Source of the DNA: Cyanobium sp. PCC 7001
GTDB taxonomy: Bacteria > Cyanobacteriota > Cyanobacteriia > PCC-6307 > Cyanobiaceae
Direction of reading: 5' to 3'
Length of the DNA stretch: 64,000 bases
NCBI RefSeq assembly: GCF_000155635.1
Contig: NZ_DS990556.1
Span: 610,416-674,415, forward strand
A model generated the notes under the pieces. That model was not told the DNA's origin, made no database searches, and saw only the letters and a program-made list of their open reading frames with translations. Position 1 is the first letter of the stretch. The number at the start of each line of letters is the position of its first letter. Below are positions 1 to 64,000 of the stretch, in pieces. The position numbers and the translations under genes are program-made.

Positions 1-7
1 GGACCGG

Positions 8-970
8 TCACGACCGCGCCAGCACCGGCAGCAGGGTGGGCGCGATGGCCACGCTGGACCAGGCACCGACCACCACCCCCACGCTCAGGGCCACCGCGAA
101 CCAGAAGAGGGTGCTGCCTCCGAACAGGATCAGGGCCAGCAGCGGCAGCAGGGTGGTGAAGCTCGTGTAGAGGGAGCGGGTGAGCGTGGCCGCCACGGCG
201 GCATCCGCCTGCTCGGACAGCGCCAGCTCCGTGAGCTGGACGCGCTTCTCCCGGATCCGATCGAAGATCACCACCGTGTCGTTCACCGAGTAGCCGGCGA
301 TGGTGAGCAGGGCCACAGCAAACAGGCTGTTCACCTCCACCCCGCCCAGCAAGCCGAGCCAGGAGAACACCCCGCAGGTGATCAGCACGTCATGGCCGAG
401 GCACAGCAGGGCCAGAAGGGCAAAGAGCCGGTCGTAGCGGATGGTGATGTAGGCCGAGATGCCCACGAAACTCACTGCCAGGGAGATCAGGCTGGCGCGC
501 AGCAGCCGGCTGCCGAGGGTGGGGCCGATCGTCTCCACCGACAGACCGGCCGGATCGGTGGGGCCGATCACCGGGGCCAGACCCTCCACCACCGCCTGGC
601 CCTGTTCAGCGCTGAGGCTGGGCAGCCGCAGCACCACCTGCTGGCCGCCATCCAGCAGCTGCACGGCGGCCCCCCGCAGATTCGGGGGCGCGGCCGCCCC
701 CTCCTCGGCCGGCAGGGGAATGGACGTCAGCCGATCCTCAACTGCTGCAGCCGTCAGGGCCGAACAGCCGCTACCGCAGCTGCGCGCCAACTGGATCTGG
801 GTCCCTCCGGTGAAATCGAGCCCGGGCCGCAGCGGCGCCCGGATCGAAGGGGTCAGCCAGCTGATCGCGATGCCCAGCAGGCTGAGCACCAGGGCGGCGC
901 TCGACAGGGCCCAGAGGGTGCGGCGGCGGCGGTTGACCTGCACACCCAGCAGACGACTCGGAAGGGACAT
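8..970 (-). CDS. secF: protein translocase subunit SecF
   Basis: SecF works with SecD in the membrane to pull proteins through the SecYEG channel using the proton gradient. The 320-residue product has one N-terminal membrane helix (about 17-40), the family LDFTGGT motif at 51-57, a periplasmic domain to about 145 and five clustered C-terminal helices. The conserved GYSVNDTVVIFDRIRE segment lies at 226-241. It follows secD on the same strand with 15 bases between them, the usual bacterial order, so the two are probably co-transcribed. Length and motifs are those of an intact protein. Confidence 0.97.
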   Translation of the reverse strand: MSLPSRLLGVQVNRRRRTLWALSSAALVLSLLGIAISWLTPSIRAPLRPGLDFTGGTQIQLARSCGSGCSALTAAAVEDRLTSIPLPAEEGAAAPPNLRGAAVQLLDGGQQVVLRLPSLSAEQGQAVVEGLAPVIGPTDPAGLSVETIGPTLGSRLLRASLISLAVSFVGISAYITIRYDRLFALLALLCLGHDVLITCGVFSWLGLLGGVEVNSLFAVALLTIAGYSVNDTVVIFDRIREKRVQLTELALSEQADAAVAATLTRSLYTSFTTLLPLLALILFGGSTLFWFAVALSVGVVVGAWSSVAIAPTLLPVLARS

Positions 971-985
971 CAGGGCGGGATCGGT

Positions 986-2491
986 TCAGGAGGACGCCGC
1001 CGGGAGCTGAACCCGCGGCAGGAAGTAGGTGGGCTGGCGAAGGGCCGGATAGCTCATCAGCAGGCGCAGCAGGGTGCGGGTGCAGGTGAGGGCGCTGAAC
1101 AGGCTGAGCAGCACGCCGATGCCGAGGGTCACGGCGAAGCCCTTGACGAAGCCGGTGCCGAGGGCGAACAGGGCCACACAGCTGATCAAGGTGGTGAGCT
1201 GCCCGTCGAGGATGGAGGAGAAGGCAAGGTTGAAGCCGGTGTCGATCGAGCGGATCAAGGTGTTGCCGCTGCGCAGCTCATCCTTGATGCGCTCGAAGAT
1301 CAGCACGTTGGCATCCACCGCCATGCCGAGCGAGAGGATGAAGCCGGCGATGCCCGGCAGGGTGAGGGTCACCGGAATCAGGGCATAGAGAGCCAGGTTG
1401 AAGAGGGCGTAGAGGCTCAGCGCCACAACTGCCACCACTCCGGCCAGCCGGTACACGAGCACCATGAACACGGCCACCAGGGCCAGCCCGGAGAGGGCCG
1501 CCACCAGGCTGGTGCGGATGTTGTCGGCGCCGAGGGAGGGCCCCACGGTGCGCACCTCCACCACCCGCACCGGCAGGGGCAGGGATCCACCACGCAGTTG
1601 CACTTCCAGGTCGCGCGCCTCCTCGGCGCTGAAATTGCCTGTGATGCTGGCCGAGCCGCCCGTGATGCCTGCCGCCTGGAACTCGGGACCCACGCTGGCC
1701 TCGCTGATGGAGCGCCCATCCAGCACGATCCCGAGCAAGCGGCCGCTGCCGGCGATCTCCTTGGTGAGCCGGGCGAACTGTTCGCCGCCGGTCTGGGTGA
1801 AGCTGAGGGTCACCTCCCAGCCGCTGCCGGACTGCTGCTGCTGCCGGCCGGCCGTGACCAGCTCCTTGCCGGTGAAGGCTGCAGGCTCGTAGAGCTCCAC
1901 GATCCGGGTGTTCACGGTATCCAGCAGCAGCTCGAGCTGATCGGCCTCGCTGGCGCCATCGGGCACCTCCACCCCGAGTTGGCGCAGGGCCGCCGCGAGC
2001 TGCTCGGCCGGGAAGCTGGCTTCCGCCACCTCGGGCGGTGTTTCGCCGTTCCCCAGGGCCGCCTGGCGCGCCCGGGCCAGGCCCAGCACCGCCTCGGCCT
2101 GACGCTTCAGCTGCAGCAGCCCCTGCATCTCCTGCTCGGTACCGGCCCGCTGGGCGCGGAACTCCAGCAGTGCCGTCGATCCGAGCACCCGGGCGGCACG
2201 GCTGGGGTCCTGTTCACCGGGGAGTTGGAGCACCAGCTGGTCAGTGCCCACCGTCTGCAGGGTGGATTCGGCCACACCGAGACCGTTGATGCGCCGCTCC
2301 AGCACCTCCTTCACAGCCTCCAGCTGCTCCTGATCGACGCGCTTGATGGCACCGGCCGGCATCACCTGCAGGGTGAGCTGGCTGCCGCCGCGCAGGTCGA
2401 GACCGAGCTGGAGCGGAAAGCTCATCAGCAGAGCCCCGGCGGCGATGGCCAGGGCGAGGATGAGGGCGAACCAGCCCTGTTGCCTGGCCAT
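986..2491 (-). CDS. secD: protein translocase subunit SecD
   Basis: SecD is the larger partner of SecF in the accessory translocase complex. The 501-residue protein shows an N-terminal membrane helix, the GLDLRGGS motif at 30-37, a long periplasmic region and a C-terminal six-helix module with GMAVDANVLIFERIKDE at 389-405, which carries the conserved acidic residue of the RND-type proton path. The start lies one base past the pdhB stop, so translation is likely coupled to the upstream gene. Nothing is truncated. Confidence 0.97.
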   Translation of the reverse strand: MARQQGWFALILALAIAAGALLMSFPLQLGLDLRGGSQLTLQVMPAGAIKRVDQEQLEAVKEVLERRINGLGVAESTLQTVGTDQLVLQLPGEQDPSRAARVLGSTALLEFRAQRAGTEQEMQGLLQLKRQAEAVLGLARARQAALGNGETPPEVAEASFPAEQLAAALRQLGVEVPDGASEADQLELLLDTVNTRIVELYEPAAFTGKELVTAGRQQQQSGSGWEVTLSFTQTGGEQFARLTKEIAGSGRLLGIVLDGRSISEASVGPEFQAAGITGGSASITGNFSAEEARDLEVQLRGGSLPLPVRVVEVRTVGPSLGADNIRTSLVAALSGLALVAVFMVLVYRLAGVVAVVALSLYALFNLALYALIPVTLTLPGIAGFILSLGMAVDANVLIFERIKDELRSGNTLIRSIDTGFNLAFSSILDGQLTTLISCVALFALGTGFVKGFAVTLGIGVLLSLFSALTCTRTLLRLLMSYPALRQPTYFLPRVQLPAASS

Positions 2492-2492
2492 C

Positions 2493-3476
2493 TCAGAGCG
2501 ACCCGGCCTTGAGTTGCCGCGCCGCCTCGACGATCTGATGGGGCTGGATGATCGTCAGGTTCTCGAGGGCACCGTTGTAGGGCGTGGGGATGTCCTGGGA
2601 GGACAGCCGCACGGGCCTGGCGTCAAGGTCGTCGAAGCAGTGCTCGGTGATCAGGGCCAGCAGCTCGGCGCCGATGCCACCGGTCTTCATGCACTCCTCC
2701 ACCACGATCACCCGGTGGGTCTTGCGGATCGAGGCGGCGATGGTGGCCATGTCAAACGGCTTGAGGCTGATCAGATCGATCAGCTCCACATCCACCCCTT
2801 CGGCCTCGAGCTGCTGCACGGCCTTGAGGCAGTGGTGGCGCATGCGCGAGTAGGTGAGGATGGTGACATCGCGGCCTTCCCGCACCACTTCAGCCTGATC
2901 GAGGGCGCAGATGTAGTCGCCGTCGGGAATGTCCTCGCTGAGGTTGTAGAGCAGCACGTGCTCGAAGAAGAGCACGGGGTTGTTGTCCCGGATCGCCGCC
3001 TTCATCAGGCCCTTGGCGTTGGTGGGCGTGCTGACCGCCACGATCTTGATGCCCGGCACGGCGTGGAAGTAGGCCTCGAGGCGCTGGCTGTGCTCCGCCC
3101 CCAGCTGACGCCCCACGCCCCCCGGGCCACGCACCACGGCGGGGATGGTGAAATTCCCACCGCTGGTGTAACGCAGCATCCCCATGTTGTTGGAGATCTG
3201 GTTGAACGCGAGCAGCAGGAAGCCCATGTTCATGCCCTCCACGATCGGCCGCAGGCCGGTCATGGCCGCTCCCACGGCCATCCCCGTGAAGCTGTTTTCG
3301 GCGATCGGGGTGTCCAGCACCCGCAGCTCACCGTATTTCTCGTACAGGTCCTTGGTGACCTTGTAGGAGCCGCCGTACTGACCCACGTCCTCCCCCATCA
3401 CGCACACGTGGGGATCGCGGGCCATCTCCTCGTCGATGGCTTCGCGGAGAGCGTTGAACAGCAGCGTTTCGGCCAC
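2493..3476 (-). CDS. pdhB: pyruvate dehydrogenase E1 component, beta subunit
   Basis: This is the beta subunit of the thiamine-diphosphate E1 enzyme that decarboxylates pyruvate for acetyl-CoA synthesis. At 327 residues it has the family's usual length. GEDVGQYGG at 28-36 and the TPIAENSF segment near 56-63 are typical E1-beta signatures, followed by a transketolase-like C-terminal domain. No alpha subunit is present, which matches the separate alpha and beta genes of cyanobacteria. It lies in a minus-strand cluster with ispE and secDF. Confidence 0.96.
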
Positions 3477-3552
3477 GCGTTGGCAAGCACCGAGTGGGCG
3501 CCAACCTATCTCAGCCGGGTTGGGCGGGAACGCCTGACCGGGGTGGTGGCGC

Positions 3553-3648
3553 TCAGCCTCCGGCCGCGAAGGTGCTCAGGATCAGCACCGACAGCAGCAT
3601 GCCGGGCAGGAGCAGGGTGACAAGGAGTCCCAGGTCGTGGAGAGTCAT
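3553..3648 (-). CDS. 31-residue single-helix membrane peptide, unknown
   Basis: A complete reading frame begins with ATG 9 bases after the DUF3082 stop and ends before pdhB. It encodes 31 residues: a short polar start (MTLHDLG), about 18 hydrophobic residues able to cross a membrane, and a small tail ending AAGG. Its position inside a tight same-strand cluster argues that it is translated. Size and layout resemble the small subunits of photosystem, cytochrome b6f or NDH-1 complexes, but I cannot match it to a named one. The function is unknown. Confidence 0.55.
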
Positions 3649-3657
3649 GGGCCGACC

Positions 3658-4023
3658 CTAGGTGGGGTCCTCCGGGCTCGCCGGAGTCGGTGCGGATCCC
3701 GAAAAAAGGCTGCGCACGAACACCAGCGTGAGCCCCAGGGCGATGAAGCCGAAGCTGAAGGTCGCCAGGAAGGCCATGCCCACGATCAGGGTCTTGAGGG
3801 CCGTGGCGATGCTCTGGGCGATGGCCGAGCTGTAATGGGGTGGATGCAGGGCGTAGTAGAGCGCCATGCGGCGGCTCAGACCCAGGCACAACCAGCTCAG
3901 CAGACCCGCCGTGAGGGCCCCCGAGAGGAAGCTCAGCGGTCCCTTGCGCGCGGGCGGGCTGTCAGATCCGGGCGCCGGTTGGGACGTCGATGGGGGCGTC
4001 GGTGGGGGGAGGGTGTCGCTCAC
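3658..4023 (-). CDS. DUF3082 family membrane protein
   Basis: The 121-residue protein has a proline-rich N-terminal tail (about 1-28) and two hydrophobic segments (about 30-50 and 75-105) separated by a loop with [17 protein letters not shown]. This pattern matches the cyanobacterial DUF3082 family, whose function is unknown. The start codon GTG overlaps the ispE stop in a GTGA arrangement, so it is probably translated by coupling with ispE. It is likely a thylakoid or plasma membrane protein; nothing supports a more precise role. Confidence 0.85.
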
Positions 4024-4967
4024 CCCTCCAGGCTGACACCCCGGCCGCGCAGCCGGCAGGCCCAGCTGGCGAAACCGTCCGACTCGATGGCGGCCGCCAG
4101 CCCGGCCTGCGCCTCCAGCGCCTGATCCAGGTGTTCGAACAGGGCGAACACGGTGGGGCCCGATCCACTCATGGCCACCGCCAGCGGCTGCTTCAGCCGG
4201 CGCAGCAGGGCCAACCCCGCCTGAACGCTGGCCACTTCCGGCTCCACCACCGCTTGGAGGTCGTTGCGCAGGGGCGGAAAGGTCCCGGGAGCCTGCACCC
4301 CCTCCCGCAGGGCGAGCAGCAGGGGCGAGCGCCTGAGGGCATCGCGCCGTTGGGCGAAGTCAGCCTCGCTGTGCAGGTAGCTGGCCTGCCGCAGCTCCCG
4401 GCAGCGCCCGTAGGCCCAGGGGGTGCTGACACTGGCCTGGGGGTGCTTGAGCAGCAGCACGGCCAGCCCCGCAGCGCCGGCAGCGTCCTGGGGCTCGAGC
4501 CGTTCGCCGCGACCGAAGCAGAGCTGGGTGCCTCCCGCCAGGCAGAAGGGCACGTCGGAACCGAGACGGGCGGCCAGCTCGAGCAGCTCCGCTTCAGGCA
4601 GTCCGAGCCCCCAGAGGCTGTTCAGCCCCACCAGGGCAGCGGCCCCATCGCTGGAGCCGCCGGCCAGGCCGGCCCCCACGGGGATGCGCTTCTGCAGGTG
4701 CATGCGGGCCCCCAGTTCCGGCAATCCCGCCCGGGAGCGCAGCAGGGCGGCCGCTTTCACGATCAGGTTGTCGCCATCCACCGGCAGCCCGGGATCGTCA
4801 CAGCTGAGGGTGAGGGCGCCGTCGGCCGTGGGGGAGAGCCGCAGCGCATCCACCAGATCGATGCTCTGCATCAGCATCGCCAGCTCGTGAAACCCGTCCT
4901 GGCGCTGGCCCAGCACCTCCAGGTGGAGGTTGACCTTGGCGGGAGCCCAGACGATGAGATCAGCCAT
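4020..4967 (-). CDS. ispE: 4-diphosphocytidyl-2-C-methyl-D-erythritol kinase
   Basis: IspE phosphorylates CDP-methylerythritol with ATP in the plastid-type (MEP) isoprenoid pathway, which supplies carotenoids, phytol and quinone tails. The 315-residue protein has the GHMP kinase ATP-binding motif [17 protein letters not shown] beginning at about residue 96, the N-terminal [11 protein letters not shown] substrate region and a C-terminal [11 protein letters not shown] loop. It overlaps rsmA by 8 bases upstream and the DUF3082 gene by 4 bases downstream, consistent with one transcript. Confidence 0.97.
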
Positions 4968-5802
4968 GGGATTCAGATGACGGGAGCCGTGCGTTGGTGC
5001 TGCGATTCAACCCGGCGGCCAGTCGCAGCCAGGCCGCCGGTTCGATCTCCTGCGGACGTTGCTGCAGGTTGATGCCGGCCTCCCTGGCCAGGCCCTGGAG
5101 CTCCGGTTCCGGCACGAGCCCGACAAGGCTGTTGCGCAGCATCTTGCGCCGCGCCGCGAAGCTGCGCCGCAGCAACTGCTCGGTGGTCCTGGCCAGGGCG
5201 GCCTCCGGCAGGCGTGCGGGGCCATGGGGTTCGATCACGATCACCTCCGACTGCACCTTCGGCGGCGGTTGAAAGCAGCGCGGCGGCACGGCGCAGACAC
5301 TGCGGCACTCCCCGAGCAGCTGCATCCGCACACTCAGGGCCGAGTAGGACGCGCTGCCGGGGCTGCAACGGATCCGCTCAGCCACCTCCCGTTGCAGCAG
5401 CAGCACCAGCCGCCGGTACGGCGGCTGCACCGGATGGTCGAGCCGGCCCACCAACCGCTCCAGCAGTGGCCCGGTGATGTTGTACGGAATGTTGGCCACC
5501 ACCTTGTCGGCCGGTGGGAGGGCAAGGGTGAGGGCATCGCCCTGGTGCAGCTCGAAGCGGGCATCACGGCCGAAGCGCTGCTGAAGACCGGCCACCAGGT
5601 CGCGGTCGAGCTCCACCGCCGCCACCGCCGCCGCGTCACTGGCCAGCAGCCTCTGGGTGAGGGCGCCGCGCCCCGGGCCGATCTCCAGCACCCGCTCGCC
5701 CGGTGCCAGCGCCGCGGCGGCCACGATCCGATCCAGCACCGCAGCATCGGTGAGCCAGTGCTGGCCGAAGCGCTTGCGGGCGCGATGGGCGGCGAAGGTC
5801 AT
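4960..5802 (-). CDS. rsmA: 16S rRNA dimethyladenosine transferase RsmA (KsgA)
   Basis: RsmA dimethylates two adjacent adenines near the 3' end of 16S rRNA using S-adenosylmethionine. I chose the ATG giving [17 protein letters not shown] because the family begins just before the KRFGQ(H/N) motif; a longer form with 21 extra residues starting at 5865 is possible but lacks conserved character. The SAM-binding loop VLEIGPGRG lies at about 38-46 and the catalytic NIPYNITGP motif near 105. The gene overlaps ispE by 8 bases, an arrangement common in cyanobacteria. Confidence 0.96.
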
Positions 5803-5940
5803 GGCCGGTGACGTGATCCCCCCAGCCTGCTCCCCGGGCCTGGCGGCAGCTGTTGAAGCCATCACGGCTGCCGCAGGGCGCAGCTGGCGCTAGAGCGGAG
5901 TCATCCCTTCAGCCCCAGGCGTGTCGAGCCTGGCCCTGCC

Positions 5941-6198
5941 GTGTTCCGCTCTCTTCCGCTGGTGCTCCCCCTGCTGGCCGTGGCCCTCACGGCGCCGGCC
6001 GCCAGTGCCGGCAGCATCACCTCGTCGTCGGTGTGGGACCGGGACAACGCCCTGCAGCGCGCCCGGGAACAGATGCCTGCCGGGGCAACCGAAACCCGCC
6101 ACCGCTGTGAGGAGGTGGAGGTGGGCATGAACAACGTTCGCTACCGCTGCACGGTCTGGTACGACGAACCGGCGGCGGCCGACGACCCGGCACCCTGA
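5941..6198 (+). CDS. small secreted protein of unknown function
   Basis: The 85-residue product starts with GTG and has a clear signal peptide (hydrophobic core LPLVLPLLAVALTAP, likely cut after ASA near residue 23). The mature part contains two cysteines and a WDRDNALQRAREQMP stretch. It is divergent from rsmA and ends four bases before the yraN remnant on the other strand. It resembles small periplasmic or lumenal hypothetical proteins of picocyanobacteria, but I do not recognise a family. Confidence 0.7.
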   Translation: MFRSLPLVLPLLAVALTAPAASAGSITSSSVWDRDNALQRAREQMPAGATETRHRCEEVEVGMNNVRYRCTVWYDEPAAADDPAP

Positions 6199-6202
6199 GG
6201 GT

Positions 6203-6450
6203 TCAGCCCGCCAGACGGATCCAGCGCACCGGCCGTCTGGAGGGGGGCAGGGGCACCAGAGCACAGACCTGCTCCACCGGGGAATTCGCCCACTGGGGAT
6301 GCTCCTCCAGCCAGCAGGCCCAGGCCCGCTCCAGCCGGATCCGTTTCGCCGCTCCCAGGGCGCCACGGCCCCAGCCGTCCGGGCCGGCGCGGGCGCGCCC
6401 CTTCACTTCCACCAGCAGCAGCCGCGGCGGCTTGGCCAGCACCAGATCCA
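6203..6450 (-). pseudogene. yraN: 3' half of yraN-like (UPF0102) nuclease-fold gene
   Basis: The frame reads from a preserved GEVDLVLAK through LLLVEVKGR, followed by a region with GALGAAKRIRLERA typical of the C-terminal two thirds of UPF0102/YraN proteins, which have a restriction-endonuclease-like fold. An in-frame TGA lies immediately upstream of GEVD, and the family's N-terminal helix and RWGE segment are missing here. They are found 21 kb away at 27510-27641. The split is explained by insertion of the element between the two halves. A short product from a GTG at 6451 is conceivable but would lack half the fold. Confidence 0.9.
6447..6450. other. left attachment junction (core TCCA)
   Basis: This is the left boundary inferred from the yraN reconstruction. 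To its left lies yraN coding sequence; to its right element sequence with no yraN similarity. The only identity shared contiguously with the right junction at the break is TCCA, consistent with the short cores used by large serine recombinases, which exchange at a central dinucleotide. The exact crossover within these four bases cannot be fixed from sequence alone. Confidence 0.8.
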
Positions 6451-6869
6451 CTTCCCCTCACCTGCCTAAGCGAATGGCAGTTCAGGGTCAGTGCCGAACC
6501 GTCGATGGCGACCACGCCGCTGCCCCGAGGGCCTATTGCCTGATGCAGCAATGAGACACCGCAGCTACGGGGGCGCCAGCTACAGCCCTGGCGGGCCTAT
6601 AGCCAGGCTCTGCAGTGGCGTGCAGTCCCTTCCCCGCAGCACCCCGCCACCGGCCTTCACCCTCGCTGTGGTGGTTCCTGGCGCCGTTCCTGCTGCCCGC
6701 AGCACTGCTCGCCCTGGTACTTGCCCTGGTGCTGTGGTGCCATCCGGTACCCCCGCCAGAGCGACCACATCCGCTTCTCCGACGGCCTACTACCCGATCC
6801 AGCAGCGGTTGCAGCGGCGGCCCTTGCCCTAGCTGCGCTGCTCGTTCGGGTCCCTTGCTCGCCTCTCCC
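6451..6869. other. element left end, no supportable gene
   Basis: I see no convincing gene here. A short minus-strand stretch near 6480-6550 reads VVAIDGSALTLNCHS, which loosely recalls the start of a DDE transposase catalytic region, but it is too short to call. Plus-strand frames contain a hydrophobic run near 6670-6740 without family character. The stretch is GC-rich and probably represents decayed mobile DNA. Confidence 0.4.
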
Positions 6870-7617
6870 ATGGCAGAGTTCCTCGTCTACATCCAGCGCG
6901 GCCTCTCGCGGCTCCGCCGGCCCGTCACCACCACCCGGTTGCACCCAGCACCATCGGCCTCCATGGGGCTCGAGGATCTGGCGTGGCTGATCGGCTGCCC
7001 CCTCACCGCCCTGGAGCTGACGCGGGTGGCCACCGGCTTCGTCGCCCACGACGGCGCCTAAGCCCGCTGCCGCGAGCTGGAGAGCCTGTACTGGCCCCAC
7101 CTCGGCAGCGTGCATGTGCACGGCCGGGCCATCGCCGTGTACGCCATCCAGGCCCACGCCTGGCGGCCATTCACGGTGCAGTAGGCCAACATCTGGTGCA
7201 ACCACTTCTGCCGCCACGGCGTCGAAATCGCCGACGAGTACTGCTACATCCATGAGCAGCTGGAGCGGCACCTCCCCTGGGATGAGCTGCAGCACTTCCG
7301 CGCTACCGATTCTGCCGGCCGGGCCGAGATCGTGCAGGAGCACCTCTGGCACAAGCAGGAAATCCACGCCAGGCTCTCAGCAGGTGAGCCACTCAGGCAC
7401 GACATTCTCGGTCTGGCTGGTGTGGGGTCCCATCTCGGCGCTTCCAGTGCTTCGGAGGGATACCTGGGCTTGTCCAGTGCGCCGGAATCAAACGCTCTTG
7501 AAACCGCCAGGAGGCCAGCTGCTGGCAGACCCCAGCACCATCACCATCCAGGCCCAAGTCGCCACCCTGCTGGCATCACCCTTCCCCTCTCTCGAGCGTG
7601 TCGAGCTGCAAGAGTAA
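6870..7617 (+). pseudogene. degenerate gene of unknown family with in-frame stops
   Basis: From ATG at 6870 one frame gives 63 protein-like residues to a TAA near 7059, continues with protein-like sequence (ELESLYWPHLGSVHVHGRAI) to a TAG near 7182, then runs again through NIWCNHFCRHGVEIADEYCYI and beyond. Around 7390 the better-looking sequence moves to another frame (PGGQLLADPSTITIQAQVAT). The pattern is that of a decayed protein gene with at least two nonsense changes and a frameshift. I do not recognise the family. It flanks the coiled-coil GIY-YIG gene. Confidence 0.45.
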
Positions 7618-7928
7618 CTGGCAGCAATCCGTGAGGCCGCAGCTGCCGAAAGCGTGGACCACCTTCAGATCGCCGAGGCCCTGAGCAGACTCGGCCAACG
7701 CGGTGTGCGCGTGCTGAGCACGAAAGTCCCGGCTGGCCCAACCCCACCGAAGCCATCCGGTTGGACGCATACCTACGGCACCTGCAACCGGGGATCTGCA
7801 AACTCGCGGCGGTGGTCCAGATAGGTGGGCTCCCTGGCGAGCAGGTGCACAGACAACACCTGTAAGGGCGAGCTAAGAATGCAAGGAGGATGGCTTACTA
7901 GTTGAGCTTGCGAGGAGATTGTCCATAC
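7618..7928. other. intergenic, tail of decayed sequence
   Basis: After the degenerate gene, one plus-strand frame still reads AAIREAAAAESVDHLQIAEA to about 7720, probably more of the same decayed gene. The remainder to 7928 shows a drop in G+C that marks the beginning of the lower-GC module carrying the GIY-YIG gene on the opposite strand. I see no intact gene or clear terminator. Confidence 0.4.
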
Positions 7929-9092
7929 CTACTCCATTGCCAGCATCAATGCAGCCAAATCGGAGTCACTAAGCTGAAACAACTCGCGGTTATTAGCACC
8001 CTCAATGCGCTTGTCAGACAATTCCCGGTGGATCCTCCTTTCAATCGCAAGAGCCTGCTCCATGTTTTGTACTCGCATCATACGAAGAGTGACAGCGGGC
8101 ACTGGCAAGACATTTTGTTCTGCATCTCGGCGATCCGGATTGTTGGTGACGCCCACTTTTAGCCAGCGAGGACCTCCAGGCACGGTCCACTGCTTGAGGT
8201 AGACGAATCCGCAGGCAGTTTCGACTTTTGCAGAATTAATACCCTTAAGCAGTCGGTCTGCCAAGCTATTATTAGACTTGGCTGACTTGTGCAGCTTGTC
8301 CTCGACATCAGAGGCGGCAGCCTCAGCAGCAAGAATAGCCTCTCGCCGACGATCACGATGTTGCGAGAGTTCCAGCAAGACTACTTCGAGCTTCTCAAGC
8401 TTCTTCTGAATTCGTTTGTCTTCAGAATAAATAGGTATCCCTCCCATCTTCTCCGCGTTCTTGTAAGTTAACTCTTTTACCTTATAAGCGAATGCAATGC
8501 GATAGTGCAATAGTTCAAGGTCATTCCCAACTCCCTCGACAAGAGATTCATAATTTGGGATGCTCAATAGAAAGATCAGTTCGTGAACAACATTTATAGC
8601 TTCAATTGTCTCGTCTAAGGTCAGCTTACTTGGTCTTAGGCGACATGCTTGCTGATAGCGAGATGTAATTGAAGCAGGGCTATAGCCTTGTGTCCAATTG
8701 AGAATGCTGCCGCTTAGAGCTAGAGCCCCCTCCTTGCTCTTGAATGCTCGTAGCATGGCTGCATTTCTGTCTTCGACTTCTCGTTCTTCCGGAGAAAGAT
8801 TGGCACGTCGCTCCTCCTCTTTCTCACGAGCAACACGCTTGGCCTCCTTTTCGTTGGCACGGGCAATCCGGTTGGCCTCTCTTTTATTCTGTTGGGCGGC
8901 GCGTCTGGCTTCGCTGTGCTTATCGCGGGCTAGGCGCTTCTGTTCTTTACGGTAACTTACATTGAATCTAAGATCGCTTTTTGCTTCTTCGAGCTTCCGC
9001 GCAAGGTATTCATCATCTTCTCTCATTGCCCGGATGCTCCGTTTTAATCGGAAAACGCTTTCAAGCCAGACTGGGCATTGATAGGCACTCAC
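7929..9092 (-). CDS. coiled-coil protein with C-terminal GIY-YIG/T5orf172-type domain (paralogue 1)
   Basis: The 387-residue protein starts with a charged segment and a long Arg/Lys/Glu/Ala-rich stretch (about 45-115) expected to form a coiled coil, continues with a helical middle and ends with a domain from about 295 resembling T5orf172-type GIY-YIG proteins: GFVYLKQW, then WLKVGVTNNPDRRDAEQN and NNRELFQLSDSDLAAL. The VYL and VGVTN elements take the GIY and YIG positions. A second protein at 15270-16550 shares this C-terminal domain closely and the same overall design. Function is unknown; DNA binding or cleavage is inferred from the domain. An alternative start is the Met at residue 23. Confidence 0.75.
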   Translation of the reverse strand: MSAYQCPVWLESVFRLKRSIRAMREDDEYLARKLEEAKSDLRFNVSYRKEQKRLARDKHSEARRAAQQNKREANRIARANEKEAKRVAREKEEERRANLSPEEREVEDRNAAMLRAFKSKEGALALSGSILNWTQGYSPASITSRYQQACRLRPSKLTLDETIEAINVVHELIFLLSIPNYESLVEGVGNDLELLHYRIAFAYKVKELTYKNAEKMGGIPIYSEDKRIQKKLEKLEVVLLELSQHRDRRREAILAAEAAASDVEDKLHKSAKSNNSLADRLLKGINSAKVETACGFVYLKQWTVPGGPRWLKVGVTNNPDRRDAEQNVLPVPAVTLRMMRVQNMEQALAIERRIHRELSDKRIEGANNRELFQLSDSDLAALMLAME

Positions 9093-9139
9093 ATGGAAGC
9101 TTTTTTAGAAATCTTAAGAAGACTCTGGGAAACCAGGAT

Positions 9140-9820
9140 CGACTGGGCGGGGAATTAGGAACCGGCACTCGTGCCATCTTTCATGCCTACCTGCTGGCCT
9201 GGGCCGAGGAATCGCAGCCCGACGCCTGGGAGGCGCTGCAGAAGAACCATGGCGCCAGCGCGACAGCCACCCTGCTGAACCGCCTGCGAGCTCAGCTGGA
9301 TCAGCGCTGCACCCTGGACGTGCTCCGCCATGGCATCGAGCTTCTCGACACCAGGAAGCCGCTGCAGCTGGCCCAGTTCAAGCCGGCCCTGGCCCTCAAC
9401 CCCAAGATCCTCAGCCGCTACGACGCCAATCGGCTGCGGGTTGTGAGGCAGATGCGTTACCTGACCCACAACGAGCACAGCATCTACCTCGTGCTGTTTC
9501 TCAACGGCATCGCGGTGGCAACGCCCAACCTAAAAACCCATTTCAGCCAGTCGATCGACAATGCGGTTGACCAGTACCGCTTCGATCGCAACCACAGGCC
9601 CAAAGGGCAGAGACCAGAACCCTTGCTCTCCTTCCCCACTGGTGCCCTGGTGCATTTCGCCGTGAGCACCCGTGAGGTGCGGATGACGTCCAAGCTCCTC
9701 GGCCCAGGCACCATCTTCCTTCCCTTCAACCGTGGCGACGACGGCGGCGCCGGCAACCCCCTTGATGCTGAGCGTGGCTACCGCACCGGCTACCTGTGGG
9801 AAGAGGTGTGGCAGCGCCAC
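9140..9820 (+). pseudogene. hsdR: type I restriction subunit HsdR, N-terminal fragment with lost catalytic residues
   Basis: The frame matches the nuclease domain of type I restriction R subunits: a start-region segment RLGGELGTGTRAIFHAYL, then LAQFKPALALNPKILSRY, a segment where family members read SIDLVLFLNG-x-P-x-x-T-x-ELK, then FPTGALVHFAVSTREV, FLPFNRGDDGGAGNP and YLWEEVW. Here the catalytic Asp is Tyr (SIYLVLFLNG) and the ELK glutamate is Asn (PNLKTHF), so the PD-(D/E)xK site is destroyed. The motor domains are absent and no hsdM or hsdS is nearby. G+C is higher than in the adjacent GIY-YIG gene, so the junction near 9110 is a recombination boundary. Confidence 0.85.
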
Positions 9821-10017
9821 AGCTCCCGCGCCTGTCTGACCGACAGCTCCCGGCGCCAGGCCAGCAGCGCAGGCTCATCCCCCATCGCCCGGCCCCGGAT
9901 CACTTCCAGGCTGTAGTGCCAGTTCCCCTTCGCGATCCACCGGAACCGCAGCGCCCAGCCGGTCGCCGGGTCGATCAGCCACCACTGCTCACCGCTGTCC
10001 ATCGACCTCAAGGCCAC
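9790..10017 (-). CDS. small hypothetical protein
   Basis: A 75-residue frame starts at ATG 10017 and contains EQWWLIDPATGWALRFRW, then GNWHYSLEVIRGRAMGDEP. The composition is protein-like, rich in Trp with a plausible beta-strand pattern, and it runs antisense to the end of the HsdR fragment, overlapping it by about 30 bases. I do not recognise a family. It could be a genuine small gene or a remnant of one. Confidence 0.35.
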   Translation of the reverse strand: MALRSMDSGEQWWLIDPATGWALRFRWIAKGNWHYSLEVIRGRAMGDEPALLAWRRELSVRQARELWRCHTSSHR

Positions 10018-10218
10018 GATCCCCTACTAGCTAGAAGAGCAATACCAGCGCCTGGGCCAACTCAAACCTCTTTCCCGTCGCCTCCATGCCCGAATGGGCC
10101 TTACGGCCGAGGCCCGCTGGGATTGCGCCCCGAACTACACCGGCCCAGCTAACGCCCCACTGAAGCCCTGAAGCGCTGCCATCAGAATGACTACACACCC
10201 TCCACCCGCTGCCCCGCC

Positions 10219-10467
10219 ATGGCCGACACCCCCTCAACGCCGCAGCCTGATCTCAACGGTTTTGAGATCCCTGCCGACCTCCTGAAGGCTCGACTGCGTG
10301 CCTGGCAAGTTCGGCCTGATGCTGCCCTGAAGATCTACATGGATGGGGATTTTGCCTGTGAGTTCTGCGACTTCTGGGTGCTGGTCAGTAGGGTCGAAAG
10401 GCTTGAGATTCAGGTTAACATTGAGGAGCAGAAGATTCCCGTAATCGCTATCCCCTCGCAGCCATGA
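10219..10467 (+). CDS. hypothetical protein, first gene of a two-gene unit
   Basis: The 82-residue product begins with a Pro/Thr-rich tail and continues with LLKARLRAWQVRPDAALKI and FACEFCDFWVLVSRVERLEI. Two closely spaced cysteines (CEFC) are visible but no matching second pair. Its stop overlaps the start of the next gene as ATGA, so the pair is likely translated together. Family and function are not recognised. Confidence 0.55.
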   Translation: MADTPSTPQPDLNGFEIPADLLKARLRAWQVRPDAALKIYMDGDFACEFCDFWVLVSRVERLEIQVNIEEQKIPVIAIPSQP

Positions 10468-10850
10468 ACAGCACCAGCCGTTACAAAGAAGTTCTAGAGA
10501 CTGCTTCCCTGGAGGAACGCAAGGTTCTGGCGCTGGAGCGCCAGGCGGCGGCGATGGAGCGCCAGGCGGCGCTGATGGAGGATCAGGCAGCGGTGATGGA
10601 GCGCCAGATCCAGATGCTCGGACACATCGCTGACCCCCTGACAGTCGTCGCCGCCGACATCAAGATCGGTTCCCTGCAGTCGAAGTTCGGGCAAATGGAG
10701 GCAAGGCGCGAGCGTGGCTATGCAGAAGAAACCGACGCGCAGGCGGAATTCCGAAGGAGCTACATAACGGCTTGCAGGGCCAAAATCGAATCCATCGCTC
10801 GGCCGGAGCCTCCCCTTGATCATGTCTCGGCGAAGTACCTGGCTCAGTAG
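10464..10850 (+). CDS. small coiled-coil hypothetical protein
   Basis: The 128-residue protein has a near-perfect repeated seven-residue pattern between about 22 and 50 (ERQAAAMERQAALMEDQAA), predicting a helical coiled coil. The rest is charged and helical. It overlaps the preceding 82-residue gene by 4 bases. No enzyme motif is visible; an oligomerising or scaffold role is only an inference from the heptads. Confidence 0.55.
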   Translation: MNSTSRYKEVLETASLEERKVLALERQAAAMERQAALMEDQAAVMERQIQMLGHIADPLTVVAADIKIGSLQSKFGQMEARRERGYAEETDAQAEFRRSYITACRAKIESIARPEPPLDHVSAKYLAQ

Positions 10851-11019
10851 ATCCTGAAGCTGGTGCGGGTGCCACCTCCACCGCCCGCCGGATACCACGT
10901 CACTCCGTAGCGCACGGCATGCAGGGCATGCTAGCAAGACAGCCGTTAACATTTGAAGAAGTCTGCATAACCCTAACTTGTGTCACCTTTGCCAAACTTG
11001 GTCCAACTGCTGGTCTGTC

Positions 11020-11214
11020 ATGGCAAATCTGTTCACAGAGGCCCTCATCCTGATTTGAGCTGTGATCGCCCTGGATGCCGGCCTAGCGATGGCAAATACC
11101 TGCAAGCAGTTCCAAAGCTGTGAGGAGGCTATAGCGCTCTTTAGGGCAGGCAGCACTAAGCTGGATCGAGATAATGACGGCATGCCGTGCGAATCATTCC
11201 GTGGCCCGAACTAA
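11020..11214 (+). pseudogene. small excalibur-domain protein with an early stop
   Basis: One frame from ATG 11020 reads MANLFTEALILI, a TGA at 11056-11058, then AVIALDAGLAMA and an excalibur-type calcium-binding domain: CKQFQSCEEAIALF followed by KLDRDNDGMPCE. The DxDxDG loop and the flanking cysteines are intact. Before the stop the N-terminus looks like the beginning of a signal peptide, with LAMA a plausible cleavage site. A GTG at 11062 could still start a 50-residue product with a shortened signal. Excalibur domains usually sit on secreted or surface proteins, often nucleases. Confidence 0.6.
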
Positions 11215-11408
11215 CAGTAAGTCACACGTTGGCAGGAACATGCCTAGATGTGTAGTCCACCACGTTGTTAAGCTGACAGGTAGGCGTGAGTCATTACCTA
11301 TTGAGTCACCGTATAGCGCGTTCTATCACCTGACCGCAATGATCAATTGCTCACGAGTTCTCCGCGGGAATGGCATCATGACGGCGGCGGCTCATGTAGA
11401 TGACACGG

Positions 11409-12125
11409 TTAGAAAGTCTTCTTAAGCAGTGACTTTAACTCGGAAACCGAGGGCCAATCACGTCCACGATGAAGCATTCTGTGACAGTTTGCACAAACGA
11501 TGGCCAAATCACTCATGCGCGTCTTCTCACCGGGCATGAGCTTGCTGATTGGCTTTGTATGGTGACATTCAGCAAACCCATGTCCGTGTTCGCCATACAT
11601 CTGTTGGAAGTCGAAGCTGCAGACTTCGCAGGCTAACCTGCCAGTCTTGCTAAGAACATCTGTCTTCTTCTTCTTGATCAAGGCCGCATTTCGCTCTCTA
11701 GCTTGATGGATCCGTGTCAGGACTCTGCCTTCTGGTGCTTCGGTCTCCTCACCGTAGTAAGGGCCACTATTAGCGGCTTCACCAGACTCAACTGTTCTCC
11801 TAATCGCGTTGGCGGTTGCCTGAAGCCGTTTGAGGTCCGCCGAAAATGTGCTCCACACCTCCTCTTCAAGGTGGGATCCTCGTTTAAGCCCTGCGCCTTT
11901 GTAGCTTGGATCGAAACGCAAGAAGTTGCTTAACTTCATTCCTACTCCATTAGGATTCCTGAAATCCTCACCAAGCTCGCCTACTTCATGGATTGGGAGT
12001 GAGTTGAGGACGTTACTCAACTCCAACACGCCTGGATGCGTCTTACTTCCTCGGGCTGAAGGCTCTCGAAAGTACAGATCCAACGCCAAGACTAGTTCGT
12101 CACGAGTCCAGTCAGGTTTGCTCAT
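11409..12125 (-). CDS. HNH endonuclease of the McrA-like type
   Basis: The 238-residue protein has an N-terminal domain (about 1-110) beginning DWTRDELVLALDLYF and containing FRNPNGVGMKLSNFLRFDP, known from HNH enzymes related to modified-DNA-dependent restriction. A C-terminal HNH domain follows, with zinc-type pairs CEVC and CANC flanking the core ECHHTKPIS and HRMLH. All expected Cys and His positions are present, so it may be active. It lies downstream of the unknown protein and the EEP enzyme on the same strand (99-base gap). Lower G+C than the host supports recent transfer. Restriction of foreign or modified DNA is an inference from family. Confidence 0.8.
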   Translation of the reverse strand: MSKPDWTRDELVLALDLYFREPSARGSKTHPGVLELSNVLNSLPIHEVGELGEDFRNPNGVGMKLSNFLRFDPSYKGAGLKRGSHLEEEVWSTFSADLKRLQATANAIRRTVESGEAANSGPYYGEETEAPEGRVLTRIHQARERNAALIKKKKTDVLSKTGRLACEVCSFDFQQMYGEHGHGFAECHHTKPISKLMPGEKTRMSDLAIVCANCHRMLHRGRDWPSVSELKSLLKKTF

Positions 12126-12224
12126 GGTTTTCTTATTTCGTTCTGTCTAACGCTCAAGATCAGCGGCGGTCATGCTCTATGACATTGAACAACCAGCATT
12201 GCTCCCGTCCGCTGTATCTTGTTG

Positions 12225-12797
12225 TTATCCCGATACGTCTTCCTCATAGTCGCCTTTGTGGCGGGTATCCGTCTCCTGGGAACTTTGTTCTGATCTTTCA
12301 ATCATTTCAGCACATTCATCGACTGCAAGTAGGCTCAAGATAATACTCTTTGTAGACCCGAGGTTAAATGCTTCAGCCAACTTGCTTCTAAATTCTGAGG
12401 GTGTTTCGGCTACCCACTGATTTACCTCAAAACTCTCTAATGTTTTGAGGGCCTGACTCGCCGCAGATATTCCAAATCTGCTGTCTCGTTTTGGGTACTC
12501 TTTTTTAAAGATATTCGGCAAGTCCTCTTCAAATGGTTGCAAACGAGCGGGATATGGCAAGCCAGGTCGCATGACAATTGAAAGAAGAGATGCAGTCCGG
12601 TTGGTAGGAATGTGTTTGACATGAACAAATATCATGTCATTGCCGGAGTTCGACTGGCCTGTCTGCATGACCAAGTCGAGTAAGCCTTCGCTATTGGTTT
12701 TCCACTCATTACAAGCATCCAATAGAATATTCATGGGTGAGGCTGTGTCGCTCAGTTCGAGACCGCTTGGCCAATAGCTAGGCATTGCTTTGTTCAC
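12225..12797 (-). CDS. unknown protein overlapping the EEP-family gene
   Basis: The 190-residue protein has no motif I recognise. It contains LLDLVMQTGQSNSGNDMIFVHVKHIPTNR in the first half (quoted in two parts: LLDLVMQTGQSNSGND and MIFVHVKHIPTNR) and a helical second half with an acidic C-terminus. Its start lies 20 bases inside the 3' end of the EEP gene in another frame, so the two are almost certainly translated together and probably act together as partner, inhibitor or sensor. No signal peptide or membrane segment is visible. Confidence 0.65.
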   Translation of the reverse strand: MNKAMPSYWPSGLELSDTASPMNILLDACNEWKTNSEGLLDLVMQTGQSNSGNDMIFVHVKHIPTNRTASLLSIVMRPGLPYPARLQPFEEDLPNIFKKEYPKRDSRFGISAASQALKTLESFEVNQWVAETPSEFRSKLAEAFNLGSTKSIILSLLAVDECAEMIERSEQSSQETDTRHKGDYEEDVSG

Positions 12798-13623
12798 GTA
12801 GTGTTAGCAGGATAGGCAGATGGTCCGAGAAATGGCAAGAATTCGGTCGACCATATGTGTCGAGTAGAGCGTAAGTGCCGGCTGTTGACAAGATCTCCAC
12901 GCTTTCAAATAAATGCACAACTGAATGGCTCAGTATAACTTGGTCTAACATGTTCCATCCATACGGCCCCTGATTACTGGTGTCGTATGTGGTTCCTGGC
13001 GGACCAGGCGTACGGTCCCCGAATAAACTCCACATTGGATTATAGTAAAAGTCATAGTCACGGCCAAGGTGACGACGCGATCCTGATGCAACGCATCTTA
13101 TTGTCATCATTGCATTGAGTCCAGGAGCGAGGTTCATGCCTCGGTCATATGGATTCATGTTGAAGTCCCCTATCAGGATCACTCTATTTGTCTCTTGCTG
13201 CTCTTTGACTAGCTGTATCTCTGATGCTAGAGACTGGGCAAATGACTGCCGGGTTTCAGGATCATAATTTCTCATGTCTACACCATGCACAAATGCCATC
13301 AGCGCAAATTGCTCCGAAAGCCAAGCCTTCCGAACACTAGTTCGAAATCCAGAATGAACTTCAGAGAAGTCCAAGCTCGGACTTCTGCAAAAGCAATGAA
13401 ACCGATTGATCTTCCTTGTTGCACTTGGCATGTAGAATGCCGTCGATATCCTATCCTGAAGTGCCGAAAGGGTATATTCGCAATCAACCTCATTTTCATT
13501 CAGGACAATCACATCGGCATTGGTTTCAGCTGCGATTGAGCAGACCTGGTCGGTCAAGTCAGACTTGTTGACGTTCCAAAAAACGATCTTCACAAGACCC
13601 TTCGGTTCTGCCGTTTGGTGCAT
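12778..13623 (-). CDS. endonuclease/exonuclease/phosphatase (EEP) family protein
   Basis: The 281-residue protein has all the sequence marks of an active metal-dependent EEP phosphodiesterase: FWNVNK near the N-terminus (Asn), VIVLNENEVD (Glu), the central ILIGDFNMNPYD (Asp and Asn) and the C-terminal SDHLPILL (Asp and His). Family members cleave DNA, RNA, nucleotides or phospho-lipids, so the substrate cannot be read from sequence. No signal peptide is seen, so it is probably cytoplasmic. It overlaps the downstream 190-residue gene by 20 bases and an HNH gene follows, which suggests an accessory, perhaps anti-phage, function. Confidence 0.8.
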   Translation of the reverse strand: MHQTAEPKGLVKIVFWNVNKSDLTDQVCSIAAETNADVIVLNENEVDCEYTLSALQDRISTAFYMPSATRKINRFHCFCRSPSLDFSEVHSGFRTSVRKAWLSEQFALMAFVHGVDMRNYDPETRQSFAQSLASEIQLVKEQQETNRVILIGDFNMNPYDRGMNLAPGLNAMMTIRCVASGSRRHLGRDYDFYYNPMWSLFGDRTPGPPGTTYDTSNQGPYGWNMLDQVILSHSVVHLFESVEILSTAGTYALLDTYGRPNSCHFSDHLPILLTLREQSNA

Positions 13624-13654
13624 GTTAAGAGTTCAAGCCTTGAAAGCGGGATAA

Positions 13655-14306
13655 CTAGTCATTGGACGGTTTCGTGAACCAATCTAACTGGGGCTGCCGC
13701 TTCCGATAACCACACGACGATGATCCCAGGTACCACGGGCAAAGCAGTGTGGCGTAAAGCATCAGGCGCATGATCAACCCAGTGTAGGAGTGGTTCGCGG
13801 GTCCGATAACCACCTGTTCCAACCGATACACAAGGCCTGGTCGCGCATGCAGGCAGACCAGGGTGTTTCGCAAGCCGAAGTGTTGAAGATTTGGCCTGCC
13901 GTCCCGTCGATCGTCTTGGATTGATCGCGGTAACCGGTGAGCTGCTGGCCGGGATCCGACCTGATCGAGCGCAGCCGCAGCCGCTTCACCGCGGAAGCAG
14001 TCCGCCACGAGCTTCAGCGCTGCCGCAGGGCCATAGCCCCTGGGAATGGCTGCGGAGTGCTCCAGCGTCAGGCCCTTAGACTTCCATGCCCGGAAGCCGC
14101 CGCGCATGTTCGTCACCCGCGTGAGCCAGTTCCTTTGCAGCTGTTGTGTGGCCAGTGCTGAGTCGCTGCTGAGTGGCAGAGTGAGGTGGGTGCCTTTTAA
14201 TGATCAGCTTTGGCCCCTGACATCGTTAGCCCTGGGCGGGGGGAACAGGGTTGGATTTCAGTGTAAACCTCATTGGGGGTTCTGCCTGCCAGAGAGCTGT
14301 GCGGCC
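13655..14306. other. decayed mobile DNA, no intact gene
   Basis: Several frames give short protein-like stretches (minus strand: WKSKGLTLEHSAAIPRGYGP) but none is intact. The segment leads directly into three recognisable transposase fragments, so I read it as the remains of inserted sequences. I cannot name the family of this part. Confidence 0.4.
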
Positions 14307-14402
14307 TTACATGGCAGTACCTCCATCAAGATCAACCAGGGTTATCGCTTCCATGGCGACCCTGGCCTTGAACTCGGGGCTGTGGGTGCGGCGCTTGCTC
14401 AT
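14307..14402 (-). pseudogene. IS3-family OrfA transposase, N-terminal fragment
   Basis: The first 18 residues, MSKRRTHSPEFKARVAME, match the start of the helix-turn-helix OrfA of IS3-family elements (RR-x-HSPEFKARVALEA type). After AI the similarity ends, and the frame closes at a TAA after 31 residues. Only the amino end survives. Confidence 0.75.
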
Positions 14403-14417
14403 CGGTGGGAGCCCCCT

Positions 14418-14900
14418 TTAGGGGCGCTGCCCTGCCTCAGTGTGTAACGATGGGGGCTGTCCAGAAAAGTCAGTCCACCTCAATCGCTTGTGCCTGAACA
14501 ACTTGAGGAGGTTGTGCGTGGCAGTGATCAGATGCCACTCGCCGTTCACTTTCTCCAGGCCGCGCAACAGAAAGCGCCGCAGGCCACGCCCTTCCTTGAT
14601 CTGCCCGTTCACCGGCTCCACGATCGCCTTGCGCTGTGCGTAGATGTTGTGTTTCACCAAGCTGTTCAGGCGAGCAGCTCGGCGAGCCATTGCTGAAGTG
14701 AGCGCCAGCCCAGGGCCGAGTGCCGAGTGCTTTCTGAGCCGGTTATAGATCGGCAAGTAGCGGGGCAGCCAGCGGTTCCGTTCATCGGAGTTCTGGTACG
14801 GCATGGCGTAGGCCCACTCCCGACACAGCGTCAGGATGAACCGCTCAGCCTTGCCGTTGGTCCTGGGCGTGTAGGGCCTGGTGCGGATGATGCGGATCAT
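14418..14900 (-). pseudogene. in-frame chimera of IS481-type and IS1182-type transposase fragments
   Basis: Residues 1-70 match the C-terminal integrase core of IS481-type transposases (RPYTPRTNGKAERFI, then LPIYNRLRKHSALG). From about residue 78 the sequence switches to the C-terminal part of IS1182-type DDE transposases (IYAQRKAIVEPVNGQIKEG, then FLLRGLEKVNGEWHL and HNLLKLFRHK). The two fragments are fused in one open frame of 160 residues. This is debris from two elements rather than a functional enzyme, since both catalytic domains are incomplete. Confidence 0.8.
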
Positions 14901-14983
14901 GGGTTGGTGGATCGCACGTCAACCCGTAACGGCCTCACACCCCCTTGTCACTGAACGACCTGCTGTGACAGAGAACCTAGGGC

Positions 14984-15115
14984 ATGACATTCCGGAACTC
15001 GGAGGAGCCCAACCGCTGGCTGCCTCGGTACCTGGGGATTTATAACCGGCACAGGAATCACTCGGCCCTCGGTTGTCGTTCACTTCAGCAGCGGCTCCGC
15101 GAGCTGCTCTGCTGA
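14984..15115 (+). pseudogene. IS481-type transposase C-terminal fragment, inverted relative to its neighbour
   Basis: The 43-residue frame reads NRWLPRYLGIYNRHRNHSAL, nearly the same as the IS481-type part of the adjacent minus-strand chimera (NRWLPRYLPIYNRLRKHSAL). The two are diverged copies in opposite orientation about 100 bases apart, so they form an imperfect inverted pair. Only the end of the integrase core remains. Confidence 0.75.
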
Positions 15116-15269
15116 CCAACGTGGCGAGACACAACATCTAACTACCCAGGAGCACTCTGAAGGAATGCACCAGGAAAGGGGAACACTCCCACGCGGCTGC
15201 ACATTATCGGTCTACCGCACCCTGGAAAGAATGATCGCCATCATTCTCTGCTTATCGCTTCCAGCAAAC

Positions 15270-16550
15270 TTAATGGGGTGCTGACAGGGCTTCATTGTAG
15301 TCTAGGCGCGCATTAATTCCCTCCATGGCATTAACAAGGGCAGCTAGCTGCTGATCGCTTAATGAAAACAGCTCTCGGTTGCTTGCATTGCAGATCCTAA
15401 GATCAGCAAGTACGCATTGAAATGCTTGCTCTATAGCGCGAGCATGGTCCATTGAAGGGAGCCTAATCAACCTTAACGTGATGGCTGGCACTGGCAGAAC
15501 ATTCTGCTCTGAATCCCGCCGTTGGGGGTCATTCGTGATGCCAATCTTGTACCATCGTGTCCCATCACTCAGTCCCCAGGTTTTAAGATAGATATACCCG
15601 TTGCACCCGTCTAGTGCCTGGCAAGCTGCAGCCGCAAGAGAAGTAGCTAGTGCGGCATCAGCCTGGCCATCGGCCTTGATGTCTAGAGTAAGTCTATCCT
15701 TTGCTCTGGCTGCTTCTAGATAATCATGTATTCGATTATCAATTATATGCTCCAGCACTTCTAATCGTAATTGCCACTTTTCTCTGCGCCTCTGGCTTGC
15801 CCGTGTCTCAGCGAATGGAGGCTTACTGCTCGACTCGGAAGCGGGGCGTGTAAGGGAATATATGGCTAAGTACTTAAACAGGTCCTGTAGACCAAGTGAT
15901 TGGGGCTTGCCCAAGAGGGCTAACACAACCCGTGGGTTCTCATCAAGCTCTTTTGCATAGAGCCTTGCAGTCTTGCGCCACTTGTGTAAGGCCTCTTGAG
16001 CAGCAAGGAAATTAAGACTCTTCCTCCTCTCTTCTTCCTTCTTTCTCCGCTCCTCTCTCTTCTCCCTACGCCTCCCACGGTCTATGTCGCGGCTACGCTC
16101 AATTTCTTTTGCTGCTTTATAGGAGGTATTCTTTGGCAGGCCGAGTTGCTCTACAAGATAGTGCCTCCTGTCTTCTTGAGTCTGCCGTTCGCGAACTCTC
16201 CGCTTCTCGCCGAGCTCAGCCGCCTTTTGCTCCTTACGGATAAGTTCTTCCTCCTTCCGTCTGATTAGCGCCGTTAGCCTAGTCAGGGCATTTGGTGTAT
16301 GTCTAGCTAGTTCTTCTTGGATGACAATGGATGAATCAGGCAAGCTAGTAGCATGATTAAACTCAGGCTCTTGACTGCGGAGAATTGCAAGAAGGGCAAG
16401 AGCGCGAGCATCGCTGATGCTTGCTGTTCGCTTAATGATATCAAGCAGTCTCTTATTCTTGCTATAAATACCTGGGTCTCTAGTGGGAAACAGCACAAGC
16501 CTGAGCATTCTAAGCTGCGACACCTTATCCTTGGACGTGAGGTCAGTCAT
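15270..16550 (-). CDS. coiled-coil protein with C-terminal GIY-YIG/T5orf172-type domain (paralogue 2)
   Basis: I chose the ATG giving MTDLTSKDKVSQLRML; an upstream in-frame start at 16619 adds 23 less likely residues. The 426-residue protein has a very basic and acidic repetitive middle (about 100-190, for example REKREERRKKEEERRK) predicting a coiled coil, then a helical region and a C-terminal GIY-YIG-like domain: GYIYLKTW, WYKIGITNDPQRRDSEQN and NRELFSLSDQQLAAL. This domain aligns closely with that of the 7929-9092 protein, so the two are paralogues or came in together. G+C is low for the host. Confidence 0.75.
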   Translation of the reverse strand: MTDLTSKDKVSQLRMLRLVLFPTRDPGIYSKNKRLLDIIKRTASISDARALALLAILRSQEPEFNHATSLPDSSIVIQEELARHTPNALTRLTALIRRKEEELIRKEQKAAELGEKRRVRERQTQEDRRHYLVEQLGLPKNTSYKAAKEIERSRDIDRGRRREKREERRKKEEERRKSLNFLAAQEALHKWRKTARLYAKELDENPRVVLALLGKPQSLGLQDLFKYLAIYSLTRPASESSSKPPFAETRASQRRREKWQLRLEVLEHIIDNRIHDYLEAARAKDRLTLDIKADGQADAALATSLAAAACQALDGCNGYIYLKTWGLSDGTRWYKIGITNDPQRRDSEQNVLPVPAITLRLIRLPSMDHARAIEQAFQCVLADLRICNASNRELFSLSDQQLAALVNAMEGINARLDYNEALSAPH

Positions 16551-17038
16551 TGCTTGCCATCCACATACGTGAAAGCACCCTGTTACAACATAGAGCACTG
16601 AGGGAGATAATGGTTGCACTTAGTCTGTGTGACACCATGGTCAGCGGGCCTGTCAAGATGCCGAGAGGTTTGCTCGTGTATGTGCTTATCCCGCAATCTG
16701 CACTTCGGTGGAAGTTGCCTCGCGAGGGCAGGAAGCCAGCGAGATGAAGATACTAGGACAAAGCTATGAGAGCAGCATGCAATCATCAGCATTAGAGGCG
16801 GGCACCAGCTTAGATATTCTAATTGTTTTGAACAGGGCTTATTGATTGTGGCTGATGCGGCGGTCTGCCGCTCAATGTGGGCTTGTTGAGTTGACCAAGT
16901 GTGCCCCATCTGCTCAAGTTCAAAGCCACCGTCTCACTGGATAGTATGACTGGTGGTCAGTACTTCTGGAGGAGCCTCACCAACTAGGAGGCTGACTGTC
17001 CAAGGCCTGTAACCATCAGTCGGCCTTGACGCGAGTTC
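16551..17038. other. intergenic, no gene seen
   Basis: This 488-base stretch between paralogue 2 and the terminase gene shows only short open frames in all directions and mixed base composition. It probably contains the promoter of the minus-strand coiled-coil gene close to 16600, but no convincing -10/-35 pair stands out, and there is no clear terminator after terL. Confidence 0.4.
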
Positions 17039-18592
17039 TTAATAGATACGAAAGCTCGTAGTAGCGCTTTCGCTTCGATTACTGCCTGCATACCAGCACA
17101 CGCCATAGCGAACTGCATCGAGGGCATGATCGATTGCGCCATCAGCAATCGTCTCCGGGTCACGAGGATGACGCGGGATGCTCGGTACGGTTGCCTCGAA
17201 TCCCTCGCATACAGGAGACCAGAGAAGCCAGGGTTGCGTCTCGTCCCGTCTCGCGGCATGCATCCGATTGCGCAGCATCTGCAGCCCCGCCATCACAGGC
17301 GTCTTCATTTTCTGGGCTCTCGCCAGGGTGACTCCCGCCGCTCGGAATTCCTGAGCGATGCTGCCGCTGATGTGACCATTAGAGTTCCACATCGCATCAT
17401 CCGCCAGGATCCTGACGTCACCTCGCTCTAGCCCCCAGCGCTGCAACCACTCGATCATCGCTGCGGCTTGCTCGCTTGATGGAAGACACGACCCCCTAGC
17501 CCAGTCCCGCCTCCCACTGACATTTGATGAGCACAGGTACAGCTCATCGGCGAGCAGCAGGGTGCCCTTCGGCGCGTCGATACCGGGCGGATTGGGGACA
17601 ACGAGGTAAGCGACTGTGGGAGCGGCGTAGCCGTGATCCATCACGACAAACGGTCTAGGTCTGTGCCCGCGCAGATAGATTTCGCCAGGGTTGATCGCGT
17701 GACGACAACGGTTCGGGCTCCAGCAGCTGGCGAAGAAAGCTCCGCCCAGATCCGTGTCCCACCTGCCTTCAAGCAGCGCCGCCAGCATGGCCGGATCGCC
17801 ACCGGACACGATCTCCACGTTTCGCTTGTACTGCTGCCAATCCACGTGCGGGTTGATCGAGGCGTTGGCAGTAAGGAAGATGCAGTGCTTCTCGTACTCC
17901 TCGCTCCAGAAACGCCTGGGCTTCATCGGCTCCGGTAGCCCTGCTGGTGCAGCGAATCGTTCCTTTAACCAGTGGTGGCCGGGACCGCCTGGGTTGGCGA
18001 GGAAGATCACGCGGGTGGGGACACCCGCCGGGCCGCGCAGCACCCCCTGCAACTGGTCGTAGAAGTCTGGTGTTGGCTGTGTGCCGGCTTCGTCATGGAT
18101 CGCGCAGATCTTCGAGCGTCCCTGCAGGCGATTCAATGCACGGATCTGCTCCAGGGGTGAGGCGCTGGTGTAGGCCAGCTCGACCGTGCCAAAGGGTGCG
18201 CTCCTGCCACCAATTCGGAAGGTGTTTTCTCCAGCGTTCCACGTCGTCCCTGGGTAAGCCTGGGTTAGGTAGCGATAAAGCAGAGTCTGCAGCTCCTGCA
18301 GGGCCTGAAACGTACTGCGGGTAATAAGGCAGTGATAGTTCTCTTTCAGGATCTGTGCATCCCGTAGAACCAGCAGCACAATGCCGAATGTCTTCCCCGT
18401 TGCCTTCGCCGTCGCAACTACCAGCACATCATTCAGAGGTGCGTCCAGCATCACTTGCTGTAATGGGTTCGGCATCAATGCCTGGAGCCTTTCAGGCCTC
18501 TCTACTTCGATCGCGGAAGACATGCGCGGGCCAGACTTGAATTCCTGGCTCAATTCTATAGGGGCTGAGAATCGTAGTGACTCCAGAATCAA
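17039..18592 (-). CDS. terL: phage terminase large subunit
   Basis: The large terminase subunit is the ATP-driven motor and nuclease that packs phage DNA into capsids. The 517-residue protein has a Walker A-type ATAKATGKT at 60-68, Walker B IHDEAG at 165-170, and a C-terminal RNase H-like nuclease domain with acidic motifs VVMDHGYA, ILADDAMWN and DHALDAVRYG. Length is normal and all acidic positions are present, so it may be functional. No portal or capsid gene follows, which is unusual for a prophage. A putative small subunit lies 2.8 kb away beyond plus-strand genes. Confidence 0.85.
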   Translation of the reverse strand: MILESLRFSAPIELSQEFKSGPRMSSAIEVERPERLQALMPNPLQQVMLDAPLNDVLVVATAKATGKTFGIVLLVLRDAQILKENYHCLITRSTFQALQELQTLLYRYLTQAYPGTTWNAGENTFRIGGRSAPFGTVELAYTSASPLEQIRALNRLQGRSKICAIHDEAGTQPTPDFYDQLQGVLRGPAGVPTRVIFLANPGGPGHHWLKERFAAPAGLPEPMKPRRFWSEEYEKHCIFLTANASINPHVDWQQYKRNVEIVSGGDPAMLAALLEGRWDTDLGGAFFASCWSPNRCRHAINPGEIYLRGHRPRPFVVMDHGYAAPTVAYLVVPNPPGIDAPKGTLLLADELYLCSSNVSGRRDWARGSCLPSSEQAAAMIEWLQRWGLERGDVRILADDAMWNSNGHISGSIAQEFRAAGVTLARAQKMKTPVMAGLQMLRNRMHAARRDETQPWLLWSPVCEGFEATVPSIPRHPRDPETIADGAIDHALDAVRYGVCWYAGSNRSESATTSFRIY

Positions 18593-18893
18593 ACCTCTGC
18601 CCCCCCTGTTGGATTTGGGTGTGGGTTGCGCCTGGGGTGAGCGTGTAGATGTATGTTACGGCAATTATTCCTTATGCGTCAGGAGGAGACTCCTCCCCCT
18701 ATTCGTGGATTTGCTACTGTACCCCCTGTTCACAGAGAGAAGGCATTCTGCGGTAGAATGCATGGACAGATAAAGCATTGCCAACCGCATTAAAGCCTCC
18801 GTATCTGGCAACTGCCCATCTAGGCCCGCGTGGCTGTAGGTGGGCTTCAGGGCGCGCGAATGACTCCTACATCCCTCGCGCGCCCATCAACCC
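18593..18893. promoter_or_regulatory. divergent control region with two palindromes
   Basis: Between the divergent terL and the acidic-protein gene lie two perfect palindromes: GGAGGAG-A-CTCCTCC at 18682-18696 and GCATTCT-gcggt-AGAATGC at 18743-18761. The second overlaps a plausible -10 (TAGAAT at 18754-18759) with TTCACA at 18729-18734 as a weak -35 (19-base spacer). This layout is that of an operator inside a promoter. The regulator is not identified; the element's ribbon-helix-helix protein is a candidate. Confidence 0.45.
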
Positions 18894-19631
18894 ATGACAA
18901 CACTTAGCACGGCGCCGCCTATCGCGGGGTCGATGATCGACGTTGACGATTTGATTGACTGCGGCAGTGTGAGCACTGGCACGCTCCGCTCCTCCGATCT
19001 GGCGGATGCGCTGCTGGGAGAGATTGACCGCCTTGGTCTGGCCACTCACGCACCAGACGCCCTGATCCATGCTGCCCAAGCGCTGGCCTGCTTCTCATCT
19101 CCGACTGTCGAGGATCTGCCCGACAACATGGCGGAGACAGCCGGCGAGACAGTCTCAGACATGATCGACTGGCTGAACGACCATGCACCAGACGGATGGT
19201 GTTTGCAGACCCTTGAAGGTGACGGCGCTGATCTGTTGTGGCAGCCAGTGACTCTCCGGGCGCAGCTACAAGCAGCCGGCAGCCCTTGGGTTCAGTCCGA
19301 ATGGGACAAGCGCAGCCAGAATGATGCCATCGACGACATCATTGAGCGGTTCGACGATTGCCCAGAAGCGCTGCAGGACTTCGACATCTCGGACTGGGTG
19401 AACGTGGCGGAGTGCTACACAGGGACGCTACTCAGGCGATGGGAGCTGCAAGAGCAAAGCATCCGGGCTCTATTTGACGACTACTGCGACCAGTTGGGCT
19501 GCACCAGTGCGCTTGAAGCGCTGGATGGTCAGACCATCGAAGACCCGGACGACTTCACCGCCGCCTACGTCAACCTGGCGATGACATGGGGTGCGCAATG
19601 TCTGCTGCGGGAGATTGATCCTGACCACTGA
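18894..19631 (+). CDS. acidic hypothetical protein of the element
   Basis: The 245-residue protein is rich in Asp and Glu throughout, with stretches such as NDAIDDIIERFDDCPEALQD and segments WVNVAECYTGTLLRRWE. I recognise no family. Strong negative charge is typical of some phage DNA mimics and anti-restriction proteins, but this is only a compositional resemblance. It lies downstream of the palindromic control region, first in a plus-strand group that also has the tyrosine recombinase and a GIY-YIG protein. Confidence 0.6.
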   Translation: MTTLSTAPPIAGSMIDVDDLIDCGSVSTGTLRSSDLADALLGEIDRLGLATHAPDALIHAAQALACFSSPTVEDLPDNMAETAGETVSDMIDWLNDHAPDGWCLQTLEGDGADLLWQPVTLRAQLQAAGSPWVQSEWDKRSQNDAIDDIIERFDDCPEALQDFDISDWVNVAECYTGTLLRRWELQEQSIRALFDDYCDQLGCTSALEALDGQTIEDPDDFTAAYVNLAMTWGAQCLLREIDPDH

Positions 19632-19779
19632 TCGCGCCATCTTCTGCCCCTGTCACCCCTTTGCTGATGGGGGCTTCTTAGTTGATGCTGACTTGACGTT
19701 TTGCAGAGCTGCCTACGGGTAGGAAGAAGGCCCATCAGTACAGCCCACTTGACGTTCCTTGAGAAACGACCATCCAGCG

Positions 19780-20364
19780 ATGCCGAAGACCAATGGCGCC
19801 GGGCAGGCCACCACGCTCAGCCCCGGACAACTTGACCAGCTCCTTGCCGCTGCACCATCACCAGATCACCGCTGCCTGTGGGCCGTGATGAGGTACACGG
19901 GATCGAGGGTGAGTGAAACGTTGAAGCTGACCTGGGGCGCCATCCATTCCGACCGCCTGGTGTTCGTTGCCAGCACCACGAAGACCCGCACCACACGCGA
20001 ACCACGGATCAGCCCTCAGCTGGCTGCAGAGCTTCACAGCTTCCGATCTGAATGGATCAGGCGATGGGGGCGCGAGTGCCGAACAGGAGATCACCTGTTC
20101 GCATCTCGGTTCGGACCTTCGGAGCACCTGAGCCGTGCAGCCGCGGACCTCGCCCTGCGTCAGACCATCGCTCGAATCGACGTGCCCTCAGGCTGCAGCC
20201 TGCACACCTTCCGTCGGTCGTTCGCCACGACTGCAGCGCAGAACGGGGCTGCACTGGAGACGATCCGCCGTTTCACGGGCCACAAGAGCCTGGATCAGCT
20301 CAGCCGCTACATCGACGTCACATCCAGAGACGAGGAAGCTCTGTTTGCGGCCATCGCCGGCTGA
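19780..20364 (+). CDS. short tyrosine recombinase (catalytic domain only)
   Basis: The 194-residue protein is a phage-integrase-type catalytic domain. The expected active-site set is visible: R43 (GSRVSE), K68 (TTKTRT), H142 and R145 (HTFRRS), H168 (FTGHKS) and nucleophile Y177 (SRYIDV). It lacks the N-terminal core-binding SAM-like domain of XerC-type enzymes, so it is half the usual size yet catalytically complete. I used the ATG; a TTG 21 bases upstream is possible. Since a large serine recombinase handles integration at the element ends, this enzyme may act in resolution, inversion or cargo exchange. Confidence 0.8.
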   Translation: MPKTNGAGQATTLSPGQLDQLLAAAPSPDHRCLWAVMRYTGSRVSETLKLTWGAIHSDRLVFVASTTKTRTTREPRISPQLAAELHSFRSEWIRRWGRECRTGDHLFASRFGPSEHLSRAAADLALRQTIARIDVPSGCSLHTFRRSFATTAAQNGAALETIRRFTGHKSLDQLSRYIDVTSRDEEALFAAIAG

Positions 20365-20698
20365 ATGGGCCACTGAGGGGCGGTGAAGCCCCGCAAAGCC
20401 CCCAGGTGCGCTCTGAGAGGGACGCAGAAAGCCGGTGATGGTAGCCGACGAGGTGGAGAAGTGAATCAGCTGAGGCCCCCTCTGTGGGGGCCTGGGCTGA
20501 TGGTCCCGTGGGATTCCTGCTTGGATGGCATGGCCACCTGCTTATGGGCGACTAGCTCTTCCGACGAGATACCCAGAGGGAGTCAGGCGCACCGCACATG
20601 CAAGTTGCGACAGCCACATTGGCAGGTTTTGGCCAAGTGATGATTTTTGCTAGGGTGCAGCCGCTTGATGCTGCCTTCGAGTATCTGGTCTCTTTTCA
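20365..20698. other. intergenic stretch with a strong hairpin
   Basis: No gene is visible. A long two-part hairpin is present at 20465-20501: outer arms ATCAGC/GCTGAT and inner arms GGCCCCC/GGGGGCC with a five-base loop. No T tract follows, so it is not a classical terminator. The rest probably holds the promoter for the downstream GIY-YIG gene, where G+C drops just before 20699. Confidence 0.45.
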
Positions 20699-21310
20699 AT
20701 GAACATCGTCTACGTCCTTAGCAATCCTGCAATGCCTGGCCTTGTGAAGATTGGCAAGACCAACACGACCGTGGAGGAAAGGATGGCAAGTTTGAATGGC
20801 ACAAGCATTCCATTCCCTTTTGAGTGCGAGTACGCTTGCACTGTCAGTGAGGGTCAGGATGTAGAGGCGGCACTCCACTTTGCATTTGGCGACCATCGGG
20901 TGAATCCTAATCGGGAGTTCTTTGAGCTCATGCCAGAGCGAGTAGTTGCTGTGCTGAAGCTTCTTGCTTTGGAAGACGTAACGCCCAGTGTCTCAGCCGA
21001 GCTTCAGGCTGACCCAACAGACAAAGCGGCGGCGGAAAGGTTCACACGCAAACGTCGCCCACCCCTGAACTTCCATGAGATGGGCCTCGCCAATGGAGCG
21101 GTTCTGACCTGGGATCGTGACCCATCGATAAGTGCCACTGTCTGTGGTCCAAAGCGTGTTGCGTACAACGGGGAGGAGTTGGCAATCAGTCGTCTAACAG
21201 GCGACTTGTTTGGCTCCAGTAATTATGTAAATCCTGGCCCGTACTGGAATGTAGGAGGCCGCCTACTAAGGGACATCTACAACGACACTTATGACCCCAT
21301 TGACGAGTGA
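20699..21310 (+). CDS. GIY-YIG (T5orf172-type) protein with C-terminal RAMA/DUF4357-like domain
   Basis: The 203-residue protein starts directly with a T5orf172-type domain: IVYVLSNPAMPGLVKIGKT, with Arg in EERMASLNGT and Glu in NREFFELMPERV. A C-terminal region (about 118-200), FHEMGLANGAVLTWDRDPS then YNGEELAISRLTGDLFG and YWNVGGRLLRDIYNDTY, resembles RAMA-type domains often joined to restriction-modification proteins. Nuclease or DNA-binding activity is inferred. It is the third GIY-YIG-like protein in the element but differs in design from the two coiled-coil paralogues. Confidence 0.75.
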   Translation: MNIVYVLSNPAMPGLVKIGKTNTTVEERMASLNGTSIPFPFECEYACTVSEGQDVEAALHFAFGDHRVNPNREFFELMPERVVAVLKLLALEDVTPSVSAELQADPTDKAAAERFTRKRRPPLNFHEMGLANGAVLTWDRDPSISATVCGPKRVAYNGEELAISRLTGDLFGSSNYVNPGPYWNVGGRLLRDIYNDTYDPIDE

Positions 21311-21352
21311 CCGAATCTGTTTCATTTCAGGAGTCATCGAGCCATTTCGAGC

Positions 21353-21997
21353 CTAGTCCATTCCACTAGCATTATCCAATTGAGACTTCTCTCCCGAATT
21401 CTCTGGCATTGCTTTGACCGCCCCATCCGCGATGGCTTGAGCCTCGCTCCACCGAGACTCAAATGCTGGGCCATCAGAAGGGCTACTGAGAACAATCGTG
21501 GTCTGTTGAGTGCTCCCACCACCTTCAATCGGCCCATCTAGCAATCCCAGCAACCGCGCAGCACGATCCAGGCAGCGGCCCGCCTCACCGATCAGCTTGG
21601 CGTCCATGGGCTTGATGGTCACGCTCTCGCTTCCGTCGGCTCCGCGCTGCACGATGCGCTGACCATTCTGGCGCTGCTCTTCGACTTCGGAGAGCAAGTG
21701 GTTCAGCAGGATGCGATGGCCGTTGAGTAGCTGCGAGCGAGCAATGGACGTGTCATCCATCAGCGGCACGCCATCGGGTGCCGCCTGGCAGTCCCGCCAG
21801 GCTGTGGCTTGCGAGATGCCAAGTTGCTCAGCAATAGCGCGGAAGCTGTAGCCCCGCATGCGAAGCGCCCAGACGCTTTGCATGCGGTCCATGGTTTTGA
21901 CGCTCAGACCGTATTCATCCTTGTCAGATTGGAGTGTGCGCGTCGTTCCGCGAACGCGCTTCAAAGCAGAACTACCTTTCACCCTTGTATCCGCCAT
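21353..21997 (-). CDS. putative terminase small subunit (helix-turn-helix protein)
   Basis: I chose the ATG giving MADTRVKGSSALKRV; a longer frame to 22144 looks non-coding at its start. The 214-residue product has a helix-turn-helix at about 40-65 (FRAIAEQLGISQATAWRDC), a helical middle and a disordered C-terminus. This layout fits small terminase subunits, which recognise the packaging site, and the large subunit is in the same element. A transcription regulator is an alternative. It lies downstream of the primase-helicase and the repeat cluster on the same strand. Confidence 0.55.
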   Translation of the reverse strand: MADTRVKGSSALKRVRGTTRTLQSDKDEYGLSVKTMDRMQSVWALRMRGYSFRAIAEQLGISQATAWRDCQAAPDGVPLMDDTSIARSQLLNGHRILLNHLLSEVEEQRQNGQRIVQRGADGSESVTIKPMDAKLIGEAGRCLDRAARLLGLLDGPIEGGGSTQQTTIVLSSPSDGPAFESRWSEAQAIADGAVKAMPENSGEKSQLDNASGMD

Positions 21998-22185
21998 AGA
22001 CACATTCTGCCGCATGAGTGCAAGTGTGGTGCAGGTCAGGCGGTGTCGGCAGGAGTCGATGATCACCTCAAGGGTTCGCGATCCACAAGGGCCCGTGAAG
22101 CTCATGTGGCAGGTGTTGGGGGCAGTGAGGGTATTCGCCAACAATGAGGTAAGGCGTGCGTGCGTCCGAAGTAGCAGCTTGGCTA

Positions 22186-22560
22186 TCAGGCGAAAGGGTC
22201 GGGCTCTTCGCGCCCCTGGTGCTGCCGTTCCCAGATGCGGTAGGCGCCGGCCTCCATGGCAGCCGCAGGGTTACGGCTGATCCGCTGCTCGCGGCGGGTA
22301 TCGGCTTCACGGTCTGGCGATTCGTATTCAGGATCGTCGTCGGGCTCTGGCTGGGCCAGGGCTTGCACGCGTGGGGGTACACGCAGAGTGTCCTTCCACC
22401 CAAGGGAGAAGGTGGGGGCGGATACTCCCCCGCGCGGGGGTACGGGAAAGGTGTCCTTACCGTCCTGAACCGTTCCATCACTGGGATCTTGAGCGCAGTA
22501 AGGACTTATTTCCACCGACCCTGGGCTATTAGGGAGGGTGGGTAAGGACGGTAAGGACAC
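22186..22560 (-). CDS. possible small protein overlapping the repeat cluster
   Basis: A 124-residue frame starts at GTG 22560 and ends REEPDPFA. Its second half (EYESPDREADTRREQRIS, then AAAMEAGAYRIWERQHQG) looks protein-like, but its first half simply translates the DNA repeats (KDTFPVPPRGG and KDTLRVPPR). It may be a short true gene whose start lies further in, or a chance frame across an origin-like region. Confidence 0.3.
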   Translation of the reverse strand: MSLPSLPTLPNSPGSVEISPYCAQDPSDGTVQDGKDTFPVPPRGGVSAPTFSLGWKDTLRVPPRVQALAQPEPDDDPEYESPDREADTRREQRISRNPAAAMEAGAYRIWERQHQGREEPDPFA

Positions 22561-22584
22561 CTCCTCTGTACCCCCGCGCGGGAG
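22368..22584. repeat. three iteron-like repeats, two of them inverted
   Basis: Three copies of GGGGGTAC-N7-GTGTCCTT occur: copy A at about 22368-22401, copy B at 22427-22465 and copy C, inverted, at 22546-22584. B and C match at 34 of 39 positions by my alignment. Extra GTAAGGAC half-motifs lie at about 22498, 22543 and 22551. The cluster lies immediately 3' of the primase-helicase gene, the location expected for an origin recognised by a phage-satellite replication protein. It could alternatively be a packaging or control site. Confidence 0.6.
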
Positions 22585-22590
22585 GGCGTC

Positions 22591-25008
22591 CTACCCCCTG
22601 TTAGTGCCGCATTCCTTGACCTGGTATAAAGCAACCAGGCCACGGCCGACCACCACCTCCTTCTTCTGCTCAATGAGCCCGTGGGTGAGGTCAAGTTGCT
22701 CGAGCGTGCGTCGGGCCATCTTTTGCTGGTCGCCTCCCTCAAAAAGGTCTCCAAGCTCATTGAGGATATCGCTGACCCCAGTGCGGAGACCCTGGTCCCA
22801 TCGGCCCCTCACGAGTTCGTAGACGGCGCGCTGACGTTCGTTTTTGTTGATCTTCTCGATCTGGCGCTGGCGGGCCTTCTCGGCCTCGAACTGAGCGCCC
22901 TCTCCGTGAAGGACCCACTGGCGGTCTTCCTGCTGTTCGACCACTAGCTCGACGGGCTTGCCAGCGCGCCCTTCCGTCGAGAGCACCACACGTGAATCCC
23001 GCCTGATGCTTCCTGGTCCGGCTTCATCAAGCCAGCGCAGGCTCACGACCTGCGACACGGCAGCTGGCAATGCGTTGGCCCCCCTCGAGGCGCTGCTGGC
23101 GCGTTCACCAGCACGGGACTTACCAGCGTGATGGATCACGATTGGAGTGGCGTCGTAGAGGCTGCATAGGCAGGCCAAATCCAGCAGTGGGCCTGCGACC
23201 TCAGCCTTCCATTCATCGAGTCCCAGAGAGGCCGTAAGAGCCGTGTACGAGTCGGCAATGAGCAGGGAACCCTGATTCTCCCGAAGCTGCTCCTCGACCT
23301 CCTCATAACCCTCCTCGTTGAGGGTGATGCCGGACTCGGAATGCCAGAGGTACTGGATGGGGGGGAGTAATTCGAGTTCGCGGTTATCGTCGTCTTCATC
23401 CTCTTTCGTGTAACGAGCCAGGCCGAGTGGGACAAGCAGATCAGCCCAGTCTTCTGGAGTCATGTCGGGACCGAGCAGCAGAACCGGCGGGCAGTTGCCA
23501 TGAAGCTTCATCCCGAGAAACTCACCACAGCCGTAGTGCCAGGCACTGACTAGAGCGCAGAGAAGGGTGGTTTTTCCGACCTTGGGCACCGACACCATGA
23601 GTGTGGGTCGGCCGGCCGGCAAGAGGCCCTCACACAGCCATTTCCGGCGCTGTATGCAGATCTTCTGGCCCAGGGCGACGCCTTGCGGCCTGCCGCGCAG
23701 ATCTTGTCTGGCAACAGATAGAAGCTGACTGATTTCTGCTGGGGTGATGTGTGCCCCGTGATTCTGTGCGAGGGATCGCAGAATTACTGAACGCTCATGA
23801 GGGGGCATCGGCTGCTGAATAAGCTTTCGAGCCCGGTCGCGCAGGATAATGAGCACCTCCTCGGGGGGCTTCTGGCTTCCTGCCTTCCCCTGGGCCGGGG
23901 AAACCATGACCTTGCCGTTAGTGGCTATGCGGGAAGCAAGTTGTTTGCCGTTCGAGCACAGGTCACTGCGACTCGCATCCCCGCCATTAACCTTCACCGC
24001 ATGCCAGAAGCTGCCTGAAGTGAATGAGCTCAGATCACTGCTGCGGATGACCTGATCATTGTCTGTCCATTCAGGGTTGTGGACGCGAAGATCGGCCATT
24101 GCTAGCTCCTTTGTGCCACCGGCCTCGATCACGGCATGGATGTAGCCGATCGCAGCTGGCCTATCATCCTGGTAGGTCCCGCTCCCGGGAATGCGCGGGG
24201 GGATGTAATTAAGGGCTGCTCGCACCTCCTCCAGCGGCCTGGGTGGCAGGTCAGCAGAGATTGGGGCAGGAGAAGCCTGCAACTGCCGTGGCGGGGGACT
24301 AACGGGGGACTCGGGTTCTGGGAGGCAGTCGAGGAACTCATCACGCATCACCCGTTTTCCGGTGCCTGCGACGACCTTGGCCTGACCGCCGAATGATCCA
24401 TCCGCCTTGACGTACCAGGCGCCGGGCAGTCGCATCACTCGGGATGGATCTTTGATGGATGGATCACTGCCAAGAACAGCAGCAATCCGCTCCTGTTCTG
24501 CTGTCCATTGCGCTTTGTTCGGGCAATCCTCTCTGGCACGACAAAGAATCGGCTCATCCAGCACCCAGTACACATGCAACGACTTGCCGCCGTTGTCAAT
24601 CACATAACTGGGCGTGAGCAACGGCGAGGAGTTAAGCCGCTGGAATTGCTCTGTCTTGGTGCCATCATCGAACTCAGCGAAGTAGGCAACGATCTCAGTA
24701 ATGCTGGCCTTTGTGTCACCGCCGTTGTTGACGACGAAGTACACGCCAAAACGTTCGTCCTGCCATCGCTGGATGGTGGCAGCATTGACCGACCCATCAG
24801 GCAGGAACAGATCATCCTTGACAGCACGACCGCGGCTCTGACCTTTGGGGCGAAAGCCACGGGTGCGGGTGCAGCCGTTCTTGCCGATGGCATCAATGAA
24901 CTCCGCTGCCAGGGGCGGGTCAAAAACACCAGGCTGCTTGGGCGCCACGCCTTGCTGACTGCTGGATTCAACGCGCCCATTAGCGTGGTTGGGGGTGGCG
25001 TATGTCAT
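22591..25008 (-). CDS. primase-helicase (RepA/AAA-type) replication protein
   Basis: The 805-residue protein joins two replication modules. The N-terminal part has primase-polymerase features: FAEFDDG as acidic motif, YVIDNGGKSLHVYW, and DPSIKDPSRVMRLPGAW. A RecA-like ATPase follows, with Walker A SVPKVGKTTLL near residue 476, ADSYTALTA as Walker B region and IVIHHAGKSRAGERASS, as in RepA/RSF1010-like helicases. Such fusions replicate plasmids, phage satellites and integrative elements. Length suggests an intact protein. The repeats just beyond its stop are candidate target sites. Confidence 0.8.
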   Translation of the reverse strand: MTYATPNHANGRVESSSQQGVAPKQPGVFDPPLAAEFIDAIGKNGCTRTRGFRPKGQSRGRAVKDDLFLPDGSVNAATIQRWQDERFGVYFVVNNGGDTKASITEIVAYFAEFDDGTKTEQFQRLNSSPLLTPSYVIDNGGKSLHVYWVLDEPILCRAREDCPNKAQWTAEQERIAAVLGSDPSIKDPSRVMRLPGAWYVKADGSFGGQAKVVAGTGKRVMRDEFLDCLPEPESPVSPPPRQLQASPAPISADLPPRPLEEVRAALNYIPPRIPGSGTYQDDRPAAIGYIHAVIEAGGTKELAMADLRVHNPEWTDNDQVIRSSDLSSFTSGSFWHAVKVNGGDASRSDLCSNGKQLASRIATNGKVMVSPAQGKAGSQKPPEEVLIILRDRARKLIQQPMPPHERSVILRSLAQNHGAHITPAEISQLLSVARQDLRGRPQGVALGQKICIQRRKWLCEGLLPAGRPTLMVSVPKVGKTTLLCALVSAWHYGCGEFLGMKLHGNCPPVLLLGPDMTPEDWADLLVPLGLARYTKEDEDDDNRELELLPPIQYLWHSESGITLNEEGYEEVEEQLRENQGSLLIADSYTALTASLGLDEWKAEVAGPLLDLACLCSLYDATPIVIHHAGKSRAGERASSASRGANALPAAVSQVVSLRWLDEAGPGSIRRDSRVVLSTEGRAGKPVELVVEQQEDRQWVLHGEGAQFEAEKARQRQIEKINKNERQRAVYELVRGRWDQGLRTGVSDILNELGDLFEGGDQQKMARRTLEQLDLTHGLIEQKKEVVVGRGLVALYQVKECGTNRG

Positions 25009-25155
25009 AATGAAGGGGTGATTTTGGGTAATGGGGTGGGGTGATTGCGTCTGCCCCCCCCTTTTTGTCTGTGAACGATCGGGCTGCTGGTTCAGCCCCT
25101 TCTTTCATGGCTGCGGTGGGTCAGCGGTCAGGATCTGCAGTGCTGCCGAACACAA

Positions 25156-25365
25156 TCAGCAGCCCTCCGTGAGGAGCACGGGCAGGGGCGCGGCCTGGGG
25201 GGCGTGCTGCTCGGCGTGCTCGCGCATGACCTGACGGATCAGCTCAGCGCGGCTCATGCTGCGCGAGGTGGCGATCTGATCGAGACGACTGACTAGAACA
25301 GGGTGCATCCGAACGGCGACGGATTCGGACTTCCGCCAGAGGTCGGCGGACGGGGGTGACGGCAT
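25156..25365 (-). CDS. ribbon-helix-helix DNA-binding protein
   Basis: The 69-residue protein has a CopG/Arc-type ribbon-helix-helix: SVAVRMHPVLVSRLDQIA followed by SMSRAELIRQVMREHAEQH. Such proteins are small dimeric repressors or plasmid partition and copy-control factors. It lies between the serine recombinase and the primase-helicase on the same strand, so it probably controls one or both. The nearby repeat cluster at 25444-25610 is a candidate operator. Confidence 0.75.
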   Translation of the reverse strand: MPSPPSADLWRKSESVAVRMHPVLVSRLDQIATSRSMSRAELIRQVMREHAEQHAPQAAPLPVLLTEGC

Positions 25366-25443
25366 GGAGAGGGCGTGCGGAGTTCAGTTGGAAGCATACC
25401 CCCAGGTGCACCAATCTGTCGGCTCCCGATCTACTTCTGCCAC

Positions 25444-25610
25444 GCCTATCAGGCCACTTGCTCTATACCTTATTAGGCTCATTAGTTTTAAGCCCTAATA
25501 GGCTTACTTACTCTAAATACTGATAGGCTCAAGCCTGCAGAAGGCCTTGGCAAGCACAACTGCTGTGGGCCTTAATAAGCTCGCTTGCTGTGGGCCCAGC
25601 CCTATCAGCC
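25444..25610. repeat. AT-richer cluster of TNATAGGCT-type repeats
   Basis: The segment between the serine recombinase stop and the ribbon-helix-helix gene carries several related motifs: GCCTATCAGG at 25444-25453 (inverted), TTATTAGGCTC at 25470-25480, TAATAGGCTTA at 25497-25507, TGATAGGCTCA at 25521-25531, TTAATAAGCTCG from 25572 and CCTATCAGCC at 25601-25610. Spacing is about 24-27 bases between the central copies. The stretch is much richer in A+T than its surroundings. An operator, partition site or origin are all possible. Confidence 0.45.
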
Positions 25611-27488
25611 TTGTTGCAGCTCGAAGTCTGCTTCGCCTTTGTTGCCTTCAGCGGGAATGTCCTGGTCGAGCTGGCCGAAGAACTCCGCAGGCACCTGAAC
25701 GCTCTCGAGGCCGCTGCCCTCCGCCTGCTCTGCTGCCCGCTGCAGATCCTCCGGGGTGATCGTCGCCGTGAGGTACCCCGTGCCTACCCGGCCTTGCTCC
25801 AGCGCCTTCTGCGCCAGGCCAGGGGCCAGCGGCTGCCAGCGAGGTTCGGCATCACCAACGGCCAGGCCGAGCCGCTGGGCTTCGGTGTCGAGGTAGATGC
25901 GCACCTGCAGGCGGCGCAACAGGCTGTTGATCGCCCGGCGCTGGTCTGGGGTGTCCTCACCCCTGGCGAAAGTCTGCAGCAGGGCCTGCACCTGCTCGGC
26001 GGCGGCACCGGCTGAGGGCTGGTTCTGTATGGCGCGGATCTCTGCCGCCACGCCTGCCAGCGCCTCCCTGGTGGCCGCCACCACTGCGGCGGCTTCAGTG
26101 ACGGCCTGCTCGTACACCTCGATCACCGCAGCGCCGGCCATGGCCCGATCACGTAGGGCGGCGGCGGCATTGTTGTGGCGGCTTTCGGCCTGCGTCAGTT
26201 CATGGATGAGATGGCCCTGGCGCACGAGCAGCGCCGCCAGCGGACCATCACCGCCACTCTCTTGCAGCTGCGCCAAGGCATCACCCTGCAGGCGGGTGAG
26301 CAGAGCGGCGTGGATCGGCTCGACGCGGATCGGCGGCGCCTGGCAATCGGTCTGCTTCCGCTCCCGCCCACGGCAGACGAGGTAGATGTACCGCTGATCA
26401 CCGGGCAGCCCGCTGTGCTTTCTTGGCTTGACGCTGCGTGCCCCGACCGGAGCGCCACAGAGGCAGGTGGTGAGCTGCTGGCCGATGTAGTGCGTCCGAT
26501 CACGACGGCCCTTCTCCTGCGGGCTGACGGCCCGTGCCTTGATGACTGCCAGCAAGGCCTCGTGCTCATCGGCGGTGAGGATGGCGGGGAAGGTGTCAGG
26601 GCAGAGGGCATAGGTGCGCTTCGGCTTCGGCGGCAACGTCACATCAGACCCGTGCTGCTTGATCAGGCGGGAGCATTCCGCCCGCCAGGCCTTCACCGCA
26701 GCGGCGTGACCAGGGGCAGCGGTGCGTCTGGCGCCATGCAGGGCGGGGTTGCGGAGGATGGCGCGTATCGGCATCTGCGACCACGGCAGACCATCGGGTG
26801 AGCGGTGCCCTTCAGCGTTGAGCGTGCGGCAGACGACGGTGGTGCCGTGCTCCCAGCTCAACTCAACCAGGCGGCGCACGGTGCTGGCGTAGGGGGTGAA
26901 CTGCCACCGCTGCCCTTCGGCATTCCATTCGATCCATGACGGCGCCCAGCCTGTGCAGACTGGTTTGCCGTCGAGGATGTCGGCGCGATTGGCGGCACGA
27001 CGCTGGGTGATGTAGCTGCTCAGACGGCGGGCGTACTCGGCGGCACTCTGCGCCTTGACGACCAGGATCAGCAAGCAGGCAGGGTCACGGTTGAGGCGGT
27101 CGAGGGTATAGCTGGCGCCGTCTTCAAGGGTGACGATCTCCACGCCGCTGCGGACCAGGGGGGAGACGATCTGATCGAGGGCATCGAGTGGCTCGAGGCG
27201 TGAGAGGCGGGTGAAGTCCTCAATCAGCAGGACCGGCGAGCTGCCGAGGGTGCCGGCCTTGGCGGCGGCGAGGAAGCGATGCAGGGCAGCACCTTCGCGG
27301 ATGTGATGCCCCTTGCTGGCGCTACGGCCTGGGTCGATCAGATCGAGGGTGTCGTCAAGGACAAGATCATGGGCAGCGGCCCAGGCCTCCGCCTGAGCGA
27401 GCTGACGCTGCAGACCTTCGCCAAGTTGCGCCTGGTGGCCTGAACTGACCCGCGCATAAGAGAAGCAGCGGCGGGTGGCGACAGGCAT
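25605..27488 (-). CDS. large serine recombinase (integrase)
   Basis: The 627-residue protein is the likely integrase of the element. The resolvase domain has the nucleophile S15 in YARVSSGHQ, plus DPGRSASKG and the catalytic-site segment LIEDFTRLSRLEPLDAL. A recombinase domain (about 170-290, with GTTVVCRTLNAEGHRSP and IRAILRNPALHGAR), a zinc-ribbon region (CLCGAPVG, YLVCRGR, DCQAPP) and a coiled-coil C-terminus follow, the order seen in phage integrases of this class. Its start lies 32 bases inside the right attachment junction. It appears intact. A separate directionality factor was not identified. Confidence 0.93.
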   Translation of the reverse strand: MPVATRRCFSYARVSSGHQAQLGEGLQRQLAQAEAWAAAHDLVLDDTLDLIDPGRSASKGHHIREGAALHRFLAAAKAGTLGSSPVLLIEDFTRLSRLEPLDALDQIVSPLVRSGVEIVTLEDGASYTLDRLNRDPACLLILVVKAQSAAEYARRLSSYITQRRAANRADILDGKPVCTGWAPSWIEWNAEGQRWQFTPYASTVRRLVELSWEHGTTVVCRTLNAEGHRSPDGLPWSQMPIRAILRNPALHGARRTAAPGHAAAVKAWRAECSRLIKQHGSDVTLPPKPKRTYALCPDTFPAILTADEHEALLAVIKARAVSPQEKGRRDRTHYIGQQLTTCLCGAPVGARSVKPRKHSGLPGDQRYIYLVCRGRERKQTDCQAPPIRVEPIHAALLTRLQGDALAQLQESGGDGPLAALLVRQGHLIHELTQAESRHNNAAAALRDRAMAGAAVIEVYEQAVTEAAAVVAATREALAGVAAEIRAIQNQPSAGAAAEQVQALLQTFARGEDTPDQRRAINSLLRRLQVRIYLDTEAQRLGLAVGDAEPRWQPLAPGLAQKALEQGRVGTGYLTATITPEDLQRAAEQAEGSGLESVQVPAEFFGQLDQDIPAEGNKGEADFELQQG

Positions 27489-27509
27489 GGCCAGGTGTTG
27501 TCCTTGGGG

Positions 27510-27641
27510 CTAAGGTACGTCCAGCTCGCCCCAGCGGCAGCGCCACTGGCGATCCAGCAGCCTCCACCCGTGGCTGCGCAGCAGGCGCAGGGCCCGCTGC
27601 TCGGCCCAGTTGCCCCTCAGCCGGTTGGATGACGATGCCAC
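27510..27641 (-). pseudogene. yraN: 5' half of yraN-like (UPF0102) gene
   Basis: From GTG at 27641 the frame gives [20 protein letters not shown], then [14 protein letters not shown] and, beyond the junction, a two-residue tail before TAG. This is the N-terminal helix and first catalytic segment of YraN-family proteins. It stops at the element boundary, and its continuation is the fragment at 6203-6450. Joined at TCCA, the two give about 121 residues, the normal family length. An in-frame TGA eight codons upstream of GTG limits the start. Confidence 0.9.
27520..27523. other. right attachment junction (core TCCA)
   Basis: This is the right boundary of the integrated element, defined by the end of yraN similarity at WGELD and a four-base identity with the left junction. 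The integrase gene begins 32 bases inside it. Element sequence on both inner sides contains CTAAGG/CCTTAG-like words that may be arms of the phage-type site, but the symmetry is imperfect. Confidence 0.8.
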
Positions 27642-27773
27642 CAGCCCCTTCTCCCAGCCCCTAGAGCCTCAGCCTTGCCACGGCAGGGAGCCAGCGGCCA
27701 GCGGCCAGCGGGGCCAGCGGGACGAGGGAGGCGGTGGGGCGGGCGAGGATGGAAGCTCCGTGATCGCGCCGCG

Positions 27774-28298
27774 ATGGTTCCCAGCAGCAACGAGGCAACG
27801 GCCAGCCGGCCCTGGGCACGGGCGCTGGCATTTCTGGTTGCACTGGCGCTGGCGCTCCCCCTGGGCTGGTGGCTGCCCCTGCCAGCCCTGGCGGCCGTGG
27901 ACGTCGCCAAGCAGGTGCTGATCGGCGCCGACTACCACGGCCAGGACCTGCGGGGCGGCACCTTCAACCTCACCAACCTGCGCGACGCCGACCTCTCCGG
28001 CTCGGATCTGCAGGGCGCCAGCCTGTTCGGCGCCAAGCTGCAGGATGCGGACCTGAGCAACACCAACCTGCGGGAAACCACCCTGGATTCTGCCGTCTTC
28101 AACGGCACCGACCTCACCAATGCGGTGCTGGAGGACGCCTTCGCCTTCAACACCAAATTCAGCGATGTGATCATCGACGGAGCCGATTTCACCAACGTGC
28201 CGCTGCGGGGGGATGCCCTCAAGGCGCTCTGCGCCGTGGCCCGCGGCACCAACCCCGTCACCGGCCGCCAGACCCGCGACACACTGGGTTGCAGCTGA
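27774..28298 (+). CDS. thylakoid-lumen type pentapeptide repeat protein
   Basis: I chose the ATG giving MVPSSNEATASRPWARA, which places a signal peptide at about 15-40 (hydrophobic core FLVALALALPLGWWLP). Mature sequence is a run of A(D/N)LxX pentapeptides (LRDADLSGSDLQGASLFGAK and on to about residue 140), forming a right-handed beta helix. A C-terminal segment has two cysteines in the style of lumenal proteins. The family matches the thylakoid lumen TL15/TL17-like proteins of cyanobacteria and plants, of uncertain role. It is divergent from the split yraN gene. Confidence 0.85.
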   Translation: MVPSSNEATASRPWARALAFLVALALALPLGWWLPLPALAAVDVAKQVLIGADYHGQDLRGGTFNLTNLRDADLSGSDLQGASLFGAKLQDADLSNTNLRETTLDSAVFNGTDLTNAVLEDAFAFNTKFSDVIIDGADFTNVPLRGDALKALCAVARGTNPVTGRQTRDTLGCS

Positions 28299-28326
28299 GC
28301 CCGGCCCGATTCAGGCGCCCGTCCCC

Positions 28327-28752
28327 ATGAGCTTCGATGCCCGCAGCCTGGAGCGTCTCCAGCAACTGGGTCGCACCCTGCCCAAGCCCCTGCCCAAGCC
28401 CGAGGCTCCGCCGCCTCCGGCCCGGGCGGATCGGCCCCGCCACAAGGTGGAGACCGAAACCGATCCGGAAGCCCTGTTCCGGGAGCTGATGCAGGCCAGC
28501 CCGGATGGCACCGTGCCTCCCCACCTGCTGGATCGCCTGCGTGCCCTCGAAGCCGAGCGGCGGCAGAGCGCCTCGATCCCCGAACCATCTCCGGCCCAGG
28601 GCGATGCAGCGGCGGGCATGGCCGTCAGCCCGTCAGCGCCCCCTGCCCGCCGCCAGGGCCTGGGCAGGGCCAATCCCCATCTGGCCAAGGAGCATGGCGA
28701 TCTCTACACCGCCTTTCAGCAGCTCCTCCTGGAGGACGACGAGGAACTCTGA
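28327..28752 (+). CDS. conserved cyanobacterial hypothetical protein
   Basis: The 141-residue protein begins at ATG 28327, with SLERLQQLGRTLPKPLPKPE, a proline-rich linker, a short helix LFRELMQASPDGTVPPHLL and a C-terminal segment ending LLLEDDEEL. It has no signal peptide or membrane segment. The central and final helices look conserved while the linkers are low complexity. I do not recognise a function. It lies between the pentapeptide gene and another small gene on the same strand. Confidence 0.6.
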   Translation: MSFDARSLERLQQLGRTLPKPLPKPEAPPPPARADRPRHKVETETDPEALFRELMQASPDGTVPPHLLDRLRALEAERRQSASIPEPSPAQGDAAAGMAVSPSAPPARRQGLGRANPHLAKEHGDLYTAFQQLLLEDDEEL

Positions 28753-28810
28753 GTCCGAGTCCGATCCTTGCCGGCACGTCCGGCCTGAGCGGTTCAGGAT
28801 TCCCCTGATC

Positions 28811-29119
28811 GTGCTGGTGGTGGTTCTGGGCCTGGCGCCCGGTCCGGGCCAGAGCGCGCCGCTGAGCGAGAAGGAGGCGTTCATGCTCCTGTTCGGCAAG
28901 GGCAACGGCGCCATGCGCACCCTCTGCGTTCTGGAGCGCGACGGCCTGATCAGCGCGGAGCAGCGTCGCCGTTACAGCGAGACGCTCACCCCCCTGCTGC
29001 TGGAGCGCGCCGATGACGCGGTGGCCCGCCGCAACCTGCGGGTGGGGATGGCCTTCGCCGATGGCCGCGCCAGCCTCTGCCCGTCGTCGGTCTTCAGCGG
29101 CGGCGAAGGCACTCCGTAG
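28811..29119 (+). CDS. small secreted hypothetical protein
   Basis: The frame encodes about 102 residues from a GTG at 28811; the true start may lie slightly upstream because the hydrophobic signal region begins before it (RFRIPLIVLVVVLGLAP). The mature part reads LSEKEAFMLLFGKGNGAMRT with one Cys, then QRRRYSETLTPLLLERA. Signal peptide and length suggest an exported protein. The family is not recognised. It ends 38 bases before gap1. Confidence 0.55.
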   Translation: MLVVVLGLAPGPGQSAPLSEKEAFMLLFGKGNGAMRTLCVLERDGLISAEQRRRYSETLTPLLLERADDAVARRNLRVGMAFADGRASLCPSSVFSGGEGTP

Positions 29120-29124
29120 GCTGA

Positions 29125-30159
<1,035 letters not shown>

Positions 30160-30254
30160 GGGCGATCCCGCCCCGCTTTCTCACAACCGCTTGTCACAAC
30201 CGCTGGCGGGATGGCACGGCTCGCCCTAGACAGCAGCGACGCCATCTCCGCACC

Positions 30255-30560
30255 ATGCCTCTGATCGAAGCCTTCACCGCGGCCTGGAGCCGCTCGTTCG
30301 ACTACGGCGGGCGCTCCAAACGCGGCGACTACTGGTGGTTCGTGCTGGCGAACGTGATCCTCGGGGTGGTCCTCCAGCTGATCTCCGAGAAGCTCTATTA
30401 CGTGTACGCCGTGGCCAGCCTCGTGCCCGGCATCCCCCTCTGCGTGAGGCGGCTGCGGGACATCGGCAAGCCCTGGCCCTGGCTGTTCATCGGTCTGATT
30501 CCGATCATCGGAGCGATCTGGCTGATCGTCTTGTTCTGCCAGCCCTCCGTTCCGGCCTGA
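30255..30560 (+). CDS. DUF805 family membrane protein
   Basis: The 101-residue protein has the DUF805 pattern: an N-terminal WSRSFDYGGRSKRGDYWWF segment, then hydrophobic helices at about 27-45 and 53-63, RRLRDIGKPWPWLFIGLIP and a final helix. DUF805 proteins are small inner-membrane proteins of unknown function. It follows gap1 by 95 bases on the same strand. The family call is secure, the role is not. Confidence 0.85.
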   Translation: MPLIEAFTAAWSRSFDYGGRSKRGDYWWFVLANVILGVVLQLISEKLYYVYAVASLVPGIPLCVRRLRDIGKPWPWLFIGLIPIIGAIWLIVLFCQPSVPA

Positions 30561-30600
30561 GACGGGGTGGGCACTCACCAGGAGAGTTGCCTTCTCCACC

Positions 30601-31047
30601 GTGCCCACGCCCCAACCTGCCGCCGCCTCTCGCCGAGCTGCTCGCCCATCCGCTCCCCCATCCCCTCCAGCCTCTTCCGCCGCCCTGATCTCCCTGGTGG
30701 ATCCCCGCTGCGGCGAGCAGCGGCACTGGTGGCTGGAATCCGGTGGCTTCCCCCAGCGGATCGCCGATCTGCTGGGAGCTCCGCTGAGGAGCAGCGGGCA
30801 GCGCGCCACCACGATGCCGGAGCTGCTGGAGGTGTTCTCACCCCTGCCCCTGCTGCCTGCGGCCGCCGCCAACGCCGCCTGCCGCGCGGCTGGCTTCCGG
30901 TATCTGCTCTGCGGCCATCGCAACGGCTTTCGCCTCTCCTGCTGGCGGCACTACCCGATGGCCGGTGGCTGGCAGCGGCGTTGCGGCCCCATGGCCCTGC
31001 CGACCTTCATCCAGCGGTTCGCCGCCCCTCGCGGTACATCCAGCTGA
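30601..31047 (+). CDS. hypothetical protein convergent with sdhB
   Basis: The 148-residue frame starts at GTG 30601. Its first 28 residues are low-complexity Ala/Pro/Ser, so the true start may be later. The rest is protein-like: LISLVDPRCGEQRHWWLESG, FRYLLCGHRNGFRLSCWRHY and [10 protein letters not shown], with several conserved-looking Cys, His and Trp. The 3' end overlaps sdhB by 41 bases on the opposite strand. I do not recognise the family. Confidence 0.55.
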   Translation: MPTPQPAAASRRAARPSAPPSPPASSAALISLVDPRCGEQRHWWLESGGFPQRIADLLGAPLRSSGQRATTMPELLEVFSPLPLLPAAAANAACRAAGFRYLLCGHRNGFRLSCWRHYPMAGGWQRRCGPMALPTFIQRFAAPRGTSS

Positions 31048-31759
31048 TCCAGTCGGCGGAGATCTGCTTGGGGCACACCGCCTCGCACTCCAGGTTGCTG
31101 CTGCAGCTGCCGAATCCCTCCTCCTCCATCCGCTGCTGCAGGGCCCGGGCCCGCCGAGCCCGCTCGGGTTGCCCCTGGGGCAGCTGGCCCAGGTGGGCCA
31201 GCTTGGCGGCCACGAACAGGCTGGCGGAGGCGTTGCGGCAGCTCGCCACGCAGGCACCGCAGCCGATGCAGGTGGCGGTGTCGAACGCCGAACGGGCCTG
31301 CTCGGCTCCCACGAGCATGGCGTTGCCGTCGACGGCCTGGCCGGTGTTCACCGAGCAGTAGCCCCCCGCGGCGATCAGCCGGTCCAGGGCGGAGCGGTCC
31401 ACCACCAGATCCTGCACGGGCGGGAAGGCCGAGGCCCGCCAGGGCTCCAGCGTGAGGGTGGCCCCGCTCTGGAACTGGCGCAGATAGAGCTGGCACACGC
31501 TCGTGGCCTGGCGGGGACCATGGGCCTGGCCGTTCACCAGGAAGCCGCAGCTGCCGCAGATGCCCTCCCGGCAGTCGTGCTCGAAATTCACGGGTCGCTC
31601 CCCTGCTTCGATCAGCCGTTCGTTGAGCTGATCGAGCGCCTCCAGCAGCGAGAGATCAGCTGACACCGCCTCCAGCTGGTACTCGCGGAAGTCCCCGGGC
31701 TGGCCTGGACCGTCCTGGCGCCAGATGCGCAGCTTCAGGCTCAGCGTTCGACTGCTCAT
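31007..31759 (-). CDS. sdhB: succinate dehydrogenase/fumarate reductase iron-sulfur subunit
   Basis: The iron-sulfur subunit passes electrons from succinate oxidation to the quinone-binding membrane subunit. The 250-residue protein has the plant-type 2Fe-2S cysteines ([12 protein letters not shown], then a later Cys), a ferredoxin-like [11 protein letters not shown] for the 4Fe-4S cluster and [12 protein letters not shown] for the third cluster. Its ATG overlaps the sdhA stop (ATGA), so expression is coupled. Sequence resembles the Bacteroidetes/cyanobacterial type B enzyme rather than the enterobacterial one. Confidence 0.93.
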
Positions 31760-33672
31760 CGGTAGTTGCGGGTGGACGGCTGCAGCAGCGTGAATGCCAG
31801 GGGCTCGGCATGGCGCAGGGGCTCCGCTCCGGGCCGGTGCTCCCAGGCGGCGATGTGGGCGAAGTTGGCGTCATCCCGGAGGGCTTCGCCCTCCGGGGTC
31901 TGGTGCTCCTCGCGGAAGTGGGCGCCGCAGGATTCCTCCCGCACCAGGGCATCGCGGAGCATCAGGCGGGCCAGGCCGAAGAAATCGCTCAGCCGCAACG
32001 CCTTCTCCAGTTCGGGGTTGGGTCCTTCGCTGTGGCCCGGCACCCGCACCTCCGTCAGGAAGCGCTGCTCCAGCTGTTCCACCTCCCCGAGGCCGCTCCG
32101 CAGCCCTTTTGCGTCGCGGCTGATGCCGCAGTGCCGGATCATCACCGCGCCCAGCTCCCGGTGGAAGGCATCCACCGGCCGGGGACCCGGCCGCTGCAGC
32201 AGGGCGTCGATCCTGGCGGCGGTCCTGCTCAGGGCCTCCCGGCAGGCCGGGTGGGCCTCGTCCACGCTGGGGGTCCCATGACCGGCCAGCCAGGCGGTCA
32301 CCGTGAGCGGTGCGATGAAGTATCCGTCCGCCAGGCCCTGCATCAGCGCACTGGCCCCGAGCCGGTTGGCCCCATGCTCGGAGAAGTTGGCCTCACCGAG
32401 CACGAACAGTCCGGGGATCGAGCTCATCAGCTGGTAGTCCACCCACAGGCCGCCCATCGTGTAGTGGGGGGCCGGATAGATCCGCAGGGGCGTGGTGTAG
32501 GGATCGGCCCCGCTGATCCGCTCGTACATCTCCAGCAGATTGCCGTAGCGGGCTTCGATCACATCCCGCCCCGCGCTGGCGATCGCATCGCGCAGATCGA
32601 GGTACACCGAGCGACCGCCGGGCCCCACGCCATGGCCTGCCTCGCAGAGCTCCCGGGCCCGGCGGGAGGCCAGGTCGCGCGGCACCATGTTGCCGTAGCT
32701 GGGATACAGGCGTTCCAGGAAATAGTCCCGCTCCTGCTCGGGAATCCGGGCCGGATCCCGGTCGTCACCAGGCCGCAGCGGCAGCCACACCCGCCCGTCG
32801 TTGCGCAGGCTCTCACTCATCAGCGTGAGCTTGCTCTGGTAGGCGTCACCGCTGGGAATGCAGGTGGGATGGATCTGGGTGAAGCAGGGGTTGGCGAACA
32901 GGGCGCCCTGCAGATGGGCCCGCCAGATGGCGCTGGCGTTGGATTTCAGCGCATTGGTGGAGAGGAAGTACACATTGCTGTAGCCACCGGTGGCCAGCAG
33001 CACCGCCTGGGCGGTGTGCACCTCAAGCGCGCCGCTGAGCAGATCGCGGCACACCACGCCGCGGGCCACACCGTCCACCGTGATGATCTCCAGCACATCC
33101 CGCCGGCTCAGCAGCTCCACCCGGCCGGCTTCCACCTGGCGCATCAGGGCCTGGTAGGCGCCGTACAGCAGCTGCTGGCCCGTCTGGCCGCGGGCGTAGA
33201 AGGTGCGGCTCACCAGGGTGCCGCCGAAGCTCCGGGTGGCGAGGGTGCCGCCGTACTCACGGGCGAAGGGCACGCCCTGGGCCACGCACTGGTCGATGAT
33301 GCCGCTGCTGATCTCCGCCAGGCGGTGGCAGCCCGCTTCGCGGGCCCGGAAATCGCCGCCGCGCAGGGTGTCGGCGAACAGGCGGCTGACGCTGTCGCCA
33401 TCGATCGCCCCCGGCCTGGCCGCATTGATGCCTCCCTGGGCCGCCACGGAGTGGGCCCGCCGGGGGCTGTCGTGGAAACAGAGCACCCGCACCCGGTAGC
33501 CCTGCTCGGCCAGGGTGGCCGCCGCCGAAGCCCCGGCCAGCCCCGTGCCCACGACCAGCAGCCGCAGCTGGGCCTTGCGCTGCGGGCTGATCAGGGGCAT
33601 CGCCTCCCGGTGGCGGCGCCAGCGATCGGCCAACGGGCCTCCGGGCACGCGGGGATCGGGACAACCGCTCAC
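31756..33672 (-). CDS. sdhA: succinate dehydrogenase/fumarate reductase flavoprotein subunit
   Basis: The flavoprotein oxidises succinate to fumarate. I chose the GTG at 33672, which overlaps the sdhC stop as GTGA and gives the type B N-terminus [15 protein letters not shown]; a later ATG at 33600 would remove it. The 638-residue protein has the FAD loop [17 protein letters not shown], the flavin-linking His in [15 protein letters not shown] and active-site regions around [12 protein letters not shown] and [13 protein letters not shown]. It belongs to the sdhC-sdhA-sdhB operon, here contiguous, whereas in many cyanobacteria these genes are scattered. Confidence 0.92.
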
Positions 33673-34313
33673 GGCCCCACTCCCAGCACCAGGGTCACGG
33701 CCGCAAACCCCACCCCGAGCACCAGGGCCAGACTGCGGCCGGTGGTGCGGATCAGGGCGCCGTTGGCCGGATCCAGCAGCCCCAGGCTGCGGTGGGCCGC
33801 TTCGGTGCCATGCCAGAGGTGCAGGGCCACGGCCAGGGCGGCGGCCCCGTAGAGGGCCAGGGATGCCGGCTGCGCCAGCACCGCCTGCAGGGTGGCCAGC
33901 TCCGCTCCGGCCTGGGGGCGGGGCCAGCGCAGCTGCACCAGGTGCACCCCGAGGAACACCAGCAGCAGCACCCCACCGGCGGCCTGGCTGCGGGCGGCCA
34001 GGGCGGCGAGGGGCTGGCCGCGGCGGCTCACCAGGGCGGCGGTGTTGCCGGCACGACGGTTGGCCAGGCGCTTCGCCAGCCCCAGGGCCAGATGCGCCAC
34101 GGCCAGCCCCAGCAGTCCCAGCTCCACGGCCGGCAGCCACACCGCCTGATGCAGCCGCGCCGCATAGGCCTCGAACCGCACCGGTGCCGTCACGGCCAGA
34201 GCGACGCCGCCCAGGTGCACCACGAGAAACAGCACCAGCAGCAAGCCGGCGGCGGCTGTCCAGACCCTGCCCTTCTCCGCCCCGATCACCGCGCGCTGTC
34301 TGGATGGCTGCAT
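33669..34313 (-). CDS. sdhC: succinate dehydrogenase cytochrome b-type membrane subunit
   Basis: The 214-residue membrane anchor has five hydrophobic segments and histidines placed to bind heme b (for example VVHLGG near 37, [21 protein letters not shown] and [15 protein letters not shown]). This matches the fused, type B succinate:quinone oxidoreductase cytochrome b558. It is the first gene of the sdhCAB operon and overlaps sdhA. It is divergent from umuD, whose LexA-like box lies about 50 bases away. Confidence 0.85.
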
Positions 34314-34361
34314 CGTATTCAGGATCCGGCCCTGCCGTCCTCCAAGGCCCGCTCCTCGTTT

Positions 34362-34375
34362 GGTACACCTGTATT
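34362..34375 (+). promoter_or_regulatory. LexA (SOS) box upstream of umuDC
   Basis: GGTACACCTGTATT matches the cyanobacterial LexA consensus RGTAC-N3-DGTWCB at every defined position except one (GTAT instead of GTWC). It lies 27 bases before the umuD start codon, so a bound repressor would cover the promoter. It also lies about 50 bases from the divergent sdhC start. The link to DNA-damage induction fits the genes downstream. Confidence 0.6.
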
Positions 34376-34402
34376 ACATTGCCTGCCAGCGATGTCCGCC
34401 GC

Positions 34403-34801
34403 GTGAACCACTTCTCCAGCGGCGACCCCGGCAGCCCGTCTGAGGCCACCGGTCCGGCAGCCATCGGTCCGGCGGCCATCGGTCCGGTCGCCATCGATCT
34501 GCAGCGGCTGCTGCTGCCCGATCCCCGCGGCTGCCTGCTGCTGCGGGTGGCCGGCGAGTCGATGCGCGATGCCGGCATCCACCACGGCGACCTGCTGATC
34601 GTGGACCGGCGGCTGGAGCCCCGCCCGGGCCTGGTGGTGGTGGCCCTTCTGGAGGAGGGCTTCACGGTGAAGCGTCTGGCCGGCCGCGGAACGCGGCTGT
34701 GGCTGGAGGCGGCCCATCCCGCCTATCCCGCCCTGCCGTTGCCCCCCGACCCCGCCGTGCAGCTCTGGGGCGTGGCCACCCACGTGATCCACCACTGCTG
34801 A
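34403..34801 (+). CDS. umuD: UmuD-like S24 peptidase, translesion polymerase accessory subunit
   Basis: UmuD self-cleaves with RecA help and then forms polymerase V with UmuC. From GTG 34403 the 132-residue protein has the catalytic Ser in GESM (S53) and Lys in EEGFTVKRL (K90), 37 residues apart as in E. coli UmuD. The N-terminal arm that normally carries the Cys-Gly or Ala-Gly cleavage site instead contains three GPxAI repeats and shows no such pair. Cleavage may use another bond or be lost. It precedes umuC by 38 bases. Confidence 0.85.
34451..34495 (+). repeat. three 15-bp tandem repeats inside umuD
   Basis: Three consecutive copies of GGTCCGGCAGCCATC, with one and two changes in the second and third, encode [10 protein letters not shown] and GPVAI. 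They lie in the linker before the peptidase domain, where the family has its cleavage arm. Copy number may vary by slippage without shifting the frame. Confidence 0.9.
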
Positions 34802-34836
34802 ACCGACCCTGCTGAACCACCCCTGCTGAACCGCCA
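34795..34836 (+). repeat. three 14-bp tandem repeats between umuD and umuC
   Basis: Three copies of a CTGCTGAACCGACC-type unit run from the last codons of umuD into the spacer before umuC. Each contains TGA; the first supplies the umuD stop. Because the unit is 14 bases, changes in copy number would alter the distance to the umuC start but not the umuD end. Confidence 0.8.
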
Positions 34837-34839
34837 CCG

Positions 34840-36153
34840 GTGAGCCTCGATGACGCCAGCCCCCTGAACGCCCGCCAGCAGGCCATCGCCCTGATCGACG
34901 GCAACAACTTCTATGCCTCCTGCGAGGCCGTGATGGATCCATCGCTGCTGGGCCGGCCCCTGGTGGTGCTCTCCAACAACGACGGCTGCATCGTGTCGCG
35001 CAGTGCCGAGGCCCGGCGGCTCGGCATCGCCATGGGCACGCCCTACTTCCAGGTGCAGCGCCAGCTGGAGCGGCTGGGGGTGGAGGTGCGCAGCTCCAAT
35101 TACGCCCTCTACGCCGACATGAGCCAGCGGCTGATGGCCACGCTGGAGCGCTGGGTGGAGGAGCTGGAGATCTATTCGATCGATGAGGCCTTCGGCCTGC
35201 TGAGCCGCCGGCAGGGCGAGGACCTCAGCGGCTGGGGCCTGCAGGTGCGCCAGACGGTGCACCGCGAGCTGGGGCTGCCCGTGGCCGTGGGCCTCGCCTC
35301 CACCAAGGTGCGGGCCAAGCTGGCCAACCGCCTGGCCAAGGCGCAGCCCGCCCACCACCACGTGTTCGACCTGGAGGCCCAGGCCGACCCCACGGCCTGG
35401 CTGCAGCAGGTGCCGATCGAGGACGTGTGGGGCATCGGCCGGCGCCTGGCCCGCTGGTGCCGGTTGCGGGGTGTCGCCGATGCCCGCGCCCTGCGCGACA
35501 TGCCCAGCGGCGAACTGCGTCAGAAGTGCGGCGTGGTGGGCCTGCGGCTGCAGCAGGAGTTGCGCGGCCACCGCTGTCTGCCGCTCACCCTGGTGCCGCC
35601 CCCGAAACAGGAGACCTGCGTGAGCCGCAGTTTCAGCCAGCCGGTGCGCAGCGCCGCCGAGCTGCGCCAGGCGGTGGCCACCTACACGGTGCGGGCCGCC
35701 GAGAAGCTGCGCCGCCAGCGGCAGAGGGCCGGTGCCCTGAGCGTGTTCGTGCGCAGCAACCCGTTCAACGGCACCAGCTTCTACAGCAACAGCGCCACCG
35801 TGACCCTGGCGGTGCCCAGCAACGACACCGCCGTGCTGCTGGCGGCGGCCCTGCCGCTGGCGGAGACGCTGTTCCGCCCCTGCCATCCCCTGCAGAAGGC
35901 CGGCGTGCTGCTGCTGCAGCTGCAGGGGGAGGAGCTGCTGCAACACCATCTGCTGCAGCCCCTGCCACCGGAACAGCAGCAGCGCCGGGCCGCCCTGATG
36001 GCGGTGCTGGACCATCTGAACCGCCGCTACGGCAGCGGCACCGTGCGCTGGGCCGCCTGCGGTCTGCAACCGGTGTGGGCGATGCGGCGGCAGCGGCTCT
36101 CCCATGCCGCCACCACCCGGCTCGCGGCGATTCCCCGGGTGCTGGCCCGCTGA
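34840..36153 (+). CDS. umuC: UmuC, catalytic subunit of translesion DNA polymerase V type
   Basis: UmuC is a Y-family polymerase that copies damaged DNA. The 437-residue protein from GTG 34840 has the metal-binding ALIDGNNFYASCE near 15-28, the LVVLSNNDGCIVSRS finger motif, the catalytic YSIDEAFGLL, helix-hairpin-helix segments around VWGIGRRLARW and a little-finger domain with SRSFSQPV. The length is normal. It shares an SOS-regulated unit with umuD. Confidence 0.93.
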   Translation: MSLDDASPLNARQQAIALIDGNNFYASCEAVMDPSLLGRPLVVLSNNDGCIVSRSAEARRLGIAMGTPYFQVQRQLERLGVEVRSSNYALYADMSQRLMATLERWVEELEIYSIDEAFGLLSRRQGEDLSGWGLQVRQTVHRELGLPVAVGLASTKVRAKLANRLAKAQPAHHHVFDLEAQADPTAWLQQVPIEDVWGIGRRLARWCRLRGVADARALRDMPSGELRQKCGVVGLRLQQELRGHRCLPLTLVPPPKQETCVSRSFSQPVRSAAELRQAVATYTVRAAEKLRRQRQRAGALSVFVRSNPFNGTSFYSNSATVTLAVPSNDTAVLLAAALPLAETLFRPCHPLQKAGVLLLQLQGEELLQHHLLQPLPPEQQQRRAALMAVLDHLNRRYGSGTVRWAACGLQPVWAMRRQRLSHAATTRLAAIPRVLAR

Positions 36154-36215
36154 TCGGCCACGCCGGCACCGGCCTCAGGAGTGCTGGAGCAGCTGCAGGG
36201 TGCGCTGGCGGGGGC

Positions 36216-36371
36216 TCACCAGTAGCACCAGCCGCTCGGCGCGGGGCTGGCGCAGGCCCCGGTCCAGTCGCCGGCGTCCGGTGTCACGAGGGCAGGGACG
36301 GCGAGGGCTTCCTTGAGGTCACCCCCATCACCGATGCCGTCGCGGTGCCAGATCACCTGGAAGAACGCCAT
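36216..36371 (-). pseudogene. shortened paralogue of the 39133-39384 gene
   Basis: The frame MAFFQVIWHRDGIGDGGDLK mirrors the N-terminus of the intact 83-residue protein at 39133-39384 (MAFFEVLWHGDGIGDGGDLD). Similarity fades after about 40 residues and the frame ends at 51. In another frame the following bases read LRQPRAERLVLLVSPRQRT, possibly the tail of an unrelated gene, so the paralogue looks truncated by fusion to other sequence. It lies between umuC and the NapH-like gene. Confidence 0.65.
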
Positions 36372-36452
36372 GCGGGACGAACTGCAGGTGGGTGAATGTG
36401 GCTAGCCAGCCTGTGGGGCAGGGCGCCGGGGCGCCGTGTCAGGGCGCTCCGT

Positions 36453-37784
36453 TCAGGGCTGCGGCGAGCGCGCCATCTCGCGCAGAGCGATCTGATGGCG
36501 GCTGGCCTCCTCGCGGTACAGCTCCTCCGAGCGCGGCCACGTGCGCATGAGCCAAACGGAACTCAGACAGCCCAGGGCCACCGCTGCGTAGGTAGGCAGG
36601 GGCACGGGGAGAAGATGCAGAACGTTGTGGCCGGAAAAAATAAAGTAGAAGTTGAAGATCAGAAAGGTCGTCACGGAGAGCATGCGATGACGCACGGTCT
36701 CCCGAGTCAGCGTGGAGCCTCTGCGCAGGAGATTGGCATGGATCACACGTTCCAGAGTGAAGCCCAGCAGACAGGCCGCGACAACACCGACTCCCAGGGT
36801 GAGTGGCACCGCCAGCAGTTTCGGAATCGGCAGGGCACTCCCCATCATGTAGAACCCGGGAGACAGCAAGTGATCAAGCTGGCCGGGCTCATGGGCCCAG
36901 ATTCCAGACAAGTAATACCACCAGTTGCCCGCATAAAATAAATAGAAAAAGAAATAGGAGATCACCAGGCCAGCATAGCCATAATACAAAACACCCTTGC
37001 TGCGGGTCATCAGATTCCGCCAGTAGTGCTTTTCAGAATCGATATCGATGCACGTGGAGGCGCAGCCCACGCAAGTGCTTGCCTCCAGACCCGGATCTCC
37101 CTCCTCGCTGCGACACATGGACTGCGTGGCCCTGATCCGGGGAGTGGCCTTGAGATGAGCAGGGTTGGAGAGGAGGCCTCGGGGACCGCTGTAGAACTCC
37201 TCCACAGGGGAAACAGGGCAGAAATATTGACACCAGGATTTGCCGTCATAGACAAAGCCGACAATGACGGCAGCCGTGATGAAGAACAGGAAAAACAGAA
37301 ACAGTGCTGTGCGCTCCGAGTTCACGAACAGGATCCGGCAGCACAGTGCCACATACAACGTGACAAGCTGCAGATAGGTGTGATGGCGCTCCAGAAAGCT
37401 GTTCCGTGCAACCTTCTGGGGCGCGGGCAATGGAAGCCAGGAGACCCTGCGCCGCCCGATCCGACCCAACTGGGAGAAGAACGACAACGGACAGATCCTT
37501 CGCCACAGTTCATGGCCGAACAGGAACACCACGGCCACCAGCAAGGGCAGGAGCAGTCCCCAGAAGAGTGGAGCCCCAAGGGGGTACTGCAACGACTCCA
37601 CGATCTGGCCCTGAACCATCACCCGGTTGCCGCCGCTGCCCTCGAGGCGGGTGAGAAGCCCGTCCGGAGTCGTCAGGACCGGGGTGAACGGGTCATACAG
37701 CAGGCTGACGAGAATGACAGCCCAGAAGGTCGCCAGGCCGAGGCGAACCCTGCGGGCGACCCGTTCAGCGAGCACATAAGCCAT
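36453..37784 (-). CDS. NapH/NosR-type polyferredoxin-like membrane protein
   Basis: The 443-residue protein has about eight hydrophobic segments and the cysteine motifs of the NapH/NosR/RdxA group: RRICPLSFFSQLGRIGRR near residue 96, WCQYFCPVSPVEEFY near 183 and STCVGCASTCIDID near 236. Such proteins move electrons between the quinone pool and iron-sulfur partners. Nitrate or nitrous oxide reductase genes are not nearby, so its partner is unknown. Base composition at its 5' end is lower in G+C than the neighbours, suggesting possible acquisition. The long upstream gap carries direct repeats. Confidence 0.75.
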   Translation of the reverse strand: MAYVLAERVARRVRLGLATFWAVILVSLLYDPFTPVLTTPDGLLTRLEGSGGNRVMVQGQIVESLQYPLGAPLFWGLLLPLLVAVVFLFGHELWRRICPLSFFSQLGRIGRRRVSWLPLPAPQKVARNSFLERHHTYLQLVTLYVALCCRILFVNSERTALFLFFLFFITAAVIVGFVYDGKSWCQYFCPVSPVEEFYSGPRGLLSNPAHLKATPRIRATQSMCRSEEGDPGLEASTCVGCASTCIDIDSEKHYWRNLMTRSKGVLYYGYAGLVISYFFFYLFYAGNWWYYLSGIWAHEPGQLDHLLSPGFYMMGSALPIPKLLAVPLTLGVGVVAACLLGFTLERVIHANLLRRGSTLTRETVRHRMLSVTTFLIFNFYFIFSGHNVLHLLPVPLPTYAAVALGCLSSVWLMRTWPRSEELYREEASRHQIALREMARSPQP

Positions 37785-38581
37785 GACGAAACCAACAAAG
37801 TGCGCGTGACCTCAGACCAACCAGGCGAAAGGAATGCTTGCGCTGGCTGGACCTGATGAGAAAAGTGTGTGACTGACTACGTTTTGGGAAGACTGTGTTT
37901 CCGGAAAGACTGTGTCGGACCGCAAAGGTGGGACAGCAAAGGGGGCCGCAAAGGTCAGCCCGCATAGGCCCGGACAGTAAAATCCAGGCAATTAAGTCTC
38001 CTCACAGTAGTCCCATGACCCATCTTGGGAACACTTCCCGCAATCAGATCTGCTTATTGAGCAACAATCACCAGCTGCACAAGGATTCATGTGTCCACCA
38101 CTACTGTCTTGACCATGGGTCCCGCCGAATGGCACTGACAGTGATGGCCCCGGCAAGGAATCAGTTGTGATCCAGGGCACTTCTCTCTGGTCATGAGGAA
38201 CACGGGCCTACCGCATGCTGGGCATCCAGCGCATCACAGGCCTCACGCTTCGATGATCCTGAGAGGATTCCGAACGGGGTCTGCGGTGATCCCGAAACGA
38301 CCAGGAACGCTGCCCAGGTGCGGGCAGCAGGTGCCGGCCGTTCAGTTCACCGTGTCGGTTCTGGGATGGACCCGAACTGGAGGTGGGAACGCACAGGGCT
38401 CGAGGCAGCCGCCGAGGGCGCCTCACAGAACCGCTCGGGAGGATCCACGAAGGCGGCACTGCCGAGCCACGGTCGAGCTCCTGTGAAGCCCCTACGGGTC
38501 ACTGCCCCAGTGCCCACCGCGGTGTCACCGCGCCGCCCCCGCCGTGCCGGCTCCTGGGCCGAGTCGGCCATCCCGATCGGG
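37785..38581. other. long intergenic stretch with direct repeats
   Basis: No gene is visible in this 797-base stretch, which begins lower in G+C than the backbone. Two pairs of exact direct repeats lie upstream of the NapH-type gene: AAGACTGTGT at 37889-37898 and 37906-37915 (17-base period) and CCGCAAAGGT at 37920-37929 and 37946-37955 (26-base period). They may be regulator sites for that gene. The part beyond 38160 shows only short random frames and leads into gene debris. Confidence 0.45.
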
Positions 38582-38960
38582 TCAGATCCCCTGATCCCGC
38601 CAGGGAGCGCTGTTGAAGCGGCGCCCGCCCAGTGAGGGCTGATGGCCAAGGGTGTTGTTGGTCGAGAGGCTCACCACAGCACCGAGTCGGCCAGCGAGCT
38701 TGACGCAGCCTTGGGATGTCTGTGGGGTGTAGCACTGCACCTCCAGCTGATTGCAACCTCGCTTCGGAATCAAGCCAACCTGGAAGGGTTGAATCCTGCA
38801 CAAGATGGGCTTGGTATCGATCTGACGGAGCCCATGGAAATCGGCCAGGCTGTAGTTGACTAAGCAATGATCATCCACCTGGATGCCGTCACCATGGCCA
38901 TGGCGCGCCTTGTGCACCAGATCGCTGATGCGCATCGCCAGGTACTGAGGTGACTGGACC
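38582..38960 (-). pseudogene. truncated copy of the TIM-barrel-like secreted protein gene
   Basis: The frame WVQSPQYLAMRISDLVHKAR, then DGIQVDDHCLVNYSLADF, IQPFQVGLIPKRGCNQLEVQ and GAVVSLSTNNTLG is a clear homologue of the C-terminal 60% of the protein at 41257-41970. The signal peptide and first 85 or so residues are missing; similarity stops abruptly near 38960, where unrelated sequence begins. The intact relative lies only 2.7 kb away, so this is a local duplicate or a remnant of a tandem pair. Confidence 0.8.
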
Positions 38961-39059
38961 CACTGCCGCAGGCGCGGCCAGCGCGAGGGCCAGGACCAGA
39001 GGGGTGGAGAAGGCGGGATCAGCCGGCAGCGTGAAGAGCGGCCCGCTGCCGGCCTGCCT

Positions 39060-39132
39060 GTTCCTCGCCTCCAGCCGGCCGGCGCCGAGGTTGTGCTCCT
39101 CCAGGGCACTGATCGCGGCCCAGAGCTGGCGG
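39060..39132 (-). pseudogene. 73-bp fragment of dnaG
   Basis: About 73 bases here match an internal segment of the intact dnaG near 42591-42663 with few differences (for example GAGGTTGTGCTCCTCCAGGG against GAGGTTGTCCTCCTCCAGGG, then CAGAGCTGGCGG in both). It ends precisely where the stop codon of the 39133-39384 gene begins. Together with the TIM-barrel fragment it looks like a collapsed copy of the TIM-barrel-dnaG neighbourhood. Confidence 0.75.
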
Positions 39133-39384
39133 TCAGGGCAGGGCGGCCAGGGCGGCCTCGATCATGCTGGCGCTCACCGGGATCGTCTCCAGCTCGTCGG
39201 CGTTGTCGAGGTAGGCCTCGAAGGAGGCGTAGCGGCGGATGCAGGGCTCGGCGCCGGGGGCGGCGCAGGCCTCGCTCCAGTTGCCGTCATCCGGCTTCAC
39301 CAGGGCATAGGCGGTGAGGGCCTCGTCGAGGTCACCGCCATCGCCGATGCCATCGCCATGCCAGAGCACCTCGAAGAAAGCCAT
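39133..39384 (-). CDS. hypothetical protein, MAFFEV-type
   Basis: The 83-residue protein starts MAFFEVLWHGDGIGDGGDLD, with two cysteines in the middle (EACAAPGAEPCIRRYASFEA) and a helical C-terminus. A truncated paralogue lies at 36216-36371. It has no signal peptide or membrane segment. I do not recognise the family. It sits between a dnaG fragment and the mechanosensitive-channel-like gene. Confidence 0.6.
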   Translation of the reverse strand: MAFFEVLWHGDGIGDGGDLDEALTAYALVKPDDGNWSEACAAPGAEPCIRRYASFEAYLDNADELETIPVSASMIEAALAALP

Positions 39385-39459
39385 AGAGCGTTGCGTTGAA
39401 GGGGCGGGACGACAGATGGCGATTTCAGGCTACCGAGGCTGGGCCGATGGCCAGGGCGC

Positions 39460-41103
39460 CTAGGTCTGCTGGCGCAGGGCATCCCTCCAGGCACGCAACT
39501 GCTCGGCCGCCACGTCGCGGCCCCCCACCCCGAAGGCGACGGCGGCCGCCACGGCGATCGAGCCCAGCACCAGCCCGAAGGCCAGGGTGACGATGGAAGG
39601 AGCAACCCCGATCTGCTGCAGGGCCATGGCACCGCTGAAGCCCAGGATGGCCACCCGGGCGGCCTGGGCCAGCAGGCCGGCCTGCACCGTCTGGGAGCTC
39701 ACGATCAGGCGGGCCGCCAGGTTGGCGATCGCGAGGCCGAAGGCGAACACGATCACACCGGCGAGGATCCGGCCGAACACCAGCAGCAGCCCACTCACGA
39801 TCTCGGTGATGGCGGGAAGGTTGAGCACATTGGCGGCTGCCACGGCGCCGAACAGCACCACTGCGCCCAGCACGGCGACGCCCACCACCTCGGAGGGCCG
39901 CCGCGGGGCCGGGACCTCGATCTCAGGGCCGGCCTGCTCGTCGCCCCGCTCGGAAATCTGCTCGGAAACCTGGTCGGATGCCTGCGCGGAAGCCTGCGCC
40001 TCCCCGTCCTCCACCAGACCCAGCTGCTGCACCCAGTGATCGAAGCCGAATCCGGTGAACAGCCGCACCGCGAGCTGCTCGAGGAACTGCCCCAGCACTA
40101 CGGCCAGGGCCAGGATGGCCGCTGCCGTGAACACCTGGGGGAGGGCGCCGAGCACCGTGCTGAGCATGGCGATGGCCGGGCCGGCGATGGCCGGCATGGC
40201 CAGGGCCTCCAGGGCGGCGATCGCCGTGGGGATCAGCACGAGCACATAGCTCACGGTGCCGGCCAGGCCTGAGAGCGACTGGCCGGGCTGCTGTGGATCG
40301 AGCCCCATGCCTTCGCCCAGCTGATCCACGCCGGTGGACCCGAGCAGGTTGCGCACCAGGGTGCGGACGGTGCGGGCCAGCAGCCATCCCACCACCGCGA
40401 TGGTGGCCGCCTTGGCGAGCAGCGGCACCGCGGCCATGAAGGTGTTGAGCAGGTTGAGCAGCGGCAGAAGCTGGTTGCCGAGATTCAGCGCGTTGAGAAC
40501 CAGCGGCAGGAAGAACAGAAGGATCAGCCAGTACAGGAGGTTGGCGAGGGTCTGACTCGACAGCAGTCCCGGCGCGGTCGGATCGGAGTCGTCCTCCTCC
40601 TCGGGAGAGAACAGGCGCTCATCCAGCTGAAGCTGCTGGGCGGTCTGCAGCAGCACCGCCCGCGCCAGGCTGGCCACCATCCAGCCCAGGGCAGCCAGCA
40701 GACCCGCTGCCCCCAGCTGCGGCAGGAAGGAGAAAATCTGGGAGAGGAAGTCGTTGAGCGGTTCCGAAACGGTGGTGAGGTTGAGGGCGTTGAGGGCTGC
40801 CACCAGCGCCAGCACCAGCACCACCCAGAACACCAGTGCAGCCAGCAGCCGATCGAGCCGCAGGTTGCGCTGACCCGGACGTTCCGGGTCCCGGATGGCA
40901 TGGGCGACGCGCTCATCCAGCTGGGTGCGGCGCAGCAGGCTGCGGACGCTTCTGGCCGCAAGCCCGGCCACCAGCCAGCCCACCAGCAGGATGGCCAGCG
41001 CCCCCAGCAGGTTGACCACCAGCGGCATCAGCGTGGGGGAAAGCACGTCCACGGGCATTGCGGCCAGTGGCGGCGGCTGAACAGGAAGGTTGGCAACAAC
41101 CAT
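39460..41103 (-). CDS. mechanosensitive ion channel-like membrane protein (TM-helix repeat type)
   Basis: The 547-residue protein (ATG at 41103; a GTG 36 bases upstream is possible) is built from repeated units, each a pair of membrane helices followed by an amphipathic stretch with VGWLLARTVRTLVRNLL or GWLVAGLAARSVRSLLRRT. This is the conserved TM-helix repeat found in CmpX-like proteins related to MscS. About ten hydrophobic segments are visible, with an acidic low-complexity loop near 375-400. A classical MscS beta domain is not seen. A role in osmotic or membrane stress is inferred from family. Confidence 0.8.
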   Translation of the reverse strand: MVVANLPVQPPPLAAMPVDVLSPTLMPLVVNLLGALAILLVGWLVAGLAARSVRSLLRRTQLDERVAHAIRDPERPGQRNLRLDRLLAALVFWVVLVLALVAALNALNLTTVSEPLNDFLSQIFSFLPQLGAAGLLAALGWMVASLARAVLLQTAQQLQLDERLFSPEEEDDSDPTAPGLLSSQTLANLLYWLILLFFLPLVLNALNLGNQLLPLLNLLNTFMAAVPLLAKAATIAVVGWLLARTVRTLVRNLLGSTGVDQLGEGMGLDPQQPGQSLSGLAGTVSYVLVLIPTAIAALEALAMPAIAGPAIAMLSTVLGALPQVFTAAAILALAVVLGQFLEQLAVRLFTGFGFDHWVQQLGLVEDGEAQASAQASDQVSEQISERGDEQAGPEIEVPAPRRPSEVVGVAVLGAVVLFGAVAAANVLNLPAITEIVSGLLLVFGRILAGVIVFAFGLAIANLAARLIVSSQTVQAGLLAQAARVAILGFSGAMALQQIGVAPSIVTLAFGLVLGSIAVAAAVAFGVGGRDVAAEQLRAWRDALRQQT

Positions 41104-41256
41104 CGACACCTCGTCGGGACTCGCTTTCAACCTGACCACCAGGGCAGGTGGAGACCATGAAGGAGTTAGAAAGAAACACGCGCCGCGTCATCTGCACTGC
41201 GGCCTCTGCTCTGGAGCTCAGCGCTTGGCTCAAGGCTGGGGCTCGGGGCTGGGAGA

Positions 41257-41970
41257 TCAGCGCTGGGTCTGGAATGCGGCGGCCCTGGGCTGCACATCCG
41301 GCCAGAGGAAGGTGTTGAACTGCCGCGCGCCGAGGCTGCTGCGCTGCCCCAGGGTGTTGGCGGTGGAGAGACTCACCACCGCGCCCAGCCGATCCGCCAG
41401 CTTCAGACATTGGCTGAAGGTCTGGGATGTGTAGCACTGCACATCGAGTTGATTGCAGCCTCCCCGGGGCACGAGAGCCGCCTGGAAGGGCTGGATGCTG
41501 CAGAAGATCGGCTTGGTGTAGAGCTGACGCAACCGGTAGAAGGCCGCCAGGCTGTAGTTGGCGAAGAAGTGGTCATCCACCTGGATGCCATCGGCATGGC
41601 GGGCCTCATGGATGAGGTCGGTCACGCTCATCGCGCGGTACTGGGGGGATTGCACCCACACCACGGGAATCAGCCCCTGGGCTCGCGCCTCCTTCGCCAC
41701 CTGTTTCTGTACGGCGTCATCGACGTTGCGGTAGTCGAGGAAGACCACCCGGTAGCGGTTGGCCCGGATCTGGGCCATCAGCTGGGGCACGGCCTGCCTG
41801 GAGTTGTAGAACCAGATCTGGGGCTTGGAGAGCCAGGTGCCATTGGGGGTGGCGCCCGCCGCCTTCGGTGCGAGCGCCAGGGTCGCCAGAACGGTGAGGG
41901 CCGCGATGCTCCTCAGGCCGGTGGGCATCCCGGACGACGGCGGGGTCAGGGGAAGGCGTCGCACGAACAT
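41257..41970 (-). CDS. secreted TIM-barrel-like protein of unknown function
   Basis: I chose the ATG at 41970, giving a signal peptide (core SIAALTVLATLALAP, cut after KAAGA). The 237-residue product continues with KPQIWFYNSRQAVPQLMAQI, VVFLDYRNVDDAVQK, IPVVWVQSPQYRAM and DGIQVDDHFFANYS, a strand-helix rhythm with acidic strand ends like glycoside-hydrolase-type barrels. The exact family is not recognised. The start overlaps the stop of a 40-residue frame that itself overlaps dnaG, suggesting coupling to dnaG. A truncated copy lies at 38582-38960. Confidence 0.65.
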   Translation of the reverse strand: MFVRRLPLTPPSSGMPTGLRSIAALTVLATLALAPKAAGATPNGTWLSKPQIWFYNSRQAVPQLMAQIRANRYRVVFLDYRNVDDAVQKQVAKEARAQGLIPVVWVQSPQYRAMSVTDLIHEARHADGIQVDDHFFANYSLAAFYRLRQLYTKPIFCSIQPFQAALVPRGGCNQLDVQCYTSQTFSQCLKLADRLGAVVSLSTANTLGQRSSLGARQFNTFLWPDVQPRAAAFQTQR

Positions 41971-42092
41971 CACCAGGTCATGCCGTTCCACTGGACATGC
42001 CCTCGATGGAGCCCGACCTGCGGAACGAACCAGCTGCCACCGTCATAGACCCGATGGGGCCCCGCGGCAGCGGTGCCGTCAGCCGGCCACAT
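41970..42092 (-). CDS. 40-residue small protein bridging dnaG and the secreted protein gene
   Basis: From ATG 42092 the frame gives a 40-residue product with RVYDGGSWFVPQVGLHRGHV and a Trp at the end. Its start overlaps the last bases of dnaG (14 bases) and its stop overlaps the start of the next gene (TGATG). Such chained overlaps are typical of translated small genes. The aromatic, glycine-rich sequence looks non-random, but I know no family. Confidence 0.4.
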   Translation of the reverse strand: MWPADGTAAAGPHRVYDGGSWFVPQVGLHRGHVQWNGMTW

Positions 42093-44199
42093 CGAGCTCC
42101 GGCGGTCGGGCCATCGCGGGCACCAGCTCGGCGAAACCGGCCCGGCGGCGGGCATCCAGCTCCTCGAGGTAGCGGCGCTCGTTGTAGTAAAGCTCCTGAA
42201 AGCGCAGCGCATCGCTGTTGAGCTCGGCGAACAGGCCGTCGATGCGGCTCTCCATGTCACTCACGGGCACCAGTCCGTCGTGGCTTGCCGCCTCCTGGCG
42301 TTCACCCTCCAGCAGGCGGGCGATGCAGCGCTCCAGGGTTTCCAGCCGCTGACTGCTCCAGGCGTCCAGCAGATGGCGGCAGCGTTTGAGGCTGCGCTGC
42401 CGCTCCAGGGAGGCGAGGGCTCCGCGCAGCTGCAGCAGCGGCTGGCCCAGATGCAGCTGCTGCAGCTCGCTCGGCTCGATCAGGGGCGTGAGCCTGGTGA
42501 GCAGCGTGCTCTCCTCCACCAGCAGCTGATCGCTGAGCAGGCGCGGCAGGTCGAGGTCGGCCAGGTCATGGCCGGGGTCGAGGCCGCGGTTCACCGCCTC
42601 CAGCCGACCGGCCCCGAGGTTGTCCTCCTCCAGGGCGCTGATGGCGGCCCAGAGCTGGCGGTGATGGGCGAGGGCGAAGTCCTCCAGGTCATGCCGGCGC
42701 AGCTCCGCCCGGATCGGAGCGCGGTAGGTGCCGCAGTGGAGATAGAGCCGCAGCACCTCGGCCTCGGCCCGTTCCCGCAGCCCCGCCTCGCCGGGCTGTT
42801 CCCACTTCTGGGAGCGGCCGTGCCAGCGCTGCCCCTTCACCTGCTGGCGCAGGTCGTCCTCCAGCTGGATCGCCAGCCGCGCCTGACCGCCGCTGAGCCG
42901 CTCGGCCACCTGCTGCAGGTAGTGACTGCGCACGGCGCTCTGGGGCAGCTTGCCGAGCAGGGCCACCAGGCCGCTCACCGCCTGCTGGAACTGGTCGGAG
43001 CGGGCCAGGTCCTTGCCGGCCAGCACCTGCTCGATCTGCCAGTCGAGCCACTGGGGTGCCTGATCCAGCAGGGCGCGGTAGTCGCCGGCTCCGTGCTGCT
43101 GCAGGAACTCGTCGGGGTCCTTGCCGGCGGGGAGATGCAGCACCCGCAGCTCGAGCTGCCCCTGCAGGGCCTGCTGCTCCACCTCACCGATCGCCCGCTG
43201 GGCGGCCCGAACGCCGGCGCCGTCGCTGTCGAAGTTGAGGATCAGCCGCCGGCTCTCACAGCAGCGGCACAGCTGGGTGATCTGCTGGCTGCTCAGGGCC
43301 GTGCCGAGGGACGCCACCGCGTTGGTGATGCCGGCGGCATGCAGGGCGATCACATCGAAGTAGCCCTCCACCACCACGGCCCGGTCATCGCGGCGGATGG
43401 CGCTGGCGGCCCGGTCGAGCCCGAAGAGGTGCTTCCCCTTCTCGAACACCTCGGTTTCCGGCGAGTTGAGGTATTTGGGCTCGCCGCCGTCCAGGCTGCG
43501 GCCACCGAAGCCGATCACCCGCCCCTGACGGTCCTTGATCGGCACCATGACGCGGCCGCGAAAGCGGTCGTAATAGCCCTGGCTCCCCTCGCCGCCCTGC
43601 CCCTTGCGCGGCACCGCCAGGCCCGCCTCCACCAGCCACTCCGGCCCGATGCCCTCCACCTGTCCCAGGTGATTCAGGAGGCCGTCCCACCGGTCCGGTG
43701 CGAAGCCGAGCTCGAAGGCCTCGATGGTGCCCTCCCCGAGCTTGCGCTGCTCGCGCAGGTAGGCCAGGGCCCCCGCACCCTCGGGGGCGCGCAGCTGGCT
43801 GCGGAACCAGCCCGAGGCCAGGCTCAGCACCCGGTGCAGCTGATCGCGGCGCGAGAGCTGCCGGCGCAGGCGCTCCTGCTGGGGGCCGTCGAGGGTCTCG
43901 ATCGGCAGCTGGTACTTGCGCGCCAGCTCCAGCACCACATCGCTGAAGCTCTGGCGCTGCAGCTCCATCAGGAACTTGATGGCGTTGCCGCCAGCGCCGC
44001 AGGAGAAGCAGTAATAGAACTGCTTGGCCGGTGACACCGTCATCGACGGCGACGTGTCGTCGTGGAAGGGGCAGATGCCGACGAATTCCCGCCCCTTCTT
44101 CTTGAGCACCACGTGCTCGCCCACCACATCCACGATGTCGGCGCGCTCCTTCACGGCCTCGATCGTGCGGGGGTGGAGGCGCGGCAGGCTCAAGGGCAT
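42079..44199 (-). CDS. dnaG: DNA primase
   Basis: DnaG makes RNA primers at the replication fork. The 706-residue protein starts with a CHC2 zinc finger (C43 and H46 in GICPFHDDTSPS, C64 and C67 in YYCFSCGAGG), then the primase core with GFGGRSLDGGEPKYLNSPET and a TOPRIM domain (VVVEGYFDVIALH, LNFDSDGAG), and ends with a C-terminal helicase-binding region. It is full length. A short internal segment is duplicated at 39060-39132. Confidence 0.95.
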   Translation of the reverse strand: MPLSLPRLHPRTIEAVKERADIVDVVGEHVVLKKKGREFVGICPFHDDTSPSMTVSPAKQFYYCFSCGAGGNAIKFLMELQRQSFSDVVLELARKYQLPIETLDGPQQERLRRQLSRRDQLHRVLSLASGWFRSQLRAPEGAGALAYLREQRKLGEGTIEAFELGFAPDRWDGLLNHLGQVEGIGPEWLVEAGLAVPRKGQGGEGSQGYYDRFRGRVMVPIKDRQGRVIGFGGRSLDGGEPKYLNSPETEVFEKGKHLFGLDRAASAIRRDDRAVVVEGYFDVIALHAAGITNAVASLGTALSSQQITQLCRCCESRRLILNFDSDGAGVRAAQRAIGEVEQQALQGQLELRVLHLPAGKDPDEFLQQHGAGDYRALLDQAPQWLDWQIEQVLAGKDLARSDQFQQAVSGLVALLGKLPQSAVRSHYLQQVAERLSGGQARLAIQLEDDLRQQVKGQRWHGRSQKWEQPGEAGLRERAEAEVLRLYLHCGTYRAPIRAELRRHDLEDFALAHHRQLWAAISALEEDNLGAGRLEAVNRGLDPGHDLADLDLPRLLSDQLLVEESTLLTRLTPLIEPSELQQLHLGQPLLQLRGALASLERQRSLKRCRHLLDAWSSQRLETLERCIARLLEGERQEAASHDGLVPVSDMESRIDGLFAELNSDALRFQELYYNERRYLEELDARRRAGFAELVPAMARPPELDVAG

Positions 44200-44292
44200 G
44201 GCCCCGGTTGGACTCCGATTCTGCCCGCCATGGCCAGCACCGTGCCGCTGCCCTGGCTGCCACCATGGCCGCCATCGGCGGGGTCGGCCCGG

Positions 44293-45168
44293 ATGACGCG
44301 GGGCACCCCCCTGGCTCCCACACTCCAGATGGTGGCAAGCGCCCTGGCCTTCAGCGTCATGGGGGTGTGTGTGAAGCAGCTGGAGGGCCGCATCCCCGCC
44401 GCCGAGGTGGTGCTGGCCAGGGCCCTGGTGAGCGTGGTGCTGAGCTGGGGGCTGCTGCGCCGGGCCGGCGTGGATCCCTGGGGCCAGCGGCGCGCTCTGC
44501 TGCTGTGGCGCGGCGTCATCGGCACCCTGGCCCTGTTCTGCGTGTATGCGGCGCTGATGGCCCTGCCGCTGGCATCCGCCACGGTGCTCCAGTACCTCTA
44601 CCCCACCTTCACGGCCCTGCTGGCCTGGCTGGCGCTCGGTGAGCCCATCGGCCGGCGCGTGCTGCTGGCCATGGCCGTGGGCTGGGCCGGTGTGCTGCTG
44701 GTGGCCCAGCCGGCTCCGCTGTTCGACGGCGCAACGCCCCTGCAGCCGCTGCCGGTGCTGATCGCCGTGGCGGGGGCCCTGGCCACCGCCCTGGCCTACG
44801 TGAGCGTGCGCAGCCTCGGCCGCACGGAGCACCCGCTGGTGATCGTGTTCTACTTCCCACTGGTGGCCGTGCCCCTGAGCCTGCCGCTGGTGGTGCTGAA
44901 TCCGGTGCTGCCCACCCCCACCGACGTGGTGTGGCTCGCTGGGGTGGGGGTGTTCACCCAGCTCGGGCAGGTCAGCCTCACGCGCGGCCTCACCGCCCTG
45001 CCGGCCGCCCGGGCCACGGCGCTCAGCTACGTGCAGGTGCTGTTCGCCGGGCTTTGGGGCTGGCTGCTGTTCGCCGAGGGCCTCGACGGCTGGACCATTC
45101 TCGGCGCGCTGCTGGTGCTGCTGGCCACCCTGATCAGCCTCAGCGCACGAGGGGCAACGGGTCGGTGA
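44293..45168 (+). CDS. EamA/DMT family transporter
   Basis: The 291-residue protein (ATG 44293; a start near 44230 is possible) has ten hydrophobic helices in two EamA repeats, for example LASATVLQYLYPTFTALLAW at the end of the first and LPAARATALSYVQVLFAGLW in the second. DMT proteins export metabolites or amino acids; the substrate cannot be inferred. It diverges from dnaG and its 3' end overlaps the convergent lipoprotein gene by 29 bases. Confidence 0.85.
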   Translation: MTRGTPLAPTLQMVASALAFSVMGVCVKQLEGRIPAAEVVLARALVSVVLSWGLLRRAGVDPWGQRRALLLWRGVIGTLALFCVYAALMALPLASATVLQYLYPTFTALLAWLALGEPIGRRVLLAMAVGWAGVLLVAQPAPLFDGATPLQPLPVLIAVAGALATALAYVSVRSLGRTEHPLVIVFYFPLVAVPLSLPLVVLNPVLPTPTDVVWLAGVGVFTQLGQVSLTRGLTALPAARATALSYVQVLFAGLWGWLLFAEGLDGWTILGALLVLLATLISLSARGATGR

Positions 45169-45628
45169 TCCAGAGCTGGGTGTCGCCGTCGAGGGCACCG
45201 CTGGGCCGGGCCAGCCGCCAGCTCTCGCCCCGCTCGCCCCGCTGCAGGTACAGCTCGAAGGGGGTGTCCACCCGGATCGGATCGTCGGGCAGGCGCCAGT
45301 CGAAGCTGCCGGTGAGGTGCAGCCCCTTCGCCTCACCGATCCGCACCGTGTCCTGACGGGTCACCCGCACCCGGCTCACCTCGGGCACGCCCTCGGGCTG
45401 CAGGCGCAGGGCCTGGGCGATGGCGCCCTGGGTGAGCTGGATCTGGAGCGTGAGGGCTTCGAGCAGCACGCTGCGGGGCGGCTGGGCGGCCCCGCCACAC
45501 CCCCCGATGGGGAGCAGCAGCGCCAGCGCCAGTCCCAGCGCCGGCAGACGCCGGGGCAGCCACATCCGGCAGGCGTTGGCAAGGCGCTGAGCCCAAGACT
45601 GGGCAAGGGTCCGCAGGGCGGGCAGCAT
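45140..45628 (-). CDS. lipoprotein of unknown function
   Basis: From ATG 45628 the 162-residue protein has an N-terminal basic region, hydrophobic core (LPALGLALALLLP) and a lipobox-like LPIGGCGG, so it is probably lipid-anchored. The rest is beta-rich (SRVRVTRQDTVRIGEAKGLH, then FELYLQRGERGESWRLA). It diverges from ruvA with 22 bases between the start codons, so the two promoters overlap. The family is not recognised with confidence. Confidence 0.65.
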   Translation of the reverse strand: MLPALRTLAQSWAQRLANACRMWLPRRLPALGLALALLLPIGGCGGAAQPPRSVLLEALTLQIQLTQGAIAQALRLQPEGVPEVSRVRVTRQDTVRIGEAKGLHLTGSFDWRLPDDPIRVDTPFELYLQRGERGESWRLARPSGALDGDTQLWITDPLPLVR

Positions 45629-45650
45629 GGTTTCGGTTTCACTGCCTCCA

Positions 45651-46295
45651 ATGATCGGCTGGCTGCAAGGCGACATCGCCGATCCCTGGCAGCACGACAA
45701 GCGCTGCGGGCTCCTGCTCCTCTGCCGCGGCGTGGGCTACGAGGTGCAGGTGAGCCAACGGGACTGGCGGCGGCTGCCCCCGCCGGGCTCACCGCTCGCG
45801 CTGCACATCCACCAGAGCATCCGAGAGGACGCCTGGACCCTCTACGGCTTCACGGCGCGGCAGGAGCGGGACCTGTTCCGCGACCTGGTGGCGGTCAGCG
45901 GCGTGGGTCCCCAGATGGCCATGGGGCTGCTGGGTGCCCTCGAGATGGAGGAGCTGGTGCAGGCCATCGTCCAGCCGGATCTGCGGCGGCTCTGCCAGGC
46001 CCCGGGGGTGGGCAAGCGCACGGCGGAACGGCTGGCGGTGGAACTGCGGGTGCGGCTGCAGGAGCGCTACCTGGGCGCGGTGGAGACTGCGGCCGAGGCT
46101 GATCCCGAGCAGCTTCCGGGTCTGGCCGACGGCAGCCGCGATGACATCTGCGGCACGCTGGTGTCCCTCGGCTTCGCCGACCTGGAGATCCACCGGGCCC
46201 TGCGCGCCGTGGCCTCCCAGGGCCTCACGGCGGAGGCCTCCACCGAGGACTGGATCCGCGACTGCCTGCGCTGGCTGTCCCGGCCGGCCGCATGA
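45651..46295 (+). CDS. ruvA: Holliday junction branch migration protein RuvA
   Basis: RuvA tetramers bind Holliday junctions and recruit the RuvB motor. I chose the ATG giving [13 protein letters not shown], the conserved family start. The 214-residue protein has an OB-fold domain, helix-hairpin-helix segments ([16 protein letters not shown] and [17 protein letters not shown]) and a C-terminal RuvB-binding domain. RuvB is not in the window, and there is no sign of an operon with ruvC, as usual in cyanobacteria. It is followed by rpsO. Confidence 0.95.
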
Positions 46296-46337
46296 GTGGC
46301 GAAAGCCCTGGCAGGGGGACTCTGAGCGGTAAAGTGT

Positions 46338-46393
46338 CGGTTTGCACCGCAGAAGCCGGGGCAAGGCTGTCAGCACCGGGGTGCGATTCCCCG
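46338..46393 (+). promoter_or_regulatory. structured rpsO leader with three hairpins
   Basis: Between ruvA and rpsO three short hairpins occur in a row: CGGT/ACCG at 46338-46349, AGCC/GGCT at 46354-46368 and CGGGG/CCCCG at 46377-46393 with loop TGCGATT. A TAAAGT box at 46330-46335 could be a -10 just upstream. Ribosomal protein S15 often represses its own messenger by binding a leader that resembles its 16S rRNA site, so this is a candidate S15-binding leader. That interpretation is inference. Confidence 0.45.
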
Positions 46394-46453
46394 CCACGAC
46401 GCCATGCCTGCCACCCCAGGCCGCAGGCCCAGGCTCCGCCACCTTCCATCTCC

Positions 46454-46723
46454 ATGCCGCTCACCACCGACAAGAAGCAGGAACTGATCAACAGCCACCA
46501 GACCCATGGCACCGACACCGGTTCCGTCGAGGTGCAGGTGGCGATGTTGAGTGAGCGCATCACCCAGCTCACGGGCCATCTGCAGCAGAACAAGCACGAC
46601 TTTTCCTCCCGCCAGGGGCTGCTGAAGATGATTGGCCGCCGCAAGCGCCTGCTGGGCTACCTCAAGAGCATCAGCCAGGACCGCTACAGCGCCCTGATCG
46701 CCAAGCTCGGCATCCGCGGCTGA
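46454..46723 (+). CDS. rpsO: 30S ribosomal protein S15
   Basis: The 89-residue protein is a typical S15: [20 protein letters not shown], then [20 protein letters not shown] and [11 protein letters not shown]15 is a primary binder of the 16S rRNA central domain and starts platform assembly. The start ATG gives [12 protein letters not shown]. It is followed after 9 bases by the PAM68-like gene, so the two are probably co-transcribed. Confidence 0.97.
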
Positions 46724-46732
46724 GGTGCCGCC

Positions 46733-47137
46733 ATGCCCGGCAAGGGTCTCGCTCCCCGTTCCTCCAAGACCCCCAGGGCTCCGCGCCCGGCCGGCTCCCG
46801 GGCTGCAGGCAAGCCCAGCCAGCAGGGCATTCCTGACGCTGTGGCCAACCGCATGGCCCGCCGTGTCGCCGTGGCCACAGGCATCCCCACCCTGATGGGC
46901 ATGGGGGTGTTCGTGGCCAGCTACGTCCTGGTGAGCCGGCAGATCGCCGACATCTCACCGGGTGTCACCCTGGCCGCGTCCGGCGCCTGCTTTCTCCTCG
47001 GCCTGGTGGGGTTGAGCTACGGCGTGCTCTCCGCCAGCTGGGAAGAGAGGCCCGGCAGCCTGATGGGCGGTGAGCAGCTGGGCCTCAACATCTCCAGGCT
47101 GCGGGAGTCGCTCCGAGCCAGGCGCTCCGGACGCTGA
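46733..47137 (+). CDS. DUF3464 (PAM68-like) membrane protein
   Basis: The 134-residue protein has a basic disordered N-terminus (about 1-35), the conserved IPDAVANRMARRVAVATGIP segment, two membrane helices (about 53-72 and 84-102) and a short C-terminal SWEERPGSLMGGEQLGL motif. This is the DUF3464 family; its plant member PAM68 helps assemble photosystem II. It is likely a thylakoid-associated assembly factor and follows rpsO by 9 bases. Confidence 0.9.
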   Translation: MPGKGLAPRSSKTPRAPRPAGSRAAGKPSQQGIPDAVANRMARRVAVATGIPTLMGMGVFVASYVLVSRQIADISPGVTLAASGACFLLGLVGLSYGVLSASWEERPGSLMGGEQLGLNISRLRESLRARRSGR

Positions 47138-47192
47138 TCCCGGCCTCTGCTGCTGCCGCTGCCGCTGTTCGGGCCTGCTGACCAGCAGCCAC

Positions 47193-50735
<3,543 letters not shown>

Positions 50736-50803
50736 GGAGGGCGGCGCCTGTAGCGGCCAGCGTAGATCGCCTCCACCAGATGTGGTGCCGCCGCGGCGAC
50801 GGT

Positions 50804-52276
50804 TCAGACGGCGAGCGCCGCCTCCGGCCGCCGCTCCATCACCCGCGCCGCCAGCTCGTAGTGGTGGGCCACCTGCAGCAGCCTGCCCTCCTCCAGCACG
50901 TTGGTGATGAACTGCACGCCGATCGGCAGGCCGCGCTGATCGAAGCCGCAGGGCACACTGATGGCCGGCACCCCCGCCATGTTCGCCGGAATGGTGAGCA
51001 GGTCGGCCAGGTACATGGCCAGCGGGTCATCGGTGTGGGCCCCGAAGGCGAAGGCGGTGGTGGGCGAGGTGGGTGTCAGCAGCACGTCCACCTGCTCGAA
51101 GGCCCGGTCGAAGTCGCGGCGGATCAGGGTGCGCACCTGCTGGGCCTTCTTGTAGTAGGCGTCCACATAGCCCGCCGAGAGGGCATAGGTGCCGATCAGG
51201 ATGCGGCGCTGCACCTCGTCGCCGAAGCCTTCGGCACGGCTTCGGGCCGTCATCTCGGCCAGATTCTCCACCCCCTCGGCGCGGTGGCCGTACTTCACCC
51301 CGTCGTAGCGGGCCAGGTTGGCGGACGCCTCCGAGGGCGCAATCACGTAGTAGGTGGCGATGCCGTCGTTGAAGCGCGGGCAGCTCACGTCCACCAGCTC
51401 GCAGCCCAGGGCTTCGAGCTGGCTGGCAGCGGCCAGCACGGAGGCCTTCACCTCGGCCTGGAGACCCTCCGCCTCGAGGCACTCGCGCACCACGCCCACC
51501 CGCAGGCCCGCCACGGGCTGACGCAGGGCGGTGCGGTAGTCCGGCACGGGCAACCGCAGGCAGGTGGAATCCCGCGGATCGGGCCCGGCGATCACCTGCA
51601 GCAGTTCGGCAGCGTCCGCAACGCTGCGCGTGAAGGGGCCCACCTGGTCGAGAGAGCTGGCGAAGGCCACCAGCCCGTAGCGGCTCACCCGGCCGTAGGT
51701 GGGCTTGAGACCCACCACCCCGCAGAAGGCCGCCGGCTGACGGATGGAGCCACCCGTGTCGGAGCCGAGGGCGGCCACGCATTCACCGGCCGCCACGGCT
51801 GCGGCACTGCCCCCGGAGCTGCCGCCGGGCACCCGCTCCGGGTCCCAGGGGTTGTGGCTGGGCCCGAAGGCGGAGGTCTCGGTGGAGCTGCCCATGGCGA
51901 ACTCATCGAGATTGGTCTTGCCGAGCAGCACGGCGCCGGCCTGCCACAGCCGCTCCGTGACGGTGGACTCGTAGGGCGGCACGAAGCTCTCCAGCATGCG
52001 GCTGGAGCAGGTGGTGGCGATCCCCGCGGTGCAGAGGTTGTCCTTGATGGCGAGCGGAATGCCGGCCAGCGGCGACAAGGGCTCACCGGCCGCCCGGGCC
52101 GCATCGATCCGATCGGCGTCGGCCCGGGCCCGCTCGGCCGTGACGGTGAGGAAGGCCTTCACACTGCCGTCCACCGCGTCGATCCGCGCCAGGTGGTGGT
52201 CGGTGAGCTCGCGGGCGGACACCTCGCCGCGCTCCAGCTGCTCACGCCATTCGGCGATGCCCATCCAACCGTTCAC
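50804..52276 (-). CDS. gatA: aspartyl/glutamyl-tRNA amidotransferase subunit A
   Basis: GatA is the amidase of the GatCAB complex that converts Glu-tRNA(Gln) and, in some organisms, Asp-tRNA(Asn) to the amide form. The 490-residue protein has the amidase signature: catalytic Lys in [14 protein letters not shown] and the two serines in [15 protein letters not shown] and [14 protein letters not shown]. The length is normal. gatB and gatC are not in the window. It lies between dnaE and a DUF1816 gene on the same strand. Confidence 0.95.
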
Positions 52277-52294
52277 CAGCAGCTCTGGACGCTA

Positions 52295-52534
52295 TCAGCC
52301 CAGCTCGGTGAGGGGCTCGCCGCGGCGGGTGCGCAGCAGCTCCACCTCAAGGGAAGCCGGGGCTTCGGCGCGCAGGTCCTCGACGAAGGCCGGCAGCTCG
52401 GCTTCGAGGGTGCGGCGGCGCACGAAGGGACCGAACCAGTAGGTGACATCGGGCGACTGCGTGCGCACCCGGGCCCACCAGGCCAGACCCAGACCGTTGG
52501 CGCAGCTGCGCACAGGCCAGAGCAAGGGGTTCAT
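52295..52534 (-). CDS. DUF1816 family protein
   Basis: I chose the ATG giving MNPLLWPVRSCANGLGLAWW. The 79-residue protein continues with WARVRTQSPDVTYWFGPF and a helical C-terminus ending RRGEPLTELG, the DUF1816 pattern of cyanobacteria. Relatives are small soluble proteins, some linked to phycobilisome linker domains; a role here is not shown. It lies 18 bases upstream of gatA in the same direction. Confidence 0.8.
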   Translation of the reverse strand: MNPLLWPVRSCANGLGLAWWARVRTQSPDVTYWFGPFVRRRTLEAELPAFVEDLRAEAPASLEVELLRTRRGEPLTELG

Positions 52535-52594
52535 GGATGCGGGGTCAGGCAAGGGCCATTGTGCAGGGTGACCGGCCCCTGCCAGGGCCCGGGA

Positions 52595-54328
52595 TCACAA
52601 CTGCACGTCACGGGCGAAGCTCAGCGCGGCAGCCCGGGTGGCGCCCCATGGATCCTCGGGCGCCGGGGCGGGTTCAGCGTCAGGGACCTGACCGGCTGGG
52701 GCGTCGGAAACGGGCTCGGGCAGGGGCGTTTCAGGGATCGCCGCTTCACCAGCCGGAGCTTCCGTTGCCGGTGCTGCCGCGGCAGGTGGTGCCGCGGCAG
52801 GTGGTGCCGCGGCAGGTGGTGCCTCCGTGGCCGAGGCGACCGCCCGCTCGGCGTGACCGGAGGCCTGAACGCTGGCGTCAAGGCCGGCGAGCTGGTGGCC
52901 TTCAGGCTGGGCGGCCCCGTGGTGCAGCGGCTCTGCGTCAACCGCTTCCGGTTGAGCGGGTTCGGGGCGATCAGCTCCGGCCTGAGCGGCCTGGGATGGC
53001 ACGGGCCCAGGTTCGCTGGCGGCGGCCACGGGCATGCGGGGCCGCTGCAGCCGGGGTGCAGGCTGGCCTCCCTTCAGCCCCTTCATCCAGCCGCGGCGGG
53101 CCACCTCGTAGAGCAGCAGGGCCGTGGCCACCGAGGCATTGAGACTGGGGGTGGCACCCCGCAGCGGAATGCTCACCAACTGGTCGCAGTGCTTGCGGGT
53201 GAGCATGGCGAGCCCGTCGGCCTCGGAGCCGGTGACGATCACCAGAGGACCCTCCAGATCGGCCTGCTCGAGGCTCACGCTGCCCTCCGAGGCCAGCCCG
53301 ATCACGCGGTACCCCTCCTGCTTGAGGCTGTCGAGCGCGCGGTTGAGGTTCACCACCCGGGCCACCGGCAGGTGTTCCAGGGCTCCGGCAGCCACCTTGG
53401 CCACCGAGCCGGTGAGTCCGGCGCTCCGGCGCTGGGGGAGGACCAGGCCATGGGCGCCGAGGGCCTCGGCACTGCGGGCGATCGCACCGAGGTTGTGGGG
53501 ATCGGTGATGCCATCGAGGGCCATCAGCAGCGGCGGCTCCCCGATGCCCCGGCACCCCTCGATCAGGCTGGGCAGATCGAGCGTCTCGGCGGCCGCGGTC
53601 TGCAGCACGATGCCCTGGTGCACGGCGCCGCCGGTGAGCTGCCCCAGCCGCGCCCAGGTGACCTCCTCCACCAGCACGCCGGAACTCTTGGCCTCACGGA
53701 GCAGCTGCAGGAAGCGGGGGCTGAAGCGCATTTCGGCCGTGCACCAGATCCGGTGGATCGGTCGGCCGCTCTCCAGGGCCGCCTGGGCGGAATGGCGGCC
53801 CCAGATCAGGTCGGCGGGTTGGTCCTGGCCGTGCTGGTCCGCCTCGGGCTCGATGGAGCGCTGGTTGGCGGGCTCCCGGGCCTCACGGATCGGTGCCGCG
53901 GAGCTGCCGTAGCGGCGAGCGGGGACATCGCTGCGGTCCGTGCCGCCGCCACGGGCAGCGTCGTAGCGCCGGGCCGGCCCCCTGGCGGGCGCATCCCGGC
54001 GGGCAGGTCCCGCCCCCCACTCACGGCTGCCGCCATCACGGCTGCGCCCGTCCCGGCCTCCACCGCTGGCGCGGCTGGGCGAGCGCCGTACGAAGGATCC
54101 CCGCTCCCCCTGGCTGCGGGGGGTTGCCGGGCGGGCCCGTTCCCAGCCACCGCCGGCTGATCCCCGCCGCGCCGCGCCGCCCTCAGCGTCCGGACCGGTG
54201 CCGGGGCGGCGCACCTCGCGGCTGCGGTCGCGTTTCCCCTGCCAGGCATTGTCACGGCCTGGCCGTGCGGCCCCACGGCCCCCTGTCCCCGTCCGTTTGT
54301 CCGGACGGCGTTCGAATCGCGGGCTCAT
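52595..54328 (-). CDS. rlmB: 23S rRNA 2'-O-methyltransferase, RlmB/TrmH (SpoU) type, with long disordered tails
   Basis: The catalytic core of about 245 residues (about 165-415) is a SpoU methyltransferase: substrate-binding part DLIWGRHSAQAALESGR, then the SPOUT knot motifs ALDGITDPHNLGAIARSAEA, LVIVTGSEADGLAM and IPLRGATPSLNASVATALLL. It is flanked by an Arg/Gly-rich N-terminus of about 165 residues (RGAARPGRDNAWQGKRDRSR style) and a C-terminal Ala/Pro/Glu-rich tail of about 160, giving 577 residues, over twice the usual size. The tails could bind RNA and partners. Tandem DNA repeats lie in the tail. Confidence 0.85.
   Translation of the reverse strand: MSPRFERRPDKRTGTGGRGAARPGRDNAWQGKRDRSREVRRPGTGPDAEGGAARRGSAGGGWERARPATPRSQGERGSFVRRSPSRASGGGRDGRSRDGGSREWGAGPARRDAPARGPARRYDAARGGGTDRSDVPARRYGSSAAPIREAREPANQRSIEPEADQHGQDQPADLIWGRHSAQAALESGRPIHRIWCTAEMRFSPRFLQLLREAKSSGVLVEEVTWARLGQLTGGAVHQGIVLQTAAAETLDLPSLIEGCRGIGEPPLLMALDGITDPHNLGAIARSAEALGAHGLVLPQRRSAGLTGSVAKVAAGALEHLPVARVVNLNRALDSLKQEGYRVIGLASEGSVSLEQADLEGPLVIVTGSEADGLAMLTRKHCDQLVSIPLRGATPSLNASVATALLLYEVARRGWMKGLKGGQPAPRLQRPRMPVAAASEPGPVPSQAAQAGADRPEPAQPEAVDAEPLHHGAAQPEGHQLAGLDASVQASGHAERAVASATEAPPAAAPPAAAPPAAAAPATEAPAGEAAIPETPLPEPVSDAPAGQVPDAEPAPAPEDPWGATRAAALSFARDVQL
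52776..52820. repeat. three perfect 15-bp tandem repeats in the rlmB tail
   Basis: Three identical copies of GCCGCGGCAGGTGGT are found head to tail. On the coding strand they give repeated Ala/Pro units in the disordered C-terminal tail. The unit is a multiple of three, so slippage would lengthen or shorten the tail without a frameshift. Confidence 0.95.
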
Positions 54329-54340
54329 GGTCGCCAGGTC

Positions 54341-54772
54341 TTATGGATTGTTGTCCTCCAAGTGATCTAGCAGCTCGACCAGCCGCTCAGGATCGTGGAG
54401 GAACAACCAGCCGAGCAACGCCTCGAAGCCCGTGGCCCTGGCGTAGGCCGCCGGATCCCCTCCCCTCGGCCCCCTGCCAGCCCTGTTGCGGGCCCGCCGC
54501 ACCAGCTCCCGCTCACTGCTCTGGAGCCAGGGATCCAGGCGCTCGAGCTGGCGGGCCTGGGCGTCGGCCCGCACTGAGGCCACCACCTGACGGTGCAGAT
54601 CCAGGGCCCGGGCGGCTTCACGACAGCGATTCAACCGTTGATGCAGCTCCCATACCGCATCCCCCAGCCAGGCCAGCTGCAGCACGCCCAGCTCACCGGC
54701 GGGGCGCCGGGGCTGGAGCCCCCTCAGCCAGGCGGCTGTCGCACGGCCGGGCTCAGGCGGCGAGGCTGTCAA
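54341..54772 (-). CDS. mrnC: mini-ribonuclease 3 (MrnC)
   Basis: Mini-III is an RNase III-like enzyme without the double-strand-binding domain that trims 23S rRNA precursors. The 143-residue protein has the family signature LAWLGDAVWELHQRL with the catalytic Asp, then RNRAGRGPRG and YARATGFEALLGWLFLHDPE with the second catalytic Glu. It lies directly upstream of rlmB (12 bases), another 23S rRNA enzyme, and its start overlaps the STAS gene by 20 bases, suggesting one transcript. Confidence 0.9.
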   Translation of the reverse strand: MTASPPEPGRATAAWLRGLQPRRPAGELGVLQLAWLGDAVWELHQRLNRCREAARALDLHRQVVASVRADAQARQLERLDPWLQSSERELVRRARNRAGRGPRGGDPAAYARATGFEALLGWLFLHDPERLVELLDHLEDNNP

Positions 54773-55184
54773 GCGCGGTGGCCAGATCGGGCTGGAGATG
54801 GAGGTAGTCCTCCAGCCGCACCAATTTCACGGTCTGCACCACCCGGGCATTGCCCACCACCAGAAAGGTCTGCTTGTCGGCGTTGCACTGCTTGGCGAGC
54901 TGCACCAGGGCACCGAGGCCGGAGGAATCGATGAAGTCGATGTGGCTGAGATCCACCACCAGGGGCTGGCCGGGGCTGCGGTGCTCGGCGATGAAGGTTC
55001 CGAACTGCTTGTCGGAGTAGGCATCCAGCTGCCCGGTGAACCGAAAGAGCTGGCAGCGGGCCTGCTGCTCGAAGCCGCCGCGCAGTGACACCGTCAGACG
55101 CTGCAGGTCGTTGATGGCTCCGCCCCCTTGGCTGTTCTGCGGGGAGTGTAGAGAGATGGCCGGCATCTGCAGAAAGGCGCCCAC
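54753..55184 (-). CDS. STAS-domain protein (anti-sigma-factor antagonist type)
   Basis: The 143-residue protein (a later start is possible) has a STAS domain from about residue 30: RLTVSLRGGFEQQ, FRFTGQLDAYSD, LVVDLSHIDFIDSSGLGAL and a final helix. The DSSGLG at 86-91 holds the Ser that is phosphorylated in SpoIIAA-like proteins. It probably joins a partner-switching pathway controlling a sigma factor or enzyme; no kinase or phosphatase is nearby. It overlaps mrnC by 20 bases. Confidence 0.88.
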   Translation of the reverse strand: MGAFLQMPAISLHSPQNSQGGGAINDLQRLTVSLRGGFEQQARCQLFRFTGQLDAYSDKQFGTFIAEHRSPGQPLVVDLSHIDFIDSSGLGALVQLAKQCNADKQTFLVVGNARVVQTVKLVRLEDYLHLQPDLATALDSLAA

Positions 55185-55206
55185 TGAGGCGGCTTTCTGG
55201 GGCCGG

Positions 55207-56346
55207 TCAGCCGCGGCGCTCGGCCATCAGCGTCGCAAAACGGGCGAAGTGGTGGTCGGCGTCGTGAGGCCCGGGGCTGGCCTCCGGGTGGTATTGGATG
55301 CCGAACACGGGCTGGTCGCGCAGCGCCAGGGCCGCCACCGTGCGGTCGTTGAGGTTGAGGTGGGTGATCTCCACCCGATCGGCTGGAAGGGAGTCGGCCT
55401 CGATGGCGAAACCGTGGTTCTGGCTGGTGATCTCCACCTGGCCAGGGCTGCCGCAGGGATGGTTGAGGCCGCGGTGGCCGTAGCCCAGCTTGAAGCTCCG
55501 TCCCCCGAGGGCGAGGGCCAGGATCTGGTGTCCCATGCAGATCCCGAACACGGGCAGGTTCGGTTGCTGCAGCAACCCGCGCGCCAGCTCCACGCCGGTG
55601 GTGACCGCGGCCGGGTCGCCGGGGCCGTTGGAGAGGAACACCCCTTCGGGATCGTGGCTCAGCACCTGCTCGAGGCTGGCGGTGGCCGGCAGCACCGTGA
55701 CCACGCAGCCATGGGCCACGAGGCGATCCAGGATGGCCCGCTTGATGCCGAAGTCGATCGCCACCACCCGGTAGGGACGCTCGGGGTTCACCTGCATGCG
55801 GGTGTCGAAGGCGGCCACGCAGGGCTGGTCCCAGGTGTAGGGCTCAGGGGTGGTGACGGTGGACGCCAGGTCGAGCCCCTGCATCGAGGGGGCCGCCACC
55901 ACCTGGTTCAGCAGCTCCTGCGGGCTGGTGCCGTCGCTGCTGATCGCCCCGTTGATGGCGCCGCCCTCCCGCAGGTGGCGTACCAGGGCGCGGGTGTCCA
56001 CACCGCGGATGCCCACCACGCCATGGCTCTGCAGCCATGCACTGAGATCGGACTCGGCCCGCCAGCTGCTGGCCACAGGGGCCAGCTGGCGCGCGATCAC
56101 CCCCCGCACGTGGGGATGGTCGGCCTCCTGGTCGGCGGCGTTCACCCCCGTGTTGCCCAGTTCGGGGTAGGTGAAGGTGACCAGCTGCCCGGAGTAGCTC
56201 GGGTCGGTCATCACCTCCTGATAACCGGTCATGCCCGTGTTGAACACCACCTCGCCGATGGCCGTGCCGATGGCACCGAAGGCTTCACCGCGCAGCAGGG
56301 TGCCGTCGGCGAGCACCAGGAGAGCGGCTGGAGAGGACGCAGTCAC
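55207..56346 (-). CDS. carA: carbamoyl-phosphate synthase small (glutaminase) subunit
   Basis: CarA releases ammonia from glutamine for carbamoyl phosphate, used in arginine and pyrimidine synthesis. I chose the GTG at 56346, giving a start close to [18 protein letters not shown] as in relatives; a longer frame to 56409 exists. The 379-residue enzyme has the N-terminal domain with [20 protein letters not shown] and a class I glutaminase domain with the nucleophile in [13 protein letters not shown] (near residue 268) and His/Glu in [11 protein letters not shown]. carB is not in the window. Confidence 0.95.
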
Positions 56347-56468
56347 GTTGACGAAGGGAGACGGAGCTGACGGAGCGTGCCGGCGCGCGGCAGGCCGTGC
56401 GTCGATCATCCCCCGTGGCGACGCGGCTGCCGGTGTGAACGATCACCGAGCGGACACCGCCGCCGTCC

Positions 56469-57524
56469 TCAGGCCGGTGCCAGGGCTTCCCTCAAGGCCA
56501 GCAGCCGCTCCCAGGCCGTCCCATCCGCCATCGCCTGGCGGGCCGGCTCGCAACCCTCGGCCGGACTGTCCACCACGCCGGCCGCCCACAGCACCAGGGC
56601 CGCGTTGAGCGCCACCACATCCTGCTGCGGCTGGGTGCCCCGGCCCTGCAGCACCGCCTCGAGAATGGCCTGGTTGGTGGCCAGATCCCCTCCGGCCAGT
56701 GCGCTCACGGGAGCGGGCGCCATGCCGAGGCTGGCGGGGTCCAGGCTGTCCGGGCGTACCTGGCCGTTCTCCACCAGCCGCAGCGCGTTCACCCCAGCCA
56801 GGGAGGCCTCATCCAGGCCGCCGGCCCCATGCACCACCACGGCACGGCGCAACCCGAGGCGGGCCAGGGCTCCGGCCATGGGGTCCAGCAGCTCGGGCCG
56901 CGCCACGCCCAGCACCTGGGCGGCGGGCCGCAGCGGATTCACCAGAGGGCCCAGCAGGTTGAACACCGTGCGCACGCCCAGACTGCGCCGCAGCGGTGCC
57001 AGGCCCACCAGCGCCGGATGCCACCCCGGGGCGAACAGAAAGGTCACCCCCGCTGCCGGCAGCGCCGCCAGCACCTGCTCCTGGGGGGCCTGCAGATGAA
57101 CGCCCAGGGCCTCGAGCACGTCAGCGGAGCCGACCCGGCCGCTGGCGCTGCGGTTGCCGTGCTTGGCCACCGCCACGCCGCAGGCTGCGGCCACGAAGGC
57201 CACCGCCGTGGAGATGTTGAAGCTGTCGGCGCCGTCACCCCCGGTGCCGCAGGTGTCCACCAGCTCGATGGGGGGCAGGGCCGTCGCCTCCAGGGCGCAG
57301 GCCTGACGCAGCACGGCCGCCATGGCGGCCAGCTCCTCGGCCCCCACCCCCTTGGCCCGCAGGGCCGCCAGCAGGGCACCGGTGAGCACCGGGGGAATCT
57401 CCTCCGCCAGCCAGCCCCGCATCAGCGCGTCCGCCTCCGCCGCCGACAGGTCACGCCCCTGCAGCAGGGTCTCCAGCAGGGCCGGCCAGGTCAGAGCGGG
57501 AGCCATCGGCGTGGAGGAAGCCAT
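56469..57524 (-). CDS. trpD: anthranilate phosphoribosyltransferase
   Basis: TrpD joins anthranilate and PRPP in tryptophan synthesis. I chose the ATG giving MASSTPMAPALTWPALLE; longer in-frame sequence to 57686 includes the upstream terminator and is not coding. The 351-residue protein has the PRPP-binding DTCGTGGDGADSFNIS near residue 90, KHGNRSASGRVGSADVLEAL and the metal-binding region VVVHGAGGLDEAS. It is followed by carA on the same strand. Confidence 0.95.
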   Translation of the reverse strand: MASSTPMAPALTWPALLETLLQGRDLSAAEADALMRGWLAEEIPPVLTGALLAALRAKGVGAEELAAMAAVLRQACALEATALPPIELVDTCGTGGDGADSFNISTAVAFVAAACGVAVAKHGNRSASGRVGSADVLEALGVHLQAPQEQVLAALPAAGVTFLFAPGWHPALVGLAPLRRSLGVRTVFNLLGPLVNPLRPAAQVLGVARPELLDPMAGALARLGLRRAVVVHGAGGLDEASLAGVNALRLVENGQVRPDSLDPASLGMAPAPVSALAGGDLATNQAILEAVLQGRGTQPQQDVVALNAALVLWAAGVVDSPAEGCEPARQAMADGTAWERLLALREALAPA

Positions 57525-57628
57525 CGGCGCAGGCAAGCAGCAGCGGCAGGCATTCTGCTCTGGAGACACTGCCGCCACTGGCCCCGTTACCACCGGAGGG
57601 GCAAGGATGGGGACAAGAATCGGGCAAG

Positions 57629-57658
57629 AAAAAAGCCCGGGTGCAAGGCACGCCGGGC
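57629..57658 (-). terminator. rho-independent terminator of the DUF3288 gene
   Basis: Read on the minus strand, a GCCCGG/CCGGGC stem with a 12-base loop is followed directly by six T residues and CTTG. It lies between the DUF3288 gene (upstream on this strand) and trpD, so it should end the DUF3288 transcript and separate trpD into its own unit. Confidence 0.8.
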
Positions 57659-57756
57659 CGGGTGATGGGGACCCTTCCACTATCACCCGAACCGGGGCGC
57701 TGCGTCGTTAAGAAGACAACGGCGATGGGCGTGCCATGACGGTTCAAGCTGCTTGC

Positions 57757-58098
57757 TCAACCCTCCTGGGAGGCGGTGTCGAACCCTGAGCCCACGGCTT
57801 CCGAGGCTGCGGGAGCGGGCCTGTAGCCCTGAGCCCAGATGGCACGGGTGCGGGCGTGGAGGGCGTCGCGATCGAGCTGCCAGAACCGCAGGGTCTTGGC
57901 CAGATCGTCCTGGATGTCGTGGGCGCCGGGAAATCCTTCGTAACGCATCAGCAGGCGCGCGGCATCCACCAGATCGGCGTCCGTCGGTGGGTCGGCGGCC
58001 AGCAGCCGATCCACCACCGCCCGGTCCTGGGCCTGGAGCGGATGGCTCTGGAGGGGCGCACCATCGGCGCCGGGCTGGGATGGGGCAGACGGGGGCAT
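57757..58098 (-). CDS. DUF3288 family protein
   Basis: The 113-residue protein shows the cyanobacterial DUF3288 pattern: HPLQAQDRAVVDRLLAADPP, then DAARLLMRYEGFPGAHDIQD and a helix with LRFWQLDRDALHARTRAIW. It is soluble and has no catalytic motif. The function is unknown. It is divergent from the ABC exporter gene (100-base gap) and followed by a terminator. Confidence 0.88.
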   Translation of the reverse strand: MPPSAPSQPGADGAPLQSHPLQAQDRAVVDRLLAADPPTDADLVDAARLLMRYEGFPGAHDIQDDLAKTLRFWQLDRDALHARTRAIWAQGYRPAPAASEAVGSGFDTASQEG

Positions 58099-58198
58099 GG
58101 AGCACGATGGCGGCGAAGGGGTGCGGAAGGGGCCAGTGGGATGGGGGCGGTTCGGCCCGCCGTAATCTCTAGGTTGGGCCCACGTTCGTGATGGCCGC

Positions 58199-59974
58199 GT
58201 GGCCGCCTTCCGGCTCGATCTGATCCGACGCTATCTGCGACCCCACCGGCGCACGGTGCTGTTGGGCGTCGCGGCGCTGGTGGTGGTGAACCTGCTGAGC
58301 GTCAGCATCCCCCTGCTGGTGCGGCGGGTGATCGACGACCTCCAGGACGGCTTCTCCCTGCGGGATGTGCTGCTGCAGGCGGCCCTGATCATGGGCCTGG
58401 CCACCGCGATGGGTGCCGTGCGGCTGCTGTCGCGGCTGCTGGTGTTCGGCGTGGGTCGCCAGGTGGAGGCCGACCTCAAGCAGACCATCTTCGATCACCT
58501 GCTGCTGCAGGAACCCGGCTGGGTGCAGACCGCCGGCAGCGGCGAGGTGATCAGCCGCGCCACCAGCGACGTGGAGAACGTGCGGCGGCTGCTGGGCTTC
58601 GCCGTGCTCAGCCTCACCAACACGGCCCTGGCCTACAGCCTCACCCTGCCGGCGATGCTGTCGATCGATCCCTGGCTCAGCCTGGCGGCCGTGGGGCTCT
58701 ACCCACTGATGCTGATCACGGTGCGGCTGTTCGGCGGCCGCATGATGCGGCAGCAGCGGCGCCAGCAGGAGGCGCTGGCGGGCCTCAGCGACCTGATCCA
58801 GGAGGATCTCTCCGGCATCAGCGCCATCAAGATCTACGGCCAGGAGGCCACCGAGCAGGAGGCCTTCGCCGGGCGCAACCGCCGCTACCGCGATGCCGCC
58901 CTCGGACTGGCTCGCACCCGCAGCACCCTCTTCCCGCTGCTGGAGGGCATCTCCTCGATCAGCCTGCTGCTGCTGCTGGCCCTGGGCAGCGGCCAGCTGG
59001 AGAGCGGCCGGCTCACCATCGGCGATCTGGTGGCCCTGATCCTGTTCGTGGAACGGCTGGTGTTTCCCACCGCCTTGCTCGGCTTCACCCTCAACACCTT
59101 CCAGACGGGCCAGGTGAGCCTGGAGCGGATCGAGGAGCTGCTGCGGCGCCAGCCGCTGATCACCTCCCCGGCCCAGCCCCAGCCTCTGCGGCAGCGGGGC
59201 AGGGGCGCCCTCGAGGCCCGGGGCCTGACGGTGCGCTACCCGGAGGCTCCGCGTCCCGCGCTGGTGGATGTGAGCTTCAGGCTCGAGCCCGGTGAACTGG
59301 TGGCCGTGGTGGGTCCGGTGGGCTGTGGCAAGACCACCCTGGCCCGGGCCATCGGCCGCATGGTGGACGTGGCACCGAACGAGCTCTGGCTCGACGGGGT
59401 GGACATCACCCGGCTGAGCCTGGAGGACCTTCGCGGCCAGGTGGCGCTCGTTCCCCAGGAGGGCTACCTGTTCACGGCCACCCTTGCCGACAACCTGCGC
59501 TACGGCGAGCCGGATGCGCCCATGCAGGCCGTCGAGACGGCGGCGCGGGAGGCCCGGCTGGAAGCGGACGTCAAGGGCTTTCCGGACGGTTACCGCACCC
59601 TGGTGGGGGAGCGCGGCATCACCCTCAGCGGAGGCCAGCGGCAGCGCACCGCCCTCGGCCGGGCCCTCCTGGTGGAGGCCCCGCTGCTGGTGCTCGACGA
59701 CGCCCTGGCCAGCGTGGACAACACCACCGCGGCCCAGATCCTGCGCACCATCCGCAGCCAGGGCCAGCAGCAGGAAGGATCCAGGCCGGGCCGCACCATC
59801 CTGATGATCAGTCACCAGCTCTCGGCGGCCGCCGCCTGCGATCGGATCCTGGTGCTTGAGGCCGGGCGTCTGGTGCAGGAAGGCGACCACGAGACGCTGC
59901 TGGCGATGCCAGGCACCTACCGGCGGCTCTGGGCCAGGGAGCAGGCCACCGAACAACTGCGGGCGGCGGGCTGA
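58199..59974 (+). CDS. ABC exporter half-transporter (membrane domain plus ATPase)
   Basis: The 591-residue protein starts at GTG 58199 and has six membrane helices in the first 300 residues with a SGEVISRATSDVENVRRLL intracellular loop, then an ATPase domain: Walker A GPVGCGKTT near 374, Q-loop VPQEGYLF, signature LSGGQRQRTALGRALL near 476, Walker B LLVLDDALASVD and switch SHQLS. The residue after the Walker B Asp is Asp rather than the usual Glu, as in some heterodimeric exporters of the YheI/TM287 type, so a partner subunit is possible. Substrate unknown. Confidence 0.9.
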   Translation: MAAFRLDLIRRYLRPHRRTVLLGVAALVVVNLLSVSIPLLVRRVIDDLQDGFSLRDVLLQAALIMGLATAMGAVRLLSRLLVFGVGRQVEADLKQTIFDHLLLQEPGWVQTAGSGEVISRATSDVENVRRLLGFAVLSLTNTALAYSLTLPAMLSIDPWLSLAAVGLYPLMLITVRLFGGRMMRQQRRQQEALAGLSDLIQEDLSGISAIKIYGQEATEQEAFAGRNRRYRDAALGLARTRSTLFPLLEGISSISLLLLLALGSGQLESGRLTIGDLVALILFVERLVFPTALLGFTLNTFQTGQVSLERIEELLRRQPLITSPAQPQPLRQRGRGALEARGLTVRYPEAPRPALVDVSFRLEPGELVAVVGPVGCGKTTLARAIGRMVDVAPNELWLDGVDITRLSLEDLRGQVALVPQEGYLFTATLADNLRYGEPDAPMQAVETAAREARLEADVKGFPDGYRTLVGERGITLSGGQRQRTALGRALLVEAPLLVLDDALASVDNTTAAQILRTIRSQGQQQEGSRPGRTILMISHQLSAAAACDRILVLEAGRLVQEGDHETLLAMPGTYRRLWAREQATEQLRAAG

Positions 59975-60155
59975 GCGGACGGCGGGCTGAGCGGGCGGCG
60001 GCTGGTGCCCGGCGCGCCTTGTGCATCGGCGTGAGTCCACCACCGTGTCTCAACAGTTGTTGAGCAACAGAGCCAGGGGAGCTGCCGCTGGCTTGAGTGG
60101 TAGCGGCAGCTGACCATCATCGCGCCCGCCGCCGGCCCCTCCCCCGCAGCCTTCC

Positions 60156-60443
60156 ATGTCGTCCGCCACCACCGTGGAGCCCAGGGTCTCGACCCAGGCC
60201 TACAACCTGCGCTGCACCCTCACGTTCGGAGACATCTACGGGCAGATCCTGATCTGGATGCTGGTGATCTTCGCCAGCCTCGCCGCGGGCCTGGCGTTGA
60301 TGGGGGCCAGCAAGCCGATCGTGGCCCTGGTGGGCGTGGGTCTGATCCTGGTGCTGTCCCTGCCCTTCCTGCTGTTCGCGTTCACCACCACGCTGCTCAA
60401 CCACATCGCCCTGGAACCGAACACCGGCACGCCACCGCTCTGA
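60156..60443 (+). CDS. small two-helix membrane protein, cyanobacterial
   Basis: The 95-residue protein has a soluble N-terminus with TQAYNLRCTLTFGDIYGQ, two membrane helices (about 33-50 and 58-78) and a short tail. It matches conserved hypothetical membrane proteins of picocyanobacteria. Nothing points to a specific function. It lies downstream of the ABC exporter but after a 181-base gap, so an operon is not certain. Confidence 0.65.
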   Translation: MSSATTVEPRVSTQAYNLRCTLTFGDIYGQILIWMLVIFASLAAGLALMGASKPIVALVGVGLILVLSLPFLLFAFTTTLLNHIALEPNTGTPPL

Positions 60444-60521
60444 CAGCCCTGATCGGGCGGATCGGTCGGGATTCCCGGCGCCAGAAGCCAGGGGCATGCT
60501 GCCTAGGGTGAAGGCTGATGC

Positions 60522-61232
60522 GTGACTGTGGTGTTCGGACTGTTCCAGAAGCCGGCGACAGCGTCGGGAGAGCGGCTCCACGCTGTGCTGGGAACCCCCA
60601 TCGATGCCCCCGTCACCGCCGCCCAGTCCGACGTGCTGTTCGGCTGCGGCTGTTTCTGGGGGGCCGAGAAGGGGTTCTGGCGCCTGCCGGGGGTGGTGAG
60701 CACGGCCGTGGGTTACGCCGGCGGCGCGCTGGAGGATCCCAGCTACCAGCAGGTGTGCTCAGGCCGCACGGGCCATGCCGAGGTGGTGCGGGTGGTGTGG
60801 GACCGCCAGAGCGTCGGTTTCGCCGATCTGCTCAAGCTCTTCTGGGAATGCCATGACCCCACCCAGGGCGACCGGCAGGGCAACGACAGGGGATCGCAGT
60901 ACCGCTCCGCCATCTACGTGAGCAGCGACCAGGATCGGGTGCTGGCCGAGACCAGCCGGGAGGCCTACCAGGGCCTGCTGAGCGCGGCCGGCCACGGCTC
61001 GATCACCACCGAGATCCGCCGCGGCGTTCGCTTCTGGTCGGCCGAGACGTACCACCAGCAGTACCTGGCCAAGCCCGGCAGCCGTCCCTACTGCTCGGCC
61101 CAGCCCACCGGCGTGGAGCTCAGCGACTTCCCCGGCTGTGACTACAAACTGCCGGCGTCCGTCTGGCAGCAGTACGACTGGTCCATCCCCCACTGCGTGC
61201 TGCGGGGAGACAACGCACCGATCAGCGTCTGA
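60522..61232 (+). CDS. msrA: peptide-methionine (S)-S-oxide reductase
   Basis: MsrA repairs oxidised methionine. The 236-residue protein from GTG 60522 has the catalytic GCGCFWGAEKGF with the nucleophile Cys at position 44, GYAGGALEDPSYQQVCSGRTGHAEVV (in parts: GYAGGALEDPSYQQVCSG and TGHAEVVRV), ECHDPTQGDRQGNDRGSQYR and the C-terminal AETYHQQYL. Length and motifs are complete, with an N-terminal extension of about 35 residues seen in cyanobacterial members. Its 3' end overlaps the convergent antiporter gene by 11 bases. Confidence 0.94.
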   Translation: MTVVFGLFQKPATASGERLHAVLGTPIDAPVTAAQSDVLFGCGCFWGAEKGFWRLPGVVSTAVGYAGGALEDPSYQQVCSGRTGHAEVVRVVWDRQSVGFADLLKLFWECHDPTQGDRQGNDRGSQYRSAIYVSSDQDRVLAETSREAYQGLLSAAGHGSITTEIRRGVRFWSAETYHQQYLAKPGSRPYCSAQPTGVELSDFPGCDYKLPASVWQQYDWSIPHCVLRGDNAPISV

Positions 61233-62928
61233 CCCGCACCAACTCCCGATCCGCACCGGCCTCGATGGTGAGGCCTCCCAGCACCACGGCACCGGGCGGT
61301 TGGGCGGCCGCGAGCAGTGAGCCCAGGCTGGATTCGGCCATCACCTTCGGCAGCGGCGGATCCATCGGCAACCCGAGGAACCGGTGCAGCTGCTCCACCG
61401 TGGTGGAGGCTCTGAAGGCCAGTTGCAGATCGTCTGGCAGGGAGGGAACTGCAGCAGCCTCGAGCGCGGGTGACGGATCCGGATCGAACAGGCGATCGAT
61501 CAGGGGCTGAAGGCTGGTGCGCATGGCCATGAACACGTGATCGCCGGGCAGCAGCACCGTGCCGCCACGGGGCATCACCACCTGCTTCCCCCGCAGGATC
61601 AGGGTCACCAGCACCCCATCGGGAAGGACCAGCTGGCGCAGAGACCTGCGGGCCACCAGTGCCGTGGGTTTCACCGTGTAGTCCACGATCTCGCCATCGA
61701 CCTGGCGCAGCGCGTTGATCTCCACGGTGAGGGCCGGGGTGGGGTCGGCCGGACGGCCGATACCCAGGGCACGGGCCACGAGCGGCAGGGACCAGCCCTG
61801 GGTGATCGCCGAAAGGAGCACCACGAAGAACACGGCGTTGAAGATCAGCTGGCTCTGGGGGATGCCCGCCATCAAGGGGAAGGTGGCCAGGGTGATCGGC
61901 ACCGCCCCCTTGAGGCCCACCCAGGAGAGAAACACCAGTTCCCGGCGCCGGTAGCGGAAGGGCAGCGCCGCCACGGCCACGGACAGGGGCCGGGCCACCA
62001 GGATGAGCACCAGGGCGATCAGCAGTCCGGCCCAGGCCACGCTGAGCAGCCGGCTGGGGAAGCTCAGCAGACCGAGCATCACGAACAGCACGATCTGCCC
62101 CAACCAGGCGATGGCATCGTGAAAGGCGAGGATGCCCGGCCGGAACACCAGCGAGCTGCTGCCGATCACCATTCCGGCCAGATACACCGCCAGAAAGCCG
62201 CTGCCCCCCAGCACGGACGCCAGACCGAAGGCCACCAGTCCGAAGCCGAGCGCCAGCAGCGGATAGAGGCCGGGGTAGTCGAGGTTGATGCGGTTGACGG
62301 CTCGGGCCGCCAGCACGCCCACGGCGGCCCCGCACAGGCTGCCCACGCCGAACTGGGCCAGAAACAGCAGCAGCAGGGCCTGGGCCGAATCCGCCTCGCC
62401 GCTGATCACGCCGATCAGGCCGATGGTGAGGAAGATCGCCATCGGATCGTTCGAGCCGCTCTCCACCTCGAGCGTGGCGGTGAGCTTCTCGGGCAGCTTC
62501 AGTCCACTGGTGCGGAGCATGGAGAACACCGCTGCCGCATCGGTGGAACCCACGATGCTGCCCAGCAGCAGCCCCTGCAGGATGGGCATCCCCAGCACCC
62601 AGGCCGCTGCCAGCCCCGTGATCAGGGAGGTGAGCAGCACACCCAGGGTGGAGAGCGCCAGCGCCGGCCGCCAGACCCGGCGCGCCGAGGCCGGCGAGGT
62701 GCGCAGTCCGCCGTCGAACAGGATCAGGGCGAGGGCCACGCTGCCCACGTTGTTCGCCAGCGGGTAATCCTCGAAGGGAATGCCGCCCAGTCCTTCGGAG
62801 CCGGCCACCATGCCCAGCCCGAGGAACAGCACCAGCACGGGCACCCCCAGCCGCGCCGAGAATTTGCTGGAGGCGATGCCCAGCAGCAGCAACACCCCGC
62901 CCAGCAGCACCGAGGCCTGTATCGACAC
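61222..62928 (-). CDS. CPA1-family cation/proton antiporter with RCK-type C-terminal domain
   Basis: From GTG 62928 the 568-residue protein has about twelve membrane helices with the CPA1 signatures GSTDAAAVFSMLRTSG and LEVESGSNDPMAIFLTIGL, whose Asp pair carries ions. After about 395 a TrkA-C-like regulatory domain follows (LRQLVLPDGVLVTLILRGKQ, LLPGDHVFMAM) and a short extra domain. The layout matches the NhaP2/CvrA type, which exchanges potassium or sodium for protons. The start is uncertain because no ATG precedes the first helix closely. Confidence 0.88.
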   Translation of the reverse strand: MSIQASVLLGGVLLLLGIASSKFSARLGVPVLVLFLGLGMVAGSEGLGGIPFEDYPLANNVGSVALALILFDGGLRTSPASARRVWRPALALSTLGVLLTSLITGLAAAWVLGMPILQGLLLGSIVGSTDAAAVFSMLRTSGLKLPEKLTATLEVESGSNDPMAIFLTIGLIGVISGEADSAQALLLLFLAQFGVGSLCGAAVGVLAARAVNRINLDYPGLYPLLALGFGLVAFGLASVLGGSGFLAVYLAGMVIGSSSLVFRPGILAFHDAIAWLGQIVLFVMLGLLSFPSRLLSVAWAGLLIALVLILVARPLSVAVAALPFRYRRRELVFLSWVGLKGAVPITLATFPLMAGIPQSQLIFNAVFFVVLLSAITQGWSLPLVARALGIGRPADPTPALTVEINALRQVDGEIVDYTVKPTALVARRSLRQLVLPDGVLVTLILRGKQVVMPRGGTVLLPGDHVFMAMRTSLQPLIDRLFDPDPSPALEAAAVPSLPDDLQLAFRASTTVEQLHRFLGLPMDPPLPKVMAESSLGSLLAAAQPPGAVVLGGLTIEAGADRELVRVRR

Positions 62929-63141
62929 CTGCTCGCTGGCGGGGATGGTCCAGAGAATGCCGCAGGGAGACGCTGCGGGGCCATGGCCCTGCGGCGTCCG
63001 TTCTGGATCCGGAGATCCCGATCGCGGTATACCTGCGGCATCCGCGGCGATCCCTGCGGTTCCTAGCGTGTCCTGGCGTGGCGCCCACACTTCGCCGCGC
63101 GTCCGGCCACAGCTCCCGTCTCTCGCCCCGCCTCCTGCCCC

Positions 63142-63438
63142 ATGTCTCCGCTGCTGCTGGTTCTGGCGCTGATGGCCCAGGCGTCGCCCTGGTGGGAGAA
63201 CTACGACACCACCGAGAGCTTCCTCTGCCCCAACCGCGGCCGGGTGCTGCTGGAGCGCAACGACTCCCAGGCCTCGCTGATCAGCGGCGGCTACCGCAGC
63301 ACCTATTTCCGGGAACCCTCCCAGCTTCCGGGGATCCGCTACCGCAACCAGGGCCGCAGCCTGATCCTCAAGGGCGACATCCTCACCCTCGAGCAGCTGC
63401 CCAGCCGGATCCAGTGCACCCGCACCGAGCGGGTGTGA
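63142..63438 (+). CDS. small secreted hypothetical protein
   Basis: The 98-residue product begins with a short signal peptide (MSPLLLVLALMAQA) followed by SPWWENYDTTESFLCPNRGR, a beta-rich middle and RIQCTRTERV at the end, leaving two cysteines that may bond. It is divergent from the antiporter with a 213-base gap. The family resembles short exported proteins of picocyanobacteria, function unknown. Confidence 0.65.
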   Translation: MSPLLLVLALMAQASPWWENYDTTESFLCPNRGRVLLERNDSQASLISGGYRSTYFREPSQLPGIRYRNQGRSLILKGDILTLEQLPSRIQCTRTERV

Positions 63439-63472
63439 CCCACACTGGGTGCCGACGTCCTCAGCCACGTCC

Positions 63473-63670
63473 ATGACTCCCCTGCCCGACCGCGTGGTGA
63501 TCGTGGCTCTGCTGGCCACCGTGGGCCTGTGTTTCGCCCTGGTGTTCTGGACCGTGAAGCTCCACCCCCGGCAGGAGCTGCCGATGCAGTGGAAGGACGC
63601 TCCCTCCGTCCGCCTCGACGGCCGGCCGTTCCCATCGCCGGCCACCACCCGAGCGCTGACCGTGACGTGA
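63473..63670 (+). CDS. small membrane-anchored hypothetical protein
   Basis: The 65-residue protein has one membrane helix (VVIVALLATVGLCFALVFW) after a short N-terminus, then a polar tail with HPRQELPMQWKDAPSVRL. Its stop overlaps the start of the next gene (GTGA), so the two are likely coupled. The function is unknown. Confidence 0.6.
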   Translation: MTPLPDRVVIVALLATVGLCFALVFWTVKLHPRQELPMQWKDAPSVRLDGRPFPSPATTRALTVT

Positions 63671-64000
63671 CCGATCCTCCGCAGGCACCCCAGGAACCGA
63701 GCGAGCGCCAGCTCCACCCCCTGCCCACGGGACTGGTGGAGCTCTACGGGCTTCTGGCCGTGCTGTTCGTGCTCGTGCCCGAGTGGATGGCCGGTGGTCT
63801 GATGCTCGGGCTCCAGGGCCGTCAGCAGCGTCAGCTGCTGGCACCGGCGGCCGTGGCCTGGCAGCGTCTGCCGGAACTGCGGCTGGCCAGCATGTCCCTG
63901 GCGGAGCTGCGCCTGCTGGCCCGCAGGCTGCGCCTATGCGGCTATGCGGGGATGGCGCGGGAGCGGCTGGCGGCCCGGCTGCTGCGCCGGCTCAGACGCC
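63667..64000 (+). CDS. membrane-associated hypothetical protein, cut by window end
   Basis: Translation from GTG 63667 stays open to the edge of the window (111 residues). It has a proline-rich start, one hydrophobic segment (LVELYGLLAVLFVLVPEWMA) and a basic region with ELRLASMSLAELRLLARRLR and CGYAGMARERLAARLLRR, resembling a SAP-like helix pair. The C-terminus is not in the window. It overlaps the preceding gene as GTGA. Confidence 0.6.
   Translation, partial: MTDPPQAPQEPSERQLHPLPTGLVELYGLLAVLFVLVPEWMAGGLMLGLQGRQQRQLLAPAAVAWQRLPELRLASMSLAELRLLARRLRLCGYAGMARERLAARLLRRLRR

Follow-up and report, generated by a model that had tools for sequence, protein, structure and literature searches.

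The strip of gene remains that lies between small and umuC in Cyanobium sp. PCC 7001 is very probably a decayed second copy of the dnaG-umuC interval. It spans positions 36178-39132 of the window, the 64-kb stretch analysed here out of a 2.83-Mb genome. An intact run of genes on the minus strand, dnaG - TIM - mscS - small (83 aa), is followed on the same strand by relics in the order dnaG' - TIM' - small' - small2', and then by a convergent umuC. The relics are colinear with the intact unit, adjoin it and share its orientation, as a tandem duplication would leave them. The content of the strip is a 3' part of dnaG, TIM', the intact gene memb, small' and small2', cut up by deletions; judged by their sequences, TIM', small' and dnaG' look like pseudogene remains. 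Only the dnaG and TIM-barrel shards appeared in the preliminary description, and small' and small2' are added here. Since four relics are colinear and the whole strip is absent from G011, the closest genome compared, the second-copy reading is firmer than it was from two shards. The locus is confirmed as an ordinary genomic scar that retains more than the preliminary description listed. The features are, in window coordinates:

34840..36153, plus strand: umuC (DNA polymerase V subunit), an open reading frame which we take to be this gene from its sequence; convergent flank, syntenic with G011 and eight other loci of the genus
36178..36243, minus strand: small2', remnant coding for the final 22 aa of a 98-aa product; 82% identical over 61 bp to G005 (blastn)
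36242..36371, minus strand: small', the first ~45 codons of an 83-aa gene; 81% nucleotide identity
36372..36452, no strand: spacer upstream of small', similar to the spacers between mscS and small in G011 and in PCC 7001 itself
36453..37784, minus strand: memb, intact gene of a 443-aa membrane 4Fe-4S protein (Pfam Fer4_5)
37785..38581, no strand: stretch without recognisable relatives in seven genomes and the compared loci, where there were short weak matches only
38582..38963, minus strand: TIM', a second TIM-barrel gene of which the decayed 3' half is left, in an open frame
39060..39132, minus strand: dnaG', codons ~513-537 of dnaG; 91% identical over 74 bases
39132..39133, no strand: new joint between the stop codon of small and dnaG interior; alignments to G011 are interrupted at this point
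39133..39384, minus strand: small, intact 83-aa gene, with its 3' end as in G011 and G004
39460..41139, minus strand: mscS-type channel gene, intact (NCBIfam NF033912, E 6.6e-94)
41257..41991, minus strand: TIM, intact TIM-barrel gene (244 aa), named from its predicted fold
42079..44199, minus strand: dnaG (primase), intact (TIGR01391, E 1.1e-135)

No tRNA was found in a scan of the whole window, and zero RNA families were found by Rfam in 36100-41300. Between 37700 and 39500 there was no promoter-like site, and one terminator-like site was found against 0.9 expected from shuffles.

The truncated TIM-barrel gene and the 73 bases of dnaG were found where the preliminary description had placed them, in the same order and orientation as the intact pair. 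In searches within the genome, dnaG' matched dnaG with an E-value of 1.8e-22, which speaks against a chance origin of the 73-base match, the outcome that had been named as fatal to the earlier proposal. The piece of about 24 codons lies directly behind the stop codon of small, the place in which a one-sided displacement would leave it, and is separated from TIM' by about 96 bases without clear relatives. At the single joint 39132/39133, the interior of an older dnaG (codon ~513) is thus fused just behind the stop codon of small. This one joint accounts for the layout, and either a tandem duplication or a one-sided recombination would make such a joint. Along dnaG, the identity between PCC 7001 and G011, the one close relative compared, showed no clear step marking a homologous end.

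The TIM-like part of TIM' (38594-38963) is 72% identical to the intact TIM gene (E 3.7e-47, search within the genome) and is open over 127 codons, within a longer open frame. It starts at codon 112 of the intact gene, and with the missing codons 1-111 it lacks two complete strands and the greater part of another, out of eight in the predicted barrel. TIM' also carries a 6-nt insertion and deviates at 11 columns that are invariant in nine other aligned members. The AlphaFold2 model of the intact TIM protein (mean pLDDT 84) has eight strands alternating with helices. A Foldseek search with this model gave PgaB as the best match (TM-score 0.51) with several PDB barrels behind it at TM-scores of about 0.5, and the TIM-barrel label for the predicted fold is fair. 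No family was found for this protein in Pfam or NCBIfam; it is putatively secreted, by the look of its N-terminus. The family to which it belongs, for which there is no Pfam or NCBIfam model, has a patchy distribution that reaches from Cyanobium to Microcystis within the cyanobacteria. All 20 TIM rows compared have the motif QVDDHFF unchanged, although most of them had been retrieved with two patterns, this motif being one.

The small' relic shares 81% nucleotide identity with small over the initial 130 nt of that gene, and its protein match to small is 67% over 45 aa (E 6.1e-15). It breaks off at codon 45, where a deletion fused it to small2', the end of a gene that is found whole just behind small in three of 13 genomes of the genus (G005, G006 and G007), with umuC on its other side in G005 and G006. 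Taken alone, the protein match of small2' is weak (73% over 22 aa, E 0.02, genome search), and other small2 matches in the genus are weak as well (E 0.003 or worse). The relic is nevertheless convincing, because it stands beside umuC and small'. That the matches throughout the strip are due to chance is hardly credible: the weak small2' piece could be read so, but the E-values refute this reading for TIM', dnaG' and small'. The intact small has no match in Pfam or NCBIfam, and relatives of it occur in 87 of 201 family genomes, PCC 7001 included. It had been suggested that the new junction reshaped the 3' end of this gene. However, small aligns over all 83 aa in five relatives of the genus, and its stop lies at the same codon in PCC 7001, G011 and G004; the frame continues past aa 83 in G005, G006 and G012. 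Judged against G011 and G004, the new joint thus left the 3' end of small as it was.

The genomic neighborhoods of the relatives show what is peculiar to PCC 7001. In G011 the order is umuC - small - mscS - TIM - dnaG without the strip, and only 81 bp lie between the stops of umuC and small. No relative was found to keep a full duplicate, for which the preliminary description had advised a search: G011 has the intact run only, and among 13 genus and 400 family genomes two TIM matches were found in PCC 7001 only. TIM matches are present in nine of the 13 genus genomes, and TIM adjoins dnaG only in PCC 7001 and G011 among the loci read, which included 20 of 33 named loci. Since small follows dnaG within about 0.5 kb in seven loci of the genus (G002, G003, G005, G006, G008, G009 and G012), TIM-mscS is regarded as cargo of the pair PCC 7001 and G011. 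Other cargo is carried in the dnaG-umuC interval by G003 and G004. In G003, small and umuC are separated by a gene for a 918-aa patatin-like phospholipase (L107:11899-14655); among the genus loci read, this is the only genome besides PCC 7001 with comparable room there. About 38 kb of extra genes split small from dnaG in G004 (L160/L161), and they include P-type ATPase, HNH nuclease and type I restriction-modification genes (17 of the 23 open frames of at least 200 aa were scanned).

One intact gene, memb, lies between TIM' and small', where an mscS' relic would be expected. Its match to Pfam Fer4_5 (E 1e-4) is just above the family cut-off. The best relatives of memb are 50-55% identical and were found in three other genomes of 400 (E ≤ 1e-120), and matches at E ≤ 0.001 were present in 68 of 201 genomes, PCC 7001 included. 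The three closest relatives are in open frames of 491-590 codons, and the frames of the next-best listed span 826-1071 codons. Plasmids were searched with memb as well, which gave 36 records, with relatives all below 60% identity, one of which is annotated with a cyclic-nucleotide-binding domain. When an mscS relic was sought in the strip, the best match had an E-value of 0.015 and covered 29 bp inside memb. The spacer between memb and small' was also tried as a candidate for the end of mscS and was rejected, as 11-27% of decoys were equal or better in seven of eight comparisons and 76% in the eighth. The 797-bp stretch at 37785-38581 had no informative relative in a search of seven genomes. 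Since an mscS' that was deleted would leave no trace either, its absence lowers the duplication reading without eliminating it.

The spacer between memb and small' was compared with the one between mscS and small. For the stretch of it next to small', only one of 3334 decoys was as good against the mscS-small spacer of G011, and the comparison with that of PCC 7001 was less clear (142 of 3329). With the whole spacer, 7 of 3334 decoys (G011) and 11 of 3329 (PCC 7001) were as good. In a test against shuffles, none of 500 was as good for either genome. For six other genomes of the genus, comparison with the region that precedes small was indistinguishable from shuffles.

The age of the relics was estimated at the sites that differ between PCC 7001 and G011. 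At 55 such sites, TIM' has the PCC 7001 state at 20, the G011 state at 20 and neither at 15. The 14 sites of small' are divided seven to seven, and dnaG' sides once with PCC 7001, twice with G011 and once with neither. The overall identities are likewise balanced, with 66/73, 67/73 and 66/73 for dnaG' to PCC 7001, G011 and G007, respectively, and 105/130 for small' to both PCC 7001 and G011. Since the relics side with neither genome, they separated from their intact counterparts no later than about the time at which PCC 7001 and G011 split.

TIM' looks older than the other relics. Third-position mismatch between TIM' and TIM of PCC 7001 is 50%, compared to 34% between the PCC 7001 and G011 genes, whereas the corresponding values are 23% and 26% for small' and 17% and 17% for dnaG'. 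Relative to the divergence between PCC 7001 and G011, TIM' exceeds small' and dnaG' combined, with a log ratio of 0.71 (95% 0.03 to 1.34) that was at or below 0 in 2.1% of bootstraps. Stem sites, at which PCC 7001 and G011 agree with each other but not with the outgroups, number 14 for TIM by a loose rule and five by a strict rule. At the 14 loose-rule sites, TIM' never has the shared state; it follows the outgroups at 11 and neither side at three. By contrast, small' has the shared state at five of nine sites (loose) and two of four (strict). The small' relic groups with the PCC 7001 and G011 genes at support 94/94, and its sister grouping with PCC 7001 is not rejected (p 0.275).

The placement of TIM' differs between trees. 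The DNA tree places it outside the TIM pair of PCC 7001 and G011, and in the protein tree it is a long branch beside G111, CS-1328 and BSA11S, not in the GFB01 group. The DNA data reject a sister grouping of TIM' with PCC 7001 (AU p 0.003), whereas the protein data do not (p 0.147); a clade of TIM', PCC 7001 and G011 is rejected by neither (p 0.19 and 0.085, respectively). By identity, TIM' is nearest to a genus mate, Synechococcus sp. GFB01 (272/357 nt, compared to 254/357 to PCC 7001). The sites favoring GFB01 over PCC 7001 number 37 against 19 (sign test p 0.022), which is one of eight comparisons; the other seven gave p 0.09 or higher, one of them, with G004, in the opposite direction. The evidence for an older TIM' is moderate, the sequences being short and third-position G+C differing between the TIM rows. 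As to an age of the two TIM copies beyond that of the species group, which had been named as counting against the duplication first proposed, TIM' dates from about the PCC 7001/G011 split or before and looks older, but its clade with the two intact genes is not rejected. The age of the strip and its mosaic look make a simple local duplication doubtful without refuting it.

We propose that a resident gene set was displaced by a relative's version, through recombination that was homologous at dnaG and illegitimate behind the stop codon of small, and we give this account about an even chance of being right. The resident set would have been dnaG - TIM' - memb - small - small2 - umuC, and the incoming DNA, from a close relative, would have carried dnaG - TIM - mscS - small. 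On one side it would have recombined by homology in or beyond dnaG; its other end, just behind the stop of small, would have been joined illegitimately inside the resident dnaG at codon ~513. Once pushed aside, TIM', small, small2 and the remaining end of the resident dnaG would have decayed, while memb, not being duplicated, would have stayed intact. PMC3240628 describes homology-facilitated illegitimate recombination as an event with one homologous and one illegitimate end and gives its frequency in E. coli as 3e-10 per recipient. The displacement is mildly favored over a tandem duplication because TIM' falls outside the PCC 7001 and G011 pair and mscS' is missing, and it fits slightly better than a tandem duplication of the PCC 7001 locus. 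In its support, TIM' looks like a different, older allele, memb stands in the place of mscS', and no separate loss in G011 is needed. Against it, the spacer near small' resembles the mscS-small spacer, which fits a former mscS neighbor. Against it also stand the lack of a clear identity step in dnaG, the different places of TIM' in the DNA and protein trees, and the rarity of the mechanism where measured. The predicted resident run dnaG-TIM'-memb-small was not found among 400 family genomes, where the best relative of TIM' was 73% identical, nor was the displaced set found there as an intact allele. Since the displaced set was not found intact, we describe the locus as working like a one-sided displacement and do not file it as a proven case.

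The main competing explanation is that dnaG(3')-TIM-mscS-small was duplicated in tandem in the ancestor of PCC 7001 and G011 and that the copy on the umuC side decayed in PCC 7001. This is a serious contender that falls somewhat short of an even chance. It agrees with the colinearity of the relics, with the nearly equal distances of small' and dnaG' from PCC 7001 and G011, with the clade of TIM' and the two intact genes that neither DNA nor protein data reject, and with the spacer upstream of small'. It also requires that G011 separately lost the copy altogether, that mscS' was deleted and that memb was inserted, and it is opposed by the stem sites (none of 14 in TIM' and five of nine in small'), by the excess third-position divergence of TIM' and by the lack of an mscS trace in the strip. 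Hence, of the old tandem duplication followed by deletions that the preliminary description had put forward, an old, decayed second copy stands with its four colinear relics, while the tandem origin is not established. A tandem duplication in the PCC 7001 lineage after the split from G011 is improbable. It would explain why only this genome has two TIM matches and why G011 is without the strip, but a young copy should match its own genome, and neither TIM' nor small' does so in preference to G011. The rejection of the TIM' and PCC 7001 pairing in the DNA tree also opposes it, although the protein tree and the small' tree, in which such a pairing is not rejected, limit this evidence. Still less probable is a separate arrival of the relics, with memb and TIM' as a foreign insert and the dnaG and small pieces by other events. 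A memb homologue does lie within about 4 kb of TIM in two other genomes, G009 and G005, but these are just two of the 20 TIM loci whose retrieved flanks were scanned (33 named), the homologues are about 45% identical, and the four relics keep the order of one locus.

In a decayed tandem duplication, the second copy keeps order and orientation, its genes are truncated and there is one novel joint. The strip is like this in all these respects; unlike it, TIM' looks older than the other relics and an unrelated intact gene, memb, occupies the place of mscS'. No literature was found on Cyanobium pseudogenes from tandem duplication, and among the titles listed on homology-facilitated illegitimate recombination and on Cyanobium or Synechococcus transformation, none concerned the dnaG-umuC locus. 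The displacement account has a parallel in the orphan immunity-gene arrays of the V. cholerae T6SS, where a new module is likewise inserted behind a conserved upstream anchor, and the 3' end of the old gene and its downstream genes are shifted back in order. A mechanism akin to homology-facilitated illegitimate recombination, rare where measured, is proposed there (PMC5361080). Unlike in those arrays, the anchor here is dnaG and the cargo is no effector-immunity pair, and the displacement is deduced from one genome, with no donor or intermediate found.

The strip is a readable scar of gene-content turnover next to an essential gene of a cyanobacterium with a small genome, and it records either a duplication or one gene set pushed aside by that of a relative. 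If the displacement is right, the mechanism proposed for effector-immunity arrays works on ordinary cargo genes too, and the order of the relics makes the direction of exchange testable as genomes accumulate. Of interest is dnaG as a possible anchor for cassette exchange. We suggest only tentatively that this picocyanobacterial genus exchanges cassettes between dnaG and umuC, with dnaG as the anchor. If so, whole alternative gene sets would be swapped by one-sided recombination, and the displaced sets would be left as ordered, decaying 'fossil' cassettes in which a useful gene that is not duplicated, such as memb, survives.
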